Source of the DNA: Croceivirga sp. | Lineage (GTDB): Bacteria > Bacteroidota > Bacteroidia > Flavobacteriales > Flavobacteriaceae | NCBI GenBank assembly: GCA_028284665.1 | Contig: JANQRG010000009.1 | Span: 1 to 55,320, forward strand | Length of the DNA stretch: 55,320 bases | Reading direction: 5' to 3' | Shown: piece after piece, positions 1 to 55,320 of the stretch | Layout of the letters: every line of letters begins with the position of its first letter | Position numbering within the stretch: the stretch's first letter is position 1 | Position numbers and translations under genes: made by a program | The notes under the pieces: generated by a model | The model's database searches: none | What the model saw: only the letters and a program-made list of their open reading frames with translations | Told to the model about the DNA's origin: nothing

Positions 1-297
1 CTGGCATTGACGGGTAAAAAGGGATACGGCTTTGCCAATAGTGCAGGATATAGTTTTGGAAGAAGCGCAGAAGGAAATTTTATGTCTAACTATAAAGGAA
101 GAGGAACCCATGGACACTATCCCGACTTTTATGATATCGCCACCGGTTTTGTGGGCTATGGGAAAGGTTTGATGGAGCATAAAACAATTGAAATAATGCT
201 TCTTGAAGATGTGGCTAAAATTGTAAGTGAGCTATTGGAAATAGAGTTAAACCAGGGTGCGAGTTACTACCATAGTGCATTAAGAGAGAAGAAGTAA
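1..297 (+). CDS. Alkaline phosphatase superfamily / nucleotide pyrophosphatase-phosphodiesterase, C-terminal end (partial)
   Basis: The reading frame is open from the first base, so the gene starts upstream of the window and only the last 98 codons are present. The visible part contains GTHGHYPD, which resembles the late metal-ligand motif G(T/N)HGY of alkaline-phosphatase-superfamily phosphodiesterases. It is followed by a region resembling the usual 'ATGFVGYGKGL' segment and a helical end. Enzymes of this family hydrolyse phosphomono- or diesters and are usually exported, but the signal peptide and nucleophile are outside the window. The TTG at position 7 is not a credible start, because the frame continues upstream of it. 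A strong terminator follows. Substrate cannot be inferred. Confidence 0.6.
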   Translation: MALTGKKGYGFANSAGYSFGRSAEGNFMSNYKGRGTHGHYPDFYDIATGFVGYGKGLMEHKTIEIMLLEDVAKIVSELLEIELNQGASYYHSALREKK

Positions 298-376
298 GGT
301 TTTTTATTAACTGGTACAATACCGTTTTACCCCTGTTTGAGTTAGTAGCAGCAGGTGTAGTTTTTTGATTAGCGGG

Positions 377-405
377 AAGCGCAGTGCATACGCTGCGCTT
401 TTTTG
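377..405 (+). terminator. Rho-independent terminator after the phosphodiesterase gene
   Basis: An 8-bp perfect stem (AAGCGCAG, positions 377-384, with CTGCGCTT, 393-400) with an 8-nt loop is followed by a T run. It lies about 80 bp downstream of the stop at 295-297. The remaining 290-bp gap up to ssb holds no credible gene. Confidence 0.8.
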
Positions 406-520
406 TGTTAGTTAGGTATAATTCCCCTCAATCAGGCAACTATACTCATTTTTAAACGACTACAAACGATTACAATCGAAATTAAGTGCTTTCTAACCGA
501 ATAAAAGCGAACCCCGGGAT

Positions 521-553
521 TAGGTTTGCGGTGTCGGATGAAGGACGTCCGAT
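521..553 (+). promoter_or_regulatory. Probable ssb promoter -7 element and leader hairpin
   Basis: TAGGTTTG at 521-528 matches the Bacteroidota -7 consensus TAnnTTTG. No clear -33 TTG is seen 17-23 bp upstream. A 5-bp inverted repeat (TCGGA 534-538, TCCGA 548-552) would lie at the very start of the transcript, about 35 nt before the ssb start codon. Whether it regulates translation is unknown. Confidence 0.4.
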
Positions 554-587
554 AGTATTAACTGTTTAACCCGTAAAATTTTAAAAA

Positions 588-920
588 ATGAATGCACTTA
601 GAAACAAAGTACAGTTGATTGGAAATTTAGGACAAGACCCTGAAATTGTAAACCTGGACAATGGTAGAAAGTTGGCAAAGTTTGCGCTGGCTACTAATGA
701 AACGTACAGGAACAAGAATGGGGAAAAAGTGACGGACACCCAATGGCACAATGTGGTCGCCTGGGGAAAGACAGCAGAAATTATTGAAAACTATCTCAGC
801 AAGGGGAAGGAAGTAGCCATTGAGGGCAAGCTAACCTCCCGCTCCTACGAAACGAAGTCGGGGGATAAGCGATACATAACTGAAATCCAATGTAATGAGC
901 TGTTGATGTTGGGAAAATAA
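588..920 (+). CDS. ssb: Single-stranded DNA-binding protein (short form)
   Basis: SSB binds single-stranded DNA during replication, recombination and repair, normally as a homotetramer. The protein is one OB fold, with the family signatures NLGQDPE near residue 15 and TQWHNVVAWGKTAE near residue 50. At 110 residues it is shorter than the replicative SSB (about 140-180). It stops right after the OB fold, so it lacks the disordered linker and the acidic C-terminal tip that recruits partner proteins. It is therefore probably an accessory SSB, with the main copy elsewhere in the genome. It stands alone, between a leader with a -7 box and a strong terminator, so it is likely monocistronic. Confidence 0.9.
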   Translation: MNALRNKVQLIGNLGQDPEIVNLDNGRKLAKFALATNETYRNKNGEKVTDTQWHNVVAWGKTAEIIENYLSKGKEVAIEGKLTSRSYETKSGDKRYITEIQCNELLMLGK

Positions 921-942
921 CACCAAATGTCAAGTATCGGGA

Positions 943-972
943 AAAAGGGGCAATTTGCCCCTTTTCTTTTTT
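943..972 (+). terminator. Terminator of ssb
   Basis: A 10-bp perfect stem (AAAAGGGGCA 943-952, TGCCCCTTTT 956-965) with a 3-nt loop is followed by a T-rich tract. It starts 23 bp after the ssb stop. The A/T-rich stem ends would let it work in both directions. Confidence 0.9.
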
Positions 973-1054
973 CTAATGAAATTTTAACAATAACTTATAG
1001 AAAATGGTGCAACTCTTAACAACGTTACGCGTCTAATACTACGTAATTCTTATA

Positions 1055-1465
1055 GTGAACCGTAATTTATTACATATCGTGCTTTTTATGCTTGTGACTC
1101 CGTTTATGGCTTTTGCCCAGCCATCGCCGGATACCGCAGAACATGTCTTTTATAAGGATTTGGCCTTAAAAGATGCGCAACACGAACTGTCGCTACCCCA
1201 TTTGAGTAAAGAGGATGAGGCAGATTTTTGGGCAGATCAGAAGGACTTTGAAGCGCAGTTGTTTAAAGCCAATCCTGCTGCCTACCGCATTTATTTGGAT
1301 GCCAAGGGAATGGCGTATCGGCAATATCAGTTACTGTACCGGGAAAACTACCGTGATCACAGCGAAGAATTTGCTCGACAGGCTGCGTTCTATATGGTGA
1401 AAGGGCAATTAGATGAGGATGTGGTGTATACTACCAAGGGCAAGCTGCCGGTTCCCAAAAAATAA
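1055..1465 (+). CDS. Small secreted protein of unknown function
   Basis: This 136-residue protein begins with a clear Sec signal peptide: a basic start, a hydrophobic stretch at residues 4-18 and a likely cleavage at AFAQ. The mature part is charged and mostly helical, rich in Asp, Glu, Tyr and Gln, with no Cys pairs and no recognisable catalytic motif. The start is GTG at 1055; the only in-frame stop upstream is at 1034-1036 and there is no ATG between them. The end is convergent with the small Cys-rich gene on the other strand: the stop codons are separated by one base. I do not recognise a family; a periplasmic or outer-membrane-facing protein is the only safe inference. Confidence 0.7.
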   Translation: MNRNLLHIVLFMLVTPFMAFAQPSPDTAEHVFYKDLALKDAQHELSLPHLSKEDEADFWADQKDFEAQLFKANPAAYRIYLDAKGMAYRQYQLLYRENYRDHSEEFARQAAFYMVKGQLDEDVVYTTKGKLPVPKK

Positions 1466-1466
1466 C

Positions 1467-1628
1467 CTAGGCTACCTTTTTCAGCAGATCATAGCACGGA
1501 CACTTCTTACAACGCTTTTGCTCCCCCTTTTTGTATTTCTTACAACATTTGGTTTTGCACTTCCCAGGGTTAAGTTCCCTAAGGCGACTTTTTTGTGCAG
1601 GAGTAACGTCTTTTTTCTTTTTGCCCAT
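1467..1628 (-). CDS. 53-residue cysteine- and lysine-rich protein, unknown function
   Basis: The reverse strand encodes MGKKKKDVTPAQKSRLREL followed by a CxxxCC - x10 - CxxCxC cysteine pattern (Cys 24, 28, 29, 40, 43, 45), ending LLKKVA. About a third of the residues are Lys or Arg. There is no signal peptide, so it is probably cytosolic. The paired cysteines suggest a small zinc or other metal site, and the charge suggests nucleic-acid or ribosome contact. This is inference. The gene is supported by an ATG start and a perfect TATTTTTG -7 element 19 bp upstream (1647-1654), which gives a very short leader. Small proteins of this kind occur in other flavobacteria as far as I recall. It converges with the secreted protein gene, one base apart. 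Confidence 0.7.
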   Translation of the reverse strand: MGKKKKDVTPAQKSRLRELNPGKCKTKCCKKYKKGEQKRCKKCPCYDLLKKVA

Positions 1629-1646
1629 ACCTTGTGGCTATGGGAG

Positions 1647-1654
1647 CAAAAATA
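1647..1654 (-). promoter_or_regulatory. -7 element of the 53-residue protein gene
   Basis: On the minus strand the sequence reads TATTTTTG, a perfect TAnnTTTG match. The expected transcript start is about 12 nt before the ATG at 1628. A -33 TTG at the usual distance is not obvious. Confidence 0.5.
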
Positions 1655-1694
1655 CACTATTTTAAATCAATCTAAATAAAAAGTTTTCAACAAC

Positions 1695-2216
1695 CTATTC
1701 CTCCATAGTTTCAGAAGCCGCACTTTCTACTGTCAATTGCTGGATATCCCGGTCAAACAAATACAAACCTCCTTTGTCGTTACCAATAAGGTTGATCTTG
1801 TCCAGCACGGTTCGGGCAAGGGCTTCTTCTTCCAGTTGTTCCGCAACATACCATTGCAGGAAGTTATGGGTGGCATAATCTTTTTCCTCCAGGGTTACAT
1901 GAACCAGTTCGTTAATGCTCTGGGAAACAAAAAGCTCATGATCGTATAGTTGCTGAAACATTTGTTGCATTGTGCCAAAATCTGTATCCGGTGCTTTTAA
2001 TTCGGAGATTTGGGCATGCCCACCGCGTTCGTTTACATATTTTACCAACTTCAACATGTGCATGCGCTCTTCATCGGAATGGCCATACATAAAACCGGCA
2101 ACTCCTTCCAGACCTTTTACTTCGGCCCAGGAAGCCATGGAAAGATAGACCTGGGAAGATTCTGCCTCTATTCGTATTTGATTATTTAATGCTTTTTCAA
2201 GTTTTTTAGATAACAT
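1695..2216 (-). CDS. ftnA: Bacterial non-haem ferritin
   Basis: Ferritin oxidises Fe(II) and stores iron as a mineral inside a 24-subunit cytosolic shell. The 173-residue protein has the four-helix ferritin fold. Its ferroxidase residues fall at exactly the numbering of E. coli FtnA: Glu17, Glu50, His53, Glu94 and Gln127, with Glu130 also present. No haem-ligand Met in the bacterioferritin position is evident, so ferritin rather than bacterioferritin. The C-terminal tail (after about residue 160) is short and acidic. It is a single gene with its own -7 element (TACTTTTG, 2236-2243). The Fur or peroxide control usual for ferritins is not visible here. Confidence 0.95.
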   Translation of the reverse strand: MLSKKLEKALNNQIRIEAESSQVYLSMASWAEVKGLEGVAGFMYGHSDEERMHMLKLVKYVNERGGHAQISELKAPDTDFGTMQQMFQQLYDHELFVSQSINELVHVTLEEKDYATHNFLQWYVAEQLEEEALARTVLDKINLIGNDKGGLYLFDRDIQQLTVESAASETMEE

Positions 2217-2235
2217 AGCCTATCATTTAGAATTG

Positions 2236-2243
2236 CAAAAGTA
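2236..2243 (-). promoter_or_regulatory. -7 element of ferritin gene
   Basis: The minus strand reads TACTTTTG, a perfect TAnnTTTG match, 19 bp before the ATG at 2216. The region up to the PAP2 stop at 2279 is otherwise empty. Confidence 0.5.
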
Positions 2244-2278
2244 CAAAAACAAAGGGTTCTCCTAAGGATTCAAATCAT

Positions 2279-3130
2279 TCAAAAACGTACAGCAATGCCT
2301 ACCGTGTTAACCCCAAAATTGAGACTCCAATCAACTGTTTTTTCTTTCTCAGAATTGTATTTTTGAGTGTACTTACTGTCCAGATATTTATCGATAGACT
2401 CCACAATAAAGATACTGAGCACGGTTCCAAAAGCGACATCTGAGATCCAATGAAAACTATCTCGTACCCGTGCCAGTCCGGGAATGGACCCAACGGTATA
2501 CAATCCGGCCTTGATCCACGGACTTTTGAATTGTTTAGCGATGGCATAGGCATTGCTGAACGCCAGGATAGCGTGCCCTGAAGGAAAGGAATCATAATTG
2601 AATACACGATCCAGGTGGAAGGGGCGATAGGTGCTTGAGGAATCCCCGCTTTTGGGCCTTGCCCTGCCAATAATGCGTTTGCTTACTTGCTGTAAAAATC
2701 CTCCCGCAGTAGCTGAAGCAATTAATAAGACCCCTGTTCTTCTAAGCTTTTCATTTCGCAGAAAAAGCCCGGTAAGATAGACCCCTCCGGTCACTGCATA
2801 GTTGTTTTGAGGGTTACCATACCGAATACCAAAATCTACCAGGCCATCGGGAATATCATCTCTAAAACCGTCAGCCCAATGATCAAATTCATCGTCCACT
2901 AAAAACAACGTTGCAGTACCTGCAGCCGTTGCGCCAAAATGGGTCCACTGCTTTCCTTTCCAATACAAGGGTCTGGAATAGGCGTGGCCTATTCCTCCCA
3001 TAATAGTTCCCAGATCATAGGTAAAGTCCTGCCACAAATTCTTATCTGTACGGATAGTGGGATTGCTTTCTGCTTGTGATAGTAGTGGGCCACAACTTAA
3101 CAGGACACACAACAATAGTAGGTTTCGCAT
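2279..3130 (-). CDS. PAP2-family phosphatase, membrane or envelope associated
   Basis: PAP2 enzymes remove phosphate from lipid phosphates such as phosphatidate or undecaprenyl pyrophosphate. All three catalytic motifs are present in order: KRIIGRARP (K-x6-RP), FPSGH, and RVRDSFHWISD (R-x5-H-x3-D), in the middle and C-terminal half of 283 residues. The N terminus is a signal peptide (hydrophobic residues 3-18, then Gln-Ala). The last residues (LNFGVNTVGIAVRF) look like a beta strand ending in Phe, as in outer-membrane barrels, which suggests an unusual C-terminal extension. It lies 33 bp downstream of the deacetylase gene and may be the last gene of the metG operon. The exact substrate is unknown. 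Confidence 0.85.
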   Translation of the reverse strand: MRNLLLLCVLLSCGPLLSQAESNPTIRTDKNLWQDFTYDLGTIMGGIGHAYSRPLYWKGKQWTHFGATAAGTATLFLVDDEFDHWADGFRDDIPDGLVDFGIRYGNPQNNYAVTGGVYLTGLFLRNEKLRRTGVLLIASATAGGFLQQVSKRIIGRARPKSGDSSSTYRPFHLDRVFNYDSFPSGHAILAFSNAYAIAKQFKSPWIKAGLYTVGSIPGLARVRDSFHWISDVAFGTVLSIFIVESIDKYLDSKYTQKYNSEKEKTVDWSLNFGVNTVGIAVRF

Positions 3131-3163
3131 AGGAAGTTTTATTAGGGTTAAGAGCCTGTAAAG

Positions 3164-4066
3164 TTAAAAAAATAGCTCCTGCGCTATACGAAAAGTATTG
3201 GCGTGGGCCTCAACAATAACTTTGATGTCCGGAGAATAGCCACCGCCCATACTACATTGTATCGGAATACCATTGGTTTTACACGTCTCCAGGACAAATT
3301 GGTCCCGAGTTGCACAGCCTTGGAGTGTCATTCCCAAAGTGCCTAACCTGTCCGTTTCTACTACATCTACTCCGCAGAGATAGAAAACAAAGTCGGGCTG
3401 TAGATCATCGAGCAGCTTGGGTAATGTCTCCTTCAGGATGTTGAGATACGTAGTATCATCGGTACCTCTTTCCAGCGAAATGTCCAGGTCGGATTCTTCC
3501 TTTTTGAAGGGATAATTGGCTTTTCCATGCATGGAAAAGGTAAAAACGGTGGCATCATCGGCAAAAATCTCAGCAGTTCCATTGCCTTGATGCACATCAA
3601 GGTCTACTACCAGTATGTTTTTAGCTTTCCCCCGGGCCTTTAAATAGTTCGCTCCGATAGCCTGGTCGTTTAACATACAAAATGCCTCACCCCGGTTGGA
3701 GTAGGCATGATGTGTTCCCCCGGCAATATTCATCGCAATCCCATACTCCAATGCATATTCGCAGCCCGTGATGGTACCCTGTGCAATAATACATTCGCGT
3801 TGCACCAGGGCATCAGAAAGCGGAAAGCCAATTTTACGCACTTCACTGGGTTTTAAATCCAGGGTAGTAAGGTTGCGATAATAGCGTTCCTCATGGGTGG
3901 AAAGAATGTGTGTTTCTTCCGGAAAGACCGGTTCGAAAAAGTTGTCCGGCGAGCAGGTCCCCTCGTGCAACAATTGCTCCGGGAGCAGTTCATATTTGAT
4001 CATAGGGAAACGATGCCCTTCCGGCAAGGGATGTTTGTAGATGGGATGATAGGCAATTTTAAGCAT
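3164..4066 (-). CDS. Histone deacetylase-superfamily (class II/AcuC-like) deacetylase
   Basis: This 300-residue protein is a zinc-dependent deacetylase of the arginase/HDAC fold. The active-site features are visible: tandem His119-His120 in GGTHHAYSNRGEAFC, the metal motif DLDVHQGNG near 155-162, and a later Asp in LCGVDVVETD around 240. Bacterial members act on acetylated proteins, acetylpolyamines or other acetylamides; the substrate here is unknown. Its ATG overlaps the metG stop by one base (TAATG at 4064-4068), so translation is probably coupled. Length is normal for the bacterial class. Link to methionyl-tRNA synthetase is likely only one of shared transcription. Confidence 0.9.
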   Translation of the reverse strand: MLKIAYHPIYKHPLPEGHRFPMIKYELLPEQLLHEGTCSPDNFFEPVFPEETHILSTHEERYYRNLTTLDLKPSEVRKIGFPLSDALVQRECIIAQGTITGCEYALEYGIAMNIAGGTHHAYSNRGEAFCMLNDQAIGANYLKARGKAKNILVVDLDVHQGNGTAEIFADDATVFTFSMHGKANYPFKKEESDLDISLERGTDDTTYLNILKETLPKLLDDLQPDFVFYLCGVDVVETDRLGTLGMTLQGCATRDQFVLETCKTNGIPIQCSMGGGYSPDIKVIVEAHANTFRIAQELFF

Positions 4067-6156
4067 TAGGAAATGGGTATCCCATTAGTACTATTGTCCT
4101 CATCCGGACCTACAAAGATCAATTTTCCATTTTCAGCTTCCGCCATTAGCAACATTCCCTGGCTTTCCACGCCGCGCAGTTTTCGAGGGGCCAAATTGAC
4201 CAATACGGTAACCTGTTTGCCAATCACCTCTTCCGGGCTAAAACTCTCTGCAATTCCGGATACGATCGTACGGGTATCCAATCCGGTATCCACTTTAAGT
4301 TGGAGCAGTTTGTCGGTTTTGGGGACTTTTTCGGCCGCAATAATGGTACCTACACGCAGGTCCAGTTTGGCAAAATCATCATAAGAAATGGTGTCTTTTT
4401 GTGGGGCTGGTGTCATTGCTTCTTTTTGATTGCTTTGTTTGGTAGCTTCTAACTTCCGCAGTTGAGCTTCAATCTCTTTGTCTTCTATCTTTCGAAAAAG
4501 TAATTCACTTTTATTGATCTGATGTCCCGGTGAGAGCAGTGTTTCCCTTGTGGAAATGTCCTCCCAATGAGGCCCTTGCTCCCGATCGGTTTCCGTATCG
4601 GCCGGAATTATATTTAGGATACCTTTTAGTTTTTTGGCGGTAAAGGGAAGCAATGGCTCACTCAATACCCCCAGGGCGGTTGCAATTTGAAGTGCTACAA
4701 ACAGTACAGTTTGTGTGCGCGCTGTATCGGTTTTGATCAATTTCCAGGGCTCTTCATCAGCCAGGTATTTGTTTCCCAAACGGGCCAGATGCATCAATTC
4801 CTGGCTGGCTTCCCGAAAGCGGTAGCGTTCCAGGGAGTCGGATAGTTTTGCCGGAAACTCGCGTAGGGTATCCAGTACTTTTAAGTCGGTTGCATTGAGC
4901 TCAGCGGGCGTAGGCACTATTCCATCATAGTACTTGTGTGTTAGCACTAGGGCCCGGTTCACAAAATTCCCGAAAATAGCAACCAATTCATTGTTATTAC
5001 GTGCCTGAAAATCCTTCCAGGTAAAATCATTGTCCTTGGTTTCCGGGGCATTTGCGGTTAAGGTGTACCGCAATACGTCCTGCATATCCGGGAATTCTTC
5101 CAGATATTCATGCAGCCAAACCGCCCAGTTTTTGGAAGTAGACAATTTGTTACCTTCCAGATTCAGGAATTCGTTGGCCGGCACGTTTTCCGGGAGTACA
5201 AAATCGCCATGCGCTTTGAGCATACTGGGAAAAATAATGCAATGGAATACAATGTTGTCTTTCCCAATAAAATGCAACAACTTGGTGTCTTTATCCTTCC
5301 AATACGGCTTCCAATCTTTTCCTTCTCGTGCTGCCCATTCTTTAGTGGAGGATATGTACCCAATGGGAGCATCGAACCAAACGTAAAGCACTTTGCCTTC
5401 TGCACCGGGAACAGGTACAGGAATGCCCCAATCCAGATCACGCGTAACAGCTCGTGGTTTAAGTCCTTCTTCAATCCAGGATTTACATTGGCCATAAACA
5501 TTGGGCTTCCAATCCGTCTTATGTCCTTCCAGGATCCATGTTTTTAGGAAATCCTGATAACGGTCCAAAGGTAAAAACCAATGCTTGGTAGCTTTTAACG
5601 TAGGGATAGCTCCCGTAAGCGTTGATCGCGGATTAATGAGGTCAGTTGCGTTCAAGGACGAACCACAATTTTCACATTGATCACCATAGGCCGACTCGTA
5701 ACCACATTTTGGGCAAGTACCCGTAACAAAACGATCCGCTAAAAACTGCTGTGCTTCTTCATCGAACAATTGCTCCGTAGTTTCTTCGATGAAATCGCCT
5801 TGGCTGTACAGTTTTTTGAAGAAATCAGCTGCTGTTTTATGGTGAATTTCAGCCGAAGTCCGGGAGTAATTATCAAACGAAATCCCAAAATCCTGAAAGG
5901 ATTTTTTAATAATACTATGGTATTTGTCGATGATCTCTTTTGGCGAAACCCCTTCTTTTTTTGCCTTCATTGGAATAGCCACCCCATGCTCATCGCTACC
6001 GCAGATAAAGGCAACGTCCTTGCCTTGCAGCCGCTGATAGCGTGCATAGATATCTGCAGGGACATATACCCCTGCCAGATGACCAATATGTATAGGGCCA
6101 TTGGTGTAAGGAAGGGCAGCGGTAATGGTAATTCTTTTCGGCTCCGATTTTGCCAT
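4066..6156 (-). CDS. metG: Methionine--tRNA ligase
   Basis: MetG charges tRNA-Met with methionine in the cytosol. The 696-residue protein has the class I signatures HIGH (residues 23-26) and KLSTS (about 337-341). It also has a zinc knuckle CPKCG...CENCG near 147-164 and the C-terminal EMAP II-like tRNA-binding domain (about 590-696, LDLRVG...KVDTG...GIAESF) that makes the dimer. I start at MAKSEPKR (6156) rather than the longer open frame to 6237. A TATTTTTG -7 element at 6175-6182 would put the transcript start between the two, and family members begin close to this Met. The stop overlaps the deacetylase start. Confidence 0.96.
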
Positions 6157-6174
6157 GAAGCATGATTTAAGCCG

Positions 6175-6182
6175 CAAAAATA
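6175..6182 (-). promoter_or_regulatory. -7 element of metG operon
   Basis: The minus strand reads TATTTTTG (TAnnTTTG), 18 bp before the metG ATG. It would give a leader of about 12 nt and excludes the longer metG start. Confidence 0.5.
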
Positions 6183-6297
6183 GCGAATTTAAAGCACGAA
6201 AGTACCCAGATAAAAAAGGAAACCCCCCGAATCGCACGTCCTAAATTGGGGTGGGGAGCAGTGCGGTCGGAGGGCTTATAAATAGTGCAGGTCAGGC

Positions 6298-8010
6298 TTA
6301 CATGATCATCACAGATTTACTCATCTTCTGGTCAGACACATTTATTTGATAAATGTACTTCCCGGTAGAGAGACTGCCTCTAACCCGTTCCCGGATATTG
6401 ATCTCGGCAGAGCCTTCTAACATCATCTCGTTAAATACCGTGCCCACATTTTGTCCCAGTATGTTGTAGAGCTGGATATCAACATGTGCACTGAACGGCA
6501 TCTCCAGATAGATGTGTGGATTATTATCTGTAGGATAGTAAGGCCTGTGTACTACCTGTGTAGGCAGTTCATCTGGTATTTGTCCGTCGGGATCACTTGG
6601 TGGTGTATCAGGCAGCGTAGGAGGATCATTGTCCATAGCAATGTCGTCAAAGGTTTCCCCGCTACAATTAAATCCAAGATTTATGGCCCGGTATTGATAT
6701 CCTAAGAGATGCTGTTCCACGGATGTTCTCGGTACACAGAGCCATTCCGCCAAAACGGTACCGTACAGGTCTCTGAAATCCATAGTATACTCCAGGTTTC
6801 CACGCCCGTTAGGCTCATCCAAAGAGGGGTGATCCCCTACAAAAGCGCTGCCGCTTAGTCCTGAACCAAAAAATAGGGTGGGAGCAGCTTTACCGTGATC
6901 TGTTCCATTGGAACCGTTTTCAAAGATCCTACGACCAAACTCAGAAAAGGTCATACTCAACACATTGTTGTCTTGCTCAGTGAATCCCAGATCCTCGTAG
7001 AAATTGTTAACAGCAATAGACAAAGCAGACATCAATCGCTCATGAGCCAAAGGTTGATTCCCGTGGGTATCAAAACCTCCCATGGAGATCATGTAGACTT
7101 TAGTGCCCAGGTTCCCTTTTATCAAGCGCGCTAAAAGTGCCAATTGACGGGCAAAACCGTTGTCCTGGTATTCCACCTCGTTTTGTCCTCTTTCGTAAGC
7201 CTCATGGATTTTACCTGCGTATTCATAAGTTGTGTTCGCTACACCTCTTAAAAACCGCAGTTGGTCACCATACATACAGTTGTCAAATGGTGCAGTGGCA
7301 ATATCATAAAACTGACCGGTTTGCGCAATCTCTTCCAATTGGTCGACATTGTTTGTAACAAACGCGTAGTTGGTTTCTTCACCCTGGAACACCAGATTGG
7401 CAATACTACCAATTTGGATCGCCGCCGGAGCATCGGGCGGATTGATGAGGTAATTTGGATAAAGACTCTCAAAATGTCGTCCCATCCATCCGGTATCTAA
7501 GCCCTGAAAACCTGAAGTGGTCAAATCGGTATTGGCATAAATATCCGAACCGGTAAAGTGGGAAAGACTTTGATTTTCGTAGCCTACCCCGTGGACCGCT
7601 TTAAACTGGCCATCACCCCATAACGATTCCAGTGCCCCCATATAGGAAGGAATTCCAAAATCATCGGTTAACTTTAGCACTTTACTCTCCGGGATGTAAA
7701 TGTTCGGGCGTTGATTGGCGTAGGTATCGTATTGCTGAATAGGGATAACCGTACTAAGGCCGTCGTTTCCACCGTTCAATCGAATCAAAACCAGGATGTT
7801 GTCCGTATTGGCAGCACTGATTGCGGTGGTTAAGGGCGACGGTGCCGAAGCCGTTAGAAAATTGGACCCCAACATCATAGAGCCGGAACCGGCTATTCCC
7901 AAAGCCTGCAGAAAGGAACGTCTGCTCCAGGCTTTGTGTTCTAAATCGTGGCCTTCATGTTCGAGGCCTTTGTGCGGGGAGTTATCGTGAATATGATGCG
8001 TATCACACAT
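6298..8010 (-). CDS. DUF1501 protein with Tat signal and type IX secretion C-terminal domain
   Basis: DUF1501 proteins are exported proteins of the alkaline-phosphatase/sulfatase fold type, function unknown. The 570-residue product starts with an unusual His-rich stretch (seven His in the first 25 residues), then the twin-arginine motif SRRSFLQALG near 29-38 and a hydrophobic segment. The DUF1501 body follows (RLNGGNDGLSTVIP near 78-92, GGFDTHGNQ and FSEFGRR further on). The last about 85 residues form a type A sorting domain of the type IX system, ending KSVMIM. The protein is therefore predicted to cross the inner membrane folded and then the outer membrane. It lies 11 bp downstream of the DUF1800 gene, the usual genetic partner. 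Confidence 0.9.
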   Translation of the reverse strand: MCDTHHIHDNSPHKGLEHEGHDLEHKAWSRRSFLQALGIAGSGSMMLGSNFLTASAPSPLTTAISAANTDNILVLIRLNGGNDGLSTVIPIQQYDTYANQRPNIYIPESKVLKLTDDFGIPSYMGALESLWGDGQFKAVHGVGYENQSLSHFTGSDIYANTDLTTSGFQGLDTGWMGRHFESLYPNYLINPPDAPAAIQIGSIANLVFQGEETNYAFVTNNVDQLEEIAQTGQFYDIATAPFDNCMYGDQLRFLRGVANTTYEYAGKIHEAYERGQNEVEYQDNGFARQLALLARLIKGNLGTKVYMISMGGFDTHGNQPLAHERLMSALSIAVNNFYEDLGFTEQDNNVLSMTFSEFGRRIFENGSNGTDHGKAAPTLFFGSGLSGSAFVGDHPSLDEPNGRGNLEYTMDFRDLYGTVLAEWLCVPRTSVEQHLLGYQYRAINLGFNCSGETFDDIAMDNDPPTLPDTPPSDPDGQIPDELPTQVVHRPYYPTDNNPHIYLEMPFSAHVDIQLYNILGQNVGTVFNEMMLEGSAEINIRERVRGSLSTGKYIYQINVSDQKMSKSVMIM

Positions 8011-8021
8011 AGCAGTAGGTT

Positions 8022-9500
8022 TTATTTTAGTTGGAATTCTGGTTCTCTAGTAAGATGTCGTAAAAGCAGAAAGACCTGCGTGGGGGTATCCTCTAACATC
8101 ATGTTCCAGCTTCCGGTTTCATAGATGTTATTGTCTTCGTAAGGCTCTCTAAACACAGAAATTGCAATAGCATAATCCGCATCGGTCAAAAGGCCTTTGG
8201 GCGTGAACTTATCAATAATGGCCCTGGCCACTACGTCAGGATCATTTATTGTTGCGCCATTTGGACCCGCTGCTGCGATTCCCAATGCCCTAAATTGCTG
8301 TGTGTCTGCCTGGAAAAAACGCTCCAGGAATACTTCAGCAGACAACCACCGTCCAATGATGAAGTGGGTACTGATCCACTGTCGGTCCCGTTGCCAACCT
8401 GCAACATCTACCGGATCCCACAATTCCTGTCCAATCAATGTTGCGGCATCCACAACATTTACTATGGTGCCATCGTCATAGCCAAATCCGGTTTCCTTGA
8501 TCATGCCCAAATACAGATCATATGGGCTTTTTATGATAGTGCCAATGGCGGTTTCGTCAAAAAAGTGTTCGCTTTTGAACAATTGCCGCAGTACCGGGGC
8601 AATTTCAAAGTTGTTAGCAACCATTGTTGTTGCTAAACCGTTTAAAATGGGCTGTGCTTCGGCTGCAATCGCATCCGGATGCACAAAATAGAGGTAGAGT
8701 TTTTTACATATAAAGTAGGCGATTAGTTGGGCGCGTTCATTAAAAAGGATATCAATCACATCGTCATAGCCCCAGTTACCGGTTTGCCCCATAATGGTTT
8801 TGGCATCGGTGTCAAACTGCTCGGGATCAAAGGTGATCTTGGTACAACCAACATCCCCTCTATTGACGTAGCCGGTGAGGGCACGTGAAGCTTCGATAAT
8901 GTCCTCTTCGGTATACCCCTGTGCTTCTCCAAGTGTAAAGAGCTCATATAACTCTCGGGCATAGTTTTCGTTGGGACGGTTTTTGTTGTTAAAGGCACCA
9001 TCCAGATAGCGGAGCATCGCACTGGTAAGCCCCATCTCACTGACGAAGGTCTTGAAATTACCTAAGGCATTGCGCTGTAAGCAATTGACATACTCGTACA
9101 AAAAGGAGTTACAATCATAAACATCGATCTCGGTAACAAAATGGTTGTGCCAAAAGAAACTCAAACGATCTCTAAGATTGTTGTCTAATAGGCCGTTACC
9201 GTAAGCTGTTGATAGTTCTTCCCGTTGCGCTCTTCGCAGTTGCCGTGCGAGATCGTCATCTTCGGGATAATTGGCATTGGTCCATTCCGCCCATTCGGGG
9301 GCTGGTATGGGAGGAGCTGCCAGGGCCTGATCTACAAGAGAATCTACGAGTGCCGTTGCTGATTGCCCAACCGCTTGGTTGATGGTTTCCACCGAAGCAC
9401 TAAATCCCAACCTTCGATAAAGGTGGGCCGCCCGCAACTCATCTAAAGGGGTAGTATACGGAGCTAAAGTCCCCGTATTACAATTGATGAATACTTCCAT
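8022..9500 (-). CDS. DUF1800 family protein
   Basis: This 492-residue protein has the DUF1800 signatures: AAHLYRRLGFS at the N terminus, the W-H-N-H-F motif (FFWHNHFVTE) near 113-125, and PNENYARELYELFTLG near 174-190. No function is established for the family. It is commonly encoded directly before a DUF1501 protein, as here, so the two probably work as a complex. The N terminus (MEVFINCNTGTLAPYT) has no signal peptide, whereas the partner has Tat and type IX signals. This makes co-export with the partner a reasonable inference. No frame break is seen and no better upstream start is visible. Confidence 0.85.
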   Translation of the reverse strand: MEVFINCNTGTLAPYTTPLDELRAAHLYRRLGFSASVETINQAVGQSATALVDSLVDQALAAPPIPAPEWAEWTNANYPEDDDLARQLRRAQREELSTAYGNGLLDNNLRDRLSFFWHNHFVTEIDVYDCNSFLYEYVNCLQRNALGNFKTFVSEMGLTSAMLRYLDGAFNNKNRPNENYARELYELFTLGEAQGYTEEDIIEASRALTGYVNRGDVGCTKITFDPEQFDTDAKTIMGQTGNWGYDDVIDILFNERAQLIAYFICKKLYLYFVHPDAIAAEAQPILNGLATTMVANNFEIAPVLRQLFKSEHFFDETAIGTIIKSPYDLYLGMIKETGFGYDDGTIVNVVDAATLIGQELWDPVDVAGWQRDRQWISTHFIIGRWLSAEVFLERFFQADTQQFRALGIAAAGPNGATINDPDVVARAIIDKFTPKGLLTDADYAIAISVFREPYEDNNIYETGSWNMMLEDTPTQVFLLLRHLTREPEFQLK

Positions 9501-9665
9501 AGCAAAGTTTGGTGTTAAAGTGTATCATAGTCTTGGGGTCAACTATGCGTTGTAGGTAGGTGTGGTTCAATTGAGGGTTCAAAGTACAATCTTAACGTAA
9601 GAAGACCGGCAACATGTCAAATTTTTCGATGAAATGCACATTCTTTTTTATATTTTTCATGATTT

Positions 9666-10025
9666 ATGGGAAATCACAACGAATTTGGCCGGCTTGGAGA
9701 GGAAATGGCGACAAATTTTTTGACGAAAAAAGGCTATCGTATTCGGGATACCAATTATCGTTATCGAAAATCAGAAGTGGATATCATCGCCCAAAAGGAT
9801 ACCATTCTTGCCATTGTGGAGGTCAAATCCCGAAGTTCAGATCAGCTTCAGGAGATCGCCCAAGCCGTGAACCGAAAGAAGATAAAACTGTTGGTTGCAG
9901 CAGCAGACGAATATGTACTTCAAAACGATCTGGATGTTAGCGTGCGGTTCGATATTATCACCATACTTAAAAAAGATAACACCTTCCAAATTGAGCATCT
10001 GGAAGATGCGTTCTATCATTTCTAA
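9666..10025 (+). CDS. yraN: YraN family (UPF0102) putative endonuclease-fold protein
   Basis: The 119-residue protein has the family layout: GRLGEEMATNFLTKKGYRI at residues 8-26, then the nuclease-like core YRKSEVDIIAQ - AIVEVKSR (E-D-ExK pattern, about 37-57). YraN proteins resemble Holliday-junction resolvases, but their in vivo role is not settled. It is cytosolic. The ATG at 9666 is chosen because a nearby upstream ATG (9659) is out of frame. It is followed 51 bp later by the ACT-like protein on the same strand, probably in one transcript. Confidence 0.9.
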   Translation: MGNHNEFGRLGEEMATNFLTKKGYRIRDTNYRYRKSEVDIIAQKDTILAIVEVKSRSSDQLQEIAQAVNRKKIKLLVAAADEYVLQNDLDVSVRFDIITILKKDNTFQIEHLEDAFYHF

Positions 10026-10076
10026 CCATTTGTTTTATTTATAACATTTTGTTATTTTTACTTCAAAACTAATTGC

Positions 10077-10736
10077 ATGAAAACTATTTCTGCTGTTGTT
10101 GAGCATTACATACGAAAAAAGCCGTTTTTACAAACCGCCCTGGCCCAAGGGATTATCAATCTCACCTCATTATCCCGCAGTATTAAACCGGAAATAGAAG
10201 AAGAATTGGGGAAAGAAGTACGAAACGGAGCCGTGGTGATGGCATTAAAACGGTTGTCAGATGACTTGGAATTCAGAGCCACCCATCGTATTGTAAAAGT
10301 GCTGAAGAACATCGGAGAGATCACTGTACGTTCTAATCTGACCGACTATACCTTTCTCTCTTCGGAAACTATACTGGCCCAACAGGCGAGATTATTGGAA
10401 AAGGTAAACGAGAACCAGGATATTTTTTATACGTCTTCCCGGGGGGTCAACGAAATAAATATTGTGGTGAGCAATAGTCTGGATGGGGTAGTGGAGGAAC
10501 TCTTTGAACGGGAACGATGTACACAAAAAGTGGACAATCTCTCATCGGTGACAGTAAAACTACCAGCGGAAAACGTAGCGGTACCCGGGATCTATTATTT
10601 CATCTTCCAACGGTTGGCCTGGGAGGGGATTGTTTTGTATGAAGTGATCTCTACCACTAACGAGTTTACTATTTTGGTAAACGATGACCAGGTGGATGTT
10701 GCCTTTAAAACGATCAAGGACCTAAAGACCCTTTAA
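10077..10736 (+). CDS. Putative regulator with helical N-terminal domain and ACT-like C-terminal domain
   Basis: This 219-residue cytosolic protein has no signal peptide or membrane segment. Residues 1-70 are helical and look like a winged or HTH domain (QGIINLTSLSRSIKPEIEEELGKEV...AVVMALKRLSDDL). Residues about 80-140 and 160-219 have the beta-alpha-beta pattern of ACT domains, e.g. VPGIYYFIFQRLAWEGIVLYEVISTTNEFTILVNDDQV. That layout resembles the archaeal 'predicted regulator of amino acid metabolism' type (HTH plus ACT). Ligand and target are unknown. It is likely co-transcribed with yraN. Its TAA abuts the alkB stop with no gap, so the two units converge directly. Confidence 0.6.
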   Translation: MKTISAVVEHYIRKKPFLQTALAQGIINLTSLSRSIKPEIEEELGKEVRNGAVVMALKRLSDDLEFRATHRIVKVLKNIGEITVRSNLTDYTFLSSETILAQQARLLEKVNENQDIFYTSSRGVNEINIVVSNSLDGVVEELFERERCTQKVDNLSSVTVKLPAENVAVPGIYYFIFQRLAWEGIVLYEVISTTNEFTILVNDDQVDVAFKTIKDLKTL

Positions 10737-11771
10737 TTATTGGAACTCTTCCAGTTTTTTATTCATCACCCAAAACCATAGGGGTTGAAGTAAGGCTAAA
10801 ATCATCATACCGGGATACCCGGTAGGCATTTGCGGGCTTTTTTCGTGAGATTTCAGGACCTGGTATTTTTTACTACCGTTATAATGGTGGTCTGAATGAC
10901 GGGATAAATTGAATAATAATGTCCTTCCTATGGGGTGGTCCGAATTCCAGGAATGTTGGTGACGGACCGCTTCGTATCTTCCCTTTTCATTTTTCTTTCG
11001 CAACAATCCATAGTGCTCGATGTAGTTTACCGTTTCAAGCAGTACAATGCCAAAGGTTGCTGCACCTAAAAACGCTATTAGCACAACACCGCCAAACAAC
11101 AAGTACACCATACCTATTAGTATACCATTGGCCAGGGTATATACGACCATTCGATTTTGAAAAGAAAACCATGATCGCCCTTCAGTTTTTAATCGCTCGT
11201 TTTCTAACTGCCAGGCTTCGATATAGCTGCCAAAATGGGAACGGAACCAATAGAACAACAGGAGTTCATTCTTTCGCGCTGTGGCGGAATCCTCCGGGGT
11301 CCCTACATTACGGTGATGTCCTGCGTTGTGATACGGTAAAAAATGGGTGTTCAGCGAAGTGAGTAGTAAGATCTCTCCTAAGAATTGCTCCCAGCGGGCA
11401 TGCCTATGCCCTAATTCGTGCCCGACATTTATCCCGATTACACCGCACATAAAGCCCATTGCCGTAATTCGACCTACATATTCCAAAGAGCCGTAAGGGG
11501 TTGCCAGGATGATAAAAAAGAAATAGATCAAAAATCCCAGTTGTAAGGGTAAGGTGCCATACAAGATGTAATCATAGATTTTTCGGTTCTTTTCATCATC
11601 GGCTAGTTTTTTATCCATGTTTTCCCGATCCGGTGGGATCAGCAATTCTACTAATGGTACAAAACCGAAGAAAACGATTATGGGTAAAAAGGTCCAGATT
11701 CCTTCCTTAGCAAAGGCAATATATACCGTTATGGGAATGGTATAGACAAAGAGATATTTAAGTCGACTCAT
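10737..11771 (-). CDS. alkB: AlkB-type alkane 1-monooxygenase
   Basis: AlkB is an integral membrane di-iron enzyme that hydroxylates the terminal carbon of alkanes using electrons from rubredoxin. The 344-residue protein has six or so membrane segments and the diagnostic histidine boxes: HELGHR, HNAGHHRN, NYIEHYG and SRHSDHHYNGSKKYQ. It sits 3 bp downstream of a TetR-type regulator in the same direction. Rubredoxin and rubredoxin reductase genes are not in the window. Related membrane hydroxylases act on fatty acids or xylene, but the NYIEHYG box and the R-H-S-D-H-H box favour alkane hydroxylase. Confidence 0.9.
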   Translation of the reverse strand: MSRLKYLFVYTIPITVYIAFAKEGIWTFLPIIVFFGFVPLVELLIPPDRENMDKKLADDEKNRKIYDYILYGTLPLQLGFLIYFFFIILATPYGSLEYVGRITAMGFMCGVIGINVGHELGHRHARWEQFLGEILLLTSLNTHFLPYHNAGHHRNVGTPEDSATARKNELLLFYWFRSHFGSYIEAWQLENERLKTEGRSWFSFQNRMVVYTLANGILIGMVYLLFGGVVLIAFLGAATFGIVLLETVNYIEHYGLLRKKNEKGRYEAVRHQHSWNSDHPIGRTLLFNLSRHSDHHYNGSKKYQVLKSHEKSPQMPTGYPGMMILALLQPLWFWVMNKKLEEFQ

Positions 11772-11774
11772 AAA

Positions 11775-12353
11775 CTAAAGTTTTGAAATTCCTTTGGTGA
11801 TGATATGGATAAGGTTGTCAAAGTGCGATTCAAGTCGGTCGTATTCCCCTTTCAGGTAGAAGTTGGGTTCCAATCCCTGTAAAAGCATCACCAATACCTG
11901 ACCGTAAACCAGATGATCTCCAGGTAGGTCCAGTTCCTCTTTTTGAATGCCCCGTTGTATCAATTGCATAATTTGTTGTACCTCCCACTGGAGCATCTGT
12001 TGTTTTACTTGGTCAACAAAGTCATAGTGTTCATAAAAATTGGGTCGTAGGGTTTCTTGATAGTTGGGGGCATGCCGAAGGACTTCCATTCGCTTCAACA
12101 TATATCTTCGGAGTACTTCCCTGGTATCGGATTCCGTATCGGAAAACACGTGAGAAAGCTCGGATTTCAATCGATTTAACTCATCCAGGACCACGGCCTC
12201 AAACAAGAGTTCCTTACTGCCAAAGTGATAATACAAAGAGCCTTTTGCCTTTTGTGCCGCCGTGGCAATATCTTCCATTGCCGTTTTATAATAGCCATAT
12301 TTGCTAAAGGTGGTACTTGCTACTTTAAGAAGCTGGTTTTTAGTTTTTGACAT
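11775..12353 (-). CDS. TetR-family transcriptional regulator, probably controlling alkB
   Basis: This is a 192-residue regulator: an N-terminal TetR HTH (QLLKVASTTFSKYGYYKTAMEDIATAAQKAKGSLYYHFGSKELLFEAV, spread over about residues 6-53) and a helical ligand-binding domain. The gene is 3 bp upstream of alkB, so repressor and target are on one transcript, which fits autoregulation. I start at MSKTKN (12353). The open frame continues to 12488, but a TTG-N20-TATATTTG promoter at 12377-12407 lies inside that extension. Repeats overlapping this promoter (12402-12446) are candidate operators. The ligand may be a fatty acid, acyl-CoA or alkane, but that is inference. Confidence 0.88.
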   Translation of the reverse strand: MSKTKNQLLKVASTTFSKYGYYKTAMEDIATAAQKAKGSLYYHFGSKELLFEAVVLDELNRLKSELSHVFSDTESDTREVLRRYMLKRMEVLRHAPNYQETLRPNFYEHYDFVDQVKQQMLQWEVQQIMQLIQRGIQKEELDLPGDHLVYGQVLVMLLQGLEPNFYLKGEYDRLESHFDNLIHIITKGISKL

Positions 12354-12376
12354 TTTGACCAAAAATGAATAATAGT

Positions 12377-12407
12377 CAAATATATTAAAATCTTTAACCC
12401 AAAACAA
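12377..12407 (-). promoter_or_regulatory. Promoter of tetR-alkB
   Basis: On the minus strand, TTG (12405-12407), a 20-bp spacer and TATATTTG (12377-12384) match the Bacteroidota promoter consensus. The start codon is 24 bp downstream of the -7 box. Confidence 0.65.
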
Positions 12408-12446
12408 TGGTATGCAGTCAACTATATATGAAACAATGGTATAGTT
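12402..12446. promoter_or_regulatory. Repeat cluster, candidate TetR operator
   Basis: AAACAATGGTAT occurs twice in direct orientation (12402-12413 and 12431-12442), 29 bp apart. A 7-bp inverted repeat, AACTATA (12420-12426) and TATAGTT (12440-12446), overlaps the second copy. The first copy covers the -33 element of the tetR-alkB promoter. Position and symmetry fit operator sites, but no binding data are available. Confidence 0.35.
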
Positions 12447-12488
12447 TTTGCGGCTTACTTTGTAATTTCCGTGAAAATTTCTAACCAA

Positions 12489-13181
12489 ATGCGACTTCTT
12501 TTTTTGCCTTCACTCCTTTTTCTATTTTTCCAGAATATACTATCTCAAAACTTGACAACTCTCCAAGACGACTTTAGAGGGGTGTATATTAATCCTTCAC
12601 TATATGGACAGCGTTATGAGATTGAAGAAGGTTCACCCTATTTGAATTTGGAATTTGGGCCTGCAAAGATTGGAGACCGGAAAAAAACCTATTTGGTACG
12701 TTTTAACGCCTATGAGGGAAGTGTTGAGGTTTGGATACAGGTAAATAAGGTGATTGAATTGAACAATTCAAGCGATGAACGAATTAAGATGTTGGACGGT
12801 TCCAATAAGGAATATGTAATAACAACATATCTTGGTCCCAAAGGAAACCTTGAGAAAGGTTTCCTGGAAGAGCTGAAAGTCACCAATAGCTACACGCTCT
12901 ATAAAAAAGAGATTGCAAAGTATTTCGAAAAGGTCAAAGCGGGGGCATATAAAGAAGAGATACCTGCGAGATTCGAAATGGCGACTCCCCAATTCTACTT
13001 TAAATTGGTCGATGATGATGATGCAACGATTAGGTATCTGTCAAACAACAAGAAGAAGTTTCTAAGTGTTTTTGATTCCCAAAATGCCGACAAAGTCAAG
13101 GAACTGATAAAAAAGGAAAAACTGAGTTTGACCAAAAAAGAAGATATTATTCGCATTTTGGAGGGCATTTATGGTGGTTGA
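12489..13181 (+). CDS. Secreted protein of unknown function
   Basis: This 230-residue protein has a signal peptide (MRLLFLPSLLFLFF, cleavage near LSQ-N). The mature part mixes strands and helices: a beta-rich half (YEIEEGSPYLNLEFG, FNAYEGSVEVWIQVNKV) then a Lys-rich helical half. No known motif is visible. I choose ATG at 12489; a GTG at 12471 is in frame but adds residues before a clean signal peptide. The 11-bp string TTACTTTGTAA at 12455-12465, a near match to the -7 consensus, also occurs before the next gene (13370-13380). This suggests related promoters. It is divergent from tetR-alkB. Confidence 0.6.
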   Translation: MRLLFLPSLLFLFFQNILSQNLTTLQDDFRGVYINPSLYGQRYEIEEGSPYLNLEFGPAKIGDRKKTYLVRFNAYEGSVEVWIQVNKVIELNNSSDERIKMLDGSNKEYVITTYLGPKGNLEKGFLEELKVTNSYTLYKKEIAKYFEKVKAGAYKEEIPARFEMATPQFYFKLVDDDDATIRYLSNNKKKFLSVFDSQNADKVKELIKKEKLSLTKKEDIIRILEGIYGG

Positions 13182-13222
13182 ATCCTGATTTGATACATCA
13201 AGAATGTATCGGACACTCGACG

Positions 13223-13237
13223 AAATGCACTCCAAAT
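13223..13237. promoter_or_regulatory. Sequence motif shared with the upstream region of the XRE-membrane regulator gene
   Basis: AAATGC-AC-TCCAAAT here and AAATGC-CG-TCCAAAT at 13703-13717 match in 13 of 15 positions. They lie 158 and 85 bp before the next start codons in the same orientation. This could be a shared binding site, or chance. Confidence 0.25.
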
Positions 13238-13309
13238 CGGCAAGTGGTTTTTGAAGTCAAAAACCGTTATCGATACTATTTAACACTTTATCCGACAAGA
13301 TGTTTTAAA

Positions 13310-13344
13310 ACGATTTTTTTGGCTCGGTAAACGACCAAAATCGT
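13310..13344. promoter_or_regulatory. Inverted repeat in the gap before the small periplasmic protein gene
   Basis: ACGATTTT (13310-13317) and AAAATCGT (13337-13344) are perfect 8-bp arms. With GG/CC inside and a 3-nt T bulge the pairing extends to 10 bp. It is about 130 bp after the previous stop. It could end transcription of the upstream gene or bind a regulator; there is no T run right after it. Confidence 0.35.
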
Positions 13345-13360
13345 CCCTGACCCTTACCTC

Positions 13361-13390
13361 TGGGTAATTTTACTTTGTAACAATTACCCA
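13361..13390. promoter_or_regulatory. 9-bp inverted repeat directly before a start codon
   Basis: TGGGTAATT (13361-13369) and AATTACCCA (13382-13390) are perfect arms around a 12-bp spacer. The spacer contains TTACTTTG, a near-consensus -7 box. The right arm ends 4 bp before the ATG at 13395. As DNA it would be an operator across the promoter; as RNA it would be a hairpin next to the start codon, if transcription begins further upstream. Confidence 0.45.
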
Positions 13391-13394
13391 AGTC

Positions 13395-13625
13395 ATGAAA
13401 GCAATTTTAACCTTCGTTTTTTTCATCTTCGTTAGCACCGCAGCTATGGCCAACACTAAAGCGGTAAAAGTGGAAACGATTAGCAAAGGTGTAAATTTGG
13501 AGATTACCATTGCTACAAAGAAGCTAAATACTACTGAGGTTGCTCGCTTGTACAGATTTAAAAACTCAAGGGTTAAAAAAGCATTGAAATTTTCATCAAA
13601 AGCCGACAAGGCTAAAATGGCATAG
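13395..13625 (+). CDS. Small periplasmic protein of unknown function
   Basis: This is a 76-residue protein with a signal peptide (MKAILTFVFFIFVSTAAMA, cleavage after Ala19). The mature part is about 57 residues: a strand-rich piece (VKVETISKGVNLEITIATKKL) and a basic helical end (LYRFKNSRVKKALKFSSKADKAKMA). The mature protein is strongly positive, without cysteines. The gene has its own palindromic upstream region and a strong terminator, so it forms a separate, probably well-expressed unit. Family and function are not known to me. Confidence 0.7.
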   Translation: MKAILTFVFFIFVSTAAMANTKAVKVETISKGVNLEITIATKKLNTTEVARLYRFKNSRVKKALKFSSKADKAKMA

Positions 13626-13654
13626 CCCCCAAACCAAACCAACTACTTGTTATG

Positions 13655-13676
13655 GCCCTCCTTCGAGGGCTTTTTT
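13655..13676 (+). terminator. Terminator of the small periplasmic protein gene
   Basis: GCCCTC (13655-13660), a 4-nt CTTC loop and GAGGGC (13665-13670) are followed by six T. It lies 30 bp after the stop codon. Confidence 0.93.
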
Positions 13677-13702
13677 GTGTTTTACATTTAGTTGGTGACA
13701 TT

Positions 13703-13717
13703 AAATGCCGTCCAAAT
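13703..13717. promoter_or_regulatory. Second copy of the shared AAATGC-nn-TCCAAAT motif
   Basis: This is the counterpart of the motif at 13223-13237, 85 bp before the XRE-membrane regulator start codon and upstream of its predicted promoter. Confidence 0.25.
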
Positions 13718-13742
13718 GCCGGGTCAAATCCAATTAAATTCC

Positions 13743-13773
13743 TTGGGGATGTTTTATCTTGAATGTAACATTG
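13743..13773 (+). promoter_or_regulatory. Probable promoter of the XRE-membrane regulator gene
   Basis: TTG (13743-13745), a 20-bp spacer and TAACATTG (13766-13773, one mismatch to TAnnTTTG) lie 28 bp before the ATG at 13802. Confidence 0.4.
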
Positions 13774-13801
13774 CGTAAAGATTTCAATAAAACAAAATGC
13801 G

Positions 13802-14614
13802 ATGAAACAACCGGAGTTAGGAATAAAAATAACGGCACTGCGAAAGCAAAAGGGATATACTCAGGAAGAGCTCGTAGAGCGTTGCAACATTAACGTGCGC
13901 ACTTTACAGCGTATTGAAAATGGTGAGGTCACACCCAGAAGTTATACCATAAAGACTATTTTATCTGCTCTGGATTATGATTATGAAAGTTTGCAAGAGG
14001 AAAACAAAATACAGTCATCCGAAATTGGACCGCTACCCGAAAATGCCGTTAAAACGATCCACAACTTGTTAACCCTAGCATGGGTTGCCGGGATTTTCTT
14101 TCTCGTAGCTGCGGTGTTTGAAGGAATAGCTGACTATGTGCGATTTAAGGATGATGAATTGATTTATGGTGGTTGGGGACATGTTACCGCAAAGGTTGTA
14201 GCATTACTTTTCAATGCTTTATTGCTCTATGGTTTTTTGGTTTCCGGGAGGGTATTGAAAAATTATTTGATGAAGATTGCCTCAGTATTGTGGCTCTTTG
14301 CCATCTTGTTTTTTTATGCTTACGACATCATCTCTGTTTTTTACGATCCGCTTCAATTCAAAATTGTCCTTTTGGCAGAGTCTGTGACCTTAGGAGCACT
14401 GGGGATATTACTTGGTATCTCAATACTAAAATCGGAGAAAAAACTGGGGATAATCGCTTACATCTCGGGGGGGATGGAGCTGCTGATCGCTTTTTGTCTA
14501 TTAACCGTTTTCCTTTCACCCTTAGCGTTGTTCTTATTTTTCCCGGTGATTATCCTTGAGATCGTTTTGTTGTACAAGGTGGCTTCCCTGGTTCGGGAAC
14601 ATATAGACCGATAG
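13802..14614 (+). CDS. XRE-type HTH regulator fused to a multi-pass membrane domain
   Basis: Residues 5-60 are a clear Cro/CI-type HTH (ITALRKQKGYTQEELVERCNINVRTLQRIENGEVTPRSYTIKTI). After a short linker, residues about 85-265 contain some five or six hydrophobic segments, so the DNA-binding domain hangs from the inner membrane into the cytosol. Proteins of this layout, some with DUF4870-like membrane parts, are common in Bacteroidota. Their signals are generally unknown. It might sense membrane state and act on nearby promoters such as the palindrome at 13361-13390. This is inference from position only. The gene converges with the following minus-strand membrane protein. Confidence 0.85.
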   Translation: MKQPELGIKITALRKQKGYTQEELVERCNINVRTLQRIENGEVTPRSYTIKTILSALDYDYESLQEENKIQSSEIGPLPENAVKTIHNLLTLAWVAGIFFLVAAVFEGIADYVRFKDDELIYGGWGHVTAKVVALLFNALLLYGFLVSGRVLKNYLMKIASVLWLFAILFFYAYDIISVFYDPLQFKIVLLAESVTLGALGILLGISILKSEKKLGIIAYISGGMELLIAFCLLTVFLSPLALFLFFPVIILEIVLLYKVASLVREHIDR

Positions 14615-14625
14615 GCTTATCATCC

Positions 14626-15528
14626 TTAAGACGATTCAAATCGCTTTTCAAATTGATTATGGATGGCCAAAATGGTCAGCCCGAAGACCACGGCAAATAC
14701 AATTAACACGGTATTGACCAGCCCATCCACAGAGAAGGAAATGCGAATTAATATCGTTGAAATCACAAAGCCTGAATTTCGAATGACCTTATGATACTTG
14801 TCGGTATAAAAAAAGGAAACCAGTAGTAATAAGACGTCTATGATGATTAAAACCGTAAAGAATTCATCAAAGAAAACATTGTTCACGTTTTTTAGTTCAC
14901 CAAAACTCCCGTCGTAGTTGCTAAATTCCAAATACCCCCATTTGCCAAAGGTGTAAAGCGCCAATCCTAATAATAAAGGAACAAGTATAATGGCAATAGT
15001 TTTTTTTAGATGAACAAATCTATCAAGGGCAGTACTTATTGGAGGTTCAGCCTGATTCATGATCTTTCGATTCTTGTTCATTCTGTAGAACCAGTACAAC
15101 AAGTAAAAAAGCATGATAGAGGCTAAAATATCGTAGGTGAATTGTAGATCGCCCTTTATACTAAACCAATCGGTACTTAATTTAAGGTTAGCGAGGTCTT
15201 TAAATAATCGCCTAATAATAATAAGGCTGATGATTTCGTACTGTTTGCTAATATAAGTGGTAATGGAGCGTGGTAGGTAAAACACCAACAAATAAACCTC
15301 ATACACCAAAATAAAGGAAAATGGTGTGTAAACCGCTGCAATGGGACTACCCAGAAGCGTACTGTTAGGGTCCAGGAAAGAAAGATATGGGGCCAAATAG
15401 ATCAGCAGAAGATGTACAATAAAGCTTAGGATGGCAAGAATCAGAATAGTACGTTCGATCGCCTTTTTCGTCGTTTCTGATAGTAACAATCGATGTAATT
15501 TCTGCACTAGCGCTTTCAGAGAAGACAT
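14626..15528 (-). CDS. Multi-pass membrane protein of unknown function
   Basis: This protein has about 300 residues and six likely membrane segments (e.g. ILILAILSFIVHLLLIYL near 30-48, and LASIMLFYLLYWFY in the middle) and polar stretches between them. I start at MSSLKALV (15528). A further in-frame ATG at 15561 would overlap the -7 element of the divergent flavin-reductase gene. No transporter or enzyme motif can be named with confidence; some features resemble ion-channel-like proteins in flavobacteria, but the selectivity motif is absent. It ends close to the XRE-membrane gene in the opposite direction. Confidence 0.7.
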   Translation of the reverse strand: MSSLKALVQKLHRLLLSETTKKAIERTILILAILSFIVHLLLIYLAPYLSFLDPNSTLLGSPIAAVYTPFSFILVYEVYLLVFYLPRSITTYISKQYEIISLIIIRRLFKDLANLKLSTDWFSIKGDLQFTYDILASIMLFYLLYWFYRMNKNRKIMNQAEPPISTALDRFVHLKKTIAIILVPLLLGLALYTFGKWGYLEFSNYDGSFGELKNVNNVFFDEFFTVLIIIDVLLLLVSFFYTDKYHKVIRNSGFVISTILIRISFSVDGLVNTVLIVFAVVFGLTILAIHNQFEKRFESS

Positions 15529-15535
15529 TGTTAAA

Positions 15536-15564
15536 TTTAGCGATTCTATTATAGAGTACATTTG
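15536..15564 (+). promoter_or_regulatory. Probable promoter of the flavin-reductase-like gene
   Basis: TTTA (15536-15539), a 17-bp spacer and TACATTTG (15557-15564, perfect TAnnTTTG) lie 40 bp before the ATG at 15605. Confidence 0.5.
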
Positions 15565-15604
15565 TAATCTGTTTCTGAACTGCCAGAACTGCTAAAAATT
15601 GACT

Positions 15605-16219
15605 ATGATCAAGACGTTTACGTATAAGGAGTTGATGCAATTGCCCAGCCGGTACCGCGGGCAATTGTTGAATAAGGTCTCCGGGTTAAAACCGGCCAAC
15701 TTGATCGGAACCCTTTCCAAAACCGGTCAAACCAACCTTGCCGTTTTTAATTCGGTGGTCCATATTGGGGCGAACCCTCCGTATATAGGGTTTATTTTGC
15801 GCCCCACCACGGTAGAACGGCACACCCATGAAAATATCAAGGAGACAGGGGTGTATACCATCAATCAAATTACCACAGCTATCCACCAACAGGCGCATCA
15901 GACCTCGGCCAAATACGATCGTTCCATTTCTGAATTTGAAGCGGTGGGTTTACGGGAACACTATCATCTTGATTTCCCCGCCCCCTTCGTTACGGAAAGC
16001 CCAATCAAAATCGGACTGCGATTTGAAGAGGAGCACTATATAAAATGCAATGACACACGACTGGTGATTGGAAGGGTGGAGCATTTGCAATTGCCGGAAG
16101 CTGCCATTGCAGAAGATGGTAGTATCAACCTGGCTGAACAAGATGGTGTGGCAATTGGGGGATTGGATAGTTATTATTCGGTGGATCTGTTGGGAAGGTA
16201 CGGGTATGCCGAGCCGTAA
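15605..16219 (+). CDS. Flavin reductase-like (FMN-binding split barrel) protein
   Basis: The 204-residue protein matches the flavin reductase-like domain. It begins with YKELMQLPSRYRGQLLNKVSGLKPANLIGT, and has NLAVFNSVVHIGANPPYIGFILRP (flavin-site region) and ERHTHENIKETGVYTIN. Such proteins bind FMN and may reduce flavin with NAD(P)H, or use bound flavin in another oxidoreduction. The partner is unknown and no monooxygenase lies beside it. No signal peptide, so cytosolic. The ATG at 15605 is preferred over a TTG two codons upstream. Confidence 0.85.
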   Translation: MIKTFTYKELMQLPSRYRGQLLNKVSGLKPANLIGTLSKTGQTNLAVFNSVVHIGANPPYIGFILRPTTVERHTHENIKETGVYTINQITTAIHQQAHQTSAKYDRSISEFEAVGLREHYHLDFPAPFVTESPIKIGLRFEEEHYIKCNDTRLVIGRVEHLQLPEAAIAEDGSINLAEQDGVAIGGLDSYYSVDLLGRYGYAEP

Positions 16220-16284
16220 TAACAGCTGTAACAGGTTGACACTTTTTTTGTCTTATGGGAAAACGAAAAAGAATTCAGTTAAAA

Positions 16285-17499
16285 ATGAATACCATGCTAC
16301 CTACCAGAACACTTTTTGGAATTGCCTGCCTCTTCAGTTTATGGCTAAATGCGCAAGACTCAAAATATCAAGCTCTTGACACTGAGCTTGCCGAAATTTC
16401 AAAACTTGGTCTGTTGCGAGGTTTTGGTGTTGCCGTTGTCACCAAGGATAGTACCCTTTTTGCAAAAAGCTATGGTTTCTCAGATGCCCAAAATAAAATT
16501 CCCTACACCGAAAACACTATTCAAAATATTGGCTCGGTCTCAAAAACTTTGATAGGGATCGCCTTACTAAAAGCCCAGGAGCTAGGGAAACTTACCCTTG
16601 ATGACCCTGTCAATGACCATTTGGATTTTGAAGTAATCAATCCGTATTATCCTAAGGACACTATTCTCATTCGCCACTTAGCTACCCACACGGGAACTAT
16701 TCTGGATACGGACCTGTATGATAAAAAAGCGTATTATGTATTGAACGAAGAGGACCTAAAGTTACCTGTGATAAAAAGTATCGGGGAATCGCTACAAACC
16801 CGGAAAACTAAGGTCTCGATGCAAACCTATCTCAAGAACTTTCTTTCAACCGAAGGCATTTGGTACAAAAAGAAAAATTTTTTGAAGAAAAAACCTGGCG
16901 CCAAATATGAATATACTAATGTAGGCGCTACACTAGCGGCCTATGTTCTGGAAAAAGCTACTGGTGTTCCCTATGATGAATTTACCAGAGAATACATTTT
17001 GGAACCCTTGAAAATGAATGCTGCGGGTTGGTCATTTGACACCATCGACGAAAGCAAACATTCTAAATTATATACGGATAAGGGGGAAGTGATTCCGCGC
17101 TATAGTTTGGTGACCTATCCGGATGGGGGCTTGCTGACCAATTTGCATGATTTTGTGCTGTACTTACAAGAATTAATGCGCGGTCATGTGGGTGAAGGAA
17201 CACTTTTAAAATCAGCCTCCTACGAAGCGCTGTTTACCGAACAGTTGCCGAAGAAAAAGATACCTAAAGATCCTAACCGCTATAATGATGAATTCAATAC
17301 TGGAATTTTTATGGGTTTCTCCCCCGTAGGCTGGATTGGGCATACCGGTGGTGACCCAGGCATCAGCACGTTTATGTTTTTTGACCCGGAAACCGGATTG
17401 GGGCATATCGTGATGATGAATACCTCTTTAAGCGGTGATTCGATAAATCAGCAGTTGATCCCGATTTTTAAGGCAATAAATAGGGCTTTACAGGAATAA
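16285..17499 (+). CDS. Exported serine hydrolase of the beta-lactamase / class C penicillin-binding family
   Basis: This 404-residue protein carries a signal peptide (MNTMLPTRTLFGIACLFSLWLNAQ) and then the serine beta-lactamase-like fold. Its catalytic motifs are in the right order: SVSK (S-x-x-K, about residue 86), YTN (Y-x-N, about 212) and HTGG (about 353), the usual replacement of KTG in esterases and D-aminopeptidases of this family. It is likely a periplasmic peptidase or esterase; true beta-lactamase activity cannot be inferred. ATG at 16285 is chosen because it gives a clean signal peptide; an ATG at 16255 would add a basic ten-residue lead. It converges with mfd. Confidence 0.85.
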   Translation: MNTMLPTRTLFGIACLFSLWLNAQDSKYQALDTELAEISKLGLLRGFGVAVVTKDSTLFAKSYGFSDAQNKIPYTENTIQNIGSVSKTLIGIALLKAQELGKLTLDDPVNDHLDFEVINPYYPKDTILIRHLATHTGTILDTDLYDKKAYYVLNEEDLKLPVIKSIGESLQTRKTKVSMQTYLKNFLSTEGIWYKKKNFLKKKPGAKYEYTNVGATLAAYVLEKATGVPYDEFTREYILEPLKMNAAGWSFDTIDESKHSKLYTDKGEVIPRYSLVTYPDGGLLTNLHDFVLYLQELMRGHVGEGTLLKSASYEALFTEQLPKKKIPKDPNRYNDEFNTGIFMGFSPVGWIGHTGGDPGISTFMFFDPETGLGHIVMMNTSLSGDSINQQLIPIFKAINRALQE

Positions 17500-17547
17500 G
17501 GTTGCTAATGTAGTGATTCTCGTATTTTGAAAATGTAAGGATCTACG

Positions 17548-20500
17548 TTAGGATAGTGCCTTTTTTTGCCTTTGCATAGGCTCCAAGACCTTGAGTGCTA
17601 TTTCAATACTCGTTATCCCCTCAAAAACCAATACTAACCGCAACCCGTTTCGGGTTTGCTTTTCCTTAAGTTGGCAGCGTTTTGGGTGGCTTTGCACGTA
17701 CTGCAATACCCGGGTAAACGTATCCGTTTGGTAAAACTCGGATTGCTGATCGGCGATAAAATACCCCAGGAGTTTTCCTTTTTTTAGAATTACCCTTTCC
17801 AAACCTATGCTTGTAGCGATCCATTTAATTCGAACAGAACTTAATAAGTCCTTAGCCTGTTCCGGGAGTTCCCCGAAGCGATCGATGAGCTGACTTTCAA
17901 ATTGCGTCAGTCCCTCTTCGTCCTTCACTTCGTTGAGTTGGGTGTAGAGGTTTAAGCGCTCAGTAATGTTGTTGATATAGTCATCCGGGAAGAGCAACTC
18001 AAAATCCGTATCCAATTGGGTGTCTTTTACAAAAGTCTTTTCTTTGTCACCCTCAACTTCTTCATACAATTCCTTGAATTCATTCTCCTTGAGTTCCTCA
18101 ATGGCTTCGGTCAATATCTTCTGATAGGTCTCAAAGCCAATTTCGTTGATAAAGCCACTTTGTTCCCCTCCTAAAAGATCGCCGGCACCCCGGATCTCCA
18201 GGTCCTTCATCGCAATATTGAATCCGCTACCGAGTTCCGTAAATTGTTCCAGGGCCTGGATTCGTTTACGGGCATCGGGAGTCATTACCTCGTAAGGGGG
18301 AGTGATGAAAAAGCAAAACGCCTTTTTATTGCTTCGGCCTACCCGTCCTCGCATCTGGTGCAGATCACTCAACCCAAAATTTTGGGCATTATGGATAAAA
18401 ATGGTGTTTGCGTTAGTGACATCCAAACCACTTTCTATAATGGTGGTGGATACTAAAACATCAAACTCCCCATTCATAAATGCCAGCATCAACTGTTCCA
18501 ACTTTCTGCCTTCCATTTGCCCATGACCGACCCCAATTTTGGCATCCGGCACCAACCGTTGTAGCATTCCGGCTACTTCTTTAATGTTTTCTATCCGGTT
18601 GTGTACAAAAAATACCTGGCCGCCTCGTTGAATCTCGTAGGAGATCGCATCCCGGATGATCTCTTCATTCAATCGGATCACCCTGCTTTCAATAGGGTAG
18701 CGGTTGGGAGGAGGCGTATTGATGACGGAAAGGTCCCTCGCCGCCATGAGACTGAATTGCAAGGTTCGTGGGATGGGAGTAGCCGTGAGTGTAAGCACGT
18801 CCACATTCTCTTTGATGGCTTTTAATTTGTCTTTTACCCCTACTCCAAATTTTTGTTCCTCATCTACAATGAGCAGCCCCAGGTCTTTGAATTGCACGTT
18901 TTTATTGACCAATTGATGGGTTCCAATAATAATATCAATTTTCCCGGAAGCCAGTCGTTCTAAAATGTCCCTTTTTTCCCTGGCGGAGCGGAAACGATTC
19001 AAATAATCCACATTTACCGGGAGATCTTCCAATCGTTTCTTAAAGGTGTTATTGTGTTGGAAGGCCAGGATGGTTGTAGGTACTAAAACGGCGACCTGTT
19101 TTCCATTGTCTACCGCTTTAAAAGCTGCCCGGATGGCTACCTCTGTTTTTCCGAAACCTACATCGCCACAGATCAGGCGATCCATAGGACGTTCGCTCTC
19201 CATATCTCTTTTGATGTCATCTGTAGCTTTCGCCTGGTCCGGAGTGTCTTCGTACAAAAATGAGGCTTCCAGTTCGTGTTGCAAATAGCTATCCGGATCG
19301 TATTGATGCCCCTTATCCAGGCGGCGTTTAGCATAGATCTTAATCAGGTCAAAGGCGATTTTCTTGACTCTGGATTTGGTCTTTTGTTTCAACTTTTTCC
19401 AGGCCGCTGATCCCAGCTTGTAGATTTTGGGTTCCTTGCCGTCTTTGCCATTGTACTTTGAGATCTTGTGTAGCGAATGGATGCTTACATAAAGAATGTC
19501 ACGATCGCCGTACACCAGCTTTATGGCTTCCTGTTGCCGGCCTTCGACATCAATTTTTTGCAGCCCTCCAAATTTGCCAATACCGTGGTCAATATGTGTC
19601 ACATAATCCCCAATCTCCAGTTTGGTCAGTTCCTTTAAGGTTATGGCTTGCTTTTTAGCATAGCCATTCTTTACGTGGAATTTGTGGTAGCGCTCAAAAA
19701 TCTGATGATCGGTATAACAGACCAGTTTTAGATCTTTGGAAACAAAACCTTGATACAGTGGAAATACCATGGTATGATATCCAATAGCATCATTGCTTTC
19801 ATCGTCGTCCGATAATAGCACGGTAGTAATAATATCTTTCAATCGTTTGGCTTGCTGCTCTGTAGCGCAACAGATCACATTGGCATATCCCGCATCGTGC
19901 TTTTCCTGAAGGTCTTCTGCCAGCAGTTCAAACTTTTTGTTAAAAGCCGGCTGGGGGGTGGTATGAAAAGCCACTTCACCCTCAGTAGTGTCTACTTTCC
20001 CATTGTCTAATTCCATCAAGGAGAAGTCTTCAAGCTGTTTTTTCAGTAGTTCTGAATTGACAAACAGTTCCCGAGGTTGGCTATGTTTTATTTCGGTACT
20101 GAGTTTGCCAAAATTTTCTACGGCCTTTTCAAAGAGGGTATCCACACGATGAAAGACGAGATCCAAATTCCTGGTAAAAAGCACCGTTTTTGGTGAAATG
20201 TATTTTAAAAAACTCTCCCGGGTTTCCTGCAGGAATTTGTTCTCTACATTTGGGATGATGGTGATCTTCTTCACCGGGTCTGTGGACAGTTGGGTTTCTA
20301 CGTCGAACGTCCGAATGCTGTCTACTTCATTTCCAAAAAAGTCAATACGATAGGGTTGGTCATGTGAAAATGAAAATACATCCATAATCCCACCCCGAAC
20401 CGAAAACTCACCGGGCTCGGTAACGAAATCTACGCGTTGAAACTCATATTCGAAAAGTACTTCGTTCAGGAAATCTAATGATAGCGTATCTCCTGCCTGT

Positions 20501-20934
20501 ATTTTAAGCGTGTTTTTATCCAGTTCTTTTCGGGTGACGACCTTCTCAAACAAAGCATCCGGATAGGTGACAATAATGGCCGGTCTTTTTCTGGAATTGA
20601 TGCGGTTCAATACCTCAGCACGCAAGAGTACATTGGCGTTATCTGTTTCTTCAATCTGATAGGGTCTCCGGTAACTCCCTGGATAGAACAGCACATCCTT
20701 GTCCCCTAGAAGTTGCTCCAGGTCATTAAGAATATAGGCGGCTTCTTCTTTATCACTTAACAACAGTAAAAACGGGCGATCAGTGGACTTAAATGTTTCG
20801 GAAAGCACAAAAGAAAGGGACGATCCAACAAGTCCTTTAAGTTGAAGCTTCGTCTGATTTTGGACCATAGCTTCCCTCAGTTTCCGGACTTGTGGAGACT
20901 GTGCAAACAATTTTGCAATGGACGATTTGGTCAA
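17548..20934 (-). CDS. mfd: Transcription-repair coupling factor Mfd
   Basis: Mfd removes RNA polymerase stalled at DNA damage and recruits UvrA. At 1128 residues it is of normal length. In order: an N-terminal UvrB-like module, an RNA-polymerase-interacting CarD-like domain (LEIGDYVTHIDHGIGKFGG, about 430-450), a SF2 translocase with Walker A GDVGFGKTE (about 585-593), the DEEQ box, GTHQ and SAT-type motifs, and a C-terminal autoinhibitory domain. The start MTKSSIAKL is supported by a TACTTTTG -7 box at 20951-20958. It stands first in a long minus-strand run of repair genes, although a 200-bp gap separates it from pdeM. Confidence 0.97.
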   Translation of the reverse strand: MTKSSIAKLFAQSPQVRKLREAMVQNQTKLQLKGLVGSSLSFVLSETFKSTDRPFLLLLSDKEEAAYILNDLEQLLGDKDVLFYPGSYRRPYQIEETDNANVLLRAEVLNRINSRKRPAIIVTYPDALFEKVVTRKELDKNTLKIQAGDTLSLDFLNEVLFEYEFQRVDFVTEPGEFSVRGGIMDVFSFSHDQPYRIDFFGNEVDSIRTFDVETQLSTDPVKKITIIPNVENKFLQETRESFLKYISPKTVLFTRNLDLVFHRVDTLFEKAVENFGKLSTEIKHSQPRELFVNSELLKKQLEDFSLMELDNGKVDTTEGEVAFHTTPQPAFNKKFELLAEDLQEKHDAGYANVICCATEQQAKRLKDIITTVLLSDDDESNDAIGYHTMVFPLYQGFVSKDLKLVCYTDHQIFERYHKFHVKNGYAKKQAITLKELTKLEIGDYVTHIDHGIGKFGGLQKIDVEGRQQEAIKLVYGDRDILYVSIHSLHKISKYNGKDGKEPKIYKLGSAAWKKLKQKTKSRVKKIAFDLIKIYAKRRLDKGHQYDPDSYLQHELEASFLYEDTPDQAKATDDIKRDMESERPMDRLICGDVGFGKTEVAIRAAFKAVDNGKQVAVLVPTTILAFQHNNTFKKRLEDLPVNVDYLNRFRSAREKRDILERLASGKIDIIIGTHQLVNKNVQFKDLGLLIVDEEQKFGVGVKDKLKAIKENVDVLTLTATPIPRTLQFSLMAARDLSVINTPPPNRYPIESRVIRLNEEIIRDAISYEIQRGGQVFFVHNRIENIKEVAGMLQRLVPDAKIGVGHGQMEGRKLEQLMLAFMNGEFDVLVSTTIIESGLDVTNANTIFIHNAQNFGLSDLHQMRGRVGRSNKKAFCFFITPPYEVMTPDARKRIQALEQFTELGSGFNIAMKDLEIRGAGDLLGGEQSGFINEIGFETYQKILTEAIEELKENEFKELYEEVEGDKEKTFVKDTQLDTDFELLFPDDYINNITERLNLYTQLNEVKDEEGLTQFESQLIDRFGELPEQAKDLLSSVRIKWIATSIGLERVILKKGKLLGYFIADQQSEFYQTDTFTRVLQYVQSHPKRCQLKEKQTRNGLRLVLVFEGITSIEIALKVLEPMQRQKKALS

Positions 20935-20950
20935 TCCAAAAAATTTGAAG

Positions 20951-20958
20951 CAAAAGTA
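20951..20958 (-). promoter_or_regulatory. -7 element of mfd
   Basis: The minus strand reads TACTTTTG, 16 bp before the mfd ATG at 20934. The remaining 180 bp up to pdeM holds a GC-rich palindromic stretch around 21063-21083 and a degenerate copy of an intergenic repeat (21107-21133), but no gene. Confidence 0.5.
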
Positions 20959-21106
20959 AATGAATTTGTGTTTCCTGTGCCCGCCTGCCCTTTAATTTTG
21001 TTTTACTGTAATCCATTGTTATGATGATGAAGAAAACCAGCCTGCATACCAAAAGCATGTTAACCGGCCGGCAGGAAAGCAGGAGTCTAGTAAATCAAGT
21101 TAAAAT

Positions 21107-21133
21107 ATGGATTGCTAACTACTAAGGAATGAC
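21107..21133. repeat. Degenerate copy of a 27-bp intergenic repeat
   Basis: ATGGATT - 13 bp - GAATGAC has the same ends, length and orientation as the repeat at 21831-21857, but its centre no longer pairs. The two copies bracket pdeM. Confidence 0.45.
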
Positions 21134-21137
21134 GAAC

Positions 21138-21770
21138 TTAGATTTTTACTACCTCTCCCTCTACAATCGCGAAGATCTCGTCTTCTTTTGTGGGAGTAAG
21201 CGTATGGTTTCCGGTAAACTCGCCAAAAGCAGGCAAAATCATCTGATGTTTTGTCTTAAAAAAACAAGGGAGCTTTAGCCGTTGCCTTCCAAAGCCCTGA
21301 AGTTTAATAGCCGGATGGATATGGCCGCAAAAAGTAAAGTGGTTTTCCCGTTCTTCAGGATGATGGGTGAGCAAAAAACTATCCAAGACCAGCTCTTTGA
21401 AGATGTCTATCCCTAGGGCAGAAAACTTTTCGGGAGCGATGATATCGTGGTTACCGGAGACTAAACTGATCTTTGCCGGTGTTTTGGCGACCCAGTTTTC
21501 AAACAGGTCCCACTCTTTGTTCAAGCTGGAATGAAAAAGATCGCCCAAAAAACAAAGTTGAAAAGGCTGAAAATGGCGTAGGATCCCATCTAACAAAATG
21601 TAGTTTTGATGCACTGCCTTTCGGGGTACGGCGGCACCAAATTTTCGAAAATGTGCTACTTTGCCCAGGTGCACATCACTGATCAATAACAGGGATCTCT
21701 CTTCCCAGAAAATTCCCCCGGAAGGGTGGAGGATGAACGCTTCGGATAGTATTTGAAGGGTTTGTGTCAC
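21138..21770 (-). CDS. pdeM: Ligase-associated DNA damage response endonuclease PdeM (metallophosphoesterase)
   Basis: This is a calcineurin-like metallophosphoesterase of 210 residues. Metal-ligand motifs are visible in order: ISDVHLGK (about 30-37), LGDLFHS (about 74-80), SGNHD (about 105-109), and the late FCGHIHP (about 146-152). In other bacteria this Mn-dependent nuclease is encoded with an Lhr-type helicase, an ATP-dependent DNA ligase and a beta-CASP exonuclease, which are all present next to it here in the same direction. It is thus the last gene of the repair cluster. It is separated from the helicase gene by 94 bp that contain a palindromic repeat. Confidence 0.92.
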   Translation of the reverse strand: MTQTLQILSEAFILHPSGGIFWEERSLLLISDVHLGKVAHFRKFGAAVPRKAVHQNYILLDGILRHFQPFQLCFLGDLFHSSLNKEWDLFENWVAKTPAKISLVSGNHDIIAPEKFSALGIDIFKELVLDSFLLTHHPEERENHFTFCGHIHPAIKLQGFGRQRLKLPCFFKTKHQMILPAFGEFTGNHTLTPTKEDEIFAIVEGEVVKI

Positions 21771-21830
21771 AAATAAAACGCTATTACAAAAAAATGGTTG
21801 TTGTTATTTATGTTGCAAAGAATCTAAATT

Positions 21831-21857
21831 ATGGATTCCTGCGGAAGCAGGAATGAC
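21831..21857. repeat. 27-bp palindromic intergenic repeat
   Basis: ATGGATT...GAATGAC with a perfect inner hairpin: ATTCCTGC (21835-21842), GGAA loop, GCAGGAAT (21847-21854). It lies between pdeM and the helicase gene. There is no T run, so it is not a standard terminator. Similar short palindromes are scattered between genes in many flavobacteria, as far as I know. Confidence 0.7.
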
Positions 21858-21864
21858 AAATTCG

Positions 21865-24324
21865 CTATTTCATCAAAATCTTGGTCATGCGTTTGATCCG
21901 ATCCGCCAGTTTTTCGTTAGAGAGTTTCTCCCGTAGACGATCTGTAATTAGCGGAAAGGAAAAAGGTGTTGGTTTTTCGCATTGCTTCCAAACAATTTCC
22001 TGTTTCCCAATGCGCTCCAGGGCTAATCGTAAGCGCCCTTCTTCCAGCTGGTGCTCAAAGGTTTCCGTAAAGGCCTGTTGGAACAACAAATTATTTGGTT
22101 CGTAGTCGCGAAACACATCAAATAGCAATTGCGAGCTGCTTTGCAGGTGTTTCAGCTTTACCCCCTTCTCCGGGTAACCGGTAAACACCATACCGCTAAT
22201 TACTGCAATATCCCGGAACTTTCGGCGCGCCATTTCATTGGAGTTCAAACTTTTCTGGAGATCCTCGAGCATATACTCGGTAGTAAATAAATTGTTGTCC
22301 AGGACGGCCTGGATATCAATAGGTTTGTCCGATAGCATTTCAAACCCATAGTCATTAAAGGCCAGGGAACAGGTAATGGGCGATAGTAATCCTATCCGGT
22401 AGGAGAGCAAACTGCTCATGGCTTCGTGCACTGCACGCCCTTCAAAAGGGTAAAAGATATGATGATAGCCATCTCGGGTTTTAAATGTCTCAATAAGAAA
22501 TTCCTCCGGTTTTGGGACACTGCTTTCTTCCCGCTGTTTGTTAAAGATGTGCTCTAATGCCTTGAGTTCGGGACTCGTTGCTGTTTTTGTTGCTGCTTTG
22601 TACAATTCTAATCGTAAAAGTGCTGACATCTGAGAAGAAAAACTTAGCCGCCCTCCTGCCCATGCCGGTACTTTATTCGTGCGTTTGTTGGAGTTACGCA
22701 CCTGAACTTTCATACTGCGTATTCGAATGAACTCCAGATTACGCCCTGCAAAAACAAAAACATCTCCCGGATTGAGTTTGGAGACAAAATACTCCTCAAT
22801 AGAACCGATATAGCCCCCTTTCTGATAGTGAACCGATAGGCTGGCATCTCCAACGATCGTTCCTATTTGAAATCGGTGGCGCATCGCAATTCCCTTGTGG
22901 TTTACTTTGAATTTACCATCGGATTCTATCGCTACTTTTTTGTATTCATCATAACTTTTCAGGCTTTGGCTGCCCATAACCAGGAAATTTAGCAGCCATT
23001 GCCACTCTTCTTCAGTAATTCCCTGATAGCAGAAGGTGTGTTGGATCTCTGGAAAAATTTCCTCAGGGTAAAAACCGTCTGAAACCGCTAGCGTGGTTAG
23101 GTATTGTACCAAGACATCAAAACTATTGAGAAAGGGGAGACGGTCTTCCACAGCACTTTCTTTTACGGCCACTTGCAATGCCGAGGCTTCAATAAGTTCA
23201 ATAGCGTGAGTGGGCAAAAAATAGATGACACTCTTCGCTCCCGGCCGGTGTCCACTTCGCCCTGCGCGCTGTAGAAAACGCGCCACTCCTTTTGGGCCAC
23301 CAATTTGGATTACGGTTTCTACCGGGGCAAAATCCACTCCCAGATCCAAACTTGAGGTACACACCACCGCTTTTAAGCTTTCATTCCGAATCGCCTGTTC
23401 CACCCAGATGCGGGTTTCTTTGTTCACGCTACCGTGGTGCATGGCCATCTCACCTGCAAACTCCGGGTATTTTTCCAGTATTTTCTGAAACCAGATCTCG
23501 CACTGGCTCCGGGTATTGGTAAACAGCAGGGTGGTTTTACTCCTTTTGATGATAGGAATTATGTCATCTAACAGATGTAATCCCAAATGGCCCCTCCAGG
23601 GAAACGTTTCCATCTTTTGGGGAATAATACTCTTAACTGTTATTCTTTTTTTGAGGTTTGCCCGAACCAAAACAGAATTTTCCAAGGCCGTGGTGCCCGG
23701 GCCTAGTAATACTTCACGTGCCTGTTCTAAATTCCCGATGGTGGCCGAGATGCCCCAAATCCGTAGATCTTTACATACTGTTTTTAGACGGGAGAGCCCC
23801 AATTCCATTTGAACCCCCCGTTTGGTGCCCAACAATTCATGCCATTCGTCCACTACTATGGCGGTACAGTCGTTGAAGGTGGTAGCATATCCTTTAGAGG
23901 CCAGGAGCAATTGCAAGCTTTCCGGGGTAGTAATAAGCAGATCCGGCATGGTAGTGCGCTGGCGGGCACGCTCTTTTGTGGAGGTGTCTCCGGTCCGTAT
24001 GCCCACGGTCATAGGCAGTTCCAGATCGTGTACTATGCGTTCTGCGGACTGTTGAATCTCCTGGGATAAGGCGCGTAGCGGGGTGATCCAAATAGCTTTT
24101 AATCCCTTTTTATGTCGGCTTTTATACTCAGGATGGTTTTTAATGTAGGTCAAGACAATGGGAAACCATAACGCGTAGGTTTTACCACTCCCTGTTGGCG
24201 CATTTAGCAAACCGTGTTTGCCTTGAAGGAAAGCAGTCCAGGTGGCTTTCTGAAAGGGAAAGGGCTTCCACCCTTGTTGTTGGAACCAGGAGTTAGCTAT
24301 TTCAAAAAGTTGTTGTCGGGTCAT
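21865..24324 (-). CDS. Ligase-associated DNA damage response DEXH-box helicase (Lhr-core type)
   Basis: This is an 819-residue SF2 helicase. Motifs in order: APTGSGKTYALWFP (Walker A, about 40-53), ITTPES, VVDEWHELLGTKRGVQ (DEVH-type box with Trp, about 166), ISATIGN, TNTRSQCE, and the motif VI GRSGHRPGAKS (about 360). It is followed by the winged-helix and beta-barrel parts typical of the Lhr core. These are 3'-5' DNA-dependent ATPases. The neighbours PdeM, DNA ligase and exonuclease make up the known Lhr-associated repair set. The start at 24324 is an ATG 3 bp from another short palindromic repeat and 33 bp from the GIY-YIG stop. Confidence 0.94.
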   Translation of the reverse strand: MTRQQLFEIANSWFQQQGWKPFPFQKATWTAFLQGKHGLLNAPTGSGKTYALWFPIVLTYIKNHPEYKSRHKKGLKAIWITPLRALSQEIQQSAERIVHDLELPMTVGIRTGDTSTKERARQRTTMPDLLITTPESLQLLLASKGYATTFNDCTAIVVDEWHELLGTKRGVQMELGLSRLKTVCKDLRIWGISATIGNLEQAREVLLGPGTTALENSVLVRANLKKRITVKSIIPQKMETFPWRGHLGLHLLDDIIPIIKRSKTTLLFTNTRSQCEIWFQKILEKYPEFAGEMAMHHGSVNKETRIWVEQAIRNESLKAVVCTSSLDLGVDFAPVETVIQIGGPKGVARFLQRAGRSGHRPGAKSVIYFLPTHAIELIEASALQVAVKESAVEDRLPFLNSFDVLVQYLTTLAVSDGFYPEEIFPEIQHTFCYQGITEEEWQWLLNFLVMGSQSLKSYDEYKKVAIESDGKFKVNHKGIAMRHRFQIGTIVGDASLSVHYQKGGYIGSIEEYFVSKLNPGDVFVFAGRNLEFIRIRSMKVQVRNSNKRTNKVPAWAGGRLSFSSQMSALLRLELYKAATKTATSPELKALEHIFNKQREESSVPKPEEFLIETFKTRDGYHHIFYPFEGRAVHEAMSSLLSYRIGLLSPITCSLAFNDYGFEMLSDKPIDIQAVLDNNLFTTEYMLEDLQKSLNSNEMARRKFRDIAVISGMVFTGYPEKGVKLKHLQSSSQLLFDVFRDYEPNNLLFQQAFTETFEHQLEEGRLRLALERIGKQEIVWKQCEKPTPFSFPLITDRLREKLSNEKLADRIKRMTKILMK

Positions 24325-24326
24325 AC

Positions 24327-24348
24327 ATTGCGAGCATAGCGAAGCAAT
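24327..24348. repeat. 22-bp palindromic intergenic repeat
   Basis: ATTGC at 24327-24331 and GCAAT at 24344-24348 enclose a GC-rich core (GAGCATAGCGAA). It fills the space between the GIY-YIG stop and the helicase start. It resembles the 'ATTGCGAG...GAAGCAAT' type of short interspersed repeat that I recall from flavobacterial genomes. Confidence 0.55.
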
Positions 24349-24356
24349 CTACTTCT

Positions 24357-24683
24357 TTATTCCTTGGTACGTTTTCTTAGTTCAAAGTTTTCATCCACCC
24401 AATTCATGGAAAGATCAACCCATTCGGGATTAATGGAATTGATCAAATCTTCTTTTCGTTTTCTATTTCCAGCCTTTAACTGTTTCTCTCTTTTAAAGGC
24501 GTGATTCAAGTCATCAAATTCTTCAAAATAAACCAAAAGAGTACAGTTGTATCTTTTGGTAAAGGAGTGAGGATATATTTTATATTTATGTTCATTCATT
24601 CGTCGCATTAAGTCATCCGTTGCCCCCGTATAAAGTACTGTTCTGTTCTTATTAGTCAAGATATAGCAATAACCCTTTTTCAT
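24357..24683 (-). CDS. Small GIY-YIG nuclease-domain protein, inside the ligase repair cluster
   Basis: This 108-residue protein is a stand-alone GIY-YIG (UvrC-intron-type) domain: GYCYILTNKNRTVLYTGATDDLMRRMNEH has the Y-x9-10-YxG core and catalytic Arg. Downstream are HAFKREKQLK (catalytic Glu region) and the K-R-K basic patch. Such proteins are cytosolic DNA endonucleases of unclear role. It lies between the ligase gene (57 bp upstream) and the helicase gene. ATG at 24683 is chosen; the frame runs on into the ligase 3' end, but the domain starts here. It may be a mobile or added member of the operon. A second GIY-YIG gene lies at the right end of the window. Confidence 0.88.
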   Translation of the reverse strand: MKKGYCYILTNKNRTVLYTGATDDLMRRMNEHKYKIYPHSFTKRYNCTLLVYFEEFDDLNHAFKREKQLKAGNRKRKEDLINSINPEWVDLSMNWVDENFELRKRTKE

Positions 24684-24739
24684 ACATTTTAAAGTAATTT
24701 TTGAATACCCTTGAAAAGACCTTTTGCCGGAAGATTCCT

Positions 24740-26368
24740 TCAACCCATATTCATGGGTTTCGGAATAAGTGACTTCAAATCATTTAAACTATTGGCCTCT
24801 TCAATCTTTTTATCCTTTCGCCATCGTAGTATCCTGGGGAATCTGGTGGCCACCCCGCTTTTATGGCGTTTGGAAAGGGCGATCCCTTCAAACGCTATTT
24901 CAAAAACATGGTGGGGGGTAACACTACGGACGGGACCAAAGCGTTCCAGGGTATTCTTTTTGATCCAGCTGTCCACCTCCCGGAACTCTGCGTCCGTCAA
25001 TCCCGAATAGGCCTTGGCAAAAGTGACCAGTTCCCGGGAACCATCTTCTTTTTCTTGCCACAACCCAAAGGTATAATCCGTGAACAAATTACTACGCCTA
25101 CCATGGCCGCGCATGGCATAGGTGAGCACGGCATCAATCGTTAAGGGATCGATCTTCCATTTCCACCAGTCGCCTTTTTTACGGCCCACCTGGTAGGGTG
25201 ATTGGTTGCGCTTTAGCATCAATCCTTCACTGCGTTTTTCTCGGGACAGCTGGCGTTCCTGAGTCACTTCCTCCCAGCTAGTGCACTGATAACATTTGGA
25301 TAGGCGGAGTGTATCCCCGAGAGTTTTTGAAGCGGTATACACGCTATATAGCTCCTCCAGAGCCCCTCGACGCTCTATAAAAGCCTTCTCACGAATGTCC
25401 TGACCCTTCCATTCCAGAAGGTCATAGGCTTTTAAAATTACCGGTGTTTTTTCCAGTAAGGATTTTGATACTGTTTTCCTTCCGATTCGGGTTTGCAAGT
25501 CGTTAAAGGTGCCAATTTCCCCATTGGGAAAGGGTAGGATCTCGCCGTCTAAAACGGTGCCATTGGGAATGCACCCTACCAGTTGTTGAAATTCGGGGTA
25601 TTTGTCGGTCACCAATTCTTCTCCCCGGCTCCAAACAAATAGTTCGTTATTTCTGAAGATGAGCTGGGCACGAATCCCATCCCATTTGTGCTCGATAGAC
25701 CAATCCTGAATATTACCAAGTTCCTCAGGAGATCCCTCTAAGGCATAGGCCAAATAAAAAGGGTAGGGTTTTGATAAAAAATCGCTTTCTCTTTCCTCCA
25801 AAACCAGATCCTGAAAGGAAATGGTATTTGGATCCCAGTTTCCCATGAGTTTATAGGCTAAAATGTCCTCATCAATCCCTGTGGCCTGGGAAAGGGCCTT
25901 GGTCATCAATTTTTGACTAACCCCAATGCGAAAGCCCCCTGTAATCAATTTCGTGAAGACAAAACGCCCATAATAATCCAAGCGCTTCCAATTTTCAAAG
26001 AGGTATCCCTTTTTGGTATCTTCAGCCTCCGATTTCAGCCAAAGCATTTCTTCCAGAAACTGAGTTAGTGACTTATCTGTACTGTTTTCATCGGAAGGTA
26101 CTACTAAAGCGATGGTTTCTGCTAAATCCCCAACAATATGATAGCTTTCTTCAAAGAGCCAGAGCGGAATATTAGCCAGTTCTGCGGCCCACTCCCGGAG
26201 CAAGGTAGTGTTTACCGGACGTGGCGGACGGCGATGCGAGAGGATGGCTATAGTCCATACCTTGTCCGTATCCGGGGCTTTTAAAAAATAGTCGGCTAGC
26301 CCTCGTACTTTTACGTTGGTTTTGTTCGTACTGTCCAACGTTTTTATAAGTTGAGAAAACTGCTTCAT
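24740..26368 (-). CDS. Ligase-associated ATP-dependent DNA ligase
   Basis: This is a 542-residue ATP-dependent DNA ligase. The layout is an N-terminal DNA-binding domain (about 1-200), a nucleotidyltransferase core with the adenylation motif EHKWDGIRAQL (K-x-D-G, about 231-241), later motifs EGLMLK and KWK, and an OB fold. In this gene set the ligase seals nicks made or exposed by the helicase, PdeM and exonuclease. Its ATG overlaps the exonuclease stop by 4 bp (ATGA at 26365-26368), so the pair is translationally coupled. It is additional to the NAD-dependent LigA expected elsewhere. Confidence 0.93.
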   Translation of the reverse strand: MKQFSQLIKTLDSTNKTNVKVRGLADYFLKAPDTDKVWTIAILSHRRPPRPVNTTLLREWAAELANIPLWLFEESYHIVGDLAETIALVVPSDENSTDKSLTQFLEEMLWLKSEAEDTKKGYLFENWKRLDYYGRFVFTKLITGGFRIGVSQKLMTKALSQATGIDEDILAYKLMGNWDPNTISFQDLVLEERESDFLSKPYPFYLAYALEGSPEELGNIQDWSIEHKWDGIRAQLIFRNNELFVWSRGEELVTDKYPEFQQLVGCIPNGTVLDGEILPFPNGEIGTFNDLQTRIGRKTVSKSLLEKTPVILKAYDLLEWKGQDIREKAFIERRGALEELYSVYTASKTLGDTLRLSKCYQCTSWEEVTQERQLSREKRSEGLMLKRNQSPYQVGRKKGDWWKWKIDPLTIDAVLTYAMRGHGRRSNLFTDYTFGLWQEKEDGSRELVTFAKAYSGLTDAEFREVDSWIKKNTLERFGPVRSVTPHHVFEIAFEGIALSKRHKSGVATRFPRILRWRKDKKIEEANSLNDLKSLIPKPMNMG

Positions 26369-27390
26369 GCTGTCTCGACTTGATCCTGAGTAACATTCAC
26401 TTCTGCGGCCTCTCCTTCAAATTGCGTACTTTCAGTACGGGCATCGTATCCTTGTTCCCGAAGGTATTTGGAGAAGATCTCGGTGTAACCATGGGTGCAA
26501 ATCACTTTTTCTGCTCCGGTGGCTTTTATAGCGGATAACAAACCGGGCCAATCGCAATGATCACTTAATACAAAACCCTTATCTATGGCTCGCCTACGTC
26601 GGGCTCCGCGAAAGGCCATCCAGCCGCTTGCAGTCGCGGTGACATAAGGAACCAGTTTACGGATCCAGGTACTTCCATGTGCGGAGGGTGGCGCCAGCAC
26701 AAGGTTACCTTTTAGGGCTTCTTTTTTGGTATCCCCGGTGATCCGTTCTGTTGGCGGCAGGGTTATGATCGGCCGAAGTACTTCTGTCATGTTTTCAACG
26801 GCCCCGTGGGTATATATTTTTCCAATAGAAGTATCCAAATGCTTTAAGAGCCTTTGCGCTTTCCCCAGGGTGTAGCCAAAAAGAACGGAGGTTTGTCCAT
26901 TGGTCTTATTCGTAGCCCACCATTGGTTAATGTCGTCAACGACTTCACGTTGTGGACGCCATAGGAAAGCGGGTAAACCAAAAGTGCATTCTGTGATGAA
27001 GGTGTGACATTTAACAGGTTGGTAAGGGGTAGCCAAACCGTCATCCTCAATTTTATAATCCCCGGTAAAGACCCATACTTCGCCTTGATGTTCCACACGG
27101 ATTTGGGAGGAACCCACGATATGGCCTGCAGGGTGTAAGCTAAATTTCACATTATTGATCGTAAAGGGTTCTTCCCAGTTTTTACCTGAAACAACGATAT
27201 CACCTAATCGATGTTTTAGTATTGGGACATTGTTATGATGGGTAATATACTGTTGATGTCCCCATCTACTGTGATCGGAATGACCGTGGGATATAATGGC
27301 CTTGTCAACGGCCTTCCAGGGATCGAGATAAACCCCGGCAACTTCACAGTAAATGCCTTTATCGGTAAATCGTAACAGCGGACTTTTCAT
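26365..27390 (-). CDS. Ligase-associated DNA damage response exonuclease (metallo-beta-lactamase, beta-CASP)
   Basis: This is a 341-residue metallo-beta-lactamase-fold nuclease. The HGHSDH metal motif is at about 35-40, followed by further ligands (HPAGHIVGSSQI, FTGDYK) and a beta-CASP region, ending with LSDHCDWPGLL and CTHG. Related to mRNA 3'-end-processing factors, but in this gene cluster the family is described as a DNA exonuclease. It is the first gene of the ligase cluster; upstream is a divergent TerB-like gene across a 68-bp gap. The basal promoter on this strand is not clear. Confidence 0.92.
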   Translation of the reverse strand: MKSPLLRFTDKGIYCEVAGVYLDPWKAVDKAIISHGHSDHSRWGHQQYITHHNNVPILKHRLGDIVVSGKNWEEPFTINNVKFSLHPAGHIVGSSQIRVEHQGEVWVFTGDYKIEDDGLATPYQPVKCHTFITECTFGLPAFLWRPQREVVDDINQWWATNKTNGQTSVLFGYTLGKAQRLLKHLDTSIGKIYTHGAVENMTEVLRPIITLPPTERITGDTKKEALKGNLVLAPPSAHGSTWIRKLVPYVTATASGWMAFRGARRRRAIDKGFVLSDHCDWPGLLSAIKATGAEKVICTHGYTEIFSKYLREQGYDARTESTQFEGEAAEVNVTQDQVETA

Positions 27391-27431
27391 AGCCCGGTGA
27401 AATTACAAATTTCTTTTGGGGATAATTTCAA

Positions 27432-27460
27432 TTGGCTTTCTCCCATAAGAATTATATTTG
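27432..27460 (+). promoter_or_regulatory. Promoter of the TerB-like gene
   Basis: TTG (27432-27434), an 18-bp spacer and TATATTTG (27453-27460, perfect) precede the ATG at 27479. This rules out a TTG start at 27458, which lies inside the -7 box. Confidence 0.65.
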
Positions 27461-27478
27461 CCCAACAAAAATTTATTC

Positions 27479-27901
27479 ATGGCGATTATTGATCTATACG
27501 AGCACAGCGATGAAAGGCATAATCTCGCCCATTTTGCAACTTTGGCGAGCTTGGCGGCAGTTGATGGAGAAATCAACCCGAAAGAGAAAGCGGTGCTCGA
27601 CAAATTTGCCTTCAAGTTGAACATCTCTGAAGAAGAATATAAAGAGGTCATGAAGAAGGAGAACAGATATCCCATTCAGACCCCTCAAAGTGGAGAAAGA
27701 AGGTTAAAGCGATTGTTTGAGTTCTTTCAAATGGCCCTTGCTGATCAATCTTTTGATGCAGACCAGAAAAATCTTATTGAGCGCTATGCCGTCGGGCTAG
27801 GCTATGCTCCAAAAATGGCGGCAAATCTGGTGAATAAATCGTTGGACATCTTTCGCGGAAAGATTGCCTTTGAGGATTACCAGTATCTAATGGAACGTTA
27901 A
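27479..27901 (+). CDS. TerB-like helical protein
   Basis: This is a 140-residue, all-helical cytosolic protein with the TerB/DjlA-type signature: LAHFATLASLAAVDGEINPKEKAVLDKFA, with the conserved Asp-Gly of a presumed metal site at about 27-28. A second half carries the matching pattern FFQMALADQSFDADQKNLIERYA. TerB-like proteins are linked to tellurite resistance and membrane-stress systems, but single copies like this have no defined role. The start is fixed by the promoter described above. It ends 2 bp before the fbp stop, convergent. Confidence 0.75.
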   Translation: MAIIDLYEHSDERHNLAHFATLASLAAVDGEINPKEKAVLDKFAFKLNISEEEYKEVMKKENRYPIQTPQSGERRLKRLFEFFQMALADQSFDADQKNLIERYAVGLGYAPKMAANLVNKSLDIFRGKIAFEDYQYLMER

Positions 27902-27902
27902 C

Positions 27903-28910
27903 CTAATGATACTTTTCCAAAAACTCCTGAAGCTTTAAAACCATATTACGACTACCGCAAAAGAAAGGTACCCGCTGGTGCAATTCTGTAGGAACGATAT
28001 CCAAAATTCGGTTTTTCCCACCAATGGCTAACCCATTGGCTTGTTCGGCAAGAAATGCCATTGGGTTACATTCATACAGCAATCGAAGTTTCCCGCTTTC
28101 CGTAACACTACTTTTGGGATACATATAAATACCTCCTTTTATCATATTCCTGTGAAAGTCTGAAACCAAAGAGCCGATATAACGTGAAGTGTAAGGGCGG
28201 TCGCCCTCTTCCATTTGGCAATACTTAATATAGTCTTTTACGCCTTGTAAAAAGTGAATGTAATTCCCTTCATTTACGGAGTAGATCTTTCCGTTTTCCG
28301 GAAACATCATGTTAGGATGAGAGAGGTAAAAGGTGCCAATGGCGGGGTTTAAGGTAAACCCATTTACCCCATGCCCTGTGGTATATACCAGCATGGTGCT
28401 GGTACCGTAGACCACATACCCGGCAGCCACCTGATTCTTTCCGGGTTGTAAAAAATCATTCAAAGTAACCGGAGTGCCAACCGGTGTAATTCTACGGTAG
28501 ACAGAAAAAATAGTACCCACAGATACATTCACGTCAATGTTACTGGAACCATCCAAAGGGTCAATCAAGACTACATATTTGTTCTGATGATTTTCGTCCT
28601 GGCTGTTTATAGTAATGAAATCATCTTCTTCCTCCGAGGCAATACCACATACGATCTCCCGGTTTTTCAGGGTTTGAATGAATTTCTCGTTGGCCAGTAC
28701 ATCCAGCTTTTTTTGTTCTTCCCCTTGCACATTGGTCTCCCCAACATCTCCCAAAATATCCACCAGGCCGGCTTTGTTTACCTCGTGATTCACGACCTTA
28801 GCGGCGAGACGAATGGCGTTGATCAATTTGGATAGTTCTCCAGTGGAATACTGAAAATCTGCCTGATTTTCTATAATAAACTCGCCAAGCGTCTTGTTTT
28901 TCTTTTGCAT
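27903..28910 (-). CDS. fbp: Fructose-1,6-bisphosphatase class 1
   Basis: FBPase hydrolyses fructose 1,6-bisphosphate to fructose 6-phosphate, a control point of gluconeogenesis. The 335-residue protein has the class I metal-binding signature [17 protein letters not shown] (about 117-133), EEDDFI upstream (about 94-99) and the substrate region [21 protein letters not shown] near 270-290. Length fits. A promoter on the minus strand is likely at 28937-28965. The gene is divergent from the GNAT-lysC unit and converges with the TerB-like gene. Confidence 0.97.
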
Positions 28911-28936
28911 GATGGTTGGGATGTTGAATTCTTCTG

Positions 28937-28965
28937 CAAATTTCGGTGATTTTGTGATACGACAA
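28937..28965 (-). promoter_or_regulatory. Possible promoter of fbp
   Basis: On the minus strand, TTG (28963-28965), an 18-bp spacer and GAAATTTG (28937-28944, one mismatch to TAnnTTTG) lie 26 bp before the fbp start. Confidence 0.4.
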
Positions 28966-29023
28966 CGATTTCGAACACAGTTTGTTTTTTAGTATTGTAA
29001 CTAATTGTTTTATTTGTAACATC

Positions 29024-29503
29024 ATGGAGATAATTATCAGAGATGCACTTCAGGAAGATATGACTGCTGTGCACGGGCTTATCACAGAATTGGCGGTTTT
29101 TGAAAAAGAGCCCGAAGCCGTAGAAGTGAGCATCGAAGATTTGGAAAGGGACGGATTTGGAGAACAGCCGTTGTTTCACTGTTTTGTTGCTGAAGTAGAT
29201 AATCAAATAGCAGGTATTGCGTTAGTGTACCCAAGGTACTCTACATGGCGTGGTCCTGTGGTTCATCTGGAAGACCTCATTGTTACCCAAAGTATGAGAG
29301 GCAAAGGAGTAGGGGCCACCCTGTTAGAACGGGTTATGGAATACGGTCTGGAGCAAGGTGTTCGCAGGATCGGTTGGGAAGTGTTGGATTGGAACACACC
29401 TGCCATACGGTTCTATGAGAATTGCGGCGCAACGATAAGGAAGGATTGGAAGGTTGTGCAGATGGATGCGCAAGCCATGAAAAACTATTTAAAACGTAAA
29501 TGA
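29024..29503 (+). CDS. GNAT N-acetyltransferase, spermidine/thialysine acetyltransferase-like
   Basis: This 159-residue GNAT enzyme transfers an acetyl group from acetyl-CoA to an amine. The acetyl-CoA motif is LIVTQSMRGKGVGATLLERV (R-G-x-G-x-G type, about 87-106). The FHCFVAEVDNQIAGIALVYPRYSTWRGPVVHLEDL part and the FYENCGA end resemble the diamine (spermidine/thialysine) acetyltransferase group. The substrate is not proven. I start at MEIIIRDA (29024), the family-like start, rather than the longer frame from 28982. The ATGA overlap with lysC (29500-29503) shows tight coupling to aspartate-family amino acid synthesis. Confidence 0.85.
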   Translation: MEIIIRDALQEDMTAVHGLITELAVFEKEPEAVEVSIEDLERDGFGEQPLFHCFVAEVDNQIAGIALVYPRYSTWRGPVVHLEDLIVTQSMRGKGVGATLLERVMEYGLEQGVRRIGWEVLDWNTPAIRFYENCGATIRKDWKVVQMDAQAMKNYLKRK

Positions 29504-30750
29504 GGATATTCAAGTTTGGAGGAGCGTCGGTTAAGGATGCAGAAGGGGTGCGAAATGTGGTTAATGTACTTCAAAAAACGGGGTATGAGAATACGGTGGT
29601 TGTGGTTTCGGCCATGGGAAAGACCACCAATGCCATGGAGAAAGTGGTCAACGCTTATTTCCGGAATAAGGATCAAATGGATACTGCTATTCAGGAAGTG
29701 GTGGAGTATCACAAGGCGATACTACACGATCTTTTTGAACCCAAGAACCATGACATACATCATGTAGTCAATCGTTTGATTGAGGAATTCAAAGGATTTT
29801 TAATCTGGAATAAAAGCCCGAAATATGCTTTTGTCTATGACCAGGTAGTGGGCTATGGTGAGCTACTCTCCACAGCTATAGTAAGCCATTACCTGAATGA
29901 TTTTGGTTTAAATAACGAATGGATAGATGTTCGTAACATGGTCAAAACCAACAATAGCTACAGGGATGCCGAAGTCGATTGGGTGCAAACACAGCAGCGG
30001 GTTAGAAAGAAGATAGATCCCCAAAAACTGAACATTACACAGGGCTTTCTGGGAAGTGATGAAAACAATTTTACCACTACCTTAGGGAGAGAAGGATCAG
30101 ATTATACAGCAGCAATTTTGGGGTATTGTCTGGATGCGGAATCCGTAACGATTTGGAAAGACGTCCCAGGAGTACTCAATGCAGATCCAAGACATTTTAG
30201 TGAAACGCGTAAACTGGAACAAATCAATTATCGCGAAGCGATAGAGTTGGCATTTTACGGGGCATCTGTAATTCATCCCAAAACCTTACAGCCTTTACAG
30301 CAAAAAGAAATACAACTCTATGTTAAGTCTTTTCTGCATCCTGAGGACTCCGGTACTGTGGTGGGAAAAGGGGTAAAAATTGCCCCGGAAGTACCCTGCT
30401 TTATTGTGAAAAAGAACCAGGTGCTACTTAAACTTTCTTCTTTGGATTTTTCCTTCATTGTAGAGGATAGTATTAGCGCCATTTTTAAACTCTTTCACGA
30501 GCACAGGTTAAAAGTAGATTTGATACAGAATTCAGCGATTAGCTTTTCGGTATGTTTGGACAACAAGTTCAATGGTCTTAAAGGTTTATTACCTATTCTT
30601 AGCGAACGCTTTAAGGTAACCTGCCATGAGGAGGTTTCCCTTTTTACCATTCGACATTTTAACGAGGAGGCAGTAGCCTCTTTGCTGAATGGATATGATG
30701 TGTTGGTAGAACAGCGCGGAAAGGAAACGGTACAATTCGTGGTGAAATAG
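29500..30750 (+). CDS. lysC: Aspartate kinase
   Basis: Aspartate kinase phosphorylates aspartate, the first step to lysine, methionine and threonine. The 416-residue protein has the motif KFGGASV (residues 5-11), a Ser/Thr-Gly-rich core and GREGSDYTAAILGYCLDAESVTIWKDVPGVLNADP (about 198-232), which is typical. The C-terminal about 120 residues form the ACT regulatory region, ending QRGKETVQFVVK. No homoserine dehydrogenase domain is attached, so it is monofunctional. It overlaps the upstream acetyltransferase by 4 bp and is followed after 61 bp by the acyltransferase gene. Confidence 0.95.
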   Translation: MRIFKFGGASVKDAEGVRNVVNVLQKTGYENTVVVVSAMGKTTNAMEKVVNAYFRNKDQMDTAIQEVVEYHKAILHDLFEPKNHDIHHVVNRLIEEFKGFLIWNKSPKYAFVYDQVVGYGELLSTAIVSHYLNDFGLNNEWIDVRNMVKTNNSYRDAEVDWVQTQQRVRKKIDPQKLNITQGFLGSDENNFTTTLGREGSDYTAAILGYCLDAESVTIWKDVPGVLNADPRHFSETRKLEQINYREAIELAFYGASVIHPKTLQPLQQKEIQLYVKSFLHPEDSGTVVGKGVKIAPEVPCFIVKKNQVLLKLSSLDFSFIVEDSISAIFKLFHEHRLKVDLIQNSAISFSVCLDNKFNGLKGLLPILSERFKVTCHEEVSLFTIRHFNEEAVASLLNGYDVLVEQRGKETVQFVVK

Positions 30751-30811
30751 TTCGCTCCCGAATTTTTCAAAGCTGCTATTTTTCTATATTTACCTTTACT
30801 AAATCAATCAA

Positions 30812-32614
30812 ATGGGTCTGGTTTCTGCCAAAGAGGTGGCCAAGGTTATTCACCTGGATAAGTATGGCTTTGTCGGCACTTTTGTAGGTTGGTTATTGAT
30901 GCGGGTCACAAGGATCTCTACCATGAACCACTTTTACAATAAGCATAAGGAACTTAAGGGCCCTGACTTCTGTGATGCAATTTTAGAGCATTATGAAATT
31001 GATTTCGAATTGGTTGAAGAAGAATTGCAGCGGTTGCCCAAAGATGGTCCTTTTATTACCATTTCCAATCATCCGTTAGGTGGAATTGACGGGGTTCTTT
31101 TGTTAAAGCTAATGCTGGATAAGCGACCGGATTTCAAAATTGTCGCGAATTTTTTGTTGCACAGGATAGCCCCATTGAAACCCTATATCATGCCGGTAAA
31201 TCCGTTTGAAAACCATAAGGATGCCAAAAGCAGCATTACCGGATTTAAGAACGCTTTATTGCATTTAAAGGAGGGGAATTCCCTTGGGATTTTCCCGGCA
31301 GGGGAAGTATCTACCTATCGTGACGGCAAGCTTGTTGTGGATAAACCCTGGGAGGAAGCCGCCATTAAATTGATTCGAAAGGCGGAAGTGCCGGTAGTAC
31401 CCATTTATTTTCATGCGCGCAACAGCAGATTGTTTTACCGGCTATCCAATATCAATGATGTTTTCAGAACAGCCAAGTTGCCTTCAGAACTAACAACGCA
31501 GAGCAGGCGTCCTATCAAAGTACGGATCGGCCAACCTATTTCTGTGGCATCTCAAAAAGCTGAGGAGACTTTAGAAGGGTTTACGGAACTGCTACGGAAG
31601 AAGACGTATCTTCTGGCTAACGTCTTCGAAAAAGAAAGCTTGCTGGATAAAGTACCTACTTCGTTAAAGCTACCTAAGCCTCCCAAGAAGATTGCCTCAG
31701 CCGTCAGAACCGAAGTACTTCGGGGAGAAATTGAGAAACTTCGAGAGAAAGAATTACGGTTACTCCAAAGCAAAAACTACGAGGTCTTTTTAGCGCAGCA
31801 GAAAGATATGCCCTTCTTATTACAAGAAATTGGAAGGCAGAGGGAAATTACATTTCGCGAAATAGGAGAAGGGACGAACAATGCGGTAGATCTGGATCAT
31901 TTTGACTCGTACTACCACCATCTGTTCCTCTGGGATGACGAGGAGCAGCGAATTGTTGGGGCCTATCGAATGGGATTGGGGTCAGAAATTTTTAAAGAGT
32001 ACGGCATTGATGGTTTTTATTTACAAGACCTTTTTGGGTTTGAACCCGAGCTTTATCCCATGATGGAAAAATCCATTGAAATGGGTCGCGCTTATATCGT
32101 AAAGGAATATCAACAAAAACCAATGCCCCTCTTTTTGTTGTGGAAAGGCATTGTACATACCACGCTTCGATTTCCTGAGCATCGTTATCTTATTGGCGGG
32201 GTAAGCATCAGCAATCAATTCTCCAATTTTTCAAAATCGCTGATGATCGAATTCATGAAATCCCACTATTGGGATCCGTATGTGGCCCAGTATATACGAC
32301 CCAAAAAGGAATTCAAAGTAAAATTAAAAGATGCCGATAAAGAGTTTGTGTTTGACGAGACCAAATCAGATCTGAATAAGTTCGACAAGTTGATCGAGGA
32401 AGTAGAACCCGGAAGTTTACGGTTGCCGGTATTGATCAAAAAGTACATTAAGCAAAATGCTAAAGTGGTGGCGTTTAATGTAGACCCCCTTTTCAATAAT
32501 TCCGTTGATGGGTTAATGTACATCAAAATCTCGGACTTGCCGGAAAGTACGGTAAAACCCGTTATGGAGGAGTTTCAGGCCGAATTGGAACGAAAACATT
32601 CCGAGTTAAGATAG
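30812..32614 (+). CDS. Bifunctional acyltransferase, ornithine-lipid synthase (OlsF)-like
   Basis: This is a 600-residue fusion. The N-terminal half is a PlsC-type O-acyltransferase (ISNHPLGGIDGVLL near 84-97; FPAGEVSTYRDGK near 165-177, with the P-E-G-type substrate loop). The C-terminal half resembles the OlsB/haemolysin-type GNAT that acylates an amino acid with a 3-hydroxy fatty acid (HHLFLWDDEEQRIVGAYRMG, then RFPEHRYLIGGVSISNQFS). This order matches OlsF, which makes ornithine lipids; in flavobacteria glycine or serine lipids are possible alternatives. It is peripheral to the inner membrane. It follows lysC on the same strand and is probably a separate unit. Confidence 0.8.
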   Translation: MGLVSAKEVAKVIHLDKYGFVGTFVGWLLMRVTRISTMNHFYNKHKELKGPDFCDAILEHYEIDFELVEEELQRLPKDGPFITISNHPLGGIDGVLLLKLMLDKRPDFKIVANFLLHRIAPLKPYIMPVNPFENHKDAKSSITGFKNALLHLKEGNSLGIFPAGEVSTYRDGKLVVDKPWEEAAIKLIRKAEVPVVPIYFHARNSRLFYRLSNINDVFRTAKLPSELTTQSRRPIKVRIGQPISVASQKAEETLEGFTELLRKKTYLLANVFEKESLLDKVPTSLKLPKPPKKIASAVRTEVLRGEIEKLREKELRLLQSKNYEVFLAQQKDMPFLLQEIGRQREITFREIGEGTNNAVDLDHFDSYYHHLFLWDDEEQRIVGAYRMGLGSEIFKEYGIDGFYLQDLFGFEPELYPMMEKSIEMGRAYIVKEYQQKPMPLFLLWKGIVHTTLRFPEHRYLIGGVSISNQFSNFSKSLMIEFMKSHYWDPYVAQYIRPKKEFKVKLKDADKEFVFDETKSDLNKFDKLIEEVEPGSLRLPVLIKKYIKQNAKVVAFNVDPLFNNSVDGLMYIKISDLPESTVKPVMEEFQAELERKHSELR

Positions 32615-32672
32615 TAGGATATCACAGTTGTTTTAAGCAATAATTTAAGAGGGGTTTTTCTTAATTTTAACT

Positions 32673-33677
32673 ATGAGGCTATGTGGTTTCCTTTCTATTT
32701 TCTTTTCTCTTTTTTCCTTTTTACAAGCCCAGGATATTATAAGAGGATACGTTTATGAATGGACTACAAAGGTGCCGATAACAGGGGCATCTGTCTATTT
32801 GGATGGAACTACCATAGGTGCGGTTACCGATAGTACGGGTTATTTTAACCTTATCACACAATACCCTACAACTGCCCGACTGACGATTCGTTACCTTGGC
32901 TTTGAGACCCAGAGTAAGGCTTTAGATAATAAAAAGACCCTTTACAGAATTGGGTTGATGCCTAAAATTGAATTTTTAAATGAGGTAGTTATTGAAGATG
33001 ATCCCTATTCCAGAAGGCAAAAGTTGAAAGTATTTAAAGAAGAGTTTCTTGGGCTTACCACTGCCGGTTACCGTTGTACGATTATAAATGAAGAAGCGTT
33101 ACAATTGCGTTATGATATAAAGACCAAAAGCCTATACGCTGAAGCAAATGTTCCATTGATCATTAAAAATACATATTTAGGATACGAGCTGGTCTTCGAT
33201 TTAAAGAATTTCGAAGTTGTTTTTAAAACAAATGACTTATTAAAGAAAGGTAATATTGCCCGTACTCTATTCAGGGGAACAAGTTTTTTTAAGGATATCT
33301 CAAACAGGAATCCCAGGATTGAAAAGCGTAGGATAAAAAGTTATCTGGGATCCCCAATGCATTTTATGAGAGCCACTAAAAAAGGAAAATGGGATAAAAA
33401 CCGTTTTAATGTGAAATGGAAATCAGACAGGGCAAAATACTCAGACTATGTTAGCGACAGCTTGATTAATGGGTTTACAGCGTTTGCATTAAAGGGAAAA
33501 CTACAAATCAAATACTATGACCAGGTATCTTATATTTACATGCTAAAAGGGGAAGTATTTTATATCGATAACTATGGTAATTATTCTCCTGGGACTAATG
33601 TTGTATTCGAAGGAGCCATGTCGCAGTTACGTATTGGAGACCTCTTACCCTTGGACATTACTATAGAAAAGCACTAA
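32673..33677 (+). CDS. Secreted CarboxypepD_reg-like protein
   Basis: This is a 334-residue protein with a signal peptide (residues 1-19, ending LQAQ). It is followed by a beta-sandwich domain of the carboxypeptidase regulatory-like type: GYVYEWTTKVPITGASVYLDGTTIGAVTDSTGYFNL...LTIRYLGFETQ (about 25-90). The rest (about 110-334) is of unknown family, mixed strands and basic. Such domains are common as the N-terminal module of TonB-dependent receptors, but there is no barrel here, so it is a stand-alone periplasmic or surface protein. It may belong to the family that follows DUF-type adhesion proteins. No close partner is adjacent. Confidence 0.75.
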   Translation: MRLCGFLSIFFSLFSFLQAQDIIRGYVYEWTTKVPITGASVYLDGTTIGAVTDSTGYFNLITQYPTTARLTIRYLGFETQSKALDNKKTLYRIGLMPKIEFLNEVVIEDDPYSRRQKLKVFKEEFLGLTTAGYRCTIINEEALQLRYDIKTKSLYAEANVPLIIKNTYLGYELVFDLKNFEVVFKTNDLLKKGNIARTLFRGTSFFKDISNRNPRIEKRRIKSYLGSPMHFMRATKKGKWDKNRFNVKWKSDRAKYSDYVSDSLINGFTAFALKGKLQIKYYDQVSYIYMLKGEVFYIDNYGNYSPGTNVVFEGAMSQLRIGDLLPLDITIEKH

Positions 33678-33724
33678 AGTTGCTAAGAAGACTTTCCGAT
33701 CCTGCTAAGTAAGAAAAAAGGCGA

Positions 33725-34147
33725 TTAATTGACCAATTCTTCCTTTACAAAAGTTTCGCAAAATTCCTTTATTTCATCCCTAACGGTTAAAAACGCGTCG
33801 TGTTTTTCGGCATCGGTCCCTTCCACCTTGGAAGGGTCCATGAAATTGTGATGCAAGCGCTGTGCATGCTCTGCAGGGATAAAAGGACAATGTTCTTTGG
33901 CATGATCACAAACAGTGATAATGTAATCCCAGAGAATACCACCGTATTCATCTACATGGTTAGAGGTATGATGGGAAATGTCTATTCCATCTTCCTTCAT
34001 TATTGCTACTGCCCCAGGATTCAAGCCGTGGGTTTCAATACCTGCGCTGTAGATGTTTGCCAGGTCTTTCTGGTAGTATTCCATATAACCGTGCACCATT
34101 TGACTTCTACAGGAGTTGCCCGTACAGAGTACCAATACATTTTTCAT
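33725..34147 (-). CDS. arsC: Arsenate reductase, low-molecular-weight phosphatase type
   Basis: ArsC reduces arsenate to arsenite. The 140-residue protein has the P-loop LCTGNSCRSQMVHGYME (C-x5-R, residues 8-14) at the N terminus and the phosphatase fold. The later part has DYIITVCDHAKEHCPFIP (about 74-91), with the extra Cys residues used by the thioredoxin-coupled type. A tyrosine phosphatase function is possible, but the operon (arsR, DUF6428, GNAT) points to arsenic. It is the last gene of the minus-strand ars operon. No arsenite efflux gene (Acr3 or ArsB) follows within the window. Confidence 0.92.
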   Translation of the reverse strand: MKNVLVLCTGNSCRSQMVHGYMEYYQKDLANIYSAGIETHGLNPGAVAIMKEDGIDISHHTSNHVDEYGGILWDYIITVCDHAKEHCPFIPAEHAQRLHHNFMDPSKVEGTDAEKHDAFLTVRDEIKEFCETFVKEELVN

Positions 34148-34177
34148 AATCGTCTTTTATTAGGTTGTTACTAACCA

Positions 34178-34678
34178 CTAATCAATGCCAACAACTTGGC
34201 TTCTTCGTTCAAAAAGTAAATTGTCTTTCCATATCCCCGTCACCGTTTTCCCAACTTTTTCCCGTTTTCCCAGGAAACGAAATCCAACCTTTTCATGCAA
34301 TTGTATGCTGGCCTTGTTTTCAGGGAAAATACCGGATTGCAGGGTCCAATATCCATTTTTTTCACTTTCGCGGATGAGTTGATGCATCAGGGTTTTCCCC
34401 ACTCCGTTCCCCCAGGCTTTTTTACCGACGTATACGCTTACCTCTGCCACACCACCATATACACATCTACTGGAAACCGGAGATAGTGAGGCCCAGCCAA
34501 CAGTAGTACTATCCAATTCTGCGATCAACCGGCAACTTTTGATATGGGCGGCATCCCACTGGTCGTAGCTTGGAACTTTACTTTCAAAAGTAGCAATTCC
34601 CGTAGCTATGCCTTCTTTGTAAATGGTAGCCACCTGTTGCCAATCTCCGGGAACCATATGGCGTATTATCAGGGTCAT
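34178..34678 (-). CDS. GNAT acetyltransferase of the phosphinothricin/arsinothricin acetyltransferase (ArsN-like) type
   Basis: The 166-residue protein is a GNAT of the PAT type: MTLIIRHMVPGDWQQVATIYKEGI, then TVGWASLSPVSSRCVYGGVAEVSVYVGKKAWGNGVGKTLM (acetyl-CoA site, Q/R-G-x-G-x-G variant, about 76-96) and KVGFRFLGKREKVGK. In ars operons these enzymes (ArsN) acetylate the arsenic antibiotic arsinothricin or phosphinothricin. That assignment is inference from context and similarity. I start at MTLII (34678), just after the DUF6428 stop (34683-34685). Confidence 0.8.
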   Translation of the reverse strand: MTLIIRHMVPGDWQQVATIYKEGIATGIATFESKVPSYDQWDAAHIKSCRLIAELDSTTVGWASLSPVSSRCVYGGVAEVSVYVGKKAWGNGVGKTLMHQLIRESEKNGYWTLQSGIFPENKASIQLHEKVGFRFLGKREKVGKTVTGIWKDNLLFERRSQVVGID

Positions 34679-34682
34679 TCTT

Positions 34683-35168
34683 TCAGCAACATGCACTTTC
34701 AGCACAGCAGGTTTCTGCTACTTTTTCAACTTCCTGGGGTACCCCACAGCTTTCTCTGGCTTTGCAAGTAGTTTGCTCAACCGCAAGTTTAATAATTATT
34801 TGACGTTCACTCCAAGTGTACTCATTAACAAAAAGTTGCGCAGTGTGAAAGTTTTCGTTACCATACTCAAATTTTAACTCTGCTTCTCCTGCTATTGGCC
34901 GAATACGATTGACTTTCTTCAGAATTCCCAATGCTTTGTAGGCCGTCATAAAAGATCTGGTGTCTTTTTCATCGGGGCTTTCCCAAAGCTGGATCAGGGT
35001 CTCTTCCCAGGAATCACTTCGCGCACCGCAATCCACGGCGTCTATCTGGACGTTTTTAACTTCGGTGATGTGATAATTAGCACCGACAAAATTTCCTTGT
35101 TGATATTCAAAAAGTAAGCTTTTTTCATTGTGCGTCTCCAGTAGTTCTAAAAATGTGTTTGTTTTCAT
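34683..35168 (-). CDS. DUF6428 family protein of ars operons
   Basis: This 161-residue protein is of the type seen between arsR and arsC in Bacteroidota ars operons. There is no signal peptide. The body is soluble, mixed alpha/beta (LELLETHNEKSLLFEYQQGNFVGANYHITEVKNV), followed by a Cys-rich tail: CKARESCG...ETCCAESACC, with seven Cys in the last about 30 residues. The tail may bind arsenite or a metal. The function is not established. It abuts arsR: its start is at 35168 and the arsR stop begins at 35169, with no gap. Confidence 0.78.
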   Translation of the reverse strand: MKTNTFLELLETHNEKSLLFEYQQGNFVGANYHITEVKNVQIDAVDCGARSDSWEETLIQLWESPDEKDTRSFMTAYKALGILKKVNRIRPIAGEAELKFEYGNENFHTAQLFVNEYTWSERQIIIKLAVEQTTCKARESCGVPQEVEKVAETCCAESACC

Positions 35169-35492
35169 TTAACAACAGTTTTTGGTTATGGTAGAAAAAA
35201 ATGTATTGAAAAGGAGTTTTAGTTGGGACCACATCTCCTGATCTATGCAATAGCATAGGTTTTTTCCCTCAAAAGTACCCTTGAGCAAGCCAATTTTTTT
35301 TATCTCGTTGAGATGTTGGGAAATGGTGGGCTGCGCCAGGCCAATTTCATCTACAAGATCGGTACAGATACAACTATCTTGTTTGCTGATATACTCCAAA
35401 ATGGCTATTCTGGCAGGGTGGGCTAGCACCTTTGCCGCCTGGGCCAATTCATTTTGTTGGAGAGAAAAGATATGTGATTTAGATACTCCCAT
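35169..35492 (-). CDS. arsR: ArsR-family metalloregulator
   Basis: ArsR repressors dissociate from DNA when they bind As(III). The 107-residue protein has a winged-helix domain (AKVLAHPARIAILEYISKQDSCICTDLVDEIGLAQPTISQHLNEIKKIGLL). CICTDL corresponds to the ELCVCDL metal-binding helix of ArsR. A Cys pair at the C terminus (NCC) may add ligands. It is the first gene of the operon and is preceded by a perfect palindrome (35503-35516), a likely operator. Confidence 0.93.
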   Translation of the reverse strand: MGVSKSHIFSLQQNELAQAAKVLAHPARIAILEYISKQDSCICTDLVDEIGLAQPTISQHLNEIKKIGLLKGTFEGKNLCYCIDQEMWSQLKLLFNTFFSTITKNCC

Positions 35493-35502
35493 TTATTTAT
35501 TT

Positions 35503-35516
35503 AATATTGCAATATT
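35503..35516. promoter_or_regulatory. Palindromic operator candidate for ArsR
   Basis: AATATTGCAATATT is a perfect 14-bp palindrome, ending 11 bp before the arsR ATG at 35492. Size, A/T content and location fit an ArsR-family binding site. It was not tested. Confidence 0.6.
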
Positions 35517-35530
35517 ACGATAATAATAGT

Positions 35531-35562
35531 AAAAATAAAAGGCCAGAAGAAAATTTCCGGCC
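35531..35562 (-). terminator. Terminator of the TM2 protein gene
   Basis: On the minus strand, GGCCGGAA and TTCTGGCC (35541-35562; one G-T pair) form an 8-bp stem with a 6-nt loop and a T-rich tail. It isolates the TM2 gene from arsR. Confidence 0.7.
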
Positions 35563-35569
35563 TAAGTTC

Positions 35570-35995
35570 TCAAAACCAGGGCTTTTTTCCTACCTGATAG
35601 GTATTATAAAACTCCTCATCAGATTTCGTAAGGTAGAGGATACCTTCTATCAAACCAACGATCCATACCACCCAACCTGCAATACCACAGGTAAATATTC
35701 CTAACACCAAGGTGGCCGCGAGCATAATAATGCCTTCTTTGGTATATCCCAAAATAAACTTGTGAATACCAAAACCACCCAGGACAATAGCCAAAATACC
35801 GGCCAAAATCTTTTTATTATCCGCACTTAAGGCCTCTTTTGCTCCATCGCTAAATTCCTTAGCGGTTTCTTTTGCCTCTTCCGCAAAATCCTTTGCAGCT
35901 TCTTTTGCATCCTCCGCAGCTTCTTTGGCAGTTTCTTTGGCTTTGTCAAAAGCCTCTTCTGCTTTATCTCCTAAATCTTTTTTTTCTTCAGACAT
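35570..35995 (-). CDS. TM2-domain membrane protein with a long amphipathic helical N terminus
   Basis: The protein is 141 residues. Residues 1-58 are a low-complexity helix made of E/K/A repeats (KAKETAKEAAEDAKEAAKDF and similar), like LEA or apolipoprotein-type amphipathic helices. Residues about 62-135 are a TM2 domain: KKILAGILAIVLGGFGIHKFILGYTKEG, then a second hydrophobic hairpin. TM2 proteins have no agreed function. The helix may lie on the membrane or bind another helix. A terminator follows it. It stands alone on the strand before arsR. Confidence 0.85.
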   Translation of the reverse strand: MSEEKKDLGDKAEEAFDKAKETAKEAAEDAKEAAKDFAEEAKETAKEFSDGAKEALSADNKKILAGILAIVLGGFGIHKFILGYTKEGIIMLAATLVLGIFTCGIAGWVVWIVGLIEGILYLTKSDEEFYNTYQVGKKPWF

Positions 35996-36048
35996 GGTTC
36001 TCTAATTTGTTGGTTGAACAGCCTTCAATGTACTAATTATTTCAATAC

Positions 36049-36435
36049 CTAAAGAAACGCTTTATCAACAGGCTCCCAAAGCTCAATTTTGTTCCCCTCA
36101 GGGTCCAATATCCAACCAAATTTCCCATAGTCATATTCTTCTACTTCCCCCACAATCGTTACGCCTTCGTTTTCCAATACTTTGAGCAGTTCTTTTAAGT
36201 TTTCCACCCTAAAATTCATCATAAAGGGCTTCTCACTGGGATTGAAATACGTAGTATCTTCTTTAAAGGGGCTCCATTGGGTCATGCAATCATTTCCCTC
36301 CGCATCTTTCCACCAAAAGCTCCATCCATAATTATCCGTGGGAATCCCCAAATGTTGCTTATACCAGTTCTTGATCTTGTCGGGATCCTTGGTTTTAAAA
36401 AAGAATCCTCCGAGGCCTGTTACTCTTTTTTTCAT
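36049..36435 (-). CDS. VOC-family (glyoxalase/bleomycin resistance-like) protein
   Basis: This 128-residue protein has the VOC beta-alpha-beta-beta-beta layout: RVTGLGGFFFKTKDPDKIKNWYKQHLGI at the start, FMMNFRVENLKELLKVLENEGVTIVGE in the middle and the WILDPEGNKIELWEP end, with the metal-ligand Glu. Substrate is unknown; these proteins span isomerases, dioxygenases and drug-binding proteins. It overlaps the DUF1801 gene (stop at 36432) by 4 bp, so the pair is co-translated. Confidence 0.85.
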   Translation of the reverse strand: MKKRVTGLGGFFFKTKDPDKIKNWYKQHLGIPTDNYGWSFWWKDAEGNDCMTQWSPFKEDTTYFNPSEKPFMMNFRVENLKELLKVLENEGVTIVGEVEEYDYGKFGWILDPEGNKIELWEPVDKAFL

Positions 36436-36887
36436 CGTTTTACATTTTTTTCATACAAGTTGATCCAGTCGTTTACGGTCATTTTTTTACAAAGCGCGGC
36501 GATAAGATCGTAGGGAATGTCCTCTATTTTTTTGAAGCGTACACAACTCTTCCCCATATCCAGTTTTGTAGCAGTATGCTTGGGATATTCAGAAACAAAC
36601 CAATCTGAAAGGGTAGTATTGGCGTACAAACCAGAGTGATAAAGCGCTATATAATTTTTTTGAGAGGCGAGATTGATAAAAGGTAGCGGTAATTTTGGAT
36701 CGCAATGATATCCTTCCGGATATATCGAATGCGGGACTACGTAACCGATCATTTTATAGTTAATACATTCTTCAAATCCTGCCGGGAGGTTACTCCTAAC
36801 AGTGTCTCTCAATTTGGAGATAGGGATCTTGCGATCTTCAGGTACCTTTTCTATGTACTCGTCTACGGTGTTGGCGTCAATTGTCAT
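36432..36887 (-). CDS. DUF1801 protein
   Basis: This 151-residue protein carries the DUF1801/YdhG-like domain: VDEYIEKVPEDRKIPISKLRDTVRSNLPAGFEECINYKMIGYVVPHS near the N terminus and YIALYHSG...KLDMGKSCVRFKKIEDIPYDLIAALC at the C terminus. It is cytosolic. The family is thought to resemble the iron chaperone frataxin (YdhG), but this is not settled. Coupled to the VOC gene downstream. Upstream 12 bp is the end of the DUF4199 gene. Confidence 0.8.
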   Translation of the reverse strand: MTIDANTVDEYIEKVPEDRKIPISKLRDTVRSNLPAGFEECINYKMIGYVVPHSIYPEGYHCDPKLPLPFINLASQKNYIALYHSGLYANTTLSDWFVSEYPKHTATKLDMGKSCVRFKKIEDIPYDLIAALCKKMTVNDWINLYEKNVKR

Positions 36888-36899
36888 GTGGTGTTGTGT

Positions 36900-37346
36900 T
36901 TATCTGCGTTGTAGTATGAGTGAAGAGATCAATGAAACAATTAGCCCTATAATAAATACAATGGCAAACATAAAAACGGCTGCCTGAGCACTTGTGAACT
37001 CCTGAATCTCAGCAGTAGGATCTTCGGCTTTTATTTTTTCGGCATATTCAATAAAAAAGTCCGGGTTTACAAATGCTGTATAGATGTAATCGGCTACGGC
37101 AATTCCGATTGCTGTAAAAATGGAAATTGATACGCCCAACATAAGCCCCTGTTTAAAACTTACTTTGCCATTGTTTTTCCTATCCCTGAAATGGCGAATA
37201 CCAAAATAGACGAATAGCAATGATGCAACAATGGTGGCATACCCGAAGATTTCGTTCGTGGTAATATCAAAAGACAATCCTGCCAGAAAAGCAATGAAGC
37301 CTACTAGTATTCCGTAAACACTAAATGTAATAACCGATGTTTTCAT
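36900..37346 (-). CDS. DUF4199 membrane protein
   Basis: This 148-residue protein has four hydrophobic segments (about 5-22, 33-50, 75-92 and 118-140) and the DUF4199 pattern: YATIVASLLFVYFGIRHFRDRKNNGKVSFKQGLMLGVSISIFTAIGIAVADYIYTAFVNPDF. The family is widespread in Bacteroidota, inner-membrane, function unknown. It sits 12 bp before the DUF1801 gene and may head a three-gene unit with it and the VOC protein. A 255-bp gap with a palindrome lies upstream. Confidence 0.85.
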   Translation of the reverse strand: MKTSVITFSVYGILVGFIAFLAGLSFDITTNEIFGYATIVASLLFVYFGIRHFRDRKNNGKVSFKQGLMLGVSISIFTAIGIAVADYIYTAFVNPDFFIEYAEKIKAEDPTAEIQEFTSAQAAVFMFAIVFIIGLIVSLISSLILQRR

Positions 37347-37418
37347 CTATTTAATAATTTTGTAATACACTGAAATTAAAGCTATTCCAAAATTTATTGC
37401 AGATGGAACTGCTTCGCT

Positions 37419-37440
37419 CCTGCCTGTCCGGCGAGGCAGG
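37419..37440. repeat. 22-bp GC-rich palindrome between DUF4199 and LuxR genes
   Basis: CCTGCCT (37419-37425) - GTCCGGCG - AGGCAGG (37434-37440). It is the same type as the 20-bp palindromes at 54876-54950, with two extra bases in the centre. The 255-bp gap (37347-37601) holds no gene otherwise. Confidence 0.65.
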
Positions 37441-37562
37441 TTCACATAAACTTGTTTTAATCATGTTCGGTAGGGTATGCTTAAAAAAGTTTATGCTCAT
37501 TTCATACTATGTGTTCTATTCAGGTTCAAGCTAGGGGATACCACGAATTACGGCTTCATACT

Positions 37563-37586
37563 AAAGTACCAAAATGGCAGTACTTT
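37563..37586. repeat. Inverted repeat after the LuxR-type regulator gene
   Basis: AAAGTAC (37563-37569) and GTACTTT (37580-37586) with a 10-bp spacer lie 16 bp past the stop of the minus-strand LuxR gene. There is no strong T run, so it is a weak terminator at best. Confidence 0.4.
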
Positions 37587-37601
37587 GGTCTGAAAATACC
37601 A

Positions 37602-38018
37602 TTAACCCATTAGAATTTGGAGCTCTTTCGCTTTTTGTATGGCTTGTGTTCGCCGTTTGGCGTCTAACTTTACCAGTAGATTGGAAACATGTGTTTTAAT
37701 TGTACTTTCCGAGATGTAAAGCTTCTCTCCGATTTCTTTGTTGGAAAGCCCGTTTGAAATTTCAATCAGTACTTCATACTCACGGTTACTGATTCCCAGC
37801 GCTTCAATTTTTCTTGCATCTACATTCTGGGATGTATTTGGTTTAGCCGTTTCTCTCCTGGCATTAATATAAAGCCCTAAACCCAAAAAGACAATAGCTA
37901 CAATTGCAATGATGAGTTCAATAGCGGTGTCGCCCATCAAAAAGGCATATTCACTTATCCTGAATAGCACTAATAGGGATAGTATAAGCGTAGTAAAAAC
38001 AAAAATGGTTTTCTTCAC
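37602..38018 (-). CDS. Membrane-anchored LuxR-type HTH regulator
   Basis: The protein is 138 residues. Two membrane segments come first (about 5-20 and 33-51). After a short linker comes a LuxR/GerE HTH (ALGISNREYEVLIEISNGLSNKEIGEKLYISESTIKTHVSNLLVKLDAKRRTQAIQKAKEL, about 73-134). There is no receiver or PAS domain, so any signal must act through the membrane part or through gene dosage. Similar short proteins occur in Flavobacteriia. The gene is isolated: 8 bp from the dehydrogenase gene upstream on the same strand, and followed by an inverted repeat. Confidence 0.85.
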   Translation of the reverse strand: MKKTIFVFTTLILSLLVLFRISEYAFLMGDTAIELIIAIVAIVFLGLGLYINARRETAKPNTSQNVDARKIEALGISNREYEVLIEISNGLSNKEIGEKLYISESTIKTHVSNLLVKLDAKRRTQAIQKAKELQILMG

Positions 38019-38026
38019 ACTTAAAT

Positions 38027-38959
38027 TTAGAAAAATTCTGCCTGTATTTTATCCACAATAGTTTGCGCCAACTTTGTTTTACTTTCTGCAGTCCACCCTG
38101 CTACGTGTGGTGTTAACAGCACATTGGAGGCCTTTCTAAGGTATTTGAAAGGTTTAGGAGTGCTCGTAAACCAGTCTTCAAAAGATTTCTTTTCGTATTC
38201 CAGTACATCCAGACCGGCGCCTAACACTTTTCCGGATTTAAGTGCTTGTACAAGATCCTTAGTAACCACACATTTTCCACGTGCGGTGTTTAGCAGCCAA
38301 AACGGCTTGTGAAAGTCGTTGATAAATTCCGTGTTTACCATGCCTAAGGTTAAAGCGGTCTGTGGCACATGAAGGCTCACGACATCTGACTTCTGTTGGA
38401 ATTCCATAATCCCGACCTGTCTGGCGTTTTCGTCTCCTACACCGCCTATGATATCATAGCAGATCACTTCCACATCAAATCCCCTTAGTTTATTAGCGAA
38501 GGCCTTCCCCATATTTCCATAGCCAACGATGCCAATGGTTTTACCATTTAATTCTGTACCGCGGTTGCCTTCTCTATCCCATTTTCCTTTGCGAATTTCT
38601 CTGTGGGATTTCACCATTTTATTTAGTAGTGCCAATAACATCCCAAGGGTATGTTCCCCAACTGCATTCCGGTTTCCCTCTGGCGCATTGGCCAGAAAAA
38701 CCCCTTTTCGGCGGGCATAGGCTACATCAATGTTTTCCATGCCTGCACCTACACGCCCAATGAATTTCAAATTGGTCGCCCTATCCAAAAACTCCTGGTC
38801 AATGGTAAAGCGACTTCTGATGACAATTCCATCGTAAAGGTGTATTTTCTTTTGAATTACCGCTTTGGGAGAGGTGTAATCCTCATGATTTTCGATGCCC
38901 AGTTTTTCAAACTCCTCAAGCAATAGTGGATGATTGGTATCCAAGTGAAGTACCTTCAT
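38027..38959 (-). CDS. D-2-hydroxyacid dehydrogenase, phosphoglycerate dehydrogenase-like
   Basis: This is a 310-residue NAD-dependent dehydrogenase. The nucleotide site GIVGYGNMGKAFANKLRGFDVEVICYD (about 145-171) is followed by catalytic Arg in NTARGKCV (about 229), and Glu and His towards the end (VLLTPHVAGWT, His ~ 288). The N-terminal catalytic domain is short; no C-terminal ACT domain is present. It is of the type annotated as D-3-phosphoglycerate dehydrogenase in Bacteroidota, but another 2-hydroxyacid substrate is possible. Its ATG overlaps the cupin gene's stop by 4 bp (38956-38959). Confidence 0.88.
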   Translation of the reverse strand: MKVLHLDTNHPLLLEEFEKLGIENHEDYTSPKAVIQKKIHLYDGIVIRSRFTIDQEFLDRATNLKFIGRVGAGMENIDVAYARRKGVFLANAPEGNRNAVGEHTLGMLLALLNKMVKSHREIRKGKWDREGNRGTELNGKTIGIVGYGNMGKAFANKLRGFDVEVICYDIIGGVGDENARQVGIMEFQQKSDVVSLHVPQTALTLGMVNTEFINDFHKPFWLLNTARGKCVVTKDLVQALKSGKVLGAGLDVLEYEKKSFEDWFTSTPKPFKYLRKASNVLLTPHVAGWTAESKTKLAQTIVDKIQAEFF

Positions 38960-39321
38960 ATTTTAGGATAATGGGATTGCGTCATTTCATGTTGTGTGGT
39001 TCCGGTGTGCGCTGTAGACAATTTTTCAAAAAGGAGAAGATGCACTTCTTCCCCATTTCGGGTGGAAGGACAATGTTCTACTCCTTTGGGAACCACTATT
39101 ATTTCACCTTTTTTGACCACTTCCGTGCGGTCCCTGAATTGCATGTAGAGTGTCCCTTTTACTACCTGGAATAATTCATCTTCATCCTGATGCGAATGCC
39201 AAACGAATTCGCCCTGAATCTTAGCAAGGAGTATCTGCATATCATCAACCACGGCTATTTGATGCGGGTGCCATTGTTTTGAAAACAGCTGGTACTTTTC
39301 TTTCAGATTGATTGGTTTCAT
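38956..39321 (-). CDS. Cupin-domain protein
   Basis: This is a 121-residue single cupin. The first motif is WHSHQDEDELFQVVKGTLYMQF (G-x5-H-x-H-x3-4-E pattern, with two His and Glu), and the second is VPKGVEHCPSTRNGEEVHLLLFE, with the His of the metal site. It is cytosolic and binds a metal and a small ligand, unknown. I start at MKPINLKEK (39321) rather than at 39348, because the domain starts shortly after. It overlaps the dehydrogenase by 4 bp and is expected to be co-transcribed. Confidence 0.85.
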   Translation of the reverse strand: MKPINLKEKYQLFSKQWHPHQIAVVDDMQILLAKIQGEFVWHSHQDEDELFQVVKGTLYMQFRDRTEVVKKGEIIVVPKGVEHCPSTRNGEEVHLLLFEKLSTAHTGTTQHEMTQSHYPKI

Positions 39322-39419
39322 CTTTCCCCAATAGTTTAGACCTCCCAATCTACAGCTTTTTCGTGTTTCAAAAAGAGGTGGTGCTAGATTAATATTCCGT
39401 TCTTGGTTGTCGGAGGTTG

Positions 39420-40772
39420 TTATATCCCTAAAATTAGTTTGGCAATCCAGAAATAGATCAAAATACCAAAAATATCATTACTGGTAGTAATAAAGGGCCC
39501 TGTAGCTATCGCGGGGTCAATATTTCTTTTGTCCAAAAAAAGGGGAATAAATGTGCCGATGAGTCCTGCTACCACGATCACCACAACCAGGGATAGTGAG
39601 ATAGCCACTGCTGTATCGAATTTACCTTTCCAAATCCAGGTAAAGAACAAAAGTAAAACAGCAAGGATTACGCCATTTAACAGTGCCAACAACATTTCTT
39701 TCCACAAGCGGTTCCCAATACTTCCCTTAAGATCGTCATTGGCCAACCCCTGGACAATTATTGCGCTGGATTGTACCCCCACATTACCTGCCATAGCAGC
39801 AATAAGGGGTGTGAAAAAGAACAGGATTGCGTGCTTGCTGATCATCTCTTCAAAGCCACCCATAATGGCAGCAGCTCCCAATCCTCCAAAAAGACCAAGA
39901 ATTAACCAGGGTAAGCGGGCGCGGGTCAATTCCCAAATGCTATCATCAGCCTCAACATCTTGCGAAATACCTGCTGCCAGTTGGTAGTCCTTGTCCGCTT
40001 CTTCCCGAATTACATCCACAATATCGTCAATTGTGATACGGCCTACCAAACGCCCAATTTCATCCACTACAGGAATAGCTTCCAGGTCGTACTTTGACAT
40101 TATTTTCGCCACCTCTTCCGGATTTTCATTGACATTAACATAATCCACCTTAGGAATGTATACCTCTTTGATAGGGGTGGTGGTAGAGGTAGTTAATAAA
40201 TCTTTTAAGGATAGACGGCCTTTCAATTTGTCTTCATCATCTACAACGTAAATTGAATGTACCCGGGTTACATTCTCCGCCTGAGCACGCATTTCCTTAA
40301 CGCATTTAAGGACATTCCAATTCTCATTGACTTTTACCAATTCTTTGGCCATTAGCCCACCTGCCGAATCCTCATCGTAGCGTAGAAGGTCTACAATGTA
40401 TTTTGCATGTTCCCTGTCTTCAATTTCGGATATGACCTCCTGAACGATATCCTTTGGTAGTTCCCCAACAATATCAGCAGCATCATCGGTATCTAATTCC
40501 TCCAGTTCTTCAGCAATTTCTCTGGGAGAAAGATTCGCTAAAACTGCTTCCCGCATGTCTTCATGCAATTCCGTAAGTACATCGGAAGTCTTTTCGCTAT
40601 CCAGAAGTTTTATAAGATAGGTGGCCTCTTCCTCACTAAGTTCATTGGCAATTTCGGCAACATCGGCATAATGGAATTCCTTCATCATGGAACGAAGATT
40701 GCCCGCCTCTCGATGTTCAATAGAGCGTTGGATTTGCTCAACAAGTTCGTCGGTGAGTTTAAATGGTGTCAT
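39420..40772 (-). CDS. mgtE: Magnesium transporter MgtE
   Basis: MgtE is a homodimeric Mg2+ channel gated by cytosolic Mg2+. The 450-residue protein has an N-terminal helical domain (about 1-130), two CBS domains (about 135-255, with [21 protein letters not shown] and [17 protein letters not shown]), and a five-helix membrane domain (about 283-450) including the pore motif [16 protein letters not shown]. The last two codons of frame at 40778 (TTG) are not used; ATG at 40772 fits. It overlaps the end of rsmA by 14 bp, so the two are coupled. Confidence 0.95.
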
Positions 40773-41640
40773 TGGCAATCATCCTGGTTAAAGCAATAAA
40801 ATCCTGTACTCCCAGCTGTTCCGGTCGTCGGTCAAAGATACTGTCTTCCTTTATATTTACTGTAAGATCAAATGCCTTAAGGCTATTCCGTATTGTTTTT
40901 CGCCTCTGGTTAAATGTAGCCTTAACCACTTTAAAGAATAAACGCTCGTCACAATCCAGGTGAATATTGTCTTTTCGTACCAAACGCAACACGCCGGATT
41001 GGACTTTAGGGGGAGGTTCAAATACCTGGGGATGTACAGTGAAGAGGTATTCGGTATCATAAAAAGCCTGAACCAGCACCGAAAGGATACCATATGTTTT
41101 GCTTCCCGGTTGCTCGCATATACGTTGTGCAACTTCTTTTTGGAACATACCTGCAAACTCCGGGACCTGCTGCCGCATTTCTAAGGTCTTAAAAACGATC
41201 TGACTTGAGATATTGTAGGGGAAGTTGCCAATAACCGCAAACTGTTCATTACCATACAGCTGCTTTAGATCGAATGTCAGAAAATCCGCTTCTACCACAT
41301 TTAGCCTGGCATTGGCTTGTAACACCTTAGGATGTTCTAAAGGAAAGCTGTGGTTAAGATAGATTATGGATTCTTCATCCAAATCCATCACTACCAGATC
41401 CATATTTCTCAATAAAAGGTATTTGGTGAGCACCCCCATTCCGGGGCCTATTTCAAGGACATTGGTGTATCCTTCCAAGGAAAGGGTGTCCGCTATTCTT
41501 CTGGCGATTCCCTCATCTTTAAGAAAGTGTTGTCCCAGGTATTTTTTTGGACGCACACTACCTGCTACACGGTTTTTTTCAGGTTTTTTCTTCTTTTTGG
41601 AGCCGTATTTCTTGTTCCCTTTTTTTTGCATCGGGGACAT
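40759..41640 (-). CDS. rsmA: 16S rRNA dimethyladenosine transferase
   Basis: RsmA dimethylates two adjacent adenosines near the 3' end of 16S rRNA, late in small-subunit assembly. The 293-residue protein has the SAM-binding motifs: [19 protein letters not shown] (about 33-52), [12 protein letters not shown] (about 61-72), [10 protein letters not shown], and [13 protein letters not shown] (about 140-152). The first 30 residues are an unusual basic extension ([18 protein letters not shown]), which may bind rRNA. The start is at 41640 with an ATG; another at 41631 is possible. Overlaps mgtE by 14 bp. Confidence 0.95.
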
Positions 41641-41736
41641 TTTGCCTGCAAGGTAATGAACTCCTTCTGAGTTGTTAAGTTTTTGAGTAGAATCTGTTGT
41701 TTTGCGGAGTAATTATCCGTTGCTGTTTCGTTACTG

Positions 41737-42054
41737 CTACCCTCGGTTTTCTACGTAGATCCATGCCTTTTTTCCAGATTTTAATAAAACCGGCACTCTT
41801 TTGTAAATAGTAGTTTCGTATTGGTCGATCCAATACAATTCTACGAAAGAAACCCGGTAAGAAATCCCTGTTATCTTATCTGAATTGTAACCCGTAGGGA
41901 CGGCCACGGGATATTCCCCCATGACTTTCTTCGGAGAAATACAATACCCCAATACACTATCTTTTTTTCCCGAAAGTCTTCGGTGTACTATTTCTTTTTG
42001 AACTCCCTCCTGTAGTAAGGAGCCATAGGAAAAAAGATATTGCGTTCGTTTCAA
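41737..42054 (-). CDS. Gamma-glutamylcyclotransferase-like (AIG2/GGACT) protein
   Basis: This 105-residue protein starts with LFSYGSLLQEGVQKEIVHRR (the Y-G-S-L loop of the GGCT fold) and ends VELYWIDQYETTIYKRVPVLLKSGKKAWIYV. The fold binds a gamma-glutamyl or pyroglutamyl amine product. The DQYE Glu is the usual catalytic acid. It is coupled to the DUF4286 protein by a 4-bp ATGA overlap (42051-42054). Substrate is unknown. A normal length for the smaller family. Confidence 0.8.
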   Translation of the reverse strand: MKRTQYLFSYGSLLQEGVQKEIVHRRLSGKKDSVLGYCISPKKVMGEYPVAVPTGYNSDKITGISYRVSFVELYWIDQYETTIYKRVPVLLKSGKKAWIYVENRG

Positions 42055-42368
42055 GAGAATTGCTCGCTTATTATTTCTAATTCGGTTCTAAATGCGACAA
42101 ATTTATCCGGAAACTTCAAATTCCCTTCCCTGCGCATTTGTTCAGCATCTTCCTGATAATAGCGTTGTAGGGTTTCTTTGTCTTTCGTTCTATATTGGAT
42201 GGAATAGGTGGTACCTCCGGTTTCTTCCTCTACCAACACCTTACACATTTTGGCTTCAGAGAATTTTTTTGTCGCCAACATATCAGGAATATGTTTGTCT
42301 TTCATCCACGACAACCAGCGGTCATGAACGGTATCATCAATAGAAATGGTCACGTTGTAAATAAGCAT
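42051..42368 (-). CDS. DUF4286 protein
   Basis: This 105-residue protein has the family pattern IYNVTISIDDTVHDRWLSWMKDKHIPDML near the start and YSIQYRTKDKETLQRYYQEDAEQMRREGNLKFPDKFVAFRTELEII at the end, a ferredoxin-like (dimeric alpha+beta barrel) fold. It is a conserved Bacteroidota protein without known function. It is followed directly by the GGCT-like gene with an ATGA overlap. Upstream, 103 bp with no gene separate it from the TPR gene. Confidence 0.85.
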   Translation of the reverse strand: MLIYNVTISIDDTVHDRWLSWMKDKHIPDMLATKKFSEAKMCKVLVEEETGGTTYSIQYRTKDKETLQRYYQEDAEQMRREGNLKFPDKFVAFRTELEIISEQFS

Positions 42369-42471
42369 GCGCTATGTATTAAGAATCCTTTTTTAGGGCG
42401 ATAATTTGGCAATAGCCTTTCGCCAGGGGGGAGGGAGGATTTGTATTTCGTTGGTAATGTAATGTTACGGA

Positions 42472-44259
42472 TTAATTCAGAAAATCACCACGAAGTTTTC
42501 TAAAGTTTTTTCTAGCTTGGGGAAAATAATAGCTATCCTGATAGTTGTAAATGATTTTTTCGTAGTGGTACTTGGCCTTTTCAGGCTCTTGAAGGGTATG
42601 CTCGTAAAGCTGACCCAGTGCAAAATGAGCATCATCTGCCAGAATATCCGAGGGATAGAATTCAACAATCTTGAGATAAGTCAATTCCGCTTCTTTAAAC
42701 TTCTTCTGTTCTTCCAATAGTTTTCCTTGCCGCAGTAAGGCTTCGTCTTCTATTTTTTCCCCCTTGTGGTTTTGGAGAATATCATCTAAAATAGCAATGG
42801 CCTCTTTTTTCTTGTTCTGATAGGCCAACAAATCTGCCCGGGCATACTTTTTTAAAGCGGTTTGGGTGGAGTCTTCCAAAGAGTTGTCCGAAATAAGGAG
42901 GCTTAATTGCATGGCATCATTTGCAATGAGCTGAGAGGTAGAACTTCTTAACACTTTTAACTGTGTGAGGGCCCAGTCAAAGTCGCCTTTATAAAAACTG
43001 GTCTGAGCAACTTTGAAGCGGGCATCTTGCCCTAAGACATCATTTTTTAGGCTTTTTTGGACTTGAGAGAAGTAGATCAATGCCTCGTTAAACCGCTGCT
43101 CGAAAACCAAAATATCGCCCAGTGCCATTTTAAGATACGCCATACCAAATCGACCCAAAGGTTGTGTCGCGCTGGTTTTTAACAAGGCAATTGCAGGTTT
43201 GGGATTTTCTCGGTTAAATGTCAGGAAGTTGGCGTAAGCGACCTGAAGGCGTAAGGTGTTTCCACTATAACCGTAGGTTTCCAATAATTGCTCGAATTTT
43301 TTCTCAATAATATTTAGCGATTTTCCTCTCGCTTCCAAAAGCGCTATCTCTACAAGCCTTAGTTCAGCATCCAATTTGGTTATGGGCTGGGTAGTATTTT
43401 CAACAACAAACTCAAAAATTGAAGTTGCAGTTTCAACATCTCCCTCCGGTAAGGTGATCTGCCCCAAATTGATGAGCCTATCAAAACTGGATTGTCCGGT
43501 TCTTTTAAAAATGGCTTTTTCCTGCGCAAAAGCATACTTAAATTGGCTTTGCCGTACGTACAACCAACTGAGCAGTTCGTTCCAGAGCACATTCGGATCT
43601 TTTTGAGCGTTTTGCAGTAAGGTCTTTCGCAATAACTGGTTGTTCTGATTTTCAGGATTTTCAGTGATAAAGTCTTCAAGATTTCGCAATACGTTTGACC
43701 GAGACGTTTTTCCTTCATAAATAAGCTTAAGGTACGCCTGGTACATTTTTTCAATTTCCCCTTTTTCCCCGTAGATGCGTGCTAATTGAAAGTCGTAATT
43801 TAGATCCGGGTTGAGTGCCATTGCCTTGGTATACGCCGCTATGGCCTCGTCCAAAAGGGCATACTTCTGGAATCGATACCCTATGGCGTATCCAAAATTT
43901 GGATTTTCTGTAACTTTATCAATAGCCCTTTGGTAGTATTCACCGGCGTTCTCAGATTGTCGCTGTAAGGTATAATTATAGCCAAGTTCAATTAAGAATG
44001 TGGGAAATGCATAGGGTTGTGCTACCTTCTCCAATAGGAACGTTTCGGCATCTTCATATCGTTCCAACTGTTGATAGCAGGCGACCAACCCTTCCGAATA
44101 ATCCGTTCGACGCGGGTGCTGTTTGACCAATTTTTCGTAGAACACCAGGGCTTTCTCAAATGCCCCGTCATTAAAATATTGCTTGGCAAGAAAATCATCC
44201 TGGGCAAAAGAGGTGCCTAGAAAAAATAAACTACAAATACTACTTACAATCCAACGCAT
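42472..44259 (-). CDS. Exported tetratricopeptide repeat protein
   Basis: The 595-residue protein has a signal peptide (MRWIVSSICSLFFLGTSFAQ) and is built almost fully from TPR-like helical repeats (e.g. AKQYFNDGAFEKALVFYEKLVKQHP, ..., ALGQLYEHTLQEPEKAKYHYEKIIYNYQD). It ends with FRKLRGDFLN. Such proteins act as scaffolds in the periplasm or on the outer membrane, in gliding, secretion or envelope assembly. The role here is not known. It is alone on its strand, with serS upstream. Confidence 0.85.
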   Translation of the reverse strand: MRWIVSSICSLFFLGTSFAQDDFLAKQYFNDGAFEKALVFYEKLVKQHPRRTDYSEGLVACYQQLERYEDAETFLLEKVAQPYAFPTFLIELGYNYTLQRQSENAGEYYQRAIDKVTENPNFGYAIGYRFQKYALLDEAIAAYTKAMALNPDLNYDFQLARIYGEKGEIEKMYQAYLKLIYEGKTSRSNVLRNLEDFITENPENQNNQLLRKTLLQNAQKDPNVLWNELLSWLYVRQSQFKYAFAQEKAIFKRTGQSSFDRLINLGQITLPEGDVETATSIFEFVVENTTQPITKLDAELRLVEIALLEARGKSLNIIEKKFEQLLETYGYSGNTLRLQVAYANFLTFNRENPKPAIALLKTSATQPLGRFGMAYLKMALGDILVFEQRFNEALIYFSQVQKSLKNDVLGQDARFKVAQTSFYKGDFDWALTQLKVLRSSTSQLIANDAMQLSLLISDNSLEDSTQTALKKYARADLLAYQNKKKEAIAILDDILQNHKGEKIEDEALLRQGKLLEEQKKFKEAELTYLKIVEFYPSDILADDAHFALGQLYEHTLQEPEKAKYHYEKIIYNYQDSYYFPQARKNFRKLRGDFLN

Positions 44260-44318
44260 GGTTTAAAGATAACGGAGAATGTGACGGATTTGTGTTAAGT
44301 GATTCTGAAATAAATCTC

Positions 44319-45590
44319 TCACCCAATATGATCAAACCCACAATACGGCACCAATACCTCCGGTATTGTAATGCCATTTTTAGTCTGATAATTCTCCAAA
44401 ATGCCGGCTAAAACACGGGGTAGTGCAAGGGCACTGCCATTAAGCGTGTGCGCCAGGTGCTTTTTTCCGTCGCTGTCTTTGAACCGTAACTTCAAGCGGT
44501 TGGCCTGGTAGGTTTCAAAATTAGAAACAGAACTGATCTCCAACCAACGTTGTTGTGCAGTGGAAAATACCTCAAAATCGAAAGTAAGCGCTGAGGTGAA
44601 GCCAAGGTCCCCACCACAAAGCCGAAGAATACGATACGGTAGTTTCAGCTCTTTGAGTATACCCTTCACATGTTCTACCATTTCCTCCAGTGCGGCATAT
44701 GAGTTGTTAGGATGTTCTACTCTAACAATTTCCACCTTATCAAATTGATGCAAACGGTTCAAGCCTCGCACATGGGCGCCATAACTCCCTGCCTCCCTTC
44801 TAAAGCAGGGGGTGTACCCCGTGAATTTCAATGGAAATTCACCGACGTTAAGAATTTCATCCCGAAATAAATTAGTTACCGGTACTTCTGCAGTGGGAAT
44901 AAGGTACAAATCTTCCGAAGGGATATGGTACATTTGTCCTTCCTTGTCCGGAAGCTGCCCAGTACCGTATCCTGAAGCTTCGTTCACCAAATGCGGTACT
45001 TGTAATTCGGTATAACCCGCAGTAGTATTTTTGTCCAGGAAATAGGCGATCAACGCCCGTTGTAGTCTAGCACCCTTCCCTTTGTATACCGGGAAACCAG
45101 CCCCTGTAACTTTTACGCCAAGCTCAAAATCTATGATATCATACTTTTTAGCCAATTCCCAGTGTGGGAGCGCATTATCCACCAGTTGAGGAATAGCTCC
45201 TTCCCGGAACACTTCTTCATTATCTTCATCCGAATTTCCGGGCGGTACCGATGGATGGGGGATATTGGGAATTTGGTACAACAGCTGTTGCATTTCTTCT
45301 ACCGTGAGATTGAGGGTTTCCGCCAAGTTTTTTGACCGCTCTTTCAATTCCCCGGTGGTCTGCTTCAGGGTATTTGCTTCCGCGGCCTTACCTGCTTTAA
45401 AAAGATTCCCTATTTCTTTCGACAATTTGTTGGATTCTGCAAGGGTGTTGTCCAATTGGAGTTGGGTGGCACGCCTTTTTTCATCCAATTCCAGTACCTG
45501 GTGTAATAATGTGGTGCCCTCCAGGTTTCTTTTGGCAAGGGCAGTAACATACTCCTCCTTATGATCCCTAATTTTGTGAAGCTCAAGCAT
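44319..45590 (-). CDS. serS: Serine--tRNA ligase
   Basis: SerRS charges tRNA-Ser with serine. The 423-residue protein has the N-terminal long coiled-coil arm (about 25-105, ATQLQLDNTLAESNKLSKEIGNLFKAGKAAEANTLKQTTGELKERSKNL), which binds the long variable arm of tRNA-Ser, then the class II catalytic core. Motif 2 is FRREAGSYGAHVRGLNRLHQFDKVEIV (about 260-286), and motif 3 is NGSALALPRVLAGILENYQ (about 380-398). The length is normal. It is followed downstream by the TPR gene and preceded by the HTTM gene, all in the same direction. Confidence 0.97.
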   Translation of the reverse strand: MLELHKIRDHKEEYVTALAKRNLEGTTLLHQVLELDEKRRATQLQLDNTLAESNKLSKEIGNLFKAGKAAEANTLKQTTGELKERSKNLAETLNLTVEEMQQLLYQIPNIPHPSVPPGNSDEDNEEVFREGAIPQLVDNALPHWELAKKYDIIDFELGVKVTGAGFPVYKGKGARLQRALIAYFLDKNTTAGYTELQVPHLVNEASGYGTGQLPDKEGQMYHIPSEDLYLIPTAEVPVTNLFRDEILNVGEFPLKFTGYTPCFRREAGSYGAHVRGLNRLHQFDKVEIVRVEHPNNSYAALEEMVEHVKGILKELKLPYRILRLCGGDLGFTSALTFDFEVFSTAQQRWLEISSVSNFETYQANRLKLRFKDSDGKKHLAHTLNGSALALPRVLAGILENYQTKNGITIPEVLVPYCGFDHIG

Positions 45591-45614
45591 GGATGCTGGG
45601 TTAAAGCCGCAAAA

Positions 45615-46955
45615 TTAGTTTTTTGGAACAGATTTTTCGTTTTCCCTGGGTAAAATCCACTCGTTATGGGATAAATGTTTCCAGGGAACAGCCGCCAAAT
45701 CCACCTTCGGATCAATTAGGAGTCGGGATTCCTGTGCATTGACCCGGGCGTTACAGGTAACAAAAACGCTGATGTCCTCACCTTTCTTTTGATATTCCTT
45801 TTTTAGATGTTGCGCAAATTGCCAGGCAAAATCAGGATAACTACACACCTTTCTCCGCTGTTTTTTAGTGAGGTAGTCGTCCATATTTACATTTGTTATT
45901 TTCTGGGTGGCTTTATTTACTACCTTGAAACGTGCCGAACCGGAGCGGCTTCTTAACATCATTCTCCAACTTAAACGATGGCCTTCTTCGGTCCAAAGGA
46001 CGTCGTCCTCGATAAGGTGATGCCTGAGCGGTAACAGCAGTTGAATAAGCAGATAACCACAAAACAAACCTGTCATCCAATTGTGGTATTTGGGATAAGC
46101 AACCGAAGTAGGAATAGTGATCGACTTCTTTTTTAAGAAAATGTTTCGGATGGTTTGGGGCTGAAAAAAGAATACGCAAAAGGCAAGGGATAGATACGGG
46201 AAAATACCAATCCTAAAGACATAGCTGTTGAACAAATGAAAAAAGATGGAAAATCCGAAAGCCAGCTTTCGCGTAGGTTTCCACAACAGGGCCGGGATCA
46301 CTAAAAGATCGAAAATGATACCAAAAACCGCTATCGCCGTATGTACCCATTTTTCCTGCAAAAATTCGCCAATCAACCAGTAGTCTTTTTTTCCTCGCAT
46401 GAGGATCTCTATAATACTGAAGTCTACCCAGTCTCCGTACATTTTTGCTACGGACGCATAGGTGTACACGATAAACAATTGCCCGATGATAAGCCATCGT
46501 ATCCAATTGTGCATCCAATCTCTTTTGATGCCTGGGTTTAACCGGGCATCCAAAGACAGGTTGCGATTGGCGGGGAGCATGGCCATCATAAATGCCAAAA
46601 GCATTAACAGGTAGTAGTGGTTATTGTATGACGTTTTTTGCATAAGGTATACCCCGGCCCACATGAATGCAAAGGCGAAAGCGCTAAACCGGTATTTGTA
46701 GCCGAGCGTTACCAGAATGCCAAAAATGCCCATCAGCACAAAATAATAGTACATTCCGTCTCCTGGAAGCGGCTGCAGCCATTCAAAACCAATAAAGTTA
46801 AATGTAAACTTCGGCTCAATAAATGTGCGTCTCACCCATCCCGTACTAATAGCACCAAAGGCCTCTGCACAAAGGAGTATTCCATAGAATACCCGAAACA
46901 CCACTAACTGGGCGTTATCTATTTTTTTGAAAAGGAAGTTTTCAATTGTTTTCAT
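45615..46955 (-). CDS. HTTM-domain membrane protein (vitamin K-dependent carboxylase-like)
   Basis: The 446-residue protein has several membrane segments, starting VFRVFYGILLCAEAFGAI, and carries the HTTM (horizontally transferred transmembrane) domain shared with vitamin K-dependent gamma-carboxylases: TFNFIGFEWLQPLPGDGMYYYFVLMG, SYNNHYYLLMLLAFMMAMLPANRNLSLDARLNPG. A C-terminal soluble part of about 100 residues follows. Bacterial HTTM proteins have no proven carboxylase activity. It overlaps the 3' end of ribF by 14 bp (46942-46955). Confidence 0.82.
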   Translation of the reverse strand: MKTIENFLFKKIDNAQLVVFRVFYGILLCAEAFGAISTGWVRRTFIEPKFTFNFIGFEWLQPLPGDGMYYYFVLMGIFGILVTLGYKYRFSAFAFAFMWAGVYLMQKTSYNNHYYLLMLLAFMMAMLPANRNLSLDARLNPGIKRDWMHNWIRWLIIGQLFIVYTYASVAKMYGDWVDFSIIEILMRGKKDYWLIGEFLQEKWVHTAIAVFGIIFDLLVIPALLWKPTRKLAFGFSIFFHLFNSYVFRIGIFPYLSLAFCVFFFQPQTIRNIFLKKKSITIPTSVAYPKYHNWMTGLFCGYLLIQLLLPLRHHLIEDDVLWTEEGHRLSWRMMLRSRSGSARFKVVNKATQKITNVNMDDYLTKKQRRKVCSYPDFAWQFAQHLKKEYQKKGEDISVFVTCNARVNAQESRLLIDPKVDLAAVPWKHLSHNEWILPRENEKSVPKN

Positions 46956-47877
46956 TTTGGAAAAATTCTACTGCGGTGGCTTGATCTTTTTTTAACTGCT
47001 CTACAAGAAGTGCTACGGAATCAAATTTATGTTCATCCCGAAGTTTTTTGAGCAAACGTACCTGTATCTTTTTGTCGTAAAGACTCTCCGTCCAATTAAA
47101 AATGTGGGTTTCAATACTTTGTACTTTTCCCTCCACCGTAGGGTTGTAGCCGATGTTCATCATTCCGTTTACCACCTTTCCCTCGATAGTTCCCTCAATA
47201 AGGTACACCCCGTTTTTAGGGATCAGTTTGTAGCTCTCTTGAATTGCCAAATTAGCGGTTGGAAACCCCAATTTTCTGCCCAGACCCTTTCCTTTTACGA
47301 CTGTTCCGGATAGGAGATACGGATATCCAAGATAGGCGTTGGCAGTGACAACATCTCCTTGCAGGAGGGCATTTCGTATCTTCGTGGAACTCACAGAAAC
47401 CTCCGCTACTTCCTGTGCAGGTATTTCTTCTACCGTAAAATTATATGTGGCCCCGAAACCAACGAGATCCTTGATATTGGCATTTCGGTTTCTTCCAAAT
47501 CTATGATCATACCCTATAACAATACTTTTTACGTTAAGTTGGTTCACAAGAATATCCCGTACAAATTCTAAAGCCGTCAGTCGGGAAAAGGACTTTGTAA
47601 AAGGGTGAACAATGAGATAGTCCACGCCCATTTGTTCCATTATCGCTTTCTTTTCTTCCAGTGTATTCAACAACTTTATGTCGGAATCTTTCTGAAGGAT
47701 CATTCTGGGGTGTGGGAAAAAGGTAAGTACCGCAGATTGTAGGCCATACTTTTTGGCATTGTTTGTGAGGCGTTCCAAAATACGCTTATGACCAATGTGT
47801 ACTCCGTCAAAAGTGCCAATGGTTAACGCGGTATTATTAGTTGTTTTGAATTGAGAAATGCCTTGGATTGTTTCCAC
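46942..47877 (-). CDS. ribF: Bifunctional riboflavin kinase / FAD synthetase
   Basis: RibF makes FMN and then FAD from riboflavin. The 311-residue protein has an N-terminal adenylyltransferase (GTFDGVHIGHKRILERL, about 22-38, the HxGH nucleotidyltransferase site; GYDHRFGRNR near 127) and a C-terminal riboflavin kinase (GKGLGRKLGFPTANL, about 198-212; NIGYNPTV; later VRLLKKLRDEHKF). Length and order are standard. The 3' end overlaps the HTTM gene, so the two are translationally coupled, and the gene is divergent from the metalloprotease. Confidence 0.95.
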   Translation of the reverse strand: METIQGISQFKTTNNTALTIGTFDGVHIGHKRILERLTNNAKKYGLQSAVLTFFPHPRMILQKDSDIKLLNTLEEKKAIMEQMGVDYLIVHPFTKSFSRLTALEFVRDILVNQLNVKSIVIGYDHRFGRNRNANIKDLVGFGATYNFTVEEIPAQEVAEVSVSSTKIRNALLQGDVVTANAYLGYPYLLSGTVVKGKGLGRKLGFPTANLAIQESYKLIPKNGVYLIEGTIEGKVVNGMMNIGYNPTVEGKVQSIETHIFNWTESLYDKKIQVRLLKKLRDEHKFDSVALLVEQLKKDQATAVEFFQNENN

Positions 47878-47897
47878 AGAACAAAGAATAAAAGGCT

Positions 47898-47905
47898 TAT
47901 TTTTG
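47898..47905 (+). promoter_or_regulatory. -7 element of the metalloprotease operon
   Basis: TATTTTTG at 47898-47905 is a perfect TAnnTTTG, 23 bp before the ATG at 47929. A TTG at 47868-47870 is 27 bp away, longer than usual. The gap between ribF and this gene is 51 bp, so the divergent promoters are close together. Confidence 0.45.
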
Positions 47906-47928
47906 ATTAATGAGGGCCCCTTTTTCAG

Positions 47929-50900
47929 ATGAGAGCTAAGTTACATTTTGTTTTATCAATTACCATATTTTTTACTTGGTTTTGCGGGTTTTCTCAAGGA
48001 TACTGGCAACCCTTATCTTCAAATGCCGCTTCAGGAGTAAATTCAAAATCCCTTGATCAAAATAAGTTTAAACTGGAGAAGACGCTTTTTACCAGAGCGC
48101 TGAAAGCCGCATGCCAGGATACTGCAGCAAAGCTGTATTTTCCGGATAGGACAGGCAAATTGATCCCGTTTGCTGTCCGTGAGACCCCTGTCTTTCATCC
48201 GGACCTGTCCAGGAAATATCCGGAGATCCAATCATTCACAGGAATCAATCCCGGACAGCATTGCAAAGTGCGATTTAGTGTCTCTCCCAGGGGGATTAGT
48301 GCAATGCTCATCGATTATCAACACGGCAAAACCTCTTTTATAGAACCTTTAGGACAAGCAGCTGATGACTACCATTCTCATGAAGGCACCCCTCGATCCG
48401 GAAAGTCCGGATTTCAGTGTAGTACAAAAGATGTAGCACTGGCTCACAAAAGTTCCGGAAATTTAGTAGATGACCAAATAACGACCACCTTTCGGATCGC
48501 AGTCTCCACCACCGGAGAATATACGAATTACCATGGGGGTACCATCGCAGGGGCACTAGCCGCAATAAATGCGACCTTGACCCGGGTCAACGAGGTATTT
48601 GAAACCGATTTAGGAGTGCGATTACAGTTGGTACCGAACAACGATGAGGTGATTTTCACGAATGCTACAACGGATCCCTACAATAGTAGTTTAAATGCCC
48701 AGGTCCAAAACACCTTGACCTCAGTCATAGGCGAAGCGAATTATGATGTAGGGCACTTGTTTCACTTTGACAACGATAATGGAAATGCCGGGTTTATAGG
48801 GTCGGTTTGTGTAGACAATCGAAAGGGAAGTGCTTTTTCCTCTGCTTTAGTGCCGGAAGGAGATCTCTATGATTTGGATTATGTAGCTCACGAATTAGGG
48901 CATCAATTTGGAGCTAATCATACCTGGTCTTTTGAATCGGAGGGTACAGGAGTACAGGCAGAGCCCGCCAGCGGCACCACCATAATGGGGTATGCAGGAA
49001 TTGTGGAAGGAAACAACGTAGCCCCTAATGGAGATGATTACTTTCATCACGGTAGCATAGCGCAGATTTCTAATTACCTTGAAACGATATCTTGCGGGCA
49101 GACTACTGGCTTAGCCAATAGTGCTCCGGTGATAGTGCCGCAAGAAAACTATATAATTCCCAAGGGAACCGCTTTTTTGCTATCGGCCAATGCCACCGAT
49201 CCGCAGGGGGACCTCCTTACGTATACTTGGGAGCAAATAGATGATGGGGTAGTTACCACGGACACTTTTGGGCCGGAAAATGTTTCAGGGGCAAATTTTA
49301 GATCATTACGGCCTTCCAACAGTCCGGAAAGGTATTTTCCTCAACTTTCCCGGGTGGTAGCAGGGGAATTGGAACAGGAAAATCCGGGAGAGAATGATGC
49401 CTGGGAAACCGTTGCCACCGTTGAGCGCCTTCTGAATTTCGCACTAACGGTACGGGATAATAACCCGGAAGGCGGACAGGTAGCTTCGGACTCTGTAGCA
49501 ATAAGAGTTGTCAATGCGGCGGGTCCTTTTCAGATGAGCTCCCAAAATGGTAGTGAAGTGTATACAGCAGGAAGTGTTCAAGAAGTTACCTGGGAAGTTG
49601 CTAATACAGATAGGGCACCGGTAAATACCCAAAACGTAGATATTCTATTATCGTTGGACGGAGGTGTAAGCTTTCCTATTATACTCGGCGAGAACCTACC
49701 AAATAACGGGGCTGCAAAAGTACAGCTTCCCGGACAGGCTTCTAATCAAGCCCGTTTGATGGTTAGGGCTTCGAATAACGTTTTTTTCGCAGTGAATAGC
49801 GCTGATTTTAGTATTGAGGAAACCGCAGTGGTACTGAATTTTGAAAACGCCGGCTATTCCGTATGTACGCCTAACGATCTGGTCGTGCCTTTTACTTATG
49901 AGACCTACGGAGGATTTTCGAGTACAATGAGTCTAACCGTGAATGCTCCTATGGGAATTAGTGGCAACTTTTCACAGGCTTCGGTGAGTGCCAATGGTAC
50001 TGTAATAGATCTTACTTTGGAAAATTTTGCGGGTGTAGCGGCCGGGGCTTATCCGGTGGAAATTGTGGCATCAGATGGTACTGCTTCATTTTCTACCACT
50101 ATTGAAATCCATGTATTTGAAGATGCTTTTGAAGCGGTTTCACTTCAATCGCCTTCGGATTTATCCGTAGGGACTCCGGTAAATCCTGAATTTGGCTGGA
50201 TGTCCCAGATAAATAGCACCGAGTACGATATTGAAATCGCAACGGATGCGACTTTTTCGACTATTGTAGAAACTGCTACCGTCTTTTCCAATAGCTATAA
50301 AAGTCAATCTTTGAACGCGGAAAGCTCCTATTTTTGGAGGGTAAGGCCTCGTAACGATTGCGGGGAAGGGACATTTGGAACACCATTTAGTTTCACTACT
50401 TCAGTGGTTAATTGCACTTCTTTTGACAGCCCGGACCCACCTCAGGAGATTTCGGCAGAAGGAACCCCAACCGTGAGATCGGCAATTTTCTTTTCGCAGG
50501 ATTTGAGTATAGCGGATATTAATGTTAGCCTGGAGGTATCGCATACCTACTTAGAGGATTTGATAGTGCGCCTCATTGCTCCCTCAGGAACAAAAGTGGT
50601 ATTGATTTCCAAGACCTGCGGAAATTTGAATAACATTACGGCAGTTTTTGATGACGAAGGGGAACCCATTTCATGCGGTGGTAACCCCGCCATATCCGGG
50701 GTAGTTCAACCCCTGGGGTCCCTATCCGCATTACAAGGAGAGTCTACCTTTGGGGAATGGATCCTTGAAATAGAGGATACGGCAGCCTCTGATGGGGGCT
50801 CTCTAGATGCATTCGCTATAGAATTCTGCGTAGAAGGGATCTTACGACCGGATGATGATGAAGATGGGGTGTTTGACGATGGGGATGATTTATGCCTTGG

Positions 50901-51669
50901 CACACCGAAAGGTGTTCCGGTGGATACTTCAGGATGTCCCCTCAACATTTTTTCAGCTACTAATTTTGCCATCTCCATCCAAAGTGAAGCTTGCCGTGAC
51001 AGTAATGATGGGGCTGTAACTGTAGTCGTTGAAGATACTTCGCTAATTTACACGGCAACATTACAAGGGAATGGGATTGCTATATCTGAAGAATTTGAGG
51101 AAGCACAGGATTTTCAAAATCTGTCAGCGGGATCCTATTCGCTATGTATCACGGGGACTAATGGAACGGATAATTATCGGGAAAGCTGTTTCGAAATTGT
51201 GATTAATGAACCCGAACCCCTTGCGGTTCTGGCGACACTTGAAACCGAAGAGCAACAGCTACGCCTACAACTGTCGGGAGCAGCCTTGTATTTCATTGAA
51301 TGGAATGGTGAGTTAGTCCAGACTTCGGAACCACAGATTACCCTGAATATGAATACCGGCAGGAATCGCCTAAAGGTGTCCACAGGGTTGACCTGTCAGG
51401 GAGTTTTCGAAGAAGCATATTTCATATCGGATGCTCCTATCTTGTACCCTAATCCGGTATCCTCAATGCTATCAGTAGCCTTGAGATGGCCGGTAACCGA
51501 GGTGGGAATTAAGGTTTATGCAGCTAATGGGGCATTGGTATTGAATACCTCGAAACAGGTCGATACCGAGGCGTTACAGTTGGACATGTCATCACTTTCC
51601 AATGGGTTATATTATTTGGTTGTTGCATCCGGTGAGCGATACTACGCCGGTAAAATTATGAAAAGATGA
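47929..51669 (+). CDS. Secreted reprolysin-like zinc metalloprotease with P-domain and type IX C-terminal domain
   Basis: The 1246-residue protein has a signal peptide (residues 1-22, cleaved near FSQ), a propeptide-like part and an M12-type peptidase domain. The zinc motif HELGHQFGANHTW (H-E-x-x-H-x-x-G-x-x-H, about 320-330) is followed by the Met-turn Met. Beyond it lie Ig-like repeats, a fibronectin-type domain (about 737-824), a proprotein-convertase P domain (about 829-970), an Asp-rich calcium motif (DDDEDGVFDDGDDL), and a type A sorting domain at the end (LYPNPVSSMLSVAL...MKR). It is predicted to be displayed on the cell surface or released. Its stop overlaps the lipoprotein start by 3 bp. 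Confidence 0.92.
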   Translation: MRAKLHFVLSITIFFTWFCGFSQGYWQPLSSNAASGVNSKSLDQNKFKLEKTLFTRALKAACQDTAAKLYFPDRTGKLIPFAVRETPVFHPDLSRKYPEIQSFTGINPGQHCKVRFSVSPRGISAMLIDYQHGKTSFIEPLGQAADDYHSHEGTPRSGKSGFQCSTKDVALAHKSSGNLVDDQITTTFRIAVSTTGEYTNYHGGTIAGALAAINATLTRVNEVFETDLGVRLQLVPNNDEVIFTNATTDPYNSSLNAQVQNTLTSVIGEANYDVGHLFHFDNDNGNAGFIGSVCVDNRKGSAFSSALVPEGDLYDLDYVAHELGHQFGANHTWSFESEGTGVQAEPASGTTIMGYAGIVEGNNVAPNGDDYFHHGSIAQISNYLETISCGQTTGLANSAPVIVPQENYIIPKGTAFLLSANATDPQGDLLTYTWEQIDDGVVTTDTFGPENVSGANFRSLRPSNSPERYFPQLSRVVAGELEQENPGENDAWETVATVERLLNFALTVRDNNPEGGQVASDSVAIRVVNAAGPFQMSSQNGSEVYTAGSVQEVTWEVANTDRAPVNTQNVDILLSLDGGVSFPIILGENLPNNGAAKVQLPGQASNQARLMVRASNNVFFAVNSADFSIEETAVVLNFENAGYSVCTPNDLVVPFTYETYGGFSSTMSLTVNAPMGISGNFSQASVSANGTVIDLTLENFAGVAAGAYPVEIVASDGTASFSTTIEIHVFEDAFEAVSLQSPSDLSVGTPVNPEFGWMSQINSTEYDIEIATDATFSTIVETATVFSNSYKSQSLNAESSYFWRVRPRNDCGEGTFGTPFSFTTSVVNCTSFDSPDPPQEISAEGTPTVRSAIFFSQDLSIADINVSLEVSHTYLEDLIVRLIAPSGTKVVLISKTCGNLNNITAVFDDEGEPISCGGNPAISGVVQPLGSLSALQGESTFGEWILEIEDTAASDGGSLDAFAIEFCVEGILRPDDDEDGVFDDGDDLCLGTPKGVPVDTSGCPLNIFSATNFAISIQSEACRDSNDGAVTVVVEDTSLIYTATLQGNGIAISEEFEEAQDFQNLSAGSYSLCITGTNGTDNYRESCFEIVINEPEPLAVLATLETEEQQLRLQLSGAALYFIEWNGELVQTSEPQITLNMNTGRNRLKVSTGLTCQGVFEEAYFISDAPILYPNPVSSMLSVALRWPVTEVGIKVYAANGALVLNTSKQVDTEALQLDMSSLSNGLYYLVVASGERYYAGKIMKR

Positions 51670-52352
51670 TACGATTTCTAACAGGTATGATGGCAATAGC
51701 GATACTAATTGCTTGTGGTGGAGACGATGATGGTCCACCGCCTGTTCCGGGAGAAGCCATTTTAGTGTTTCCGGAGCAGAATTCTGAGTGCACGACGGGG
51801 ATTGATGTAACTAGCAGTTCAAGCCAGGTAGTTTTTGAATGGCAACCAGCACAGAATGTAAACAGCTACACGTTAACAGCTATCAATTTATTCACTAATG
51901 TGCCGCAGACTACCACCACTACGGGAACGACTGCTGCTCTTACCATTGAAAAAGGGGCACCTTTTTCCTGGTCTGTAAGCACTTCCAATACTGAATCCAA
52001 CGAAACAACCATTAGTGATTCGTGGTTGTTTTACAACGCAGGACCTCAAACCAACTATCCCCCTTTCCCTGCGCAGATAATTGTGCCAAAATCTGGCGCT
52101 ACGGTACAAAAAAATGCTAATAATGAAGTTGTATTGCAATGGCAGGGAGCAGACGTAGAAGATGACATTGCAACTTTTGAAATATTTTTTTCTGATCAAA
52201 ACCCTCCCGAGACCCTACTTATAGCAACAGGTAGCGAAATATCAGAAGCTTCTGCTACAGTGGTATCCGGAATTTATTTTTGGAAGGTGATTACCGTAGA
52301 CTCGGTGGGGAATCGGTCTGACTCCGGAGTATTTGATTTTAGGGTCTTTTGA
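51666..52352 (+). CDS. Surface lipoprotein, fibronectin-like beta sandwiches
   Basis: The 228-residue protein begins MIRFLTGMMAIAILIACGGDDD: a lipobox with Cys17, followed by Gly-Gly and acidic residues, like the Bacteroidota lipoprotein export signal that sends lipoproteins to the surface. The rest is two beta-sandwich domains resembling fibronectin type III (about 30-130, 135-228), similar in style to the domain before the P domain in the metalloprotease. Its ATG overlaps the metalloprotease stop (51666-51669). It is probably a partner or anchor of the protease; an inhibitor or folding role is speculation. Confidence 0.8.
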   Translation: MIRFLTGMMAIAILIACGGDDDGPPPVPGEAILVFPEQNSECTTGIDVTSSSSQVVFEWQPAQNVNSYTLTAINLFTNVPQTTTTTGTTAALTIEKGAPFSWSVSTSNTESNETTISDSWLFYNAGPQTNYPPFPAQIIVPKSGATVQKNANNEVVLQWQGADVEDDIATFEIFFSDQNPPETLLIATGSEISEASATVVSGIYFWKVITVDSVGNRSDSGVFDFRVF

Positions 52353-52353
52353 C

Positions 52354-52986
52354 CTATGTTCCGTTAAATTGATTCATAGTGTTTTTTGCTCCTGCAAAAA
52401 CGAAGGAACGAATGAGCTCAGTGCTTCTTTTCAATCGTTCCGGTAAGGCCAGCTGTTCTTCTTCGCCCCAATCTCCAAGTACATAATCTACTTGTCTTCC
52501 TTTAGAAAAATCTGCTCCAGCACCAAACCGAAAGCGATGATATTGTGTAGTGTTCAAAACTTGTTGAACGTGTTTCAGACCGTTATGCCCCCCATCACTG
52601 CCTTTCGCCTTTAAACGCAAGGTGCCAAAGGGCAGATTAATATCATCCGTGATTACCAGGATATTCTCCAGGGGAATGTTTTCTTTATTCATCCAATAGC
52701 TCACGGCTTTTCCGCTAAGGTTCATGTAAGTGGAAGGTTTTAGACAGAGTACTGCCTTTCCCTTATGTTTAAAAGTAGCAATTGCCCCTAGCTTGGCGTC
52801 CGTAAATGTAAATTCCTCTTCATGGGATAAATGATCCATGATCTGAAAACCTATATTATGTCGGGTTCGGGCATATTTTTCACCGATATTTCCCAGGCCG
52901 ATAATTAAGAATTTTTTCATGGGATCAATTTCGGTAAGTAAGGGGCGGTATCCTTTTTCAAAAAAGCGTAACAACGAAGAAAACAC
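52354..52986 (-). CDS. pth: Peptidyl-tRNA hydrolase
   Basis: Pth releases amino acids or peptides from tRNAs dropped by ribosomes. The core begins MKKFLIIGLGNIGEKYARTRHNIGF, with the catalytic His and the NxxxH pattern, and continues KPSTYMNLSGKAV and HNGLKH (about 130-136). The reading frame opens at 52986, with an N-terminal extension of 22 residues (MFSSLLRFFEKG...), as seen in other flavobacterial Pth sequences as far as I remember; an ATG at 52920 gives the classical start. It converges with the lipoprotein gene and follows the rplY terminator, so it may have its own promoter. Confidence 0.9.
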   Translation of the reverse strand: MFSSLLRFFEKGYRPLLTEIDPMKKFLIIGLGNIGEKYARTRHNIGFQIMDHLSHEEEFTFTDAKLGAIATFKHKGKAVLCLKPSTYMNLSGKAVSYWMNKENIPLENILVITDDINLPFGTLRLKAKGSDGGHNGLKHVQQVLNTTQYHRFRFGAGADFSKGRQVDYVLGDWGEEEQLALPERLKRSTELIRSFVFAGAKNTMNQFNGT

Positions 52987-53003
52987 ATTGCAGAGTTTGG
53001 CTT

Positions 53004-53044
53004 AAAAATACAAAAGCACCTGCAACAAAATAGTGCAGGCGCTT
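53004..53044 (-). terminator. Terminator after rplY
   Basis: On the minus strand, AAGCGCCTGCA and TGCAGGTGCTT (53014-53044) form an 11-bp stem with one G-T pair and a 9-nt loop, followed by a T-rich stretch. It follows the L25 gene by about 25 bp. Confidence 0.8.
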
Positions 53045-53069
53045 TATATTTTGAGATAACAATAACTAG

Positions 53070-53708
53070 CTATTCTTCTGCAGGCGCTTCAGCTGCTGGA
53101 GCTTCACCGCCCTCAGCTACTGCACCTTCTTCTTCCTCTTCCTCTTCCTCATCTTCCACCACATTTCGTGAGGCTTTGACTTGTACTACGGTAATGTTAT
53201 CCGGATGCATGATGGTAAAGTCACCGGTTCTCAAGGTGTCAACGGCTATTTTACCCCCGATTCTTAATTTGTTAATGTTTACCGTTATTTCATCAGGTAA
53301 AAGCTCGGGCAACGCCTTGACGGAGAGTTTTCTTTTGCGGAACAAAAGGCGACCACCGTTTCGCACCCCTGGAGAGTTCCCTTCCAGACGTACCGGGATA
53401 TTCATGGTTACCGGCTTGTCCTTAAATAGTTGGTAAAAATCTACATGAAGAATTTTATCTGTAACAGGATGGAATTGAATATCCTGTAGTACGGCTTCAA
53501 ATGTTTCACCGTTTTCCAATTCAATTACTGCTGTATACGCATTTGGGGTATACACCAGTTCTTTGAATGATAGCTCATCTGCTGAAAAGTGCATTGGCGT
53601 TTCCCCTCCGTACAACACGCAAGGGACCTTTCCAGCATTGCGTAAGGCCTTGGTAGCTACCTTGCCCACGCTTTCTCTTTGGGATCCTTTGATTGTAATT
53701 GACTTCAT
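53070..53708 (-). CDS. rplY: 50S ribosomal protein L25 (CTC family)
   Basis: L25 binds 5S rRNA. The 212-residue long form has the L25 N-terminal domain ([34 protein letters not shown], then [21 protein letters not shown]) and the CTC-type C-terminal domain. The tail is very acidic and Ala-rich (residues about 180-212: [16 protein letters not shown]). The general stress protein CTC is the same family. It lies 75 bp after prs on the same strand, and a terminator follows. Confidence 0.95.
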
Positions 53709-53763
53709 TTTTTCAATTAAATAGTATTACTAATTTTTATCGAATTGCCCAGAACTTATTTTA

Positions 53764-53785
53764 AGCCTGAGCGTAGTCGAAGGCT
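53764..53785. repeat. 22-bp palindromic repeat overlapping the prs stop
   Basis: AGCCT (53764-53768) and AGGCT (53781-53785) enclose GAGCGTAGTCGA. It overlaps the end of prs (stop 53784-53786). The string GAGCGTAGTCGA resembles a short interspersed repeat type common in flavobacteria, as I recall. Confidence 0.5.
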
Positions 53786-54725
53786 ACATTATGAATTTAG
53801 AAGATATTGAGGTGTTATGATGCACCCTGTGCATCACATCGGCAAATAGTTCCGCACAACCCAATACCCTTATTTTTTTACTGTTTTCAATACTAGGAAT
53901 AGAGTCTGTGATGATCAATTCCTGCAATTTAGATTGTTCTATGCGTTCGTACGCTTTTCCCGATAATAGCCCATGGGTAGTTAATGCCCGAACACTTTTA
54001 GCTCCCCGTTCCATCATCAAATCTGCTGCTTTGGTCAAGGTTCCTGCAGTGTCCACTAAATCGTCAACCAATACCACATTCTTGCCCTTAACTTCCCCAA
54101 TCAATTCCATTTTAGCAATGACATTGGCTTTTGCGCGTTGCTTGTAACAAATCACAACATCGCTCGCTAAGGCTTTGGAATACGCGTAAGCGCGTTTTGA
54201 ACCTCCCATGTCGGGAGATGCGATACAAAGATTATCAAGATTCAGGCTTTGAACATATGGCAAAAACAGGGTAGAAGCGAAGAGGTGGTCCACGGGTTTT
54301 TCAAAAAAGCCCTGGATTTGGTCTGCATGCAAATCCATGGTAATGATCCGGGTGGCTCCCGCCGTCTCCAACATTTTAGCTACCAGTTTAGCTGCAATTG
54401 GGACCCGCGGTTTGTCTTTGCGATCTTGCCGGGCCCAACCAAAGTAGGGCATAACAGCGGTGATGTGCCGTGCCGAAGCTCTTTTTGCAGCGTCGAGCAT
54501 GAGTAACATCTCCATGAGGTTTTCCGGACCAGGGTTAGTGGATCCTATGATAAAAATACGGGCTCCCCGTATAGATTCTTCGAAGGAGGGCTGAAATTCT
54601 CCATCGCTGTATCTGGAAAATTTGATCTTCCCGAGATCTGCTCCGTAAGCAGCTGCGATCTTTTCACCCAAAATAGTACTTTGGGTGCAAGCGAAAATCT
54701 TCGGTTCAGGAACTTGATACGGCAT
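53784..54725 (-). CDS. prs: Ribose-phosphate pyrophosphokinase
   Basis: Prs makes PRPP from ribose 5-phosphate and ATP, for purine, pyrimidine, NAD, His and Trp synthesis. The 313-residue protein has the expected motifs: FACTQSTILGEKIAAAYG (about 9-26), RQDRKDKPRVPIAAKLVAK (about 100-118), DLHADQIQGFF (about 131-141), and the PRPP-binding VVLVDDLVDTAGTL (about 223-236). I start at MPYQVPEP (54725); the longer frame to 54803 would run through its own promoter. The order prs-rplY-pth is conserved in many bacteria. Confidence 0.96.
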   Translation of the reverse strand: MPYQVPEPKIFACTQSTILGEKIAAAYGADLGKIKFSRYSDGEFQPSFEESIRGARIFIIGSTNPGPENLMEMLLMLDAAKRASARHITAVMPYFGWARQDRKDKPRVPIAAKLVAKMLETAGATRIITMDLHADQIQGFFEKPVDHLFASTLFLPYVQSLNLDNLCIASPDMGGSKRAYAYSKALASDVVICYKQRAKANVIAKMELIGEVKGKNVVLVDDLVDTAGTLTKAADLMMERGAKSVRALTTHGLLSGKAYERIEQSKLQELIITDSIPSIENSKKIRVLGCAELFADVMHRVHHNTSISSKFIM

Positions 54726-54742
54726 TTTAAATCTTTCCAGTG

Positions 54743-54763
54743 ATGGCCTATCGAATAGGCTAT
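54743..54763. promoter_or_regulatory. Hairpin in the prs leader
   Basis: GCCTAT (54746-54751), CGA loop and ATAGGC (54755-54760) are perfect, extended by A-T, T-A and one G-T pair to nine pairs. It is inside the predicted 44-nt leader, between transcription and translation starts. A leader hairpin at such a distance may affect translation; this is not shown. Confidence 0.35.
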
Positions 54764-54775
54764 TCAAAAGCGGTG

Positions 54776-54804
54776 CAAATTTACACATTAATCCCGGTTG
54801 CAAA
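54776..54804 (-). promoter_or_regulatory. Promoter of prs
   Basis: The minus strand has TTTG (54801-54804), a 17-bp spacer and TAAATTTG (54776-54783), a full consensus match. It fixes the start of prs at 54725. Confidence 0.75.
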
Positions 54805-54827
54805 AGGATTATTGTAGGTATTTTGGT

Positions 54828-54856
54828 TTTGGGATTGAAATTATTTTTTAGCTTTG
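54828..54856 (+). promoter_or_regulatory. Promoter in front of the broken tRNA-Leu copy
   Basis: TTTG (54828-54831), a 17-bp spacer and TAGCTTTG (54849-54856) match the full consensus. The expected transcript start is about 5 nt before the tRNA remnant. No TAnnTTTG is visible before the intact tRNA at 55222, so this is probably the tRNA-Leu promoter left in place when the unit was inserted. Confidence 0.7.
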
Positions 54857-54875
54857 CAGTCCTATTTGCCGAAGT

Positions 54876-54895
54876 CCTGCCTGCCGGTAGGCAGG
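54876..54895. repeat. 20-bp palindrome 1, inserted in the tRNA remnant
   Basis: CCTGCCTGCCGGTAGGCAGG: 7-bp arms (CCTGCCT / AGGCAGG), after tRNA nucleotide 8 (between the acceptor stem and the D arm). Same family as the units at 54911 and 54931 and the one at 37419. Confidence 0.85.
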
Positions 54896-54910
54896 GGCGG
54901 AATTGGTAGA

Positions 54911-54930
54911 CCTGTCTGCCGACAGGCAGG
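54911..54930. repeat. 20-bp palindrome 2, inserted in the tRNA remnant
   Basis: CCTGTCTGCCGACAGGCAGG, immediately after tRNA nucleotide 23 at the edge of the D stem. Follows the pattern CCTGnCTnCCGnnAGGnAGG. Confidence 0.85.
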
Positions 54931-54950
54931 CCTGACTACCGTTAGGTAGG
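54931..54950. repeat. 20-bp palindrome 3, tandem to palindrome 2
   Basis: CCTGACTACCGTTAGGTAGG, directly adjoining unit 2 without a spacer. It follows the same pattern, with more changes. After it the tRNA sequence resumes with CGCGCTG. Confidence 0.8.
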
Positions 54951-54957
54951 CGCGCTG

Positions 54958-55221
54958 AAATTTTGAATTGATTGTTGTTTATGCCATATCCAGTTTACAG
55001 TTCAACTACATTTATGTGGGAATGACTAAGGATTTGAACGAACGGTTGAAAAGACACAATACTAAAAGGGAGCGCACAACGAGAGCGTATGCTCCTTTTG
55101 AATTATTATATTCAGAAGAGTGTTCAGACAGGCGTCTGGCCAGGGAAAAGGAAAAATATTGGAAGTCAGGCATCGGAAAAGAAAAGCTGAGAAGCTTAAG
55201 AGATGCCCAAAATTAGTGCCA
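54958..55221 (+). mobile_element. Putative GIY-YIG unit inserted in a tRNA-Leu gene
   Basis: The segment between the broken tRNA copy (ends 54957) and the intact tRNA (starts 55222) consists almost only of the small nuclease gene. Together with the downstream 30-nt duplicate of tRNA nucleotides 1-30 it would be a 294-bp unit flanked by 30-nt direct repeats (one now split by palindromes). The end points are set by where the tRNA match begins and ends. No transposase, integrase or terminal inverted repeats are present. A tandem duplication of the tRNA gene followed by decay is the main alternative. Confidence 0.5.
54968..55216 (+). CDS. Small GIY-YIG nuclease-domain protein, between tRNA-Leu copies
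   Basis: This 82-residue protein is a GIY-YIG domain: VVYAISSLQFNYIYVGMTKDLNERLKRHN (Y-x10-YVG, then Arg in ERLKRHN), FELLYSEECSDRRLAREKEKYWKSGIGKEKLR (catalytic Glu in the EK-E-K pattern). Such proteins cut DNA or resemble parts of UvrC and homing endonucleases. The start is TTG at 54968, with a stop (TGA, 54956-54958) formed at the tRNA junction; the first ATG in frame lies inside the domain. The stop (55214-55216) is 5 bp before the intact tRNA. Expression is likely by the promoter at 54828. Confidence 0.8.
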   Translation: MIVVYAISSLQFNYIYVGMTKDLNERLKRHNTKRERTTRAYAPFELLYSEECSDRRLAREKEKYWKSGIGKEKLRSLRDAQN

Positions 55222-55308
55222 GCCGAAGTGGCGGAATTGGTAGACGCGCTGGATTCAAAATCCAGTGGTAGCAATACCGTGTGGGTTCGATTCCCACCTT
55301 CGGTACCA
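55222..55308 (+). tRNA. tRNA-Leu(CAA)
   Basis: This is an 87-nt tRNA with encoded CCA (55306-55308). The acceptor stem is GCCGAAG / CTTCGGT with a G-T pair at position 1. The D arm is GCGGAATTGGTAGACGC; the anticodon arm CTGGA-TTCAAAA-TCCAG has anticodon CAA at 55256-55258 (reads UUG). The long variable arm (GGTA-GCAA-TACC) is typical of type II tRNA-Leu, and the T arm is GTGGG-TTCGATT-CCCAC. All stems pair, so the gene appears functional. It lies 5 bp after the GIY-YIG stop and has no visible promoter of its own. Confidence 0.97.
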
Positions 55309-55320
55309 GGGAAAAGCCGG

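Follow-up and report, generated by a model that had tools for sequence, protein, structure and literature searches.

A small GIY-YIG nuclease gene between a broken and an intact tRNA-Leu(CAA): a probable minimal homing-type element, with related loci at many tRNA genes of Bacteroidota

How can a nuclease gene reside in a tRNA gene that stays complete? The question is raised by the end of a 55,320-nucleotide stretch of Croceivirga sp. DNA (the window; contig JANQRG010000009.1), where an open reading frame (ORF) for a small GIY-YIG protein separates a broken from an intact copy of tRNA-Leu(CAA). The initial annotation, made from the letters, had stated that nucleotides 1-30 of the tRNA recur upstream in three exact blocks and that the ORF starts 10 bp past the last of them. 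Both statements were confirmed, the blocks lying in order within 54868-54957. The features of the locus are as follows.

54843 to 54867, plus strand: original promoter flank of the tRNA gene, now adjoining the broken 5′ piece; the empty sites of the genus have near-identical sequence before their intact tRNA.
54868 to 54875, plus strand: broken tRNA-Leu 5′ piece, nucleotides 1-8, identical to 55222-55229.
54876 to 54895, plus strand: palindrome 1, 20 bp, in the 8/9 linker of the broken piece, found by pattern search.
54896 to 54910, plus strand: broken tRNA-Leu 5′ piece, nucleotides 9-23, identical to 55230-55244.
54911 to 54930, plus strand: palindrome 2, 20 bp, at the D-loop/D-stem boundary; the same 20 bases stand 5′ of 25 of 41 Leu(CAA) ORFs.
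54931 to 54950, plus strand: palindrome 3, 20 bp, tandem to palindrome 2, found by pattern search.
54951 to 54957, plus strand: broken tRNA-Leu 5′ piece, nucleotides 24-30, identical to 55245-55251.
54968 to 55216, plus strand: GIY-YIG nuclease ORF, 82 aa, with a TTG start; PF01541 match, 1.3e-16.
55222 to 55308, plus strand: intact tRNA-Leu(CAA) (ARAGORN; Rfam RF00005), its 5′ part read as the copy brought by the insert from the 354-bp gap against empty sites.

The promoter flank holds TAnnTTTG, which we take to be a -7 motif. When the upstream region was aligned to the tRNA, the score exceeded those of 100 out of 100 shuffles. The palindrome pattern was matched six times in the window (both strands, at most 3 mismatches), always at the three palindromes, with 0.01 matches expected. 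A group I intron was considered and rejected: an Rfam search of 53600-55320 at E <= 1 returned the tRNA alone, and the tRNA is complete and contiguous. No intron was thus found, in keeping with the intron-less arrangement that had been suggested. The window contig (C5) ends 12 bp past the tRNA, and contig C26 begins with the same tRNA (99 identical bases); the two are read as one tRNA at a contig break. Besides these copies, the window tRNA had no further match in its own genome at E <= 1e-10. The assembly of another member of the genus (G009) is likewise broken at its empty tRNA-Leu(CAA) (L103, L112). Mixed alleles or a repeat could underlie such breaks.

According to the initial annotation, the tRNA gene was entered by the nuclease unit, which brought a new 5′ half with it, and comparison with related genomes was to reveal the empty site. 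Eleven genomes of the genus were searched, and all of them carry tRNA-Leu(CAA) or a near relative of it (84-100% identity). The GIY-YIG ORF is present at this tRNA in three (the window genome G000, G006 and G008); in eight, the tRNA is uninterrupted and the element is missing. The window was aligned with four of the empty sites (L102, L105, L106 and L107), and 185-188 of 210 aligned positions, the tRNA included, were identical. Inside the alignment, 354 bp form the sole stretch of more than 5 bases absent from the empty sequence; a 17-base stretch of the empty sequence, further upstream, has no counterpart in the window. The flank 5′ of the broken piece is the one found 5′ of the intact tRNA in the empty genomes. 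Because of these alignments, the shared upstream flank and the differences at other elements, the broken piece is taken as the old half, and the ORF with the second 5′ half as the insert. The uninterrupted sites in species of the same genus thus support the proposed entry.

Similar differences were seen at other tRNA genes of the genus. An element at tRNA-Met is present in G005 and absent from its close sister G007 (prs dS 0.06): G007 lacks 371 bp precisely at the tRNA, with 550 of 604 aligned positions identical, and the other differences are 7 bases just upstream and 67 bases in repeats further downstream. At tRNA-Arg(ACG), the site is empty in G008 and occupied in G000 and G006. Relics, in the form of an ORF tail or a hairpin-bearing piece alone, were recognised by eye in G006, at Ser(UGA), and in G008, at both Ser(UGA) and Met. 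Palindrome-bearing 5′ pieces, also noted by eye, of tRNA-Met on contig 22 of the window genome (L095) and of tRNA-Arg(CCU) near a contig end in G006 (L232) are probably relics as well.

These results suggest that the locus is probably a minimal selfish element of the homing-endonuclease type, made up of one GIY-YIG nuclease ORF and a replacement end for the gene that it enters. The nuclease would cut the uninterrupted target gene, the break would be repaired from a donor allele, and the element would spread between strains. It would survive in essential genes because the missing half is carried along. Several observations count against this reading. The old and new 5′ halves are identical at the window, and the escape of the restored tRNA from the nuclease is left without explanation. 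The 82-aa domain has no added DNA-binding part and is small for a site-specific homing enzyme. The difference between occupied and empty sites is seamless and as such compatible with gain or loss alike.

Recurrence of the arrangement was followed in samples that overlap in part. Close relatives of the window protein, sought in one genome for each of 84,980 species, gave 70 loci. A tRNA gene on the same strand lies within 160 bp in 63 of the 68 distinct ORF clusters of this set, and the remaining five adjoin a contig or locus end. The corresponding counts are 11/16 for the genus, 50/70 for the family and 55/64 for the phylum; the five tRNA-less clusters of the genus belong to a related subfamily with proteins of about 100 aa, and their position away from a tRNA counts against the homing-element reading. 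At E <= 0.001, 87 of 149 family genomes contain a homologue, and profile matches occur in 231 of 392 sampled phylum genomes (E <= 1e-12). The seed profile was built without eleven loci and any with stops. For the family, 29 new loci and 40 fetched regions were looked at; for the phylum, the given loci of that search and 40 fetched regions were looked at. In all, twenty anticodons were found beside ORFs: Leu CAA, CAG, GAG and UAA; Arg ACG, UCG, CCU and UCU; Ala GGC; Pro GGG and UGG; Met CAU; Val UAC; Ser UGA, GGA and GCU; Asn GUU; Cys GCA; Phe GAA; and Gly UCC. The order of tRNA 5′ piece, GIY-YIG gene and complete tRNA, which the initial annotation had asked to be sought elsewhere, is therefore present at many tRNA genes. 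The window locus is a member of a large class that recurs at many tRNA genes and some protein genes across Bacteroidota.

Two forms of the arrangement exist, the one at the window and its mirror image, in which an intact tRNA is followed by the ORF and a broken 3′ piece. The broken piece outscored each of 100 shuffles in 83 of 92 upstream cases (92 of 95 were taken for the test) and in 26 of 40 mirrored cases; the failures, 9 and 14 respectively, count against the homing-element reading. Six duplicate loci (L004, L005, L016, L017, L114 and L118) were left out of the listing of broken pieces, of this test and of the leader and flank comparisons below. The 5′ pieces end at about nucleotide 20 (L003), at about 30-40 in many loci, at 58 (L075) or at about 83 (L344). 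Since the break position varies among loci, the break after nucleotide 30 at the window is not a measured cut site, and a fixed entry point there, as first supposed, is not borne out; mirrored loci retain the 3′ half instead. At L002, L003 and other loci the stop codon of the ORF lies inside the tRNA (distances -10 to -47), and the last nuclease residues are encoded by the tRNA 5′ end.

Clusters with no tRNA within 160 bp (20 of 70 in the family, 9 of 64 in the phylum) also count against the homing-element reading. At L134, L136 and L145, Rfam indicated a tRNA that ARAGORN had missed or that overlaps the ORF. In the fetched stretch of several loci, e.g. L157, L170 and L173, there are tRNA pieces but no complete tRNA. 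Some tRNA-less clusters lie in protein genes, and at others of the family and phylum sets no target was found. Related GIY-YIG ORFs were noted about 350-420 bp downstream of tmRNA genes at L171 and L174. An ORF at L335 that by eye appeared to split an IS200-type transposase was dropped, as Pfam gave no support.

Among protein genes, the seven nearest relatives of one ORF in an epimerase-type gene were inspected (L248-L254). In L248-L252 the ORF stands between a broken 5′ end, closing with TGGAGF or TGGQGF, and a whole gene; in all five the broken end is followed by AACCCRTGAAATRATGR. The closing motif is presumably the Rossmann glycine motif. Pfam searches on two whole-gene starts matched Epimerase at L162, the same place as L248 (1.2e-18), and at L332 (4.5e-6). 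At L254 the whole gene is present and the broken 5′ piece absent, which counts against the homing-element reading. Old and new 5′ ends were compared over nine codons at five of six epimerase/dehydratase loci, L332 having been missed by the pattern, and gave a pS of 0.47 and a pN of 0.056. As the divergence is mostly synonymous, another working gene, not a decaying local copy, is suggested as the source, and the replacement 5′ ends of these loci were probably acquired from such a gene. At the window tRNA both halves are identical and offer no difference from which an origin of the new end could be read.

A 23S-IVP gene is split by the ORF at L155 (the place of L253) and at L328. The split parts match PF05635 at 1-45 and 48-74 in L155 and at 1-47 and 48-91 in L328, i.e. 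on the 106-position profile the two splits nearly coincide, the first part ending at 45 or 47 and the second starting at 48. No restored copy of the gene was found in the stretch viewed at either locus, and the 23S-IVP gene is probably dispensable. That a restored half is found in tRNA genes and none in 23S-IVP genes fits, we infer, a survival of those insertions that repair their target. A further case at L314 was set aside, since the 3′ part alone was matched, and weakly (E 0.021).

The protein itself was analysed for signs of function. Residues Y5, Y16, R26, H30 and E62, which we take to be catalytic by assignment from I-TevI, are all present in the window ORF. In 40 aligned relatives (L073, L078, L085, L086 and L001 of the first list left out, L162 added), Y16, R26, H30, T38, E62 and K66 do not vary, and Y5 hardly does. 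A free-standing nuclease gene with conserved putative catalytic residues is a feature shared with intronless homing endonucleases. The AlphaFold2 model of the 82-aa protein has a pLDDT of 96.8. Its closest folds in Foldseek are the UPF0213 protein BH0048 (1zg2), Slx1 and the I-TevI catalytic domain (probability 0.94-1.00 among the best seven matches), with no match at E <= 0.001. dN/dS of the window ORF is 0.11 to each of two genus relatives, and 0.07-0.26 in 6 of 8 ORF pairs, those with unsaturated dS; the ORF is under purifying selection. Searches against NCBIfam, PHROGs and PADLOC gave weak partial matches only, mostly to homing or intron endonuclease models.

The dead tRNA half carries hairpins, and their placement was counted over one piece per cluster (alignment score at least 34; inserts of at least 10 bases with at least 4 pairs; L004, L005, L016, L017, L114, L118 and seven more duplicates left out). 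In or at the edge of a cloverleaf loop lie 139 of 151 hairpin insertions, where 94.0 are expected for random places, related loci not being independent. Most often the hairpin sits at the 3′ edge of the D-loop in 5′ pieces (53) and in the T-loop in 3′ pieces. Since the hairpin sequences differ between lineages, the hairpin, not its letters, is the rule. Within Leu(CAA) loci the letters are nevertheless often shared: the 20-base palindrome 2 recurs upstream of ORFs from many genera, and 21 of 41 loci have one and the same block running from the end of the D-loop through the palindrome into the D-stem, while the ORFs of loci sharing the block differ at 43-96% of synonymous sites (43 pairs compared). 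Over all comparable loci, gap-tolerant alignments gave a higher similarity for the 100-base leader than for the flank 5′ of it in 90 of 104 pairs, the pairs not being independent. L041-L043 go against this trend (leader 75/90, flank 115/122). In the G000-G006 pair (L001-L019) flank (128/130) and leader (96/100) are conserved to the same degree, which counts against the homing-element reading. The old half had been thought free to decay; given the loop-placed hairpins and the identical D-arm block, this is not plainly so. Repeated re-creation at each insertion could, as an alternative, keep the tRNA-derived part identical. In RNA folding, the window leader exceeded its shuffles in stability (z -3.65; 1 of 200 shuffles was as stable), and four other pieces showed no clear excess (z -0.79 to -1.70).

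The hairpins might make the dead half immune to the nuclease, might act as an operator site, or might reflect passive insertion. In the homing-element reading they are taken to matter and would render the half uncleavable and non-functional as a tRNA, or would act as an operator; autorepression is described for I-TevI (PMC2988022). A wider proposal is offered tentatively, as one that may well fail: a phylum-wide, so far undescribed class of mobile elements of about 350 bp, each an 80-aa GIY-YIG nuclease with half a host gene, would occupy many tRNA genes and conserved protein motifs of Bacteroidota and repair the broken essential gene, the hairpin-tagged dead half being an uncleavable mimic of the target for self-immunity or autorepression.

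The hairpins may instead be passive. Dispersed palindromes of the host would enter hairpin loops in general and be tolerated by the dead half alone, in which case they would be uninformative about the nuclease. We regard this as a serious possibility without favouring it. The palindrome pattern does occur elsewhere in the window genome (10 forward and 5 reverse matches at 11 places, three of them at the window locus, and 0 for a reversed control) and is present in 4 of 11 genus genomes; different lineages have different hairpin families, and nested palindromes were seen by eye at L006 and L007. The excess of loop placement is weak, however: a hairpin-loop score that 10.8% of mismatched flank pairs attain is reached at 6 of 25 genus places, and tRNA pieces make up four of these 25. 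A genome-wide rule of palindromes in hairpin loops was for this reason not adopted. The identical D-loop palindrome upstream of Leu(CAA) ORFs in many genera also speaks against passive entry.

Conservation of ORF and hairpins invites another explanation, in which the nuclease and the hairpin-bearing tRNA half are a functional module of the host, i.e. a regulator, a toxin-antitoxin pair or a defence unit, and the tRNA is merely a convenient promoter site. Purifying selection on the ORF, the identity of the D-arm and hairpin block, the leader that is mostly more conserved than the flank and the loop placement of the hairpins would all be accounted for. The occurrence is patchy between related species, however, and empty sites are seamless; relics exist; and the targets are many and unrelated, protein genes among them. 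Matches to defence models are weak, and the best of them (E 0.0022) is itself to a homing nuclease model. A host module is thus considered unlikely.

Tandem repeats of piece and ORF occur, with two to eight ORFs. The listed ORF identities are 0.88-1.00 at 24 of 26 array loci (for the eight-copy array, ten of the 28 pairs are listed), and the two other loci have unlike ORFs (0.59 and 0.62). The eight-ORF array is at L157, on contig 34 of G144, where the ORFs are spaced by tRNA 3′ pieces with a hairpin of the TCCGCC..GGCGGA type; no complete tRNA was found in the 4.8-kb stretch. In the window genome, the intact tRNA-Ser(UGA) is preceded, in order, by what looks by eye like the tail of a relic ORF, by a Ser piece with a hairpin and by an ORF, a succession that repeated entry into one gene would produce. 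Arrays of near-identical ORFs are also what a local tandem duplication would leave, if a host GIY-YIG gene stood beside a tRNA, the pair was doubled by unequal crossing-over and one of the two tRNAs then lost its function. Such a history agrees with L344, where the dead copy is almost full-length, and with L324, where tRNA-Phe has dead pieces on either side. Empty sites, however, have no ORF beside the tRNA; the old and new ends of the epimerase/dehydratase genes differ mostly at synonymous positions, unlike a decaying local copy; the ORF is also found in 23S-IVP genes, where no duplication is seen; and the arrays fit a secondary amplification. There is little chance that duplication explains the locus. 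As tRNA genes are classical integration sites, a remnant of an integrase-type island with the tRNA as attachment site was also weighed and is most improbable, for the insert, 354 bp in all, encodes a single GIY-YIG protein and no integrase, it is the 5′ half that is duplicated where an island would duplicate the 3′ end, and viral contigs and phage records hold no close relatives at the sensitivity used. Carriage by phages was rejected on the same search, made with the window protein and reaching close relatives.

For the homing-element reading, the closest precedent is that of the mobile ORFs (mORFs) of fungal mitochondria. In Allomyces atp6 and in Glomus atp6, atp9, cox2 and nad3, an endonuclease ORF sits in a gene together with a foreign replacement end, the old end being stranded, and an mORF endonuclease has been shown biochemically to drive mobility (PMC3630166). 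The tRNA and epimerase/dehydratase loci likewise have an ORF, a replacement end and a stranded old end: a duplicated end of the target gene flanks the ORF, and at tRNA-Leu(CAA) and tRNA-Met the gene that it lies in is uninterrupted in relatives (gaps of 354 and 371 bp). The fungal mORFs affect carboxy-terminal ends of protein genes in mitochondria, whereas the Bacteroidota elements are found on bacterial chromosomes, mostly in tRNA genes, with either the 5′ or the 3′ half concerned. The latter have an 82-aa nuclease and hairpins in the dead half, and a hairpin-tagged half is not mentioned for fungal mORFs in the same excerpt (PMC3630166). Seg proteins of T-even phages are free-standing, intronless homing nucleases of the GIY-YIG type, and the Bacteroidota nuclease gene is likewise free-standing and without an intron. 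They differ in that their cut sites are hundreds to thousands of bases away from the gene of the nuclease, and the passages cited do not mention a carried half of the target gene (PMC2988022). Group I introns in tRNA genes are described in the cited extract as selfish DNA, some with a homing nuclease (PMC3984707); unlike them, the window locus has no intron RNA and its tRNA is contiguous. With UPF0213 and Slx1 proteins, which gave the best structural matches, the window protein shares a small GIY-YIG domain. To our knowledge those proteins are not known as mobile and have no tRNA-half architecture. No description of the tRNA elements was found by title or abstract in the open-access literature.

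If the homing-element reading is true, an element of this type can do without intron and intein when it resides in an essential gene on a bacterial chromosome; half the gene suffices. The presence of many small GIY-YIG ORFs across Bacteroidota (profile matches in 231 of 392 genomes of the sample) would be accounted for, pieces of tRNA pseudogenes would be linked to mobile DNA, and the sparing by the nuclease of its own restored target would become testable. Compact nucleases with many natural targets could be of technical use.

Fidelity to the target was examined on a tree of 140 ORFs (one of at least 65 aa per locus; 124 with a target label, eleven of these labels set by hand, and 16 without). 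Changes of target number 32 on the tree, where shuffles gave 70.9 and at least 20 are required. With 85 columns to build on, no more than 12 of the 137 inner branches are starred. ORF families tend to follow particular tRNAs. At the tRNA-Leu(CAA) locus, pS of the neighbouring prs gene is 0.26 (G000-G006), 0.69 (G000-G008) and 0.74 (G006-G008), and that of the ORF, over about 50 synonymous sites, is 0.48, 0.57 and 0.46 for the same pairs. The ORF of G006 is farther from that of G000 and nearer to that of G008 than prs predicts; these conflicting distances, from one locus in three genomes, may reflect lateral exchange there. The tRNA-Arg(ACG) sequence of these three genomes is clearly different from that of eight other genus members, whether occupied or not (L003, L013 and L216 against L217-L224).
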